Translations under genes and position numbers: made by a program
IMG/VR virus record: IMGVR_UViG_3300021599_002674
Span: 1 to 34,320 of that record
Direction: 5' to 3' (one strand)
Source: a virus
DNA length: 34,320 nucleotides
Shown here: in pieces, positions 1 through 34,320 of the stretch
How the letters are laid out: every line of letters begins with the position of its first letter
How positions within the stretch are numbered: position 1 is the first letter of the stretch
Notes under the pieces: generated by a model
Told to the model about the DNA's origin: nothing
What the model saw: only the letters and a program-made list of their open reading frames with translations
Databases searched by the model: none

Positions 1-5
1 TAATT

Positions 6-812
6 ATGTCAGATAAATTAAACGTTTCAATTGTATTACCAATTAAATCTTCAAGAGCTAGAGACTTTGCTGAATACTTCGGTAAAGCAATCCAATCAAT
101 AAAGAATCAAATTGTAGGTGTAGATGAATTAGTTATTGTACACACACAAGAAGAAAGTTTAGTTACTTTTTTAAATTCATTTGATTTTGGTGATTTAAAC
201 GTAAGTAAATATGTTTTTGAAGGAGACCCAACGTATTCAGGACAAATGAATTTTGGTATTGAGAAAGCCAAAAACCCGTGGGTGTCTTTTTTCGAATTTG
301 ATGATGAATATTCATCAATTTGGTTTAAAAACGTACAAAAGTATATGGAATCATATCCTGAAGTACAAGCTTTTTTACCTATAGTTGTTGATACAGATGA
401 GAAAGGAGTATTTAAAGGATTCACTAATGAGGCAACTTTTGCGGCTAACTTTAGTCAAGAAATGGGAGTCTTAACAAATGAAACTTTAAACGATTATTCA
501 AATTTCCAAACCGCTGGTATGGTTATCAAAAAAGAAGCGATAACTGATTTCGGTGGATTCAAACCTTCTATTAAGTTAACATTCGTGTATGAGTTTTTAC
601 TTAGAATGACTTATAACTCAATTAATATTATGTCTATTCCTCGTCTAGGATACAAACATACAAATATGAGAGAAGGATCAATATTTTGGAATTATAAGAA
701 CGGAGAATCAGTTCTTACAGATGACGAAGTTAAATTTTGGTTACAGACAGCCAAAAAAGAATATTTCTTCGTTGACGATAGGTCAATAAAATACGAAACA
801 ACGAAAGACTAA
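6..812 (+). CDS. GT-A type glycosyltransferase-like protein
   Basis: 268 aa. The N-terminus (NVSIVLPIKSS, then a DELVIVHT strand) has the beta-strand pattern of family 2 GT-A glycosyltransferases. An acidic EFDDEYS segment near residue 100 sits where the metal-binding DxD motif is expected, after a YSGQMNFGIEKAKNPWVSF stretch typical of the donor-sugar pocket. The likely role is sugar transfer to a phage structure or nucleic acid; the acceptor cannot be read. The stop overlaps the next start by one base (TAATG), so it is translationally linked to the late sigma factor gene. The start codon lies at the window edge, so its promoter is not visible. The fold assignment is fairly safe, the substrate unknown. 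Confidence 0.72.
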   Translation: MSDKLNVSIVLPIKSSRARDFAEYFGKAIQSIKNQIVGVDELVIVHTQEESLVTFLNSFDFGDLNVSKYVFEGDPTYSGQMNFGIEKAKNPWVSFFEFDDEYSSIWFKNVQKYMESYPEVQAFLPIVVDTDEKGVFKGFTNEATFAANFSQEMGVLTNETLNDYSNFQTAGMVIKKEAITDFGGFKPSIKLTFVYEFLLRMTYNSINIMSIPRLGYKHTNMREGSIFWNYKNGESVLTDDEVKFWLQTAKKEYFFVDDRSIKYETTKD

Positions 813-1594
813 TGATTGAAATCATTTCTGGACAAACAGAGGTTTCTGAAGTAATCGAGGTCTCTGATCAAACAGAAGATGCGTCATCGAAAAAAAGAGG
901 TAGAAAAGCAGTTAATTTAAATTATTTTGATGTAAGAGAAGAAACCGCAGTTAGAAATTTTCTAATAGCAGAAACATCTGAGGAAAAAAATAAAATTTAC
1001 AATGAGTTCTTACGAGGACCTCTTGATAAAATGATATCATCAATTATCAGACGATATAAATTATATCGTAAGGATATGGATTTTATTGAAATTCATGGAG
1101 ATACTCATTCCTTTTTGATGACGAAAGTCGATAAGTTTAAACCCGCAAAAAATAAGAAAGCGTATTCGTATTTTGGTACGATATGTAAGAATTATTTAAT
1201 GGGTCAAATAATTAAAGACCAAAAAGAAACAAATAGAAAAGTATCTTACGAAGACATATCTCAAAGTCTAGAGGAAAGACCTGACATGAGTTATAGGATA
1301 GATGAAGATGTTATGGATGTTGAAGGTCTGATTAGGAAGTACCTTATAGATTTAACAAAATTTATTGATGAAGAAAATCTTAATGATAATGAAAAAAAAT
1401 TAGGATATGCCCTAATTGATTTATTTGAAAATTACGAATTAATATTTTCAGGAGCTGACAATAACAAATTTAATAAGAATGTTATACTCTTATCATTAAG
1501 AGAAATGACAAACTTAAGTACAAAAGAAATACGAAGTGCGATGAAAAGGTTTAAAAAACTTTATATTTTCACTCAATCAAAGATGAAAATTTAA
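812..1594 (+). CDS. 55: Late-transcription sigma factor, T4 gp55-like
   Basis: 260 aa, longer than T4 gp55 (185 aa) because of a charged N-terminal extension of about 60 residues containing a KKRGRK patch. Residues about 70-165 resemble sigma region 2: a helix with IIRRYKLYRKDMDF, then KFKPAKNKKAYSYFGTICKN and LMGQIIKDQKETNRK, the arrangement seen in phage late sigma factors (…AYF..I..N…I…K). The C-terminal half (DLTKFIDEENLNDNEKKLG…LSLREMTNLSTKEIRSAMKRFKKL) looks like a small helix-turn-helix. It would direct host RNA polymerase to phage late promoters; the TATTTAT boxes in this window are the candidate targets. Identification is by motif and context only. Confidence 0.75.
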   Translation: MIEIISGQTEVSEVIEVSDQTEDASSKKRGRKAVNLNYFDVREETAVRNFLIAETSEEKNKIYNEFLRGPLDKMISSIIRRYKLYRKDMDFIEIHGDTHSFLMTKVDKFKPAKNKKAYSYFGTICKNYLMGQIIKDQKETNRKVSYEDISQSLEERPDMSYRIDEDVMDVEGLIRKYLIDLTKFIDEENLNDNEKKLGYALIDLFENYELIFSGADNNKFNKNVILLSLREMTNLSTKEIRSAMKRFKKLYIFTQSKMKI

Positions 1595-1601
1595 CTGAAA
1601 C

Positions 1602-1608
1602 TATTTAT
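1602..1608 (+). promoter_or_regulatory. Candidate late promoter box TATTTAT, 5 nt before ATG
   Basis: TATTTAT followed by CACAT and then the ATG at 1614. If transcription starts 6-7 nt after the box, as in T4 late promoters, the mRNA would begin at or next to the start codon. Confidence 0.5.
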
Positions 1609-1613
1609 CACAT

Positions 1614-1976
1614 ATGCCTCGTCCACAAAGAAAAGAAATAAATTTTAGTAAGGAGTCCATCCTCACACTAATGCAGGAGATCTATAATGAACTTGTAGAG
1701 CAAAGAAATACTGCAATCAGAATCCAAAATAAAATGTTATCTTTTATGAAGGACCCTGAAGATATGCAAACTATCGGTCCTGTTATTGAGAAACAACAAA
1801 AGATTGTAAACGATTGTGTTGAGAAAAAACTTAGTTTATCAAAACTACAATCTTCGATTTGGGAAAAAGCAAATAATCAAACTGAAAGTTTCTCATTATC
1901 TGATTTGGACGATGACTTGATACAAAATCTAATGCAAAAAGAAGTGGACTCTCCAGAGGATAATTATAAACTCTAA
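1614..1976 (+). CDS. Small helical hypothetical protein
   Basis: 120 aa, not recognised. It is predicted largely alpha-helical with coiled-coil character (ILTLMQEIYNELVEQRNTAIRIQNK; IEKQQKIVNDCVEKKL) and an acidic C-terminus (LSDLDDDLIQNLMQKE). It has its own candidate late box directly upstream and is followed after 6 nt by the 641-aa structural candidate, so it probably belongs to the tail/baseplate operon. A chaperone or small assembly factor would fit, but nothing in the sequence proves it. Confidence 0.6.
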   Translation: MPRPQRKEINFSKESILTLMQEIYNELVEQRNTAIRIQNKMLSFMKDPEDMQTIGPVIEKQQKIVNDCVEKKLSLSKLQSSIWEKANNQTESFSLSDLDDDLIQNLMQKEVDSPEDNYKL

Positions 1977-1982
1977 CCCACT

Positions 1983-3908
1983 ATGTCATTAGATTTAGAC
2001 TTTTCATATAAAAAAGCAAGCGAAAAAATACAATCCTTAAAGACATTTAAGGAAGTTTCTGATGCTGCAAAGTCATTAGAAAACGCCAACCAAAAAATAC
2101 CTTTCGATCAATTCAATACCAATTTTAAATCACCGTTAGAAAATTTAAAAAACGCAAAAAAAAGGTTTCAAAGACAAGTACCCTCACAATTAAAAAATTT
2201 ATTAAGTCTTTTTCAAGAAAATGCAGGTTCAGGTTCAGCAACTACAGGTTTCATAAAAAGAAGATTTCTTGAAGCATATACTAGAAGTGAACCTAAAATT
2301 AGACAAATAGTACAAGGTGAAATGTTTACTGCTGTTGGGTGTGCCCAAGAACAAAAGTATAATCCGAGCTCATCAATTTTTGTTCCAGTTTCAGCAATAG
2401 ATTTATTTGGTAAATTAAAGCAAGATCCTGAAACAGGATTAGGTAAATTATTTTACGAAAAACCAGATCCTGTTTACAATGAATTTCCATTCTCAATGAA
2501 CAAAGAATTATATCAGAGAATGCAAAGTCCAGGACAAACATTCGAAACACAGTTTGGTGGGAATTATTTAGGAGGATCTGAACAAGAGTTATTCAATATT
2601 TCTTACGTTACACAAAATGCTCGAGGAGTAACAGGTGATTTCTTCAAAGTTGACCTTAAAAATAGACAATCAACTAATAACGTCGGTGAATTTTTAAGTG
2701 ATTATTTTGCAACTATTAAAATGGTTGATACCTCTGATTTAATGGCCGAAATTGTAAATTTGGTAACTAATTCTGTTGATATGAAAGCGTCATTAGGTTT
2801 AGGTGAACTACAACAAAAGAAAAAATTCGAAGCTATCATGCAAAGAGTTTTAGGTCTTTGTTTCGATAGTAGACAATCAATCGATGTAAGTGGAGTAGCC
2901 AAAGTGGCAGAATTAGATGGAGTAGACGAATCATTCTTCCAATTAACTGACGTAGAATCTGCAATTATAGACTCTGAAATATCTAACATTCAAATGAGAT
3001 CATTGGAATTTGTCGAATGTGAGGGAGTTAGAGTTGATGTTGATTATAATAATATTGTTAATCAAATGGTTGAGTCAATTGATAATTTAGACTTAGATAA
3101 TCCAGATGTATTAGCCGAACAGATTACAAAAATTATTGATTCAGCATCCGACAACCCATCTTGGAGATTAAAAATCCCTAACGATTTTAATATTAAGTTA
3201 GCAATAGATACTGACCTTCTACAAAAACTACCCCTTGCTCTTGTCACATCTTTCTTATCTCCGAAGGTACTTCTTCCTATTATGGTTATGTTATATGCCA
3301 TCGGAAAAGAATACGCTGACGAAATAGATTCAATACAAAAATTTATGGAAAAATTTAAAAACTTTTTCGTAAATGTTGTGTCAAAAGCCGCTTCAATATT
3401 CATTAAAGAGTTATTTGAATTAATTAAGAGAGACATTTTACTTTTAGTTCAATCAATCGCTCAAGATGTTCAGAAGTCAAAAATTTTAAAAAAGTACGCA
3501 ATAATTGCAAAGTTAGTAGAATTGGCAACGATAATTGCACCTGCAATTGATGACTATAGAAAATGTAAATCTTTGATAGATGACATTCTAAGACTTTTAA
3601 ACTTCATTGGTAAAAGTTTAGGAATTTCCATACCTTATCCATTACTTTTATTGAGTGGTTTATTAGGTGGTACAACGCCTGAGGATAATACGATAAATGT
3701 AATCGAACAAATGCAGAAATTTGGTTTACCTACAGGCCCTTTACCTGATGGTAGTCCTAACTTAAATTTGGTTTCAGAATTCGCAAGACAGAAAGGTCAA
3801 GAACTCGCGGAGGCAGGTTCTGGATTTGTAAATGTTGCAATTCCACCTGATATTATATTACCATCAGGAAGACCATCGCAATTAACTTTATCTGGAAAAA
3901 AGTTTTAA
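1983..3908 (+). CDS. Large putative baseplate/virion structural protein
   Basis: 641 aa, no family recognised. The N-terminal 110 residues are helical and basic. The middle is mixed. Residues about 410-570 hold several amphipathic to strongly hydrophobic helices (LPLALVTSFLSPKVLLPIMV, SIPYPLLLLSGLLGG). The C-terminus is Gly/Pro-rich and ends in PSGRPSQLTLSGKKF. It lies directly upstream of a coiled-coil peptide and the gp5-like baseplate protein with 1-nt spacing, so a structural role in the baseplate or tail is inferred from position. The hydrophobic stretches could mean membrane interaction at infection or simply a helical core. Confidence 0.55.
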   Translation: MSLDLDFSYKKASEKIQSLKTFKEVSDAAKSLENANQKIPFDQFNTNFKSPLENLKNAKKRFQRQVPSQLKNLLSLFQENAGSGSATTGFIKRRFLEAYTRSEPKIRQIVQGEMFTAVGCAQEQKYNPSSSIFVPVSAIDLFGKLKQDPETGLGKLFYEKPDPVYNEFPFSMNKELYQRMQSPGQTFETQFGGNYLGGSEQELFNISYVTQNARGVTGDFFKVDLKNRQSTNNVGEFLSDYFATIKMVDTSDLMAEIVNLVTNSVDMKASLGLGELQQKKKFEAIMQRVLGLCFDSRQSIDVSGVAKVAELDGVDESFFQLTDVESAIIDSEISNIQMRSLEFVECEGVRVDVDYNNIVNQMVESIDNLDLDNPDVLAEQITKIIDSASDNPSWRLKIPNDFNIKLAIDTDLLQKLPLALVTSFLSPKVLLPIMVMLYAIGKEYADEIDSIQKFMEKFKNFFVNVVSKAASIFIKELFELIKRDILLLVQSIAQDVQKSKILKKYAIIAKLVELATIIAPAIDDYRKCKSLIDDILRLLNFIGKSLGISIPYPLLLLSGLLGGTTPEDNTINVIEQMQKFGLPTGPLPDGSPNLNLVSEFARQKGQELAEAGSGFVNVAIPPDIILPSGRPSQLTLSGKKF

Positions 3909-3909
3909 T

Positions 3910-4107
3910 ATGAACTTGAATGAAATAATTGAAGAATCAAAAAACAAAAAAAATCTACCTAATAAAAAATTAGTGGAGATGATGAGCGAATTAACAGATG
4001 AATTCGAAAAAACAAAAAAAGAATTAATTATTCTAACACAATATTTTGATAAACTTGAAGAGACGTATGACTCTTTATTAACTGAGTACGAAACTAGACA
4101 AAAATAA
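3910..4107 (+). CDS. Short coiled-coil protein
   Basis: 65 aa, almost entirely charged helix with a heptad-like pattern (LVEMMSELTDEFEKTKKEL; YFDKLEETYDSLLTEYE). It starts 1 nt after the preceding stop, and its own stop overlaps the next ATG by one base (TAATG), so it is co-translated between two baseplate-type genes. A small assembly chaperone or linker is plausible; no family is recognised. Confidence 0.6.
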   Translation: MNLNEIIEESKNKKNLPNKKLVEMMSELTDEFEKTKKELIILTQYFDKLEETYDSLLTEYETRQK

Positions 4108-5579
4108 TGGGACCAGATTCAGGTTTAATATTATCCAAAATACTCTTTACCGGAGTAGTTTTTGACAACCAAGACCCAATGTTACTTGGTAGAGTAAGAG
4201 CGTCTGGTTTAACCGATAACGTACAATCAATTTACGAAGGTATTCCTGATTGGAACCCCATAGAAGATCCTTGGGGACCAAGAGATCCTTTTGTTTATTT
4301 ATCATTACTACCATTTTTCATTAGTCAAATACCTAAGGTTGATGAACTTATACAAATAATATACTCCAACCCAAGAATACAATTTAGTAATCAGTTTTAT
4401 ATTCAAGGGCCGTTTTCATCACCGATGAATACTAACTTCGAAAAGAACGATGGAGCTGATCAAAATTTACCTACAGGTGTACAATACGCCCCATCTATTC
4501 CTATAAAAAACAAAAATGGTACTTATAAGGATAGTAAAAGTTTTGGTGTTTTCCCTGAACCAGGCGATAACGCTCTTTTAGGTAGAAAAAGTGCCGACGT
4601 TGTTGTAAAGGAGGATGAATTATTACTTAGAGCGGGTAAAACATTATATTTTAATCCTAATGAATTACCTGTAGCGTATACTCGAAGATCATTCATACAA
4701 TTGACTCAATTTAGAAACACCAAACAAACTCAAGGGTTCAATAAGTACACTAAATTAAATCAAATTATTCAATCTGTTAAGTTTTTGATTGAATACAATG
4801 TATTCAACCCTGAAAACTCACAGAACTCGTTTACGGGTGAAATAAACGTGTACTCGTTTACTTCACAAGTTTTAACTGACGACGAATTTACTTCAACCAA
4901 GAGTTATCCGAATAAAGCACTCAAAGAAGTTATCCCATTCAGTCGACTGACAATGAACGAAACGGTTGCAAAAATAAATTCAGTTCTTGAGGCATACAAT
5001 GATAATACTAATACACCTTATTTTTTTAGACCTTCACTATCCTTAACAGCATTTCAAAATAATCAAGATCCATCTGTTTTAGTACAAAGATTAAACGCCA
5101 CATACATTATTACGAATTCAAAACCAAATCCTGCGGCTAACATCAAAGGATCAGGATTAGTTTTTTGGAAAAACGCATACGGTCAACAATATACCCCCGA
5201 AAAAGTTATTGAACCAATTATAGATTACACACAAACACCTTCGTCGTATGGTGTGGTTGGAGCGGACAATGTTTATATTTTATCTCACAAATCAAAAATA
5301 CCAAATAAAACAAAAATTAATTTAGACGGAACTTTATATGGTATAAGTCAAGATAAGTTTGTGGATGAATTATTTAATCAAACCTCAAGTAGTGTTAGAG
5401 GGGAAGAGTTATTACAATTAATCAATCTAATTGTTCAGTTTTTAGTTGGTCACGTTCATCCGTTTCATGGGTTACCTCCGGTTCCTGTTGCAACAAACGG
5501 ATCAGACATCCCTTCGATACTAAATGAAATACAACAAGCGTCACAAAAAATCCTTAACGGCAATATCCGAATCAATTGA
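4107..5579 (+). CDS. 5: Baseplate hub/spike protein with gp5-like OB-fold
   Basis: 490 aa. Residues about 10-95 match the OB-fold of T4 gp5-type spike proteins: LFTGVVFDNQDPMLLGRVRA is the hallmark strand and turn, followed by WGPRDPFVYLSLLPFF and VDELIQIIY. The C-terminus has HVHPFHGLPPVPVA, a short His/Pro-rich segment common in baseplate OB proteins of this type. No lysozyme domain like that of T4 gp5 is visible; cell-wall hydrolysis may be supplied by the M23/lysozyme fusion at 24853-26856. The gene is in the plus-strand tail operon. The OB-fold call is good; the exact T4 orthology is an inference. Confidence 0.68.
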   Translation: MGPDSGLILSKILFTGVVFDNQDPMLLGRVRASGLTDNVQSIYEGIPDWNPIEDPWGPRDPFVYLSLLPFFISQIPKVDELIQIIYSNPRIQFSNQFYIQGPFSSPMNTNFEKNDGADQNLPTGVQYAPSIPIKNKNGTYKDSKSFGVFPEPGDNALLGRKSADVVVKEDELLLRAGKTLYFNPNELPVAYTRRSFIQLTQFRNTKQTQGFNKYTKLNQIIQSVKFLIEYNVFNPENSQNSFTGEINVYSFTSQVLTDDEFTSTKSYPNKALKEVIPFSRLTMNETVAKINSVLEAYNDNTNTPYFFRPSLSLTAFQNNQDPSVLVQRLNATYIITNSKPNPAANIKGSGLVFWKNAYGQQYTPEKVIEPIIDYTQTPSSYGVVGADNVYILSHKSKIPNKTKINLDGTLYGISQDKFVDELFNQTSSSVRGEELLQLINLIVQFLVGHVHPFHGLPPVPVATNGSDIPSILNEIQQASQKILNGNIRIN

Positions 5580-5586
5580 TATTTAT
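5580..5586 (+). promoter_or_regulatory. Candidate late promoter box TATTTAT, 12 nt before ATG
   Basis: TATTTAT overlaps the end of the upstream gene's stop region and is followed by an A-rich 12-nt spacer (TGAAAAAGATAA) before the ATG at 5599. Other members of the long-spacer class have similar A-rich spacers. Confidence 0.5.
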
Positions 5587-5598
5587 TGAAAAAGATAA

Positions 5599-7116
5599 AT
5601 GTCAATTTTAAGATCATATTTCAACAGGAACAATACAATTGTATCTGGCAATTACGTTAATACGGGAAGAAATCCTGTTACTCAATTAAATTTTGGTAAC
5701 ACACAAAACATTATTGCCCCTACAGGATATTCAAGATTTATCTTTGATTTGGACCTTTCTGAATTACAAGCGAAAGTTGCCACAGGTGAAATATCTACAG
5801 GATGTACAAACGGGTTCTCAGGAATAACACATACGTTAACAATGACAAACACTTCAACATTTGATTTGGATTTGTTGAATACGTATATGTCTGATGAAGC
5901 AAGAAGAGCAACCTCTTTCGATTTAATTTTATTTAGAATACCTAAAGTTTCAGGGTCAACAGGATTACCTCAGACATGGGATGAAGGTGTTGGATACGAT
6001 TATTATAATTTCCAAGCCACAAGAAATTCTGCAACAGGACAATTATCTCCTGATGAAACAGGATTGGACAAAGCCTTTTCTGATAGAGCATCTAACTGGT
6101 ACCAAAGAAGTACAATATTAGATTGGTCTACAGATGGTATCTACGATAACACAAATAGTGGTACAGGATCTACAGTAAATTATTCAGCATTAACAATTGT
6201 TGATGTTCAACATTTTGAGTTCGGTAATGAAGATATCAATTTTGATATGACAAACGAAATCAACTCTATTCTTGCCGGATCTTTAACAGGCGTAACAGGT
6301 TGGGGAGTTGCGTATTACCCTCAATTGGAGAACATCACAGGACTTACTGAAAACTATAGTGTAGGGTTTTTCTCAAGACATACTCAAACATTCTATCAAC
6401 CATATCTTTTAACGAATTACGATGACTTAATTGATGATGACCGTAATACATTTACAAAAGGTAAAATTAACAATCTATATCTTTACGTTTACCAAAACGG
6501 TGATTTCGCAAATTTAGATCAATTACCTGTAGTAGATGTTAAAGACGCAAATGGTAATGTTATACCAGGTCTTAATAGTTTACCTACTTGTTTACGTACA
6601 AAAGGGGTTTACGAAGTGTCTATACCAGATATATTACCGAATCTAACTCCATGTATTTATTACGATAATTGGACAGGATTAGTTATAAATGGTCAATCTA
6701 TACCAAACGTTCAAAATGAATTTGTTTTATTACCTATTCAGGCAAATATTATTATCGGATCTCAATCACAAGATCCATCTAATTTTGGTTTTACTTTCTA
6801 CGGAATTAATCAAGATGAAAAAATATTAAATACAGATGTCAGAAAAGTAGGTGTTGTTGTTAAACGAGCTTATACCACAAATACAGTTCTACAAAATGTT
6901 CAAGCGTTTTATAGAGTTTATGTTATGGAAGGTCAAACTGAAGTTCAAGTACAAGATTGGACTAAAATTAATAGAACACCAAATGAATTTTATTTCATAT
7001 TTGATATGAAAGACAAGATTCCAAATGAATATTTTGTGGATATTAGAGTGAATACTAATGGGGAGAAAGATACTTATAAAAGACAATTAAAATTCCAAAT
7101 CGTTAATAAGAAATAA
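5599..7116 (+). CDS. Beta-rich tail/baseplate surface protein
   Basis: 505 aa, rich in Asn, Thr, Gly and aromatic residues with short beta strands and almost no helix. The first half (RFIFDLDLSELQAKV, TSFDLILFRIPK, GYDYYNFQATRN, ASNWYQRSTILDWS) resembles DNRLRE-type/carbohydrate-binding beta-sandwich segments found in phage tail appendages. The C-terminal third (VGVVVKRAYTTNTVLQNVQAFYRVYVMEG…YFVDIRVNTNGEKDTYKRQLKFQIVNKK) looks like an Ig-like or beta-sandwich anchoring domain. It has its own candidate late promoter and follows the gp5-like gene. A tail fibre, adhesin or baseplate decoration is likely; the precise role is unknown. Confidence 0.6.
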   Translation: MSILRSYFNRNNTIVSGNYVNTGRNPVTQLNFGNTQNIIAPTGYSRFIFDLDLSELQAKVATGEISTGCTNGFSGITHTLTMTNTSTFDLDLLNTYMSDEARRATSFDLILFRIPKVSGSTGLPQTWDEGVGYDYYNFQATRNSATGQLSPDETGLDKAFSDRASNWYQRSTILDWSTDGIYDNTNSGTGSTVNYSALTIVDVQHFEFGNEDINFDMTNEINSILAGSLTGVTGWGVAYYPQLENITGLTENYSVGFFSRHTQTFYQPYLLTNYDDLIDDDRNTFTKGKINNLYLYVYQNGDFANLDQLPVVDVKDANGNVIPGLNSLPTCLRTKGVYEVSIPDILPNLTPCIYYDNWTGLVINGQSIPNVQNEFVLLPIQANIIIGSQSQDPSNFGFTFYGINQDEKILNTDVRKVGVVVKRAYTTNTVLQNVQAFYRVYVMEGQTEVQVQDWTKINRTPNEFYFIFDMKDKIPNEYFVDIRVNTNGEKDTYKRQLKFQIVNKK

Positions 7117-7117
7117 T

Positions 7118-7591
7118 ATGACAAAGAAAATCGTAACATTATCAGAATCACAACTTACTGATTTGATAAGAAGGGCAATGAATGAGGCTAATCACAGAAC
7201 TGAAAACTATATGACGTTCTCTAATCTTCAACAAATGAAAAGACAAATCGATATGTTAATGGAATTAGATGAAGAGGTTATTGATGAAATTATTCAAAAT
7301 GGACATGATTGGGCAGATGACCACATCAGTGTTGCTAAAGAAAATTTAGATCAGGTATTTGATTTTATGATGAACGAAACAAAAAAAAGTAACGAATATA
7401 TTGATTACGAAGATATAACAGAAGGTAGAAAAAAAACAGGGACAAAACTTTGTGCAAGAGGTAAATCCGCAGCTAAATCTAAATTCAAAGTTTACCCTTC
7501 AGCATACGCTAATGGATATGCAGTTCAAGTTTGTAAAGGTAAAATCAAAGGATTAGACGGAAAAAAACAATGTTCGGGAACATATTGTTAA
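7118..7591 (+). CDS. Small protein with LSES N-terminal module and cysteine-containing basic C-terminus
   Basis: 157 aa. The N-terminus has VTLSESQLTDLIRRAMNE, the first of several [LI][ST]ES...x-E segments in this window. The middle is acidic helix. The C-terminus (KLCARGKSAAKSKFKVYPSA, then YANGYAVQVCKGKIKG and CSGTYC) is a basic, cysteine-containing segment I have seen as a recurrent domain of large phages, of unknown function. It starts 1 nt after the previous stop. If the N-terminal segment is cleaved by the gp21-like protease, the basic domain could be a DNA-associated internal head protein; this is an inference. Confidence 0.65.
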   Translation: MTKKIVTLSESQLTDLIRRAMNEANHRTENYMTFSNLQQMKRQIDMLMELDEEVIDEIIQNGHDWADDHISVAKENLDQVFDFMMNETKKSNEYIDYEDITEGRKKTGTKLCARGKSAAKSKFKVYPSAYANGYAVQVCKGKIKGLDGKKQCSGTYC

Positions 7592-7614
7592 TCCAAAAAA
7601 TTAATTTATATTTG
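7585..7614 (+). promoter_or_regulatory. Host-type (Bacteroidota) promoter
   Basis: TTG at 7585-7587 and TATATTTG at 7607-7614, spacer 19 nt, a match to the Bacteroidota consensus TTTG/TTG-N19-21-TAnnTTTG. The expected start of transcription falls at about the ATG (7619), so the transcript may be leaderless. Confidence 0.62.
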
Positions 7615-7618
7615 TGGT

Positions 7619-8020
7619 ATGAACCAAAATGAAAATTCTGGAATACTATTTAGGTTATTTTTGTATCTAAAAGATAAATTTGACCCAAAGCCTCCGATAG
7701 CAGAAGAAGTTGAAACATGTACACATATAGTACTTAAAGTACTTGATTACGAGGACACGGAATTAGTATACGCACCAGTTTCAAACAAAAGATTTATAGT
7801 AAATGAAGATAAAGGTATGGCCATCACCATAGAGAATAGAGTCGTCCATATTATCAATCACGTATACAGTTATAGTATCTACATGGAAAATAACGAATGT
7901 TACGGTAAAATTCTAAAAAAATTTGATGATATTTCTGAAAAGAAAAAAAATGAATTAGAAGTAAAACTCACCAATAATATCAAACATTCATTAAAGAAAA
8001 TATTAGAAGGACTCTCTTAA
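7619..8020 (+). CDS. Hypothetical protein under a host-type promoter
   Basis: 133 aa, not recognised. It is a mixed alpha/beta protein with no signal peptide. The N-terminus (ILFRLFLYLKDKF) is amphipathic, the centre has several strands (HIVLKVLDYEDTELVYAPV; AITIENRVVHIINHVYSYSI) and the C-terminus is a basic helix (KHSLKKILEGL). It is transcribed apart from the preceding baseplate operon by its own TTG-N19-TATATTTG promoter, which suggests early or host-polymerase expression. Its end overlaps the end of the convergent gene at 8003-8362. Confidence 0.6.
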   Translation: MNQNENSGILFRLFLYLKDKFDPKPPIAEEVETCTHIVLKVLDYEDTELVYAPVSNKRFIVNEDKGMAITIENRVVHIINHVYSYSIYMENNECYGKILKKFDDISEKKKNELEVKLTNNIKHSLKKILEGLS

Positions 8021-8362
8021 GACCTTAAAAATAATTTCCCTAATTCCTTCGTTTTTTGGTTTATACGAAGTCATCACAGGTTTTTGACCTTTACCTGTTT
8101 GAGTATCTTTCTTCTCGGCAGTTCTTTTTTGTCTACAAGCGGCTCTTTTTTGATCTTCAGACATTTTTCTAGCAACACCCATAGCACGACACTTAGGATA
8201 TGCCTTATCGTCCGCTTCAGGTCTACCGCAAGGAGGATGTTTACCTTTCTTATCTTTACGACAAATATTAACCCAAGGTCCCTGAGGTTGTTTACTACCT
8301 TTAGACTTCTTTTTAGTTCCAAACCAAACAGCTAAATCTTCTTTCAAGAAATCTTTACTCAT
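8003..8362 (-). CDS. DUF5872-like basic Cys protein
   Basis: 119 aa from the ATG at 8362. I chose this start because a TATTTAT box ends 4 nt upstream and because the longer open frame only adds a non-conserved hydrophobic stretch. It has the recurrent phage pattern KGSKQPQGPWVNICRKDKKG, then HPPCGRPEADDKAYPKCRA and RKMSEDQKRAACRQKRTAEK. The four conserved Cys residues and many Lys/Arg residues suggest a small metal- or nucleic-acid-binding protein. Function in phages is unknown; cellular and viral relatives are annotated only as DUF5872-like. It is convergent with the 7619-8020 gene. Confidence 0.68.
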   Translation of the reverse strand: MSKDFLKEDLAVWFGTKKKSKGSKQPQGPWVNICRKDKKGKHPPCGRPEADDKAYPKCRAMGVARKMSEDQKRAACRQKRTAEKKDTQTGKGQKPVMTSYKPKNEGIREIIFKVLRESF

Positions 8363-8366
8363 GTAA

Positions 8367-8373
8367 ATAAATA
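8367..8373 (-). promoter_or_regulatory. Candidate late promoter box (sense TATTTAT), 4 nt before ATG
   Basis: The sense strand reads TATTTAT, TTAC, then ATG (8362). Short-spacer class, predicted leaderless. Confidence 0.48.
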
Positions 8374-8389
8374 TCATAAAATTACAATT

Positions 8390-8608
8390 ATGACAGTAGC
8401 AACAGAACAACAAATTCAAGGAGCACTATTTGGTACCATCCAATATGCTGATGAAACATCATTAGGTGTTTTTTTAGATAACCTAAAAAAAGAACAAGCC
8501 ATTCTGATTATTACAGAGGCACTTAAATACGGATATGAAAGAGGATTGTATGATCTTAAAGAATCCGAATCAATATCAAAATCATTGAGAATAATATCCA
8601 CAGAATAA
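8390..8608 (+). CDS. Small hypothetical protein
   Basis: 72 aa, not recognised. It is a predicted helical protein (LGVFLDNLKKEQAILIITEALKYGYERGLYDLKESESISK). It is divergent from the 8003-8362 gene with a 27-nt gap and is closed by a strong hairpin terminator directly after its stop. No clear promoter of either class could be read upstream. Confidence 0.6.
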   Translation: MTVATEQQIQGALFGTIQYADETSLGVFLDNLKKEQAILIITEALKYGYERGLYDLKESESISKSLRIISTE

Positions 8609-8634
8609 AAAAAGGACCTCACGGGGTCCTTTTT
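8607..8634. terminator. Bidirectional intrinsic terminator
   Basis: A-tract, GGACC, loop TCACGG, GGTCC, T-tract. It lies between the convergent stops at 8608 (+) and 8638 (-) and can serve both genes. Confidence 0.85.
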
Positions 8635-8637
8635 CAT

Positions 8638-9435
8638 TTATAATTTTGTTCCACAAGAAGGACAAAATTTATGTTCCTTCTTTTGTTTTTTACCACATTC
8701 AGGACAATAGTTTCTAATTTCATCTACCTCGATGTTTTTTGTACTTGCAGGTTCAATTTTAAACTTAATTGTATGTGATGTGTGATAATTAAATTGTTCG
8801 TATGAATTGGTAAAAGATTGATCGGATTCATCACCCTTTTCAACCCTACCCGTTTCAATTGTCTTTTTTGGTCCTCTTAATAATGTACTTGATGTATCAA
8901 ATTTACTTCTAAAAGTATCTGAAGTAACAGAACTTGTATAAGTTGAGTTATAATTACTAAGATTAGTTGTTCCATATGTAACTCCTCCTGTTGTAGTAAT
9001 CGTTGTTCCAAATTGTGGAACATAACCAATATTACTTGGACTACCGTACAATGTTCTTCCACCTAAATAGAAATTATTCACAACTTGTTGTTCATCATAG
9101 AACTCAATTAATACATTTCCATTTAAATCGATTGCAGACCTATTTTCAGACGTGTCTTTTACTTTGTAGGTACTGAACTCAAACTTGTTATTGGAGTCAA
9201 GGAAACGTTCTAAAAACACTCTCTGTCCTGGTTTTAATACAATACCACCTGTGGATATGTATTCACCATTCAATTTGATTTTACAGAGAACCGTTTTGTT
9301 TTTTGGATTATGGATTTCGAATTCGAAGTTGTCTTTATCGTTAAGGAAGACAACGTGTCCATTATAGACTTTTAATCTCGACTTTTTCTTTGTGATGTGC
9401 GCAGTCGGCTTGCCCACTTGTGTTGCGTAATTCAT
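8638..9435 (-). CDS. Zinc-ribbon protein with beta-domain
   Basis: 265 aa. The N-terminal 115 residues form a beta-rich domain (VVFLNDKDNFEFEIHNPKNK; CKIKLNGEYISTGGIVLKPG; VFLERFLDSNNKFEFSTYKV) known from viral and cellular proteins of unknown function. The middle is a low-complexity Ser/Thr/Gly stretch. The last 25 residues are a zinc ribbon with two CxxC pairs (YCPECGKKQKKEHKFCPSCG). The protein probably binds nucleic acid or a protein partner through the ribbon. A 135-nt untranslated region lies upstream, with a TATTTAT box at 9540-9546. Confidence 0.68.
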   Translation of the reverse strand: MNYATQVGKPTAHITKKKSRLKVYNGHVVFLNDKDNFEFEIHNPKNKTVLCKIKLNGEYISTGGIVLKPGQRVFLERFLDSNNKFEFSTYKVKDTSENRSAIDLNGNVLIEFYDEQQVVNNFYLGGRTLYGSPSNIGYVPQFGTTITTTGGVTYGTTNLSNYNSTYTSSVTSDTFRSKFDTSSTLLRGPKKTIETGRVEKGDESDQSFTNSYEQFNYHTSHTIKFKIEPASTKNIEVDEIRNYCPECGKKQKKEHKFCPSCGTKL

Positions 9436-9570
9436 TTTGTTTAATTTTATATTAGCTTATGACTACGTTACCAATACCTTTGTATCCGTGAATACTCTAC
9501 AGCCATTTAGACTGGGGACTGATAAACTAAAATCTAAAAATAAATATAATGAGGATTAGTTTGAAATCAA
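9436..9570 (-). other. Gene-free leader region of the zinc-ribbon gene
   Basis: 135 nt between two minus-strand genes. On the minus strand a TATTTAT box (9540-9546) would give a leader of roughly 95 nt, unusually long here. Within it the words CAGTC and GGTATTGGTAACG repeat or mirror parts of each other, which could form structure. No ORF is seen. Confidence 0.35.
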
Positions 9571-10680
9571 TTATTTGGTTACCACTTTAGAACCACAAGA
9601 ATTAATTGTTACCAAAACTTTGACTTCATCTTTTTCTCTTGGAGTTGCCGATTCATAGGTAAATTTCTCTCCATTACCATTTGTAACAATAATAGTACCA
9701 ACACCTTCATGACAACCAGTTCCCCAATTAGGGAAACTATATCCTAATGGATTCCAACACTTTGCACTAACAGTGAAAGTAGTTTTTCCACCTTCTAGTA
9801 ATTGTGTGGCAATTTCGGGAGTAATAATAAATTTATTATATCTTGAACTACTTCTTTTAGGTCCATTATTATAGTAATCCAGTTCTTTATTCGTATTTAC
9901 ATAATCGTTATTTAAACTAGCGAATGGTTTACCATCATCTCTTGTTAAGAGAATGTCATTGATGAAAATTTTATAAACTGCAGCGTTACAATTGTGATTA
10001 TTTTTGGTGTAATTAACCTCAATTGTCATATTATCCAAACACTTTTTTTCTTCAGGTATCTGTTCTATTTCTTCGTTCAAAGTTATATTCACACGAATAT
10101 ATTGTTCACTGGCATATTTTTCGGCAATATCTTTACAACTTGATTGTCTACAAGCATAAAACTTTTTTGCACAACCTGTTCTAATTTCTTTTTCAGTACA
10201 AAGATATTTTTCACCGTTAGGTTGTATAAATGTTTGTCCCACCCATGGAGTTTTACCTATCGTAATAGGATTAACAGTAAATTGGGGTAGTGATGCCAAC
10301 AAACCCGAATCGACGTAGGATTTTAATTGGTCTGTAATGTATTGTGTAATTGATGTCTGTCTTTTTTGGGCTAACCATCCTTGTGTTTTACCTTGATCTT
10401 CTTTAGTTTCTATGTCATTATTTGGTATTTGGGACTCTCCTGAAGACATTTCAACATTGACCACAAAAGTTTTACCTTTGGAAGATTTTAAATATTCAGT
10501 TATTTTTTCTATTTCAGGTACTAAATCAGTTAAATATTTTACACTGTGATACCCTGCAGGGAATGTAATCACCTTATCAATAACTAATGGGGATCTGGCA
10601 ACTTCTTTTTGTTCTGAAATCAACTTATATTGACGTAATATGTTAATCCTTTCACTTTCACTAATAATTAATCCACCCAT
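9571..10680 (-). CDS. Putative virion/cell-surface-type protein with ISES module and Cys-rich body
   Basis: 369 aa. Residues 6-23 read ISESERINILRQYKLISE, one of the [LI][ST]ES...x-E modules. Residues about 60-125 (KGKTFVVNVEMSSGESQIPN … TQGWLAQKRQTSITQYI) weakly resemble the C-terminal half of OmpA-like peptidoglycan-binding domains (QKR...I..YI). The middle has paired cysteines (CTEKEIRTGCAKKFYACRQSSC) and the C-terminus is beta-rich with more cysteines. No signal peptide is visible. The TATTTAT box 12 nt upstream suggests late expression. A structural or internal head protein is possible; the OmpA similarity is weak and needs a profile search. Confidence 0.55.
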   Translation of the reverse strand: MGGLIISESERINILRQYKLISEQKEVARSPLVIDKVITFPAGYHSVKYLTDLVPEIEKITEYLKSSKGKTFVVNVEMSSGESQIPNNDIETKEDQGKTQGWLAQKRQTSITQYITDQLKSYVDSGLLASLPQFTVNPITIGKTPWVGQTFIQPNGEKYLCTEKEIRTGCAKKFYACRQSSCKDIAEKYASEQYIRVNITLNEEIEQIPEEKKCLDNMTIEVNYTKNNHNCNAAVYKIFINDILLTRDDGKPFASLNNDYVNTNKELDYYNNGPKRSSSRYNKFIITPEIATQLLEGGKTTFTVSAKCWNPLGYSFPNWGTGCHEGVGTIIVTNGNGEKFTYESATPREKDEVKVLVTINSCGSKVVTK

Positions 10681-10692
10681 TATTTTTTATTT

Positions 10693-10699
10693 ATAAATA
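10693..10699 (-). promoter_or_regulatory. Candidate late promoter box (sense TATTTAT), 12 nt before ATG
   Basis: It lies in the near-palindrome TATTTATAAATA at 10688-10699, which carries the box on both strands. The minus-strand copy is 12 nt from the ATG at 10680. Confidence 0.5.
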
Positions 10700-10715
10700 T
10701 CTTTTAATTAAAGTA

Positions 10716-10747
10716 TTTGTGTTTTTTTGAAAAAAACACTATCTTAG
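10716..10747 (+). promoter_or_regulatory. Host-type (Bacteroidota) promoter of the lipoprotein gene
   Basis: TTTG at 10716-10719 and TATCTTAG at 10740-10747, spacer exactly 20 nt. The second box has one mismatch to TAnnTTTG. Confidence 0.55.
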
Positions 10748-10766
10748 CTGAAATTATTAAAGATTT

Positions 10767-10994
10767 ATGAAGAAAATATTTTTATCAATTTGTGTCGGAT
10801 TATTTTTTATCACAACATCATGTTCAAACAAAGTATTATACAATAGCTACTTGGTTAATCATCGTAAGTATAATATGAAACAAGTTTTTAATTATCCGTC
10901 CAATGTAAAATTTTGGTCCGTACAAGATTCTTCAACATACCAAATGATTGACACTTTAAAATATCGAGTAACTTATAGTAAGTTGGGTAAATAA
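10767..10994 (+). CDS. Small lipoprotein
   Basis: 75 aa. It has an N-terminal signal peptide (MKKIFLSICVGLFFITTSCS) with a lipobox ending in Cys19, so signal peptidase II processing and lipid attachment are expected. The mature part is about 56 residues, polar, with no recognised domain. Phage lipoproteins are often superinfection-exclusion or lysis-related proteins, but nothing here separates these roles. It is a monocistronic unit between a host-type promoter and a strong terminator, typical of an accessory or early-expressed gene. Confidence 0.72.
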   Translation: MKKIFLSICVGLFFITTSCSNKVLYNSYLVNHRKYNMKQVFNYPSNVKFWSVQDSSTYQMIDTLKYRVTYSKLGK

Positions 10995-10995
10995 A

Positions 10996-11024
10996 AAAAA
11001 GGGTCCCTTTTGAGGACCCTTTTG
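10996..11024. terminator. Bidirectional intrinsic terminator
   Basis: AAAAGGGTCC, 7-nt loop, GGACCCTTTT. It ends the lipoprotein gene (+) and lies just beyond the capsid gene remnant on the minus strand. Confidence 0.85.
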
Positions 11025-11041
11025 TATTGTTAGATAATTGA

Positions 11042-11128
11042 TTATCTCAATTCTCTTAAGTCGAAAGTTCTAACTCCATCAACTGTAATTCTACCGTAGA
11101 ATCTGTTGTTCACCATCTTCTTAGCGTA
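11042..11128 (-). pseudogene. 23: Displaced C-terminus of the major capsid protein
   Basis: Reading on past the capsid stop in the +1 frame gives YAKKMVNNRFYGRITVDG, then VRTFDLRELR and a stop at 11042-11044. This looks like the natural C-terminus of a gp23-type capsid protein, and no other gene occupies these 87 nt. Between the in-frame end (…YFPANQVLLR) and this tail, the usual gp23 segment containing GYKG and YAPY-type motifs is missing, by my estimate about 40-45 residues. This looks like a deletion that also shifts the frame. Confidence 0.7.
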
Positions 11129-12719
11129 ATAACACTTGGTTAGCAGGGAAGTAAGGATCTCTATACACTTGGTAACGTCCAGCTAAAGTACCAACTCTTT
11201 CAATACCCATGTTGTATTGATCTTGCTCAGGAGCTGCGTTTGAAACGTGGAAATACTCCAAGTCATCAAAAATAGCACTGATTTCAGAAGATACAACGAT
11301 CCAGTTTGCTCCACCTCTTAAAGTAGATTTGTGGATTTGAGCTGAAATTTGGTTGATTGCTGTAATCAACGTTTGGTTCCAATCTTTTTGAGTGTAAGGA
11401 ACTGCGTTGTTACCTAATTGCTTCCATCCGTTGTAGTTCCATCTTAAGTTCCAAGATGCACCTTTTCTAAGATCTCTCAAGATTTCTCTGTCGATTTCTG
11501 CTGCAACTTGCTCAGATAATAAAGCTGTTAATTCAGCTTCAGCATCGATGTTGTGGAATGCCGCAACGTCTTGAGCCAATTCAGGTGACCATTGTGCTCT
11601 TAACTTTCTTTCTGTAACAGAAACTGTTACTGCTTGAAGGTCAAAAGAAACCTCACCTAATCTGTCTTCAAATTCCATTTCTTTGTACACTCTGTACTTA
11701 CACTTAAACGCTTGGTTGTAAGCTGTAGCAACAGTTGTTGTGTAACCTGAGTAACCATCTAATGATGTTGAAGTAACTTCACAAGGAACTTGTAAGTCAG
11801 CCTCTAAGTAGATAACACCGTTAGCGTCACAAACGTTATTGTAAGAACCACCATTTCCTGTTGAAGGGAATGTAGTTGTTGATTGACCACCGTATTGAAC
11901 GATACCCTTACCATAAACTTGAGTTACAACTCTGAATAATACTGGTGAAGATACACCAGAGAATCCGTTTGCTGTAGCGTTAGTGATTGGTAATACTTGT
12001 AATGAAGCTAAGAAAGCTTCTGTATCTTGTTCGTTACCATCTGGTCCGATTAATTGACCTTGACCTGCTGATTGGAAACCAGATAAAGCCATGATAACTT
12101 TTCTGTAAGTACCCGCTGCGTATCCTGATTGGATTAATGCGTTACCAGCTGAATCCCAAACTTGAGTTGACGCTGTGTAAGTCATTGCAGAGAAAGTACC
12201 TTTAGAGTAATCGAAAAGACCTGGAGGATCCAAATCTGGTTCGTTACCTTCATAGAAAAGATCGTATAAATCTTTATCGTTTTGGTTATATCCAGCTTGT
12301 TGAGATGCAGGACCATTTGGTGAACCATACGGTGCGTAGTGATCTCCACCATCTTGAGGTAATAACTCGTCAGGTGATTGATATCTTTGGATATGAGGTA
12401 CAAAGTAGAATAATTTACCGATTGGTAAGTTCATTGCTTGTACTGATACGATATCGTTAGCTAATAATTTAGAGAAAACTCTTCTAACGATTGGGAAAAC
12501 TACAGTTTCGAAAGAACCTGATGAGTCTGTTGTTGCAGCTTCATTGATCAAATATGATGCTTGGTTCTCAAATAACTGAGCTACGTTTTCCTTTTGGTGA
12601 CCTTTAAGACCTTCTAAAAAGCCTAATTTGTCCCATTTGTTGATTGTGTCTTCTTTGATAACTTTAAGGTGCTTAAGACCGATGTTACCAACAAGACCTG
12701 ATTCTAATAATGGTTTCAT
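11121..12719 (-). CDS. 23: Major capsid protein, T4 gp23-like (C-terminus disrupted)
   Basis: 532 aa as read. The N-terminal 60 residues are a removable propiece ending in ASYLINE, after which AATTDSSGSFETVVFPIVRR matches the mature start of gp23 proteins; cleavage after Glu60 by the gp21 protease is expected. The core contains VSVTERKLRAQWSPELAQDV, HNIDAEAELTALLSEQ and EIDREILRDLRKGA, all typical of gp23. The end (GTLAGRYQVYRDPYFPANQVLLR) stops where the family normally continues, and the true tail is found out of frame at 11042-11128. The start overlaps the end of gp22 and has no late box of its own within view, odd for the most abundant late protein. Confidence 0.93.
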   Translation of the reverse strand: MKPLLESGLVGNIGLKHLKVIKEDTINKWDKLGFLEGLKGHQKENVAQLFENQASYLINEAATTDSSGSFETVVFPIVRRVFSKLLANDIVSVQAMNLPIGKLFYFVPHIQRYQSPDELLPQDGGDHYAPYGSPNGPASQQAGYNQNDKDLYDLFYEGNEPDLDPPGLFDYSKGTFSAMTYTASTQVWDSAGNALIQSGYAAGTYRKVIMALSGFQSAGQGQLIGPDGNEQDTEAFLASLQVLPITNATANGFSGVSSPVLFRVVTQVYGKGIVQYGGQSTTTFPSTGNGGSYNNVCDANGVIYLEADLQVPCEVTSTSLDGYSGYTTTVATAYNQAFKCKYRVYKEMEFEDRLGEVSFDLQAVTVSVTERKLRAQWSPELAQDVAAFHNIDAEAELTALLSEQVAAEIDREILRDLRKGASWNLRWNYNGWKQLGNNAVPYTQKDWNQTLITAINQISAQIHKSTLRGGANWIVVSSEISAIFDDLEYFHVSNAAPEQDQYNMGIERVGTLAGRYQVYRDPYFPANQVLLR

Positions 12720-13239
12720 GACCTAACTCATCTTTTAGAGTTTTGTATAGATTTTTAGATTCTTTTAAACTTTCAACTCCGTCGAATCTTCTTAAGATGT
12801 TAATCTTTTCTTTCTTAGTTGTTGAATGCTCTGTAAATAATCTTGTAGCGTATGCCAAATTCGAATTGAATATTGCAACTTCATTAAGTTTAGATCTAAA
12901 AATGTTAAGTGCTTTTCTGTACTCTTCATTCTTTTCTCTTAATTGTTTTACTTCTTCTTCAACAGATTCTTTTTGAACACCACCTTTACCATAAACATAG
13001 TTTCTGTTATTAGTGACACCCTTTCTTAAACCTCTTGATCCGTCTTCAGAACCAAAACCATATGTACGTGCAGCTTCTTTAGTTTCTCTCTTTTCGAATT
13101 TAGCGTCATCTCTACGTGATTTTGTTGAATCAAGTTTCTTAGAAGCCATTTTACCATGCTTCATAGATAACTTTTCATCTTCTCTATCGTCGTATCCTTG
13201 ACCTTCTTTAGTTTCAACTTTTTTAGCTTTACCTACCAA
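12685..13239 (-). CDS. 22: gp22-like scaffold protein, C-terminal fragment
   Basis: 184 aa, read from a Met created at a tandem duplication. It begins MVGKAKKVETKEGQG, repeating the last residues of the upstream fragment (MVGKAKKV), then continues as a basic linker (SMKHGKMASKKLDSTKSRRD) and a coiled coil (EEEVKQLREKNEEYRKALNI; LYKTLKDELGH) typical of the C-terminal half of T4-like scaffold proteins. Removing one copy of the 23-bp repeat at 13216-13261 joins it in frame to the 13233-14246 fragment. The last 11 codons run into the capsid gene in another frame. It is not an independent gene in my reading. Confidence 0.75.
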   Translation of the reverse strand: MVGKAKKVETKEGQGYDDREDEKLSMKHGKMASKKLDSTKSRRDDAKFEKRETKEAARTYGFGSEDGSRGLRKGVTNNRNYVYGKGGVQKESVEEEVKQLREKNEEYRKALNIFRSKLNEVAIFNSNLAYATRLFTEHSTTKKEKINILRRFDGVESLKESKNLYKTLKDELGHETIIRIRSCW

Positions 13240-13261
13240 ACTTTTTTAGCTTTACCTACCA
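13216..13261. repeat. 23-bp tandem duplication inside gp22
   Basis: Two perfect adjacent copies at 13216-13238 and 13239-13261 (the unit begins AACTTTTTTAGC and ends CTACCA). As 23 is not a multiple of 3, the second copy shifts the frame and ends the N-terminal gp22 fragment with a stop at 13233. Confidence 0.97.
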
Positions 13262-14246
13262 TGTTTTCGCCCTTCTTGTAATCGAACTTAGGTTTACCCA
13301 TACCAACGCCTTTTGTTCCTTGCTTCATTTTCTTTGGTGATTTATATTCTGTTTCACCGTCATATTTGAAGTCAGGCTTTCCCATGCCAACACCCTTAGG
13401 TTTAATTGCCATTTTAGCCTCTTTTACTCCGACTCTTTTATGGTCGTAAGATTCTTCCATTTCATCTTCCTCATACATTTCTGATTCCATCTCAATGTCT
13501 AATTCAGAATCCATAGATTGTTCACCCATTTCTGAGTCAACGTCGATTGACATTCCACCCATTGGGTCGATGTCATCATCTTCAGCCATTTCGTCATCCA
13601 TCTCTATCTCATAAACAATCTCGTCCATTTCATCGTCTTCATCTTCATCTTCTTCAAGGTGAGAATCTCCGTCGAATAATTTGTTAACGATCATATCTAT
13701 GTCAGCATCTGCACCCATGTCAGAACCCATTTCAGAATCCATGTCTAATTCCATGTCTTCTTCATCAAGTTCGTCATCCATAGACTCTTCCATTTCTTCT
13801 GATTCGCCTAATTTAACTAAGTACTCAGCATCTTGATTGTTATCAGTGATGTGAATATCTTCACCGTCTTTTTTAACGATGATACCATCTTCTTCGCCCA
13901 TAGCCTTAAAAATTTTAAGTATTTCGTCGTCAGATGCTCCTGTTAAATCGATTGGTTCTTCAGAATCAAAGTCGTCAGATGCATCAAGATCCATTTCGAT
14001 CTCGTCTTCATCTTCGTTATCAACATCCATATCCATGTCTTCTTCATCAGAATCCATATCCATTTCAGTATCTAAGTCTAACTCAACCTCATCTTCTTCT
14101 TGTTCAGATAGAGATTCTTTTACTAATTGACTGATTTCTTCCTTCATAGTAGAAGCAAGTATTCCTTTTGCATTTTGGGCAATAGCCTCTTCAACATTTC
14201 TCATTTGAATAAGCGCCTCTTCAACAATTGATTTATTTTCTTGCAT
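13233..14246 (-). CDS. 22: gp22-like prohead scaffold/core protein, N-terminal part
   Basis: 337 aa as read, interrupted at the duplication. The N-terminus is helical (SIVEEALIQMRNVEEAIAQN … MKEEISQLVKESLSEQEEDE). Residues 50-265 are extremely acidic with Asp/Glu/Met/Ser repeats (EMDMDSDEEDMDMDVDNEDE). The C-terminal part is basic with three KGVGMGKPxF-type repeats and PKKMKQG. It lies directly before gp23 and after gp21, as in T4, where gp22 forms the inner scaffold that gp21 degrades. Corrected for the duplication the protein would be about 510 aa, longer than T4 gp22 (269 aa). A TATTTAT box lies 23 nt upstream. Confidence 0.8.
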   Translation of the reverse strand: MQENKSIVEEALIQMRNVEEAIAQNAKGILASTMKEEISQLVKESLSEQEEDEVELDLDTEMDMDSDEEDMDMDVDNEDEDEIEMDLDASDDFDSEEPIDLTGASDDEILKIFKAMGEEDGIIVKKDGEDIHITDNNQDAEYLVKLGESEEMEESMDDELDEEDMELDMDSEMGSDMGADADIDMIVNKLFDGDSHLEEDEDEDDEMDEIVYEIEMDDEMAEDDDIDPMGGMSIDVDSEMGEQSMDSELDIEMESEMYEEDEMEESYDHKRVGVKEAKMAIKPKGVGMGKPDFKYDGETEYKSPKKMKQGTKGVGMGKPKFDYKKGENMVGKAKKVW

Positions 14247-14269
14247 AGAAAAATTATTATTTTATCCTA

Positions 14270-14276
14270 ATAAATA
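14270..14276 (-). promoter_or_regulatory. Candidate late promoter box (sense TATTTAT), 23 nt before ATG
   Basis: It is upstream of gp22 and probably also drives gp23, which has no box of its own. Confidence 0.45.
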
Positions 14277-14295
14277 GTGTCTAAATGGAAAAAAA

Positions 14296-14607
14296 TTAAA
14301 CTGTATACAGTGATAACCCTGTTTTTGTGAAATTTGTAATACTTGCTGATGGATAATTAGTATTAACCCATGACAAAACATTGTTTGCAGATGTATCAAA
14401 TACTAAGTATTGAGTATTTGTTGAACTCTCATTTAGAGTTAAATTATATCCGCCTCCTAATTCGTTGTTAACTACAACATTGGAAACTGATAATGGGGAA
14501 ACACCGTATTGTGTTAAACCTAATGATGTTGCTGCGGTAATTCCTTCTTCGATTGTACCGTTTTGAATAACCTTATTTACGTCGCTGCTTGATATTAATA
14601 TATTCAT
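14296..14607 (-). CDS. Small hypothetical protein in head module
   Basis: 103 aa, not recognised. It is Ser/Asn/Val-rich with beta strands (GGGYNLTLNESSTNTQYLVF; VLSWVNTNYPSASITNFTKT) and no cysteines. It sits between gp21/DUF4494 and gp22 with its own candidate late box 13 nt upstream and a terminator before it, so it is probably a separately expressed late protein, possibly a head decoration or minor head component. Position is the only evidence for that. Confidence 0.58.
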   Translation of the reverse strand: MNILISSSDVNKVIQNGTIEEGITAATSLGLTQYGVSPLSVSNVVVNNELGGGYNLTLNESSTNTQYLVFDTSANNVLSWVNTNYPSASITNFTKTGLSLYTV

Positions 14608-14620
14608 ATTCTTTTACTCT

Positions 14621-14627
14621 ATAAATA
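14621..14627 (-). promoter_or_regulatory. Candidate late promoter box (sense TATTTAT), 13 nt before ATG
   Basis: The sense strand reads TATTTAT, AGAGTAAAAGAAT, ATG (14607). A-rich long-spacer class. Confidence 0.52.
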
Positions 14628-14642
14628 TATCCAGACAAAAAA

Positions 14643-14663
14643 AAAGTGGTCTGAGACCACTTT
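14643..14663 (-). terminator. Intrinsic terminator after the DUF4494-like gene
   Basis: AAAGTGGTC, TGA loop, GACCACTTT, a perfect 9-bp stem followed on the minus strand by a run of T. It separates the gp21/DUF4494 unit from the next late promoter. Confidence 0.83.
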
Positions 14664-14671
14664 ATTCTTTT

Positions 14672-14881
14672 TTAATCAATTACTTCGTCAATTTTACTTT
14701 CAGATACTGAAGTTATTCTCCACTCATGTGAGAAACCTTCATACTTCTTAGTTACCTTTGCTTCTACATCGGTAACCGAAAACCCTTTAACAAGTTTTTC
14801 TTCTCTAATCTTTTTAATTTTACCAGAATTTTCATCAGGTAAATCATAAGTAATTTTTGCTACAAAATATTTTTCGTCCAT
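14672..14881 (-). CDS. DUF4494-like small protein
   Basis: 69 aa. The pattern YFVAKITYDLPDENSGKIKK, then EEKLVKGFSVTDVEAKVTKK fits DUF4494, a small domain found almost only in Bacteroidota and their phages. The function of the family is unknown. It follows gp21 by 6 nt and is closed by a strong terminator, so it is co-transcribed with the prohead protease. Its taxonomic restriction supports the host inference. Confidence 0.66.
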   Translation of the reverse strand: MDEKYFVAKITYDLPDENSGKIKKIREEKLVKGFSVTDVEAKVTKKYEGFSHEWRITSVSESKIDEVID

Positions 14882-14887
14882 AATGTT

Positions 14888-15607
14888 TTATTTATCCAAA
14901 TAATCGGATAATTTTTTCATTAAATCAATAGACTTACCCGCATCTCCTTGAATAGAACCTGACATTATTTTTTCTTCATCTAAATTCTCTTCATATTTTA
15001 ATCTATCTTCAGGGTTAGCAAATAAATACGCTCCTGGCGTTGATGGAGATGATACTAAATCGAAACAAATCAATTCGAAGTCATCTTGTACTTCATTTCT
15101 TTCTCCCACCTTTTTTAAGGACCCTACACCTCTTGATGATACTCCCATAGTAACTCCTTGTCTCATTAAGTTAGCAGCAATATCTCCTTTAGTTGATACG
15201 ATACCGCTCTCATGAAATCCTGGTGATGTTAATAATTTTAACTTACCCATTAAAATGTTTCCTTCCCACCAAATATCGGTGATAATATGGGCAACTCTAT
15301 CAAGGTCAATTAGTGAAGATTCTGGGTGGTTTAATTCTGATGTTGATAAACCTTTAGATATAGTTTTTTTATATCTATCAGCTTCTCTCTTTAATATTCT
15401 TTCAGGGTAAAATCTTCCGTTTCTGTTAGGCGTGTTGTATTTCTGTAAAACCGCATAGAATTCAAACGGTTTTTTATAGTCCAACATGTTACTCTCTTTA
15501 AACACAGACTCATTAAGTATGTCCGTAGGAGAAACATATCCCGCGTCCATTTCAATCAAAATTCCTTTTCCTGATTCATTAGGACCAAGTATACGTAATT
15601 CTTTCAT
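14888..15607 (-). CDS. 21: Prohead core protease, T4 gp21-like
   Basis: 239 aa, close to T4 gp21 (212 aa). It has the serine-protease hallmarks of the family: NRNGRFYPERIL near residue 62, STSELNHPE with catalytic His94, and TMGVSSRGVGS with the nucleophile Ser157 or Ser158, then a C-terminal LVSSPSTPGAYL segment typical of the fold. It would cut prohead proteins after hydrophobic-x-Glu, including gp23 after Glu60 and the gp22 scaffold. ILNE and FKE near residues 33-38 are possible self-cleavage sites. A late box lies 13 nt upstream, overlapping the stop of the preceding gene. Confidence 0.93.
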   Translation of the reverse strand: MKELRILGPNESGKGILIEMDAGYVSPTDILNESVFKESNMLDYKKPFEFYAVLQKYNTPNRNGRFYPERILKREADRYKKTISKGLSTSELNHPESSLIDLDRVAHIITDIWWEGNILMGKLKLLTSPGFHESGIVSTKGDIAANLMRQGVTMGVSSRGVGSLKKVGERNEVQDDFELICFDLVSSPSTPGAYLFANPEDRLKYEENLDEEKIMSGSIQGDAGKSIDLMKKLSDYLDK

Positions 15608-15618
15608 TTAAACTTTTT

Positions 15619-16083
15619 CTATAAATATACTTGCGGCTCTGATTTGTTAATATTTCCGTTTTTTGTTAATGTAAAATCAAAATAAGAATTATTATTAAAA
15701 TTTTCATTATTGATTTTTTGTACGATTTTTTTGATGGAGTCTTTAACTTGTGTAGACTTGAAATCCAACTCTAATAATGTAAAAAGATTAATTTCTAAAT
15801 TAAGAAATGATTTTTTACCGTAAACAATTCCGCTAGTTCTAAGATCAAGATCTACGATTGTTTTTTCTTCATATAAGTTTCTATCAAGATTATTGTATAC
15901 TGAATGTTTTATTTCTCTACTAAGGTTACAGACAACTCTATTCCAATTGTCTGATGATATTTTGGGATTAACCCATGATTGTATGTTTATGTATATTGAT
16001 TTTAGATTCTTGGAATCGACTGTTCCAAAATTAACTTTTAAGGATTCGAAATTATTTATTCTCGACGTTTTTCCTTTCTTCAT
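15619..16083 (-). CDS. Hypothetical protein between portal and prohead protease
   Basis: 154 aa. The pattern RINNFESLKVNFGTVDSKNL, then IYINIQSWVNPKISSDNW and NLSREIKHSVYNNLD, VDLDLRTSGIVYGKKSFLNL recalls a conserved hypothetical protein I associate with T4-like phages of this type; function unknown. It lies where T4 has small prohead core genes (67/68), but no similarity to them can be seen. Unlike its late neighbours it has a host-type promoter (16118-16149), which argues for early expression and against a simple structural role. Confidence 0.58.
   Translation of the reverse strand: MKKGKTSRINNFESLKVNFGTVDSKNLKSIYINIQSWVNPKISSDNWNRVVCNLSREIKHSVYNNLDRNLYEEKTIVDLDLRTSGIVYGKKSFLNLEINLFTLLELDFKSTQVKDSIKKIVQKINNENFNNNSYFDFTLTKNGNINKSEPQVYL
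15621..15627 (-). promoter_or_regulatory. Candidate late promoter box of gp21 (sense TATTTAT), 13 nt before ATG
   Basis: The sense strand reads TATTTAT, AGAAAAAGTTTAA, ATG (15607). A-rich long-spacer class. It overlaps the stop codon of the upstream gene. Confidence 0.55.
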
Positions 16084-16117
16084 TATGTTTCATGTTATAA
16101 AAGTTTATTTGTTTGTA

Positions 16118-16149
16118 TAAACATAGAAAATTTTACACCATTAGTCAAA
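16118..16149 (-). promoter_or_regulatory. Host-type (Bacteroidota) promoter
   Basis: On the minus strand TTTG (16149-16146), 20 nt, TATGTTTA (16125-16118). One mismatch to TAnnTTTG. Drives the 15619-16083 gene. Confidence 0.6.
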
Positions 16150-16168
16150 AAATGACGAATCTAAAATA

Positions 16169-16175
16169 TATTTAA
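16169..16175 (+). promoter_or_regulatory. Possible variant late box TATTTAA before bS21
   Basis: TATTTAA, TATT, ATG (16180). It differs from TATTTAT by one base and has the 4-nt spacing of the short-spacer class. The overlapping TATATTTA (16167-16174) also resembles a host -7 box, but no TTTG is found 19-21 nt upstream. Confidence 0.35.
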
Positions 16176-16179
16176 TATT

Positions 16180-16365
16180 ATGATAATTGTAGAAATTGGA
16201 AAAAATGAAAATTTAGAAAGAGCATTAAAAACTCTTAAGTCTAAAGTTATTAAAACAAAACAACAAAAAATACTTTTTGAAAAAAAGGAATTTGTGAAAC
16301 CTTCTGTTAGAAAAAGAACACAGAAATTAAAGGCTATCTACTCTGAAAAAATGAGACGAGGTTAG
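16180..16365 (+). CDS. rpsU: Phage-encoded small-subunit ribosomal protein bS21
   Basis: 61 aa, the usual bS21 length. The match to bS21 runs the whole length: MIIVEIGKNENLERALKTLK (bS21: V..GE…RALK..K), the basic central helix, KKEFVKPSVRKRTQKLKAIY (bS21: …F.KPSV.RR..KL.A.Y) and a basic tail. Tyr54 is present. In Bacteroidota ribosomes bS21, with bS18 and bS6, covers the anti-Shine-Dalgarno end of 16S rRNA, and Tyr54 has been implicated there. The phage copy could therefore replace the host protein and alter which mRNAs are initiated. The gene is alone on the plus strand within the minus-strand head module, and its stop overlaps the convergent gene's stop. Confidence 0.9.
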   Translation: MIIVEIGKNENLERALKTLKSKVIKTKQQKILFEKKEFVKPSVRKRTQKLKAIYSEKMRRG

Positions 16366-17060
16366 ATTGATTTTTCTAACGAACTAATTCTAACATAGTT
16401 CATTTGATTAAATTCCTCCCCTCTGATTTTATCAATAGTTTCTGAAATTTTAGTCTTTAACTCAACTTCACTTTCACCTTCTAAGATAGTTTGTAACTTT
16501 GTTATTGCACTTTCTTTTATAGTTGTGAATTCTGTTTCTAACTCTTTTGGATTACCAGTAACCACCTTTAAAAAATCTTTTTTAGTATTCTCATCCATTG
16601 TATCAACATAACTTTTTAAAGTTTGATTGGCAACGCTAACCATAGATTTTAAAGGAATGTTAATAGACTCGTTAACTTTATTGGGTGATTTTTTTAATGT
16701 ATCTACAAGATTTTTCTTAGCTTGAATTCTTTCAGAAATATTCAATGACTTAACATAAACAATTGTATCTAGATCAGAATATTTGTTATTAATACTCTTA
16801 GAACTAAATTTAGGTAATTTTGAAGAACCTAAAATTGTTTGAATTAATTTAATCCCTTCTTCCAAATATTCTTTGGCGTCAGATTCGGACATACCTTTCT
16901 CTGATGTTAAATCATCATATAAAGAATATAGTTTTGAGATTGATTTATTGGTCAGCACGTTTTGATGAAACTCGTTCATCACTTTCTTGAAATTTTTTTG
17001 GTCTTTGTACGACTCAATCAAACTCTCTTCTATTATGGATTTTACTTCTCCGAATGTCAT
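16362..17060 (-). CDS. Hypothetical helical protein downstream of portal
   Basis: 232 aa, not recognised. It is almost entirely helical and charged (KDQKNFKKVMNEFHQNVL; MSESDAKEYLEEGIKLIQTI; ETIDKIRGEEFNQMN). The N-terminus SIIEESLIESYKD contains a hydrophobic-x-Glu site (LIE). It lies between portal and gp21 where T4 encodes small prohead core proteins, so a prohead core role is possible by synteny only. A TATTTAT box lies 17 nt upstream. Confidence 0.55.
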   Translation of the reverse strand: MTFGEVKSIIEESLIESYKDQKNFKKVMNEFHQNVLTNKSISKLYSLYDDLTSEKGMSESDAKEYLEEGIKLIQTILGSSKLPKFSSKSINNKYSDLDTIVYVKSLNISERIQAKKNLVDTLKKSPNKVNESINIPLKSMVSVANQTLKSYVDTMDENTKKDFLKVVTGNPKELETEFTTIKESAITKLQTILEGESEVELKTKISETIDKIRGEEFNQMNYVRISSLEKSI

Positions 17061-17077
17061 TGGGACTTATTTTTTTA

Positions 17078-17084
17078 ATAAATA
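17078..17084 (-). promoter_or_regulatory. Candidate late promoter box (sense TATTTAT), 17 nt before ATG
   Basis: It lies immediately after the displaced portal stop codon (17085-17087) and before the ATG at 17060. Confidence 0.45.
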
Positions 17085-17447
17085 TTAGGAATTTAATAAG
17101 TTATCCAATTCTTTTTCCATTTCTCCTAAAAATTGTTGACCTTGACTCAAATCCAAAATATCTCGACCTTTAATCATATCATTTTCTAACAAAATATTCA
17201 TGTTAGCGAAACGAGATTCCGGTACTGTTTCTGGTGGTGTTTCTCCCGCAGGTGCCTCTTCAGGACTAGGAGGTAATTCTTCACCTCCTGCTGGTGTCGG
17301 GAATCCTCCACCTAATGGTTCTGTTACTTCACCTTCAGGAGTTGCTCCTGATGCTGTTGAACCTGAAACAGTTCCATATAATTTATCTATATTATCAAAG
17401 ATTCCTGTTTTTTGAATAACAGCTGGAGTATTCTTAAGTTCTTCTCT
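17085..17447 (-). pseudogene. 20: Displaced C-terminal region of the portal protein
   Basis: An open frame without its own start, in a different frame from the portal ORF, runs from 17447 to a stop at 17085. It reads REELKNTPAVIQKTGIFDNI, DKLYGTVSGSTASGATPEGE, a Pro/Gly/Glu-rich linker, then RFANMNILLENDMIKGRDIL and LSQGQQFLGEMEKELDNLLN. Continuous coding character with no competing gene, and its position right after the portal frame, mark it as the portal C-terminus. A stretch that links the portal core to this tail in the family (perhaps about 80 residues) seems to be missing. Confidence 0.68.
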
Positions 17448-18685
17448 TCAAAACCCAATAAGAATAAGTGAATGATGGCAACTTTATTAAGTTCCGCTAA
17501 CATACTCTTTTGAATTCTATTAATAGTTCTGGCGAATCGAATATCTTGTAAAGCCAAATTTTTTCCATCACCAACAACATCTTCAAAACCTAAGAAAGCC
17601 TTAGGTACACGAAGTGCGGTTAAAAGTTTCTTTTGGATATATTCAATATCCGCAATTTCGGCTAAGTTCTGAGCTCCCGGTAATGTATCAATTGGACTTG
17701 GAGCTGCCGGATCTCTAACAGGTACGAAATAATCTTGGTCAACGGCCATCTGATTAAATCTCATATCAACATTACCTGTTTTTTGATCAACAACCTGATC
17801 TCTTTTGAATTTGTTTGCAACACGTTGTACATATGCTTCAACATCCGCATCTTCCATATTACCAACAAACACTTTGAAAATTCTTCTTTCAGGTGCTCTT
17901 GATGTTCTATAGATTAACATTGCATCTTCAGATAACAATAATTGTTTCCATATTCTTCTTGCTTTTTCCAACATAGATGTTCCGTATGGAAGTTTTCTAT
18001 CGTCACCTAATAATCTAAAGTGAGCAATTTCCCATGATTGAAATTCCATGTTTTTATTCTTCCAAGTGAAATGAAGTGCCTTATGTTCTGTTGGATTTTC
18101 AATAGATTGAGCTCTTCTTTCGTGCATACCTGCCTCAACCCTTTCAATTTCAATATTCGGTAATTGTTGTACACCAACAACACCTTTTTCAGGATCTAAT
18201 TTAAGATATACAAAATTATCACCATACTTACATGTGTTTCTTGTCCACATTGCTAAGTTAGTGTTAACATCCATCGTATTGTTAAATAAATCGGCTAATA
18301 CACCTTTGATTCTTTTTGACTCAGAATAAATTTGTAATATAAAACCATCTTCGTTTGTTGTTGTAGATTCTTCAGCGTAGATATCTAACGCGGCAGAAAT
18401 TTCAGGAGTATACTCCATTGACTCATAATCATAAACTGATGCAAGTCTTGTTGGTTCATAGTAAACCGCTTGAGAATACATATTATTCTCAACTTTCGCC
18501 CATTGGTTGGACAGATAAAAGGTTTGCTGTGCCTGAAGTTTTTCACGCTCATATTGCTCCTTATCTTGGGTTCTTAATAACTCTTTTTTATCAAATTTAA
18601 GTGTAGGATAATCTTGATTCAAAAGAGAATTAGGACCAAAAGCTTGGGATAATCTTTGCCAGACCGTTAGGTTCTTTTCACTCAT
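17387..18685 (-). CDS. 20: Portal protein, T4 gp20-like (C-terminus disrupted)
   Basis: 432 aa as read; T4 gp20 is 524 aa. Gp20 signatures include VYDYESMEYTPEISAALDIY, AEESTTTNEDGFILQIYSES, NMEFQSWEIAHFRLLGDDRK, YGTSMLEKARRIWKQLLLSE, AMLIYRTSRAPERRIFKVFV, and PAAPSPIDTLPGAQNLAEIA with DIEYIQKKLLTALRVPKAFL. The dodecameric portal anchors head, packaging motor and neck. The last residues (LLGFEEKNLRILQLLFKKQE) leave the expected path near 17445, where the real tail appears in another frame. The gene follows gp17 directly, without the gp18/gp19 genes that lie between them in T4. Confidence 0.92.
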   Translation of the reverse strand: MSEKNLTVWQRLSQAFGPNSLLNQDYPTLKFDKKELLRTQDKEQYEREKLQAQQTFYLSNQWAKVENNMYSQAVYYEPTRLASVYDYESMEYTPEISAALDIYAEESTTTNEDGFILQIYSESKRIKGVLADLFNNTMDVNTNLAMWTRNTCKYGDNFVYLKLDPEKGVVGVQQLPNIEIERVEAGMHERRAQSIENPTEHKALHFTWKNKNMEFQSWEIAHFRLLGDDRKLPYGTSMLEKARRIWKQLLLSEDAMLIYRTSRAPERRIFKVFVGNMEDADVEAYVQRVANKFKRDQVVDQKTGNVDMRFNQMAVDQDYFVPVRDPAAPSPIDTLPGAQNLAEIADIEYIQKKLLTALRVPKAFLGFEDVVGDGKNLALQDIRFARTINRIQKSMLAELNKVAIIHLFLLGFEEKNLRILQLLFKKQESLII

Positions 18686-18723
18686 GTTATAATTCTATTT
18701 GTTTCCTGGAAATATTAAATAGA

Positions 18724-20478
18724 TTACTTCCCGAATAACCATAAATACTTTTGATAATCGCTTTTTGTTGCTTCTGATGGATACCTTCCACTATTTGTTC
18801 CACCTGCAGGTATCATGGGATTAAAAAAGTCGGCCCTATTTTTATTTTCACTAACACTTGTATGCCACGCATCAATCATAACCTTTGTTTGACTTACAAC
18901 TTTAGATAAACTTTGGAATGAAGTATCTCCGACATAAATTGCCATAGATATCGCCATAATCAAATCGTCATGATGTCCTTTTTGATGATCAGGTCTCCCA
19001 TGAACATATATGAATTTACCCATTTCATTCAATAACCTTGATGATCTAATTTTAAAATCATGTCTTAGCGCTTCTTCAAACGCTGCAATAATTTGAACAC
19101 GTTTGTTATTAAAATTAATTCCAGGTATTTTTTCATCTCTTTTGGGATCCCACTTATATTTGTTTTTCTCGGTAACCCCCTCAACGTATAAATTCTTATA
19201 TCCTAACTCTTGTAGTTTTCTTGCTGTTGCAACACCCATACCTCCTGTTAAATCCGTAACGGCAAATGCGTTATACATGTTACCCCACTTGAAGGCAATT
19301 TCCGCCAATGTATCTGGTGGTAGTTTTCCGACGTATTCAAACACTTGTTCTCTATCATCAAAGTCTATTATCACAATACATGAGAAGTCCTCTGAATCAC
19401 CTCTGGATACGTCAATACCCATAATATACTTGTGTGTTAATACAGGTTCTTTCCAAATCCACAAATTACCGGCCATCATCTTTCCATCTGGTTCTTTGAT
19501 GTCGTTTTCTTTAATTCTCATCAATTGGTTGGCATCGAACACATTATCACCCGATCCCAAGAAGTTACACTCTAATTCCTGTGCAACTTTTCTCTTGTCA
19601 TACTTAAGTTTTTTAACCATCCCCTCAAACCACGTTGAGTAAGGTTTAAATCCTTTATCCAAATATTCACTTACAATCGTGTAATCTCTTTCATATGAAT
19701 TTTCAACTGTAAGATCAACTATCTCTGTGTTAGGATAATTTTCTCGATTCAAAAGATATTCGACAAGATCTTCAGTTTTAATCATCTGTAAATCTTTGTT
19801 GTATCTTGGATCTTTAAACCAAAACATCTCAGTGATGTTAAAAGTATTCATCTTTCTGAGTGCTTGATCGTAGATTTCATAATAAATCGGATCGTATCCA
19901 TTTGGAGTAGAAATTACAATAACCTTACCACCCGTAGATAGTGAGGCCATACAAGCTGCCCAAAAGTCATCATCAGCTTCAATGTAGGCGGCTTCATCAA
20001 AAATTAATATTGTTGGAGTATATCCACGTAAGGCATCCTTTGAAGTTGCAACAGCTTTAACTTCACATCCATTTATAAGTTTAAAATGTCGAGCGGCGTT
20101 TTTGTCAGGGGAGAATCCTGCTCCAACCCATTGAGGCCATTGTTCAGTGAATGATCTAACTTTATTGGCAAACTCAACTGCGGTGTCAAGTTTGTTGGCA
20201 ATGATAAGAACCTTTTCGGGGTTATTCTTTTTGGCAAATACAAGTCTTTTTGAAGCCCAAGCAGCAGTTACCGTTGACACCCCTGCTTGTCTATATTTTA
20301 GGGCAATATTTTCGTTATAGTTGTCGTAATCTTCAACCAATGTAACTTGGTCGGGAAATAAATCCAAAGGAACATACTTCTTCACCGTATTGTCAAACGT
20401 TTGAAGGTATGTTCTCATGGCGTACGGAGTGTTTTTCATACACTTCGTAGCTTCAATAATTAATTGTTCTTTTGTCAC
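18724..20478 (-). CDS. 17: Terminase large subunit, T4 gp17-like
   Basis: 584 aa, near T4 gp17 (610 aa). The start is GTG, 6 nt after the upstream stop. ATPase domain: Walker A variant RQAGVST at residues 63-69, Walker B LIFDEAA with Asp161-Glu162, coupling motif STPNG at 190-194. Nuclease domain (RNase H fold): first acid in YIMGIDVSRGDSEDFS, second in AVTDLTGGMG, third in HHDDLIMA. It pumps DNA into proheads through the gp20 portal and cuts concatemers. The frame is intact and complete. The upstream acidic 391-aa gene occupies the position of the small terminase gp16. Confidence 0.95.
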   Translation of the reverse strand: MTKEQLIIEATKCMKNTPYAMRTYLQTFDNTVKKYVPLDLFPDQVTLVEDYDNYNENIALKYRQAGVSTVTAAWASKRLVFAKKNNPEKVLIIANKLDTAVEFANKVRSFTEQWPQWVGAGFSPDKNAARHFKLINGCEVKAVATSKDALRGYTPTILIFDEAAYIEADDDFWAACMASLSTGGKVIVISTPNGYDPIYYEIYDQALRKMNTFNITEMFWFKDPRYNKDLQMIKTEDLVEYLLNRENYPNTEIVDLTVENSYERDYTIVSEYLDKGFKPYSTWFEGMVKKLKYDKRKVAQELECNFLGSGDNVFDANQLMRIKENDIKEPDGKMMAGNLWIWKEPVLTHKYIMGIDVSRGDSEDFSCIVIIDFDDREQVFEYVGKLPPDTLAEIAFKWGNMYNAFAVTDLTGGMGVATARKLQELGYKNLYVEGVTEKNKYKWDPKRDEKIPGINFNNKRVQIIAAFEEALRHDFKIRSSRLLNEMGKFIYVHGRPDHQKGHHDDLIMAISMAIYVGDTSFQSLSKVVSQTKVMIDAWHTSVSENKNRADFFNPMIPAGGTNSGRYPSEATKSDYQKYLWLFGK

Positions 20479-20484
20479 AGAGAC

Positions 20485-21660
20485 TTATTTGGGTCTCGAT
20501 ATACCTAAACTTCCTAAGAAGTCATCAAGTCCTTCATCGTCGTCCTCATCAGTTGGTTCAATGTCGTTTTCCTCTTGATAATCTTCGAACTCGCTTTTCA
20601 TCTGCATAGCTTCCTTCATGATTTCTTCAAATCTTTCAGTTGCTTTTTTGTTTTTAGATTTTTCATCAGAAATTGCATTACCGATAATTTCTAAGAATTC
20701 AGTTGCATCAATTTGGTATAACAAGATATGGAACCAGTTTATTAGACCCCTGTTATCATCATCAAACATTTGGTCAGGTAAAGAAAATCTAATTTTTTCA
20801 ACAATCTCAGGTCCAATTCTAAGTTGCATTGGTTCGTTAGCTAACGTATCAACTTGACCTTGCACTTTTTGACGCATTCCAGGTTCCTTTGGTAATCCGT
20901 GTCTTGCCTTTGATTCTTCAATACCTTTTATAATTTCATGACATAAGATTGGGAAAATCATCCCATCGGCTTTAATCACAGTATCAATTTCTCCACCACC
21001 CTCTTCTCCTTCTTCACCTTCTTCTCCTTCTTCTCCTTCATCACCACCAGGATCTAATTCTACTTTACCTGCAACTCCTTGGCCAGTCTGACTCATCATT
21101 TCAATCATTTGTTCTTGAGTAAAATACATGTAGTCATTAACCGCCATTATTGCTAAATAAAGAGGGAATAATTGTGGATCGATTCTATCTAACACTCTTT
21201 TTACACTTGGCTTTTGAAAGATATAATGTCCTTTTTTCGCAGCTCCTTGAATAATCGCGTTGATAATATTTCTTTTGTGTTTCTCTAATTCTAATTGTTC
21301 TTCGTCAGTTAAATCTTCGATATCAAAAGAAGGCATTTCTAATTTTTCTTCTTCATCATCGTCCTCTTCTTCCTCATCTTCGGGCTCTTCAGGTTGATAT
21401 CTAAAATTAGAAGTATCGATTGGAGTTCCTAAATTAGCATCAATCTCAACCCAACCCTCAGGAACTTCGGTTTCATCCAAAGATGCTTGGATTGCCAATT
21501 GTTCAAGTTCTTCTTTATGTCTTGATTCCACTTGCATAATATAAGGGAGTCTTGACATCATTTGCATGTAAAGATTTTGTACTGTACGAGGACTTAAATC
21601 CTGAATATTTGCCGATTGTTTTAATTTATCCGCAACTTTTTTAAATCTCGAACTAACCAA
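20485..21660 (-). CDS. Acidic hypothetical protein upstream of terminase (start probably displaced)
   Basis: 391 aa from a TTG start, not recognised. It is helical with two acidic low-complexity blocks (EEPEDEEEEDDDEEEK; a GEE triplet repeat near residue 210) and an acidic tail (DEDDDEGLDDFLGSLG). The true start is probably the ATG at 21693-21695, 2 nt after the previous stop: it reads MAKKVDLPM and then a stop, while the other frame reads ADVERLVSSRFKKVADK, so a one-base loss near 21672-21677 would explain both. It holds the gp16 position before gp17, but acidity and length argue against a direct gp16 homologue. A structural or packaging accessory role is possible. Confidence 0.6.
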   Translation of the reverse strand: MVSSRFKKVADKLKQSANIQDLSPRTVQNLYMQMMSRLPYIMQVESRHKEELEQLAIQASLDETEVPEGWVEIDANLGTPIDTSNFRYQPEEPEDEEEEDDDEEEKLEMPSFDIEDLTDEEQLELEKHKRNIINAIIQGAAKKGHYIFQKPSVKRVLDRIDPQLFPLYLAIMAVNDYMYFTQEQMIEMMSQTGQGVAGKVELDPGGDEGEEGEEGEEGEEGGGEIDTVIKADGMIFPILCHEIIKGIEESKARHGLPKEPGMRQKVQGQVDTLANEPMQLRIGPEIVEKIRFSLPDQMFDDDNRGLINWFHILLYQIDATEFLEIIGNAISDEKSKNKKATERFEEIMKEAMQMKSEFEDYQEENDIEPTDEDDDEGLDDFLGSLGISRPK

Positions 21661-21697
21661 TCTTTCTACATCGGCAGATCAACTTTTTTTGCCATGA

Positions 21698-22447
21698 TTA
21701 CTTATTTAAAATTTGAACTATTAAATCTAAAACCTCATCTTTCGCATCTTCATGTGATTTCTTTGAAGCCTTTGGTGCTGGTTTCTCACCTGGATTTGGA
21801 TTTCTAAGTGGATGTCCTGGCTTTTTACCTGGACTCACATTTGGTTTTCCTGGTTTTGTAGTAGGACTTGTTTTAGGCTTACTTGGAGCTACCGCAGGTC
21901 CATCTTCATTTACATATTTTAATAAATCACCCTTCGTCATCTTAGCAGGTATGTGTTTTGATACTAATTCCATAATTTTGTTTTCTATAAACAAAGATAC
22001 GGGATTTTTTCCTTCCTTCAATTGTTTTTCTACTGCTTTCACACATCTTTGCCATTTTCTCGACTTTTTTGGTCCTACTTGAGAATGACAAATCGCATAT
22101 GCATTATTATTAGTTTCAGACTCATTGAACTCACCTGTACCATCTCCGTAATTATCGAAACCGTCATTACTTGATGGACCAACTTGTTTAGGGTCTTGAC
22201 TTCTCGCACCCTTTTCAAAATCCATAGAATCTTCTTGGTCTTCTTTCATCTCCTTTTCATACACCTCAAAAGGTTTTTTCTCGGTTTTCAATCTGTTAAT
22301 TGTATCAGTATCGTTTTTTGAAACCATAGTAACTTCAGATACTAATTTAGAATGTAGATCATTAATCTGAGATTCAGTTAATTTATAAACTGTTCCTGAT
22401 GATAATCCTTTCTCAATTAATTCAAGGGCTTTCTTATTAATTTTCAT
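21698..22447 (-). CDS. LTES-module protein with basic Pro/Lys-rich tail
   Basis: 249 aa. Residues 22-38 read KLTESQINDLHSKLVSE, one of the [LI][ST]ES...x-E modules. The centre contains NAYAICHSQVGPKKSRKWQR and CVKAVEKQLKEGKNP, a small Cys-containing motif I have seen in other large-phage proteins. The C-terminal 80 residues are Pro/Lys/Gly repeats (SPGKKPGHPLRNPNPGEKPA), disordered and strongly basic, as expected for a protein that coats or condenses DNA. An internal head protein processed by gp21 is an attractive guess. It is operonic, overlapping the upstream gene's stop. Confidence 0.58.
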   Translation of the reverse strand: MKINKKALELIEKGLSSGTVYKLTESQINDLHSKLVSEVTMVSKNDTDTINRLKTEKKPFEVYEKEMKEDQEDSMDFEKGARSQDPKQVGPSSNDGFDNYGDGTGEFNESETNNNAYAICHSQVGPKKSRKWQRCVKAVEKQLKEGKNPVSLFIENKIMELVSKHIPAKMTKGDLLKYVNEDGPAVAPSKPKTSPTTKPGKPNVSPGKKPGHPLRNPNPGEKPAPKASKKSHEDAKDEVLDLIVQILNK

Positions 22448-22637
22448 ATACTTCTTTTTTATCTATTGAGAGAATTAAATCTCTTGAATATAAAATGTCA
22501 TTTATTTCTTCTTCCGTTTGTCCAAATCTAAAAACCATTCTTTCAGATTCCGTGTCTTCTTTTTCCCAAGCTAAAGCAACAACTCCATCCACGGCATCGA
22601 TCATACTAAAATAATCAGAGTTCTGAATTAACTCCAA
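22437..22637 (-). CDS. Small hypothetical protein (start displaced)
   Basis: 66 aa from a TTG start as read. The frame stays open upstream to about 22690 (YVKKVGVLKNTDVKLELIQN). An ATG at 22693-22695, overlapping the previous gene's stop, reads MTRIK in another frame, so a single-base change near 22678 would give one protein of about 85 aa beginning MTRIKYVKKVG. The body (SMIDAVDGVVALAWEKEDTE; RMVFRFGQTEEEINDILYSR) is a compact alpha/beta protein of unknown function. Operonic with its neighbours. Confidence 0.5.
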   Translation of the reverse strand: MELIQNSDYFSMIDAVDGVVALAWEKEDTESERMVFRFGQTEEEINDILYSRDLILSIDKKEVYEN

Positions 22638-22681
22638 TTTTACATCGGTGTTTTTCAGAACTCCTACTTTCTTTACATACT

Positions 22682-24040
22682 TTAATTCGGGTCATGTTCG
22701 AAAACTAAATTTTTCTTATTAGTTTTTCCAACAAGTTGAAACCCGATATTTTCTTCTAAAAACTTCTCAGACGCTAATTCTTGTTCGAAAGTTTCAGATA
22801 ATTTTTTAACTGATTCCATCATCTTAAGAACATTATGTTTTGTTTGAAGTTTTTTGTTCATTCTTTTTTGTTCGTTTAGTTTCTTTTCAGTTGCACCTAC
22901 TTCAAAATATTTTGATAAAACTTTATCAACTTTCGATTCTGAAAATAAATGATCTAAAATACTTTTTTCAGCTGGTGTTACTTCTTCCTCTTCTTCTATT
23001 TCACCTTCATTGTTTGATACACTTGTGAACATATCAGAAACTTTGTCCATTGCTTTATCTGCAACGTATCCTACAGCCATTCTTTCAAGAGCTGGTGCGA
23101 TAGCTGCTTGCCATTGTTCATCAGCCTCTACTTTACCAAATCCTGCTCCAGCATCTACCATATCAGCATCGTTTTCGATATCCATGTCAGCCTGAATGTC
23201 TTCAACCTCAGTATCATCAGTAAGGTCTTCTCCACCCATATCATCACCACCCATATCAGCCATATCACCTTCTTCATCAGATTCAAACTTACCTAAAATT
23301 TCATCCTTATCTTCAAAAGATAATGAATTTAAATCAACCGAAGATAAAACCATATTAATAACATACTTTATATCTTCAGAAGACATATCATTTTCCGATG
23401 CGAACTGTCTAACTTTTTGAGTTAATTTACCAGTAAGTTTTTGAATTGTTTTGAAAGTTACTTGTTCTTGATCTGCTGGTTCTGATTGAACATCCATTTC
23501 AGCATCTATCTGATCATCACCCATTTCTAAATCCATATCCAATTCAGGATCTACTTCTCCTTCAGCAGATGTTGCGTCAGGTGCCGGTAATTCTGGTTCA
23601 GGAAGTGGTGGTGCCACAGGAGCTGGAGGTGCTTGTTCTACAGGAGCATCAATCGCAGGTTTAGGAGTTTTTAAAACAAACTTTTTTTGTTCTCCAAATA
23701 AAGAAAGTTCTTCATCGTTACCAACAAGAGAATTATTTTCCTTAATCATTAGATTAAGTTTTTTTAATGCTTGAGAATAACCTGAAAAATATTTTCTATT
23801 TTTCATTGGCTCAATATAATCTGATTGGCCTTCTGCCACAAATTGCTTGATGATATATCCTTGTCTTTCTTTAACGATACCATATTGATTACCGTCGGCA
23901 AAAGTGATGTTGTATTCTGTTGTAGAGTTTTCATTAATAGGTTGAGAAACCGCATCTTTATATTTTGCAATTTCCATAATTCTTTTAATCTTATCTATTC
24001 CATCTAATCTTTCACTTCCTAATGGTCTAATGTCTGCCAT
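22682..24040 (-). CDS. Large acidic putative prohead/structural protein
   Basis: 452 aa, not recognised. The N-terminal 115 residues form an alpha/beta domain (YNITFADGNQYGIVKERQGY; IKQFVAEGQSDYIEPM). A Pro/Ala linker follows (VEQAPPAPVAPPLPEPELPA), then Asp/Glu/Met/Gly-rich stretches (DPELDMDLEMGDDQIDAEMD; MADMGGDDMGGEDLTDDTE) and a C-terminal coiled coil (NKKLQTKHNVLKMMESVKKL). Its composition is very like the acidic part of gp22 in this phage, so a second scaffold/core component is possible. It follows the Thr/Pro-rich gene by 20 nt and probably shares its late promoter. Confidence 0.58.
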   Translation of the reverse strand: MADIRPLGSERLDGIDKIKRIMEIAKYKDAVSQPINENSTTEYNITFADGNQYGIVKERQGYIIKQFVAEGQSDYIEPMKNRKYFSGYSQALKKLNLMIKENNSLVGNDEELSLFGEQKKFVLKTPKPAIDAPVEQAPPAPVAPPLPEPELPAPDATSAEGEVDPELDMDLEMGDDQIDAEMDVQSEPADQEQVTFKTIQKLTGKLTQKVRQFASENDMSSEDIKYVINMVLSSVDLNSLSFEDKDEILGKFESDEEGDMADMGGDDMGGEDLTDDTEVEDIQADMDIENDADMVDAGAGFGKVEADEQWQAAIAPALERMAVGYVADKAMDKVSDMFTSVSNNEGEIEEEEEVTPAEKSILDHLFSESKVDKVLSKYFEVGATEKKLNEQKRMNKKLQTKHNVLKMMESVKKLSETFEQELASEKFLEENIGFQLVGKTNKKNLVFEHDPN

Positions 24041-24060
24041 GTTATTATTATTTAATTTTT

Positions 24061-24807
24061 TTAGTTATTTAATCCGTTGAATCCTCCTAAAGCCACAGCA
24101 CTTAAGTCTTGTACTGTACCTCTTTGGTCTCCAATCATTGCTTGATTTATTGGGTGAGGAACATTTACTAAAGGTGGGACAACTGGTGCCGTACCTCCAC
24201 TATATGATCCAAACATTCCATCTGTAAATTCGTAATATTCGTTAGCGTAAAATACACCAAATCTTGTTGGCGTTGGTGTAGGAGTCGCTGTGTTTGATGG
24301 TGTAACAGTTTGAGTTGGTGTTGGTGTCACCGCTGCCGTTCCTGAAGGTGTTGGTGTTACTCCCGCTGTTCCCGTTTGTGTTGGGGTAGGTGTTCTAGTT
24401 GGTGTGACTGAAGGGGTATCTGTAGGAGTACTAGTTGTTGTTGGTGTTGACGTTACTGACGGTGTGTCTGTTGGTGTTACCGATGGTGTTGGGGTTGTTG
24501 TTGGTGTTACCGATGCTGTTCTAGTTACAGTTGGTGTTGGGGTTGGTGTTGTTGACGCTGTCGGTGTTGGTGTTACAACTGCTTGACAAGTAACACAATC
24601 ACCATAATTTGTTGACATAAAACTAACAACATCTGTACCATCTCCAGGTTCTGCGGTATCCAAAATCTCATAACAACCTTCTGTTGTTGCACCTGTAAAT
24701 CTTAAAAAGTAGTTTCCTCCAACAGTCGGCAATGAAGCGCTGTTAAAATCAACATTAATCGATGCTCCACCGACACAGGGTCCTATCAAATATGTAACTA
24801 ATGCCAT
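24061..24807 (-). CDS. Thr/Pro-rich repeat protein, putative virion surface component
   Basis: 248 aa. The N-terminal 78 residues form a compact domain with conserved Cys and Gly ([47 protein letters not shown]). Residues 79-182 are a mucin-like Thr/Pro repeat ([20 protein letters not shown]), encoded by a tandem array around 24260-24590. The C-terminal 65 residues are Gly/Pro-rich and end GGFNGLNN. Such rods are typical of stalks or linkers on virion surfaces and could be glycosylated, for which the glycosyltransferase at 6-812 would be one candidate. A late box lies 14 nt upstream. Confidence 0.62.
24260..24590. repeat. Low-complexity Thr/Pro codon array
   Basis: The plus strand reads repeated GGTGTTGGTGT / GTAGGAGT words, with the coding strand specifying Thr-Pro repeats. 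This is prone to slippage, so copy number may vary between strains. Confidence 0.85.
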
Positions 24808-24821
24808 TTAATTTTTTCTTT

Positions 24822-24828
24822 ATAAATA
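24822..24828 (-). promoter_or_regulatory. Candidate late promoter box (sense TATTTAT), 14 nt before ATG
   Basis: The sense strand reads TATTTAT, AAAGAAAAAATTAA, ATG (24807). A-rich long-spacer class. Confidence 0.55.
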
Positions 24829-24852
24829 TATGATCCTACGAAATAATTTACT

Positions 24853-26856
24853 TTATGCAAGGTTCTTTATGTTAGGAGATGATCCTGACTCGTAACTTCT
24901 TACAACTTTTGCCACAAGATCACCTGTTCCCCACGTTTTAAGTGAAGGACATTTTGCAATTTGAGCAGCTCCTATGTCGTTTTTTAATCCATTAACAATA
25001 CAATCATAAAACCCATTTCTTAAGGTTTTTAATGTTGCAACCATACCGTCTTCTAACGACACGTAGTTCTGCACACCCGCAGAATTCATCTTAGTTGATC
25101 CTGGTCTTTTCCATGTAGTATTGAATGGGTTGTATTTTCCACCTTTTCCTTCGGCTTGTCTCCAAGCGTATAGGTATTTTAAATTTTCAGAAGTTACAGG
25201 TGCGCCTAATTCAGTTAATAATCTTTCATAAAAATTTTTATCTGTAATATTTCCTGTATCAATTTCTTTGTTCTTTTGGATTTTTGATAAATCATCGTCA
25301 GAAAATTTTCTAATCACTAACATAGCTGTCAAATACCTCAAATCAAATCCATCTATTTTTCCATCAGCTGTTAATCCAACAGACTTTTGAAATTCTTTTG
25401 TTGCGTTTTCAGTTTCAGGACCAAATTTTCCGTCTATCCCCCATTTTGGTAATGAAAGTCCTAAAAATTGTAAAGCAGTTTGTATCACCTCAACATCTTT
25501 ATCGTATGTAATTTTACCTGGCGAGTATGTAACACTTTTATTAGATTCTGCCATTCTCATTAATTCTTGGATGAACTTTGAGTCTCCAACTAAATCTGAA
25601 ATTTCACCGTCTTCACTGAACTTCTTACCGTACTTTCCTAATTTTTGACCTTTAGCACATTTTAATGAACCATCATCATTTAAGAACTCACGAATATTAT
25701 GTCCTGTCTCAACGCCTATGTGTACGTGGTCATAAGAACTTCCTGGAAAATCCATAACATATCCAATTAATTGACCACATTCGATCTTATCTCCTTTACC
25801 AACAGTAACTCCTTTCAAGTGAGTATAATAAATGTCAGGTAAACCACCGTCACTATCTACTGTAAAACTTTGTCCGTATAATTTTTTTCCTCCTCTTTTA
25901 ATCACATCTGCTCCGTAATCTGAAAAAGTTTGAACAGTACCACCGGCTAATGCAAAAACAGGATCTCCAATTGATGCTTTGATGTCCCATGCATTACTTG
26001 AATGCCAGCCACTTTGTCCCGCATGAGCTCCGTCTTTTGGAATTGTCATATTACTACCACCTAATAAGTAATTGCTTTCAACTTCATTCAAATATTTTGC
26101 AATAGATTCAGATAGAGATTGTTCTATCGATAATTCTTTGTCCATGTAGTTGTCATATGTATTGAATAATTTTTCAATCATCCCATTTCTTCTTAAGAAT
26201 TTGAATGTCAAATTTTCATATGATAATTCTCCATCTTTATCTAAACCAGATTTTCTATAATCTTTCAACTTAGCTTTCAAATCCTCAATTTTCTTTTTCC
26301 CTTTTTCTAAATCTTCACCTTTTAATTCTTGTAAAGCATTCTCAATTTTTTCGTTCCAATTTTTTACCTTATCTTCTATTACCGACTTATCAATACTAAC
26401 CTTTAATTTTTCAGGTTGATTTATCCATTTGTCTTCCATTACTGAATAGACACCTGAACTTTCATGTTTTTCTTCTGATCCTTGAGCATACAATTCAACA
26501 TCATATCCGAAGATTTTGATGTCATGTTTGTCATTAAAAACTTGTTTCTTTAAATTGAAAAGTTCTTTGTAAGTTTCTTCTTCTTTTCCAAATCTTTCGA
26601 GGTCGACAATAATGTGTAAATCGAAATCAGAATATTCGGACCAATTAAAGTTGGCTAGTGACCCTGTTAGGGTAATATCTTCCACAAAAGCGTCATCGCC
26701 AAGATAGTCAATAAATTCTTCAGCAATCCTCATCAACGCCTTTTTGACGTTAGATTTCATTTTTGCATCTTTAGGATCTTCAGGATTGTCCCAAATTTTT
26801 GGATTCAAAGTATCTCTAAGACTGAAGCTATCTAATATTTTTTGGAAATTGCTCAT
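24853..26856 (-). CDS. Nucleotidyltransferase - M23 peptidase - PG-binding - lysozyme-like fusion
   Basis: 667 aa in one intact frame. Residues 1-235: nucleotidyltransferase-fold domain with LTGSLANFNWSEYSDFDLHI (Gly65-Ser66, Asp77, Asp79). Residues 246-258: QSLSESIAKYLNE, an LSES...LNE module like the gp23 cleavage region. Residues about 270-395: M23-type zinc endopeptidase with GWHSSNAWDI (His285, Asp291), YYTHLKG (His346) and YDHVHIG (His377, His379). Residues about 435-510: PG_binding_1-like domain (VIQTALQFLGLSLPKWGIDG; GPETENATKEFQKSVGLTAD). Residues about 545-667: lysozyme/transglycosylase-like domain (YAWRQAEGKGGKYNPFNTTW; MNSAGVQNYVSLEDGMVATL). The C-terminal half would open the cell wall at entry or exit. 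Late box 5 nt upstream. Confidence 0.82.
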   Translation of the reverse strand: MSNFQKILDSFSLRDTLNPKIWDNPEDPKDAKMKSNVKKALMRIAEEFIDYLGDDAFVEDITLTGSLANFNWSEYSDFDLHIIVDLERFGKEEETYKELFNLKKQVFNDKHDIKIFGYDVELYAQGSEEKHESSGVYSVMEDKWINQPEKLKVSIDKSVIEDKVKNWNEKIENALQELKGEDLEKGKKKIEDLKAKLKDYRKSGLDKDGELSYENLTFKFLRRNGMIEKLFNTYDNYMDKELSIEQSLSESIAKYLNEVESNYLLGGSNMTIPKDGAHAGQSGWHSSNAWDIKASIGDPVFALAGGTVQTFSDYGADVIKRGGKKLYGQSFTVDSDGGLPDIYYTHLKGVTVGKGDKIECGQLIGYVMDFPGSSYDHVHIGVETGHNIREFLNDDGSLKCAKGQKLGKYGKKFSEDGEISDLVGDSKFIQELMRMAESNKSVTYSPGKITYDKDVEVIQTALQFLGLSLPKWGIDGKFGPETENATKEFQKSVGLTADGKIDGFDLRYLTAMLVIRKFSDDDLSKIQKNKEIDTGNITDKNFYERLLTELGAPVTSENLKYLYAWRQAEGKGGKYNPFNTTWKRPGSTKMNSAGVQNYVSLEDGMVATLKTLRNGFYDCIVNGLKNDIGAAQIAKCPSLKTWGTGDLVAKVVRSYESGSSPNIKNLA

Positions 26857-26861
26857 CAGAT

Positions 26862-26868
26862 ATAAATA
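26862..26868 (-). promoter_or_regulatory. Candidate late promoter box (sense TATTTAT), 5 nt before ATG
   Basis: The sense strand reads TATTTAT, ATCTG, ATG (26856). Short-spacer class, predicted leaderless. Confidence 0.55.
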
Positions 26869-26877
26869 CTCGGTCAG

Positions 26878-27006
26878 TTAGAGTTTTTTATACTGATATT
26901 TTTTCGAGATGTCTGTTGTAAAAAATTTACCTTGTGATTCAGACATTCTGAATTTGGTATAGACTGCGTGAGGTACGTCTTTGTATTCTGTATGTAGATA
27001 ACTCAC
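26878..27006 (-). CDS. Possible small ORF or displaced C-terminus
   Basis: 42 codons from a GTG at 27006, overlapping the end of the 26939-27232 gene in another frame: VSYLHTEYKDVPHAVYTKFR, then MSESQGKFFTTDISKKYQYK. It has better protein-like character than the overlapping tail of the neighbour (YRIQRRTSRSLYQIQNV), so either it is a real small gene or a frameshift near 27005 has displaced the neighbour's C-terminus. The two possibilities cannot be separated from this sequence. Confidence 0.4.
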   Translation of the reverse strand: MSYLHTEYKDVPHAVYTKFRMSESQGKFFTTDISKKYQYKKL

Positions 27007-27232
27007 CCTGATTTATTTCAAAACCATAATCCTTAATTTGTTTAAATAAAGAATTTTTCTTACTTACAAACCTTTCACGTAATTCAATCATCTTATTTGT
27101 AGGACGCACAACCCTTTCCAATGCTTCTTGACTGTATCCCTCCTCTTGTAAATGCAATCTCAATTCAAGGTATGTATCTAACATACCCCTCAGGGTTACA
27201 TTGTTTTCCAAAAATTTATCAATCATATTCAT
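26939..27232 (-). CDS. Small helical hypothetical protein
   Basis: 97 aa as read, not recognised. It is helical and charged (IDKFLENNVTLRGMLDTYLE; RVVRPTNKMIELRERFVSKK) with a central Gly-Tyr turn. The last 20 residues look less natural than the alternative frame (26878-27006), so the C-terminus may be frameshifted. A late box lies 5 nt before the ATG. Confidence 0.52.
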   Translation of the reverse strand: MNMIDKFLENNVTLRGMLDTYLELRLHLQEEGYSQEALERVVRPTNKMIELRERFVSKKNSLFKQIKDYGFEINQGELSTYRIQRRTSRSLYQIQNV

Positions 27233-27237
27233 GTATT

Positions 27238-27244
27238 ATAAATA
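27238..27244 (-). promoter_or_regulatory. Candidate late promoter box (sense TATTTAT), 5 nt before ATG
   Basis: The sense strand reads TATTTAT, AATAC, ATG (27232). Short-spacer class. Confidence 0.52.
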
Positions 27245-27245
27245 C

Positions 27246-27274
27246 AAATCCCCCGTCATTTGGACGAGGGATTT
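27246..27274 (-). terminator. Probable terminator after Hsp20
   Basis: AAATCCCCCGTC, loop ATTTG, GACGAGGGATTT with one C-A mismatch. It lies downstream of the Hsp20 stop on the minus strand. Confidence 0.65.
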
Positions 27275-27293
27275 AATCTTGAATGGTCAGTCA

Positions 27294-27677
27294 CTATAAA
27301 AGACTAACTCTTTTCTTTTCTTTTTTCTTGAAGTTTGGAACAAATACGGTTAAAAGACCGTCTTCTATTGTTGCCTCTACTGAGTTAGGGTCATAACCTT
27401 CACCAATATTAAATTTCTTAGATATTGATTTAGTTCTTGATTCTCCCTCCATTTTATATGTTCTTTCTCCTTCAATGTGTAAAGTACCATTTTCCATTTC
27501 TACTTTTAAGTTTGATTTGTTAAATCCTGGTGCTTCAAAGAAAAGGTAAGCTCCGTCTTTGGTGTAGTCTATTTCATAATTCTCGTCAGCATCTTTTACT
27601 GTTTTTTTATAATACTGATAAGTTGGTGTTTCCCCAAAGAACTTTTCAAATAATTCATTTGCGTTTCTGTAAACCAT
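27294..27677 (-). CDS. Small heat shock protein, Hsp20/alpha-crystallin
   Basis: 127 aa. The alpha-crystallin domain spans residues about 32-120: NYEIDYTKDGAYLFFEAPGF, NKSNLKVEMENGTLHIEGER, KFNIGEGYDPNSVEATIEDG and LLTVFVPNF, with the typical A.ieDGlL.v.vP ending. The short N-terminus (ELFEKFFGETPTYQYYKK) is phage-like, and there is a basic KKKEKKRVSLL tail. It is an ATP-independent holdase that keeps unfolding proteins soluble. Hsp20 genes are known in marine T4-like phages. Here it is divergent from a ClpC-like unfoldase across a repeat-containing 198-bp region, suggesting joint regulation and a shared role in host proteostasis or capsid assembly. Confidence 0.9.
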   Translation of the reverse strand: MVYRNANELFEKFFGETPTYQYYKKTVKDADENYEIDYTKDGAYLFFEAPGFNKSNLKVEMENGTLHIEGERTYKMEGESRTKSISKKFNIGEGYDPNSVEATIEDGLLTVFVPNFKKKEKKRVSLL

Positions 27678-27875
27678 AATTGTTTTGTTTGTTTTAAATT
27701 TATTTTATTACCTTTACAGAATCAACTTATATGCCGCCCAAAAATTACTGAAAATTTTTCAGTTCTTCCAATACAAAAAAGACAATATGTCAGTCAAAAA
27801 AATAATTACTGACAATTTGACAATATATTTGGTGGTGTCTAATTTTTGATACATCTTTGTAAAAACTAATAACAT
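27678..27875. promoter_or_regulatory. Divergent control region between hsp20 and clpC-like
   Basis: 198 bp without a gene. It holds a near-perfect palindrome ACTGAAAAATTTTTCAGT-like sequence at 27747-27763 and an inverted repeat TGTCAGT (27788-27794) / ACTGACA (27808-27814). The word TGACAAT recurs twice just before TATATTTG (27824-27831). These are candidate operator sites for a repressor. Confidence 0.5.
27828..27859 (+). promoter_or_regulatory. Host-type (Bacteroidota) promoter of the clpC-like gene
   Basis: TTTG at 27828-27831, exactly 20 nt, CATCTTTG at 27852-27859 (one mismatch to TAnnTTTG). The first box is itself the end of a TATATTTG word, so a second, upstream start is possible. 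Confidence 0.55.
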
Positions 27876-29885
27876 ATGAACGATTTAATGGACGACGACG
27901 ACAAAATGATGAGTAAAAAGAAATCTCAGTCTGATAGTTCAACACCTGTGTTGGATAACTTCAGTAGAGATTTGATTAAATTGGCAGAACAAGGTAAATT
28001 AGACCCTGTTATCGGACGTGAAAAAGAAATAATCCGTATTGCACAAATCCTTTCTCGTAGAAAGAAGAATAACCCAATTATCATCGGAGAACCTGGTTGT
28101 GGTAAAACTGCTATCGTTGAAGGTTTGGCTATGAAAATCTTTAGTGGTGATTGTCCCAAAAATTTAATGGATAAAAGAATTGTAAATCTTGATATCAATT
28201 CAGTTGTCGCTGGTACAAAATATCGTGGTCAGTTTGAGGAAAGATTGAAAGTGATTATCGAAGAACTTGGTGCTAACCCAAACATCATTGTATTCATCGA
28301 TGAGATCCACACCATTGTAGGTGCGGGTAATGCTTCAGGTTCATTAGACGCATCCAATATATTCAAACCAGCACTTGCTCGTGGTGAAATACAATGTATC
28401 GGTGCAACCACTCTTGACGAGTATCGTACAAATTTTGAGAAAGACGGAGCATTAGAAAGACGATTCCAAAAAGTTACTGTCGACGGTGCAAGTATGGAAG
28501 AAACTTTCCAAATCCTTTTAAATTCTAAAGACAGATATGAGTCTTTCCACAAAGTATCGTATAGTGATGAGGTATTAAAAGCTTGTGTCAAACTTGCTGA
28601 TCGATACATCACCGATCGTGAATTCCCTGATAAAGCTTTCGACATCTTAGATGAGGTAGGTGCTCGTTGTCAACTGGACATGAAGATTCCTCAGGTTATT
28701 GAAGATCTAAAGACAAAGGCATCTGAAATCAAACAACTTAAGATTGATGTAGTTAAAAAACAAAACTACGAACAAGCTGCTGAGTTGAGAGATAAAGAAA
28801 GAAAGATTATCGCCAAGTTAGATTCTGAAAAGAAAAAGTTTGAAGAAGAGATGTCTCAATCTAAACGTGAAATCACTTTGGAACTAGTTTATGACGTTGT
28901 TTCAACTATGACCAAGATTCCTGTGAACAAAATGTCAATCGACGATACGAAGGCATTAGTTGATTTGGACAAAACTCTTCAACAAAAAGTTGTCGGTCAA
29001 GATGAAGCGGTTCTTAAGATTGTTAAATCCATTCGTAGAAACCGTCTTGGAATCAAGGATCCAAACAGACCTATTGGTTCATTCATTTTCTTAGGTTCAA
29101 CAGGTGTAGGTAAAACTCACTTAGCGAAACAATTGGCAAAAGAAATATTTGGAACTGAAGATTCATTGATCCGTGTTGACATGAGTGAATATCAAGAGAA
29201 ACACACAATATCTAAATTGGTGGGAGCTCCTCCAGGTTATGTTGGATACGATGAAGGTGGTCAATTAACTGAACAAGTTAAGAACAAACCATATTCTGTA
29301 ATTCTATTCGATGAGGTTGAGAAAGCGCACAAAGATATCTTCTCAGTTCTTCTTCAAATTATGGATGACGGTCACGTTACAGATAGTTTAGGTAGAAAGA
29401 TTAACTTCAGAAATACCATGATTATCATGACATCAAATCTTGGTGTGAAGAAACTTCAAGATTTTGGAACAGGTATCGGATTTGGATCTTCCAAATACAG
29501 TAATGATGAGAAAAAGAAGGAAGTTCTAATGAAAGAAATGAAAAATTTCTTCTCTCCTGAATTCTTGAACAGAATCGACGATATCATCACATTCAATAGT
29601 TTGAATAATGAGGACATCAAGAAGATCGCTGAAATCGAAGTCAAAAAGTTATTCTCTCGTCTTACTGATATGAACTATAAAATCAACTACGATCAAAGTG
29701 TGATTGATTTTATATCTAAAGTTGGATACGATGATACATACGGAGCAAGGCCACTGAAGAGAGCGATCCAAGATAAGATCGAAGATTTAATCTCTGAAGA
29801 AGTACTAAAAGGTAATATCAAAGAAAATACCAACTATAAGGTAATCGCTGACGGAGAAGAGGTTAAGGTTAAAAAAGGTAAATAA
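27876..29885 (+). CDS. clpC: ClpC/ClpA-type AAA+ unfoldase lacking the N domain
   Basis: 669 aa, against about 810-850 for cellular ClpC. Two AAA+ modules: D1 with GEPGCGKT (71-78) and IDEIHT (141-146), D2 with GSTGVGKT (407-414) and VILFDEVEKAH (about 474-484). A short middle domain has a UVR-like helix, VKKQNYEQAAELRDKERK (293-310), typical of ClpC. The Clp_N adaptor domain is missing: the protein begins just before STPVLDNFSRDLIKLAEQGK. TGIGFGSS (IGF at 533-535) sits where the ClpP-docking loop is found, so it may feed the host ClpP. Its loss of N domain would alter adaptor-dependent substrate choice. Confidence 0.9.
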   Translation: MNDLMDDDDKMMSKKKSQSDSSTPVLDNFSRDLIKLAEQGKLDPVIGREKEIIRIAQILSRRKKNNPIIIGEPGCGKTAIVEGLAMKIFSGDCPKNLMDKRIVNLDINSVVAGTKYRGQFEERLKVIIEELGANPNIIVFIDEIHTIVGAGNASGSLDASNIFKPALARGEIQCIGATTLDEYRTNFEKDGALERRFQKVTVDGASMEETFQILLNSKDRYESFHKVSYSDEVLKACVKLADRYITDREFPDKAFDILDEVGARCQLDMKIPQVIEDLKTKASEIKQLKIDVVKKQNYEQAAELRDKERKIIAKLDSEKKKFEEEMSQSKREITLELVYDVVSTMTKIPVNKMSIDDTKALVDLDKTLQQKVVGQDEAVLKIVKSIRRNRLGIKDPNRPIGSFIFLGSTGVGKTHLAKQLAKEIFGTEDSLIRVDMSEYQEKHTISKLVGAPPGYVGYDEGGQLTEQVKNKPYSVILFDEVEKAHKDIFSVLLQIMDDGHVTDSLGRKINFRNTMIIMTSNLGVKKLQDFGTGIGFGSSKYSNDEKKKEVLMKEMKNFFSPEFLNRIDDIITFNSLNNEDIKKIAEIEVKKLFSRLTDMNYKINYDQSVIDFISKVGYDDTYGARPLKRAIQDKIEDLISEEVLKGNIKENTNYKVIADGEEVKVKKGK

Positions 29886-29888
29886 TAT

Positions 29889-29915
29889 AAGGGGGAAGTA
29901 ATTCCCCCTTTTTTT
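29889..29915 (+). terminator. Intrinsic terminator after the clpC-like gene
   Basis: AAGGGGGAA, GTAA, TTCCCCCTT and a T-tract. A strong stem directly after the stop. Confidence 0.88.
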
Positions 29916-29916
29916 G

Positions 29917-29923
29917 TATTTAT
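29917..29923 (+). promoter_or_regulatory. Candidate late promoter box TATTTAT, 4 nt before ATG
   Basis: TATTTAT, TATT, ATG (29928). It follows directly after the terminator, so it is an independent unit. Short-spacer class. Confidence 0.55.
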
Positions 29924-29927
29924 TATT

Positions 29928-30584
29928 ATGATCGATCTAATTAAACATTTAATGAAGGAACAAGAGGAAGTTGTCAGAACTTCTAATTTTGATAAAGTGA
30001 TTGATAAGTTCAAATCATCGTTTCCTGAAGAACATAAGAATGAGGTAGACAAGATATCTGATTATGTTAAATCTTATATTAGAGATAACAATTATACTAT
30101 AAAATTTTTGAACAGTTGTTCCACAGGGTTTAGTGGAGTTAGGTTAGATAAAGCCATCGTTATTTGTTCACCAAATTTTATGTCAGGTATTGGTGATTTT
30201 TTATACACTATTTTTCATGAAATAAGACATGAACAACAAATATCAGTGTTCAAAATGGGTAATCCAACAATAGATAGTTTAGACGATTTTGAGGAATTGT
30301 CTGAAAAATACTGGAAAATGGAACTAGACGCGGATGAATTCGCAAAAAAGAAAATCGCAGAAATTGTAATGAAATCAAAAATTCCAGTAGATACTGCTAA
30401 AATTTTATTTAGGTTATCTGACTATATTGAAAAATATCCCTCATTATCAAAAATGGTTAAATACCAAATTACACAACTTGCGAATCAATTAAAACATATG
30501 AGGGACAGTGGACAAGAAATTAAAGACATTTCTGATCATCCATTTGTAAAACAACATTTAGATAAATTAGAAGAATTTATTTAA
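29928..30584 (+). CDS. Putative HExxH zinc metallopeptidase
   Basis: 218 aa. FHEIRHEQQ gives the HExxH zinc motif (His97, Glu98, His101), and KMELDADEFAKKK about 30 residues later supplies a likely third ligand (Glu132 or Asp134/136), as in gluzincin-like phage peptidases. The N-terminal helix MIDLIKHLMKEQEEVV contains a hydrophobic-x-Glu site (MKE). No signal peptide. Substrate unknown: a role in prohead processing, host protein degradation or a toxin/antitoxin-type reaction cannot be distinguished. It is convergent with the M20 peptidase gene and overlaps it by 4 nt. Confidence 0.7.
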   Translation: MIDLIKHLMKEQEEVVRTSNFDKVIDKFKSSFPEEHKNEVDKISDYVKSYIRDNNYTIKFLNSCSTGFSGVRLDKAIVICSPNFMSGIGDFLYTIFHEIRHEQQISVFKMGNPTIDSLDDFEELSEKYWKMELDADEFAKKKIAEIVMKSKIPVDTAKILFRLSDYIEKYPSLSKMVKYQITQLANQLKHMRDSGQEIKDISDHPFVKQHLDKLEEFI

Positions 30585-31420
30585 TCCCAAAGATTTGATT
30601 GACGAACGTATGGAGCAGACTTTTTGAAATGTAATTTATACCCTAATTGTTCTATCATTTTTCTACCCATTTCGATTCCATTATAAACATCATCCACAAT
30701 AACATATTCGTTTTTTGTGTGATAGTTGTAGTATCCAATTGAAAAGTTAATACAAGAGAAATCAAACTTACCTCTAAGAGCATATACGTCTGTATACGGG
30801 TGTACCATATATTCCATATCTTCATTGATCATCCCTTCAGTTAACACAGAATTAACTACGTCGTAAAATTCGGTATTTCGATCAAACAATATTTGTCCAA
30901 AACATTTTTCAGTTATCATCCAGTTTTCAGGTGCATCGAATTGAATTGCATAACCAACATTTTTGAAAAATTCAGGATCGGCTTTGGCTGATCCATGACA
31001 ACCTGTTTCTTCTGAAACAAAGAAAGCGGCTTTTAAGTATGGTAATTCTTTTAATAATTTCAAACAACCAAAAACACCACACTTGTCATCACCACCAATT
31101 CCTGTAGGATTACCCTTATCATTATATGCTTTAAGAGCTAATTTAACTACTTTTTGAGCGTCAGGTAATTGTTCTTCTCTAATGTTGATAGTATCTAATT
31201 CGTGAACGGTATCGGTGTGAGCAACGACACAAGGATAATAAAAGTCATCAGAAACATCTTCCTGTGATTTTGTTACATAGACGTTTTTATATTCATCCAC
31301 ATAATGATCCAATCCTTCTTTTTGACACCATTCAACAAGGAATTTAACCATAAGGTCTTCCTTATAAGTTTTTGTAGGTACACTAAGAACTGATTTTAAA
31401 AGTTGTAAATCTTCTGACAT
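30581..31420 (-). CDS. M20 family metallopeptidase (peptidase T-like)
   Basis: 279 aa, shorter than cellular M20 enzymes (about 400 aa) because the dimerisation insert is reduced. The metal-binding residues are present in order: AHTDTVH (His68, Asp70), GIGGDDKCGV (Asp111/112), SEETGCHGS (Glu137 general base, Glu138), FDAP (Asp162) and NYHTKNEY (His234). It would cleave small peptides or amidated substrates in the cytoplasm with two zinc ions, plausibly recycling amino acids released by Clp-dependent proteolysis. Expressed from a host-type promoter at 31437-31468, unlike the convergent late metallopeptidase. Confidence 0.84.
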   Translation of the reverse strand: MSEDLQLLKSVLSVPTKTYKEDLMVKFLVEWCQKEGLDHYVDEYKNVYVTKSQEDVSDDFYYPCVVAHTDTVHELDTINIREEQLPDAQKVVKLALKAYNDKGNPTGIGGDDKCGVFGCLKLLKELPYLKAAFFVSEETGCHGSAKADPEFFKNVGYAIQFDAPENWMITEKCFGQILFDRNTEFYDVVNSVLTEGMINEDMEYMVHPYTDVYALRGKFDFSCINFSIGYYNYHTKNEYVIVDDVYNGIEMGRKMIEQLGYKLHFKKSAPYVRQSNLWD

Positions 31421-31436
31421 TATAAATTATTTGAAG

Positions 31437-31468
31437 TAAATGTATGAAAAGTTTTACACATTACCAAA
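31437..31468 (-). promoter_or_regulatory. Host-type (Bacteroidota) promoter of the M20 peptidase gene
   Basis: On the minus strand TTTG (31468-31465), 20 nt, TACATTTA (31444-31437). One mismatch to TAnnTTTG. It lies across the 3' end of the upstream gene. Confidence 0.58.
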
Positions 31469-32500
31469 TCCAAAGTCAAATAATTCAGGCTGATATAGTA
31501 AATTATAGAAATTCTCCTCGGATACTTTTCTACTTATCTTTTTCAATCCATGTCTTAGATCTACATTAATTTTCATATCATCTTTATCAAAACCTTTAAT
31601 GACAAAAGTAACCCCTTTCAATTTTGGTAAATTATATGCAACATTGGGCTTAAATTGCTTGTTGATTCTGGTAACCATTTCAGTGAAGGATTGAAGGTTT
31701 TCAATTTTTTCCAGTTCTTCTTCCATATTACTTAATTGTCGGTCCACATAGTAATTAAAAGAATCTTTATCAAAATCAGACTCGCTTTCATACTGGTATG
31801 TATCTTCGGCCCAACCTCCGATATTTTTCAGATCTTTATAAACTTCTTTAAATAGTTTTTTGAAACTTAACCACGCTTTACCTGTTTTAACATATAACAT
31901 TATTAAATGTCCAACATCAATCTTAACGGAATTATATTTACTATACAATTGGAAACCATTCTCGTTAAGGACCCTTCCAATTTCGTTATTAATGTATTCG
32001 GCAGCACTTTTATTTGCTGCGCTATTCATTTCAGTTCCCCAATCATCAACTATATTATCAGTTTCTTTTTCAAAAAATTTAGATATGACACTAGCCGCCT
32101 TTTTATTTGTTTCTTCTGACGGAAAATTTTCATAATTGAAAGTAGGATCAAGTATTGCTAAAATTGATAGTAGTTTTTCTTTATTTTCTTCGTTGAATTC
32201 ATAAAAAACACTGTATCCGTCTCTGAAATCCTCTTTTATTTGGTGATAATCTCTAAAGGTGTAACCATCAGAATATGAAGAGTCGACAACCTTAGCAAAC
32301 CACGCATCATCATCACTAAGATCTAGTAAACCAAAAAATTCATCGTCATCTTTGAAGTCAAAAATAATTTGAGTCAATCCTTTGGTGGAGTTTTCATTAA
32401 CACGATAAATAGAAGAATCGGATCTCTCCAATTCATATCTATCAATAGTCCCTCTCACGTATTTTCTTAAATTCTGAAATAGTTCTCCTGAGTTCGCCAA
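31454..32500 (-). CDS. Hypothetical protein, non-ATG start
   Basis: 348 aa, not recognised. The start is TTG at 32500; codons upstream (…ATT ATT GCT) contain no ATG, so translation may begin at this TTG or at an ATT. Mixed alpha/beta and acidic: SIYRVNENSTKGLTQIIFDF, LLDLSDDDAWFAKVVDSSYS, a helical middle (ASVISKFFEKETDNIVDDWG; NKSAAEYINNEIGRVLNENG) and a C-terminal strand region (AYNLPKLKGVTFVIKGFDKD). A TATTTAT box lies 15 nt upstream of the TTG. It is divergent from the tmRNA gene. Confidence 0.58.
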   Translation of the reverse strand: MANSGELFQNLRKYVRGTIDRYELERSDSSIYRVNENSTKGLTQIIFDFKDDDEFFGLLDLSDDDAWFAKVVDSSYSDGYTFRDYHQIKEDFRDGYSVFYEFNEENKEKLLSILAILDPTFNYENFPSEETNKKAASVISKFFEKETDNIVDDWGTEMNSAANKSAAEYINNEIGRVLNENGFQLYSKYNSVKIDVGHLIMLYVKTGKAWLSFKKLFKEVYKDLKNIGGWAEDTYQYESESDFDKDSFNYYVDRQLSNMEEELEKIENLQSFTEMVTRINKQFKPNVAYNLPKLKGVTFVIKGFDKDDMKINVDLRHGLKKISRKVSEENFYNLLYQPELFDFGFGNV

Positions 32501-32515
32501 AGCAATAATTTTCTT

Positions 32516-32522
32516 ATAAATA
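32516..32522 (-). promoter_or_regulatory. Candidate late promoter box (sense TATTTAT), 15 nt before the TTG start
   Basis: The sense strand reads TATTTAT, AAGAAAATTATTGCT, TTG (32500). Supports a start in this region despite the lack of ATG. Confidence 0.48.
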
Positions 32523-32531
32523 CAATTTTCG

Positions 32532-32563
32532 TTTGGTTTGTTCCATATTTATCTTTAACTTTG
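32532..32563 (+). promoter_or_regulatory. Host-type (Bacteroidota) promoter of the tmRNA gene
   Basis: TTTG at 32532-32535, 20 nt, TAACTTTG at 32556-32563, a perfect match to TTTG-N20-TAnnTTTG. Transcription should start near 32570, 13 nt before the mature 5' end. Confidence 0.68.
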
Positions 32564-32582
32564 TTTAAGTTCTTTAAAATAT

Positions 32583-32976
32583 GGGGATGCTTTGGCATTG
32601 ATTGGTATGTAATGGGATAGATGGCACGTCGGAGCTGAGTTAACTCCGTAACAACTGATTTAAAAACACAAATGGCAAAACTTTTGCTAAGCTTTCTGCT
32701 ATCGGTTTAATCCGTGAAGAAAGTGTTGTTGCTGCTTAATTAGTAGAGAACAACGTTCGGGTCGATGAGCGTATAACCTAGGAACAGAAGCTCTTACAGT
32801 GTAACACCACTTAGAGTGTTGGAGCAAACTTGACGGCTCTTGAAAATCCAGTCAGGAACAGTATTGATAGTTTCCTGTGATTAACTTTCTATTTGTCTGT
32901 TATGAATAACAGAATAAGCGTGTAGTCATTTATTGTATTCGTAAACAAGACACGGGTTCGACTCCCGTCATCTCCA
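32583..32976 (+). ncRNA. ssrA: tmRNA (ssrA)
   Basis: About 394 nt. The acceptor stem GGGGATG (32583-32589) pairs with CATCTCC (32969-32975), followed by discriminator A; CCA is not encoded. The T arm ACGGG-TTCGACT-CCCGT is at 32952-32968. Pseudoknot 1 is seen as CGGAG…CTCCG before the tag. The reading frame ending in TAA at 32737-32739 gives a tag that from GGC at 32674 reads GKTFAKLSAI followed by GLIREESVVAA (21 residues), longer than the usual 8-15 and ending VVAA instead of ALAA. A later GCT at 32686 could also be the resume codon (17 residues). It rescues stalled ribosomes and marks nascent chains for Clp proteolysis. Own host-type promoter and terminator. Confidence 0.95.
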
Positions 32977-32988
32977 CAATTTAAATTT

Positions 32989-33017
32989 GGTAATCTGAAA
33001 GGATTACCTTATTTTTG
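32989..33017 (+). terminator. Intrinsic terminator after tmRNA
   Basis: GGTAATC, loop TGAAAG, GATTACC, then TTATTTTTG. Confidence 0.82.
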
Positions 33018-33020
33018 CTT

Positions 33021-33142
33021 AACAAGTGACGACGGTGGTGGAACCCCACTGTCTATAAATCTTAACACCCGTCTTGATTCGCGGTATCATAGCGGTGAAA
33101 GTAGAATTTACTATAAGTCGGGAATAATTAACCCAATGACGA
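33021..33142 (+). ncRNA. Candidate structured RNA element, unidentified
   Basis: No ORF here. Hairpin 1: GACGGTGG (33031-33038) with CCACTGTC (33046-33053), 8 bp with one G-U, 7-nt loop. A second domain is closed by CCCGTCTT (33068-33075) and AAGTCGGG (33115-33122) with one mismatch and encloses AGTA-GAATT-TACT (33100-33112) and a TTCGC…GCGG pair. An alternative hairpin GTCGGG…CCC-AAT-GAC (33117-33140) competes for the same closing strand. GC content is higher than in flanking DNA. I do not recognise the family. It is separated from the tmRNA by a terminator and from the next gene by a host-type -7 box. Confidence 0.42.
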
Positions 33143-33165
33143 AAATGTAATCACAGATATAGAGA

Positions 33166-33173
33166 TATATTTG
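33166..33173 (+). promoter_or_regulatory. Possible host-type -7 box TATATTTG
   Basis: Perfect TAnnTTTG but no TTTG at 19-21 nt upstream. Would give a leader of about 80 nt for the 33259 gene. Confidence 0.38.
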
Positions 33174-33258
33174 TTATGATGTACGAAAGGGTACGAAAAA
33201 CTTGTTTTTTTTATTCTCAATTTGATTAAAAGAACTATTTAAATTATATTCTAAAAAT

Positions 33259-33450
33259 ATGGAAGATCTAATAAAATTAACGTCCGTTTGTATTTTTGTT
33301 AATACAACTTCTGTTTTCCCTTGTGATGAAAACGGAAACCCCAATTATGAAGATCAGAAATTATTCAGTGATTTAAATGACGAATGGTTCAAAAATTTGT
33401 CTATCGATGATAAAGAACTTATAAAAAATTTAATAGAATCTACTAAATAA
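33259..33450 (+). CDS. Small hypothetical protein
   Basis: 63 aa, not recognised. The N-terminus (LIKLTSVCIFVNTTSVFPCD) is a strand with two cysteines; the rest is acidic helix (KLFSDLNDEWFKNLSIDDKE). Closed by a strong terminator, so it is a single-gene unit downstream of the structured region. Confidence 0.55.
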   Translation: MEDLIKLTSVCIFVNTTSVFPCDENGNPNYEDQKLFSDLNDEWFKNLSIDDKELIKNLIESTK

Positions 33451-33453
33451 ATT

Positions 33454-33483
33454 AAACCCTCACTTATGGTGGGGGTTTTTTTG
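33454..33483 (+). terminator. Intrinsic terminator
   Basis: AAACCCTCAC, short loop, GTGGGGGTTT and a T-tract right after the 33450 stop. Confidence 0.85.
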
Positions 33484-33497
33484 TAACAAACTTTTAC

Positions 33498-33505
33498 TAT
33501 ATTTG
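33498..33505 (+). promoter_or_regulatory. Possible host-type -7 box TATATTTG
   Basis: Perfect TAnnTTTG six bases before the ATG at 33511; the nearest TTG is only 14 nt upstream. If used, the transcript is leaderless. Confidence 0.42.
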
Positions 33506-33510
33506 TTACA

Positions 33511-33861
33511 ATGAACAAATTTTTATCAATTGCCTTTGTTTTAATAGTTTATTTAATTTCTCAGGTATTCACTTTTTACCAATTACAAGGACACCTATGG
33601 AATAAATGGATCAAGGAAAATCCATTTATGATGACATTACTTGGTATTCCGATCAGTTATTACGTTATTTTGGCTAGTAGAAATATGGTTGACTTATGGG
33701 ATGGTCAAACTTGGCCCAATAGAATTATAGGGTTTAGTTTAGGTGTTATAGTTTTTAGTCTTATGTCTTGGTTCCTTCTAAGAGAACCTTTAACAACCAA
33801 AACGATTGTCTGTTTATCTTTATGTTTTATAATTCTATTGATCCAATTGTTTTGGAAATAA
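33511..33861 (+). CDS. Small integral membrane protein
   Basis: 116 aa with about four hydrophobic segments: FLSIAFVLIVYLISQVFTFY (residues 4-23), MMTLLGIPISYYVILA, IIGFSLGVIVFSLMSWFLL and TIVCLSLCFIILLIQLFW. A loop VDLWDGQTWPNR links helices two and three. No transport or holin family is recognised; size and topology would allow a holin-like or superinfection-exclusion function, but this is speculative. Preceded by a host-type -7 box and followed by the late box of the next gene. Confidence 0.62.
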   Translation: MNKFLSIAFVLIVYLISQVFTFYQLQGHLWNKWIKENPFMMTLLGIPISYYVILASRNMVDLWDGQTWPNRIIGFSLGVIVFSLMSWFLLREPLTTKTIVCLSLCFIILLIQLFWK

Positions 33862-33865
33862 AGGG

Positions 33866-33872
33866 TATTTAT
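33866..33872 (+). promoter_or_regulatory. Candidate late promoter box TATTTAT, 4 nt before ATG
   Basis: TATTTAT, CTAT, ATG (33877). Short-spacer class, predicted leaderless. Confidence 0.52.
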
Positions 33873-33876
33873 CTAT

Positions 33877-34320
33877 ATGAAATTCATGGGTATCTTATTG
33901 AGGGAAGGCAGGAAAGAAGATTTAAAGAAAAAATATTCTACAAAGTTCAATGAAGAAGATTTAGATTTTATTTTAAATATTTCTGACCTAATTGATTTCA
34001 ACCACAAGTATACAGACTTTGTATTGAAGAATCTGAATCCAAGCGCACCTGCCGATGAAATTGAAAACTTAAATCAAATTGAAGAGGTTATAGAACTGGT
34101 CAAAGATTTTGATAAATATTCAAGTCAATTTCCTAAAAAAGATATAAATCAATACGTATCCTTTAATGAACTTGAAAGTGTAATCAATTTTGTAAGAACC
34201 AAAAACAAGGATAAAGAATTAGAAGGACTAGCGAAAAAGATTTACGAAAAAGGTGACTTTGTAGTTATTCAACCAAAAACTGAACAAGCTTCTTGTAAAT
34301 ACGGTTCAAATACAAAGTGG
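33877..34320 (+). CDS. Partial gene, KYGSNTKW-domain protein
   Basis: 148 codons, open to the window end, so the C-terminus is missing. It starts MKFMGILLREGRKEDLKKKY, is helical and charged (KFNEEDLDFILNISDLIDFN; EIENLNQIEEVIELVKDFDK), and the visible end reads KGDFVVIQPKTEQASCKYGS-NTKW. That segment is the start of a domain I associate with large tailed phages (…A.CKYG..TKWC…), function unknown. The start is fixed by the late box 4 nt upstream; the Met four codons later is a possible alternative. Confidence 0.62.
   Translation, partial: MKFMGILLREGRKEDLKKKYSTKFNEEDLDFILNISDLIDFNHKYTDFVLKNLNPSAPADEIENLNQIEEVIELVKDFDKYSSQFPKKDINQYVSFNELESVINFVRTKNKDKELEGLAKKIYEKGDFVVIQPKTEQASCKYGSNTKW

Follow-up and report, generated by a model that had tools for sequence, protein, structure and literature searches.

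The presence of a ribosomal protein gene in a virus raises the question of what the virus gains from it and how the viral gene relates to rpsU, the host gene for the same protein. The open reading frame for bS21 (positions 16180–16365, plus strand) starts with ATG, encodes 61 aa and lies within a virus record of 34,320 bases, the whole of which was analyzed and is called the window here. The protein matches the Ribosomal_S21 profile (PF01165) over positions 2–52 of 55 with 39.7 bits (cut-off 27, E = 4e-10), and the PHROG library gave no match to it. The best PDB matches are the bS21 of 9i5v (E = 8e-8) and that of 7jil, the Flavobacterium johnsoniae ribosome (E = 2e-7). Both align without gaps over residues 1–58, which places Tyr at residue 54 in register with Tyr54 of F. 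johnsoniae. The C-terminal tail, KMRRG, is basic. The initial annotation had described a full-length bS21 of 61 aa with Tyr54 and a basic tail, and these analyses bear that description out. As 80 further loci encode a relative of conserved sequence, the open reading frame is not a chance one.

Stacking of the aromatic Tyr54 on A1534 is a mark of the Bacteroidia-type bS21, which masks the anti-Shine-Dalgarno (anti-SD) sequence. Judged by residue identity, the window protein belongs to the Bacteroidia type and has the Tyr54 typical of this stacking. The natural reading is therefore that it would replace the host copy and maintain the masking, as the initial annotation had proposed. This central point had already been published. 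Chen et al. (2022; PMC9723584) described bS21-encoding Bacteroidetes myophages in five clades, all with an aromatic residue at position 54 that was argued to keep the anti-SD masked. The protein family, the locus and the argument from Tyr54 to the anti-SD are all found in that study. The window bS21 is real and represents another member of the published family, carried by a phage of Bacteroidota, and the regulatory contrast with the host gene is the part added here.

In IMG/VR, 80 loci encode a bS21 that is 59–100% identical to that of the window. A search with the terminase identified 80 more loci of the same clade, 51 of them with bS21 and many of the rest too short to tell. No bS21 was detected anywhere in two clade records of 309 and 261 kb, which may be incomplete, or in any of 80 loci from phages resembling the Flavobacterium phage vB_FspM_immuto (immuto). 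A search for isolated phages with a close bS21 found none, only metagenomic records (46–50% identity). Residue 54 is aromatic in all 85 aligned phage bS21 (Y in 78, H in 4 and F in 3), even though the phage C-terminus is otherwise largely variable. The same position holds Y in 54/54 Flavobacteriaceae-type bS21 and K in E. coli. The window bS21 is about as close to Flavobacteriaceae (median identity 41%) as to other Bacteroidia (43%, best 50%).

The bS21 gene, on the plus strand, interrupts a run of minus-strand genes for capsid, protease, portal and terminase, with one hypothetical gene on each side. The divergent neighbor (15619–16083, minus strand, 154 aa) has no Pfam or PHROG match, and the convergent neighbor (16362–17060, minus strand, 232 aa) has no PHROG match; both come from the ORF list. 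The block contains the T4-type major capsid protein (11121–12719; phrog_138, E = 6.6e-52), the head maturation protease (14888–15607; phrog_207, E = 1.4e-43), the portal protein (17387–18685; phrog_213, E = 1.3e-62) and the terminase large subunit (18724–20478; phrog_2, E = 3.5e-38), all on the minus strand. A candidate late sigma factor resembling T4 gp55 (812–1594, plus strand) was recognized only through phrog_234 (E = 0.0013), has no Pfam match and is 76–81% identical in three other phages of the clade. Elsewhere in the window, an Hsp20 (27294–27677, minus strand) and a ClpB/ClpC-type AAA+ ATPase (27876–29885, plus strand; phrog_4871, E = 5e-241) form a phage proteostasis pair near a phage tmRNA (32583–32979, plus strand; Rfam 90.7 bits, ARAGORN tag GKTFAKLSAIGLIREESVVAA). 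A tmRNA above the cut-off was also seen in 8 of 14 related phage records.

In F. johnsoniae, bS21 regulates its own gene via an extended SD in rpsU that is read by ribosomes lacking bS21, and the Y54A or deltaC change was found experimentally to raise rpsU translation (McNutt et al., 2023; PMC9976891). We computed the pairing energy of leaders against the F. johnsoniae 16S tail and defined an extended SD as one below -13 kcal/mol. All 80 Flavobacteriaceae-type rpsU loci, taken from genome contigs and mostly from Flavobacterium, have an extended SD (-17.5 to -23.3 kcal/mol). None was found in a first set of 30 distinct phage bS21 upstream regions (-5.0 to +2.6 kcal/mol), where the window bS21 has a value of +1.8 kcal/mol. 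In another 44 distinct upstream regions, which form a second set, the median is 0.6 kcal/mol, one region falls below -7 and none passes -13; the two sets partly overlap, so their total of ~74 distinct regions is an upper count. The strongest leader in the second set belongs to the bS21 gene of locus L363, with the near-SD AAAAGGAGGAA at -12.2 kcal/mol, and could be a relic or a natural contrast case. The phage bS21 gene is without the strong SD of Flavobacteriaceae-type rpsU, and this is the new observation. The bS21 genes of host and phage differ sharply in the one regulatory signal that ribosomes without bS21 are known to read, and through this contrast the role of the phage bS21 becomes testable with the existing F. 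johnsoniae reporter strains.

The extended SD is not universal among Bacteroidia, since it was seen in 6 of 30 rpsU leaders from a class-wide sample of other Bacteroidia genomes. A model based on feedback through rpsU therefore requires a Flavobacteriaceae-like host. The two host bS21 in the class sample nearest to that of the window (L416 and L417) have strong SDs of -15.0 and -13.6 kcal/mol. Absence of an SD was rejected as a mark of the phage bS21, as both host and the bS21-less phage immuto are equally SD-poor. Counting genes below -7 kcal/mol, we found 23/516 in the bS21-encoding phage records against 51 in a mock window, 6 against 26 in immuto, and 3 against 13 in a Flavobacterium chromosome. 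Within the 34,320 bases studied here 2 of 38 genes pair better than this value, the corresponding counts being 2 for a mock window and 3 for sites within coding sequence, in agreement with the earlier remark that no gene of the window has a clear SD.

The phage bS21 gene also has a promoter-like box close to its start codon. The -7 element of F. johnsoniae, TAHHTTTG, precedes the start of the transcript by 4–5 nt, and leaders exceed 10 nt in 87% of the predicted transcripts (PMC6847099). Phage transcripts are often leaderless (PMC5312081). The -7-type box TATATTTA (16167–16174, plus strand) ends 5 nt ahead of the ATG of bS21, so the predicted leader measures 0–1 nt. On sequence evidence, this is the spacing of a leaderless transcript (-7 element 4–5 nt from the start codon). 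The box ends in A instead of the G of the host consensus. Across the 80 close relatives, TATTT(G/A) or TATATGT is kept about 5–8 nt before the bS21 ATG. In the nearest of these genes TATTT(G/A) ends 5–7 nt before the ATG, so that a leader of 0–2 nt is predicted. In more distantly related bS21 genes of this clade the box lies near -20, i.e., a short leader. For comparison, Flavobacterium rpsU has TTTG 29 nt before its ATG, and together with the published 25-nt leader this gives a gap of 4 nt between box and transcript start. A simple ORF caller supplied the gene starts, and the starts of transcripts were predicted from the DNA, so single cases of a box are uncertain.

A further conserved element, GTCAAA (16144–16149, no strand assigned), lies upstream of the phage bS21 genes. 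It was found in 48 of 55 non-redundant bS21 upstream regions, compared with 1.1 (max 4) in shuffles, at positions 17–64 nt upstream and mostly near -36. In nine regions AACATA occurs 18 nt farther out, which resembles a divergent -35/-10 pair (TTTGAC-N18-TATGTT). GTCAAA may be the -35-like side (TTTGAC) of a promoter that reads divergently into the minus-strand neighbor. A role as general -33 promoter element was rejected, as GTCAAA is rare before other genes and largely confined to bS21 upstream regions.

Our preferred reading, to which we give roughly even weight, is that the phage bS21 is a working protein that masks the anti-SD and represses host rpsU, with the phage gene escaping the loop. 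The phage bS21 would enter host 30S subunits in late infection, and its Tyr54 would keep the 16S anti-SD masked. A Flavobacteriaceae-like host would rely for rpsU on an extended SD best read by bS21-free ribosomes, and ribosomes filled with phage bS21 would keep the synthesis of host bS21 low. Being SD-less and having a promoter box near its ATG, the phage mRNA should be read by masked ribosomes and would stand outside the loop. Since the phage gene is without the host-type SD, the phage copy may escape host feedback control.

The constant aromatic residue 54 (85/85) and the SD contrast (80/80 rpsU against 0 of ~74 phage leaders) are in favor of this reading. A phage bS21 of another type enters E. 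coli ribosomes (Mizuno et al., 2019; PMC6375957), and the bS21 of relatives is co-expressed late with structural genes (PMC9723584). Several points speak against it. The one phage bS21 assayed in ribosomes in the literature searched left E. coli ribosomes with about 5% activity in vitro, nearly none (PMC6375957), few rpsU genes class-wide have the extended SD (6/30) and the window bS21 is no closer to Flavobacteriaceae, and related phages manage without bS21. Moreover, these phages and their hosts avoid the SD in general, and its loss at bS21 could reflect drift toward what is normal for the phage and not a selected escape. McNutt et al. (2023; PMC9976891) suggested a counter-defense in which autoregulation by the host brings its own bS21 back. 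Our comparison suggests that the phage bS21 could instead satisfy and silence the host rpsU loop. The strong form, that the host feedback loop is turned on itself, with masked ribosomes shutting off SD-driven rpsU and the SD-less, near-leaderless phage mRNA immune, is a tentative proposal that we think more probably wrong than right. If it is true, replacement of host bS21 would be self-reinforcing without a protease. No paper proposing that a phage bS21 silences the host rpsU loop was found in the literature searched, which includes few of the subscription journals.

Two other explanations were weighed. Ribosomes might be re-targeted, with the phage bS21 replacing that of the host and its altered N-terminal helix selecting phage mRNAs (Chen et al., 2022). 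We regard this as unlikely, with perhaps one chance in a handful or slightly better. It would account for a nearly invariant phage block in residues 21–28, where S21 (62/85), V23 (79/85), I24 (68/85), K27 (78/85) and Q28 (82/85) take the place of the host residues R21, F23, D24, G27 and T28; the same divergent region was seen by Chen et al. (PMC9723584). However, no bS21-dependent mark separating phage from host mRNAs was found, as SD depletion and leaderless-type promoters are equal in phages without bS21. The phage gene might also be a plain extra copy that, with specificity unchanged, completes ribosomes at the late stage, as the host supply of bS21 is lost or diluted. The loose, exchangeable binding of bS21 and the purifying selection on viral ribosomal proteins (PMC6375957) would fit such a supply role, as would the general rRNA-binding residues K17, K20, K22, K40 and R46, invariant in all 85 aligned phage bS21. 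Yet the conserved block at residues 21–28 is left unexplained, and we consider this explanation improbable.

The initial annotation had gone further and suggested that the phage bS21 changes the masking in favor of leaderless phage mRNAs. The promoter boxes are real: 6 of the 38 window genes have one 5–8 nt before the ATG, compared with 0.2 in shuffles. Phage-wide, TATTT(A/G)T or TAHHTTTG shows a sharp peak at this distance with almost none nearer and a hard edge at 4 nt, and the bS21 gene itself has the near-ATG box in its own subclade. Orthologous genes in different phages keep the box, and in five phages a similar one stands before the non-coding tmRNA, which argues for a promoter signal. 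A translation signal is disfavored, as the box is found at many distances, stops at a hard edge near the ATG and precedes the tmRNA. The share of genes with the box is nevertheless the same in bS21-encoding records (70/516) and in the two bS21-less records of the clade (87/737; Fisher p = 0.39), so it is a feature of clade promoters and not of bS21. The position near -20 in the more distant bS21 genes, giving a short leader, also speaks against this explanation. The simple link between leaderless mRNAs and the reason for a phage bS21 was rejected on the promoter pattern shared with bS21-less relatives, and we regard this version as very improbable. The predicted leaderless promoters of the clade are a separate observation, and the bS21-less records provide the control that such promoters do not require a phage bS21. 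Both parts of the clade differ from immuto in box share (p < 1e-5 each), with 4/202 genes in immuto, 0/477 in its relatives and 4/312 in the Flavobacterium host chromosome.

The candidate gp55-like sigma factor may read the TATTTAT box. A T4-type late promoter TATAAATA was rejected because no comparable peak was seen in that orientation. Other window gene starts with a box 5–8 nt before the ATG, for which leaderless transcripts are predicted, are at 1614, 7619, 24853–26856, 26939–27232, 29928 and 33511, and for the genes starting at 1614 and 26856 the box is kept in the G001 and G005 orthologs. In the immuto-like loci (L227–L305) the box peaks about 20 nt before the ATG (50/477 genes), with none at 5–8 nt, and predicted leader length thus differs between two T4-type phage groups linked to Bacteroidota.

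The phages of Chen et al. (2022) are the closest known system. They have the same TerL-portal-protease-MCP neighborhood, in which bS21 runs against the strand of the block and is flanked by two hypothetical genes, and likewise Tyr54 or another aromatic residue, a divergent N-terminal region, and chaperone and Clp genes. Comparison of the window with their published description established no difference, and in their text (PMC9723584) no mention was found of the phage bS21 upstream region or an SD. The phage immuto (Immutovirus) is also T4-type and SD-depleted (terminase 27% and portal 37% identical), but it is without bS21 and has hardly any leaderless-type promoters. The bS21 of pelagiphage HTVC008M (Mizuno et al., 2019) is also phage-borne, proposed to replace the host protein and shown to enter E. 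coli ribosomes, but it is of the Alphaproteobacterial type, a separate acquisition, and masking of the anti-SD is not known from the ribosomes of its host. Flavobacteriaceae rpsU (McNutt et al., 2023) shares protein family, length and Tyr54 with the phage gene, with about 41–45% identity and different residues at 21–28. The host gene has a 25-nt leader with an extended SD, whereas the SD is missing from the phage gene and its promoter box lies right against the ATG.
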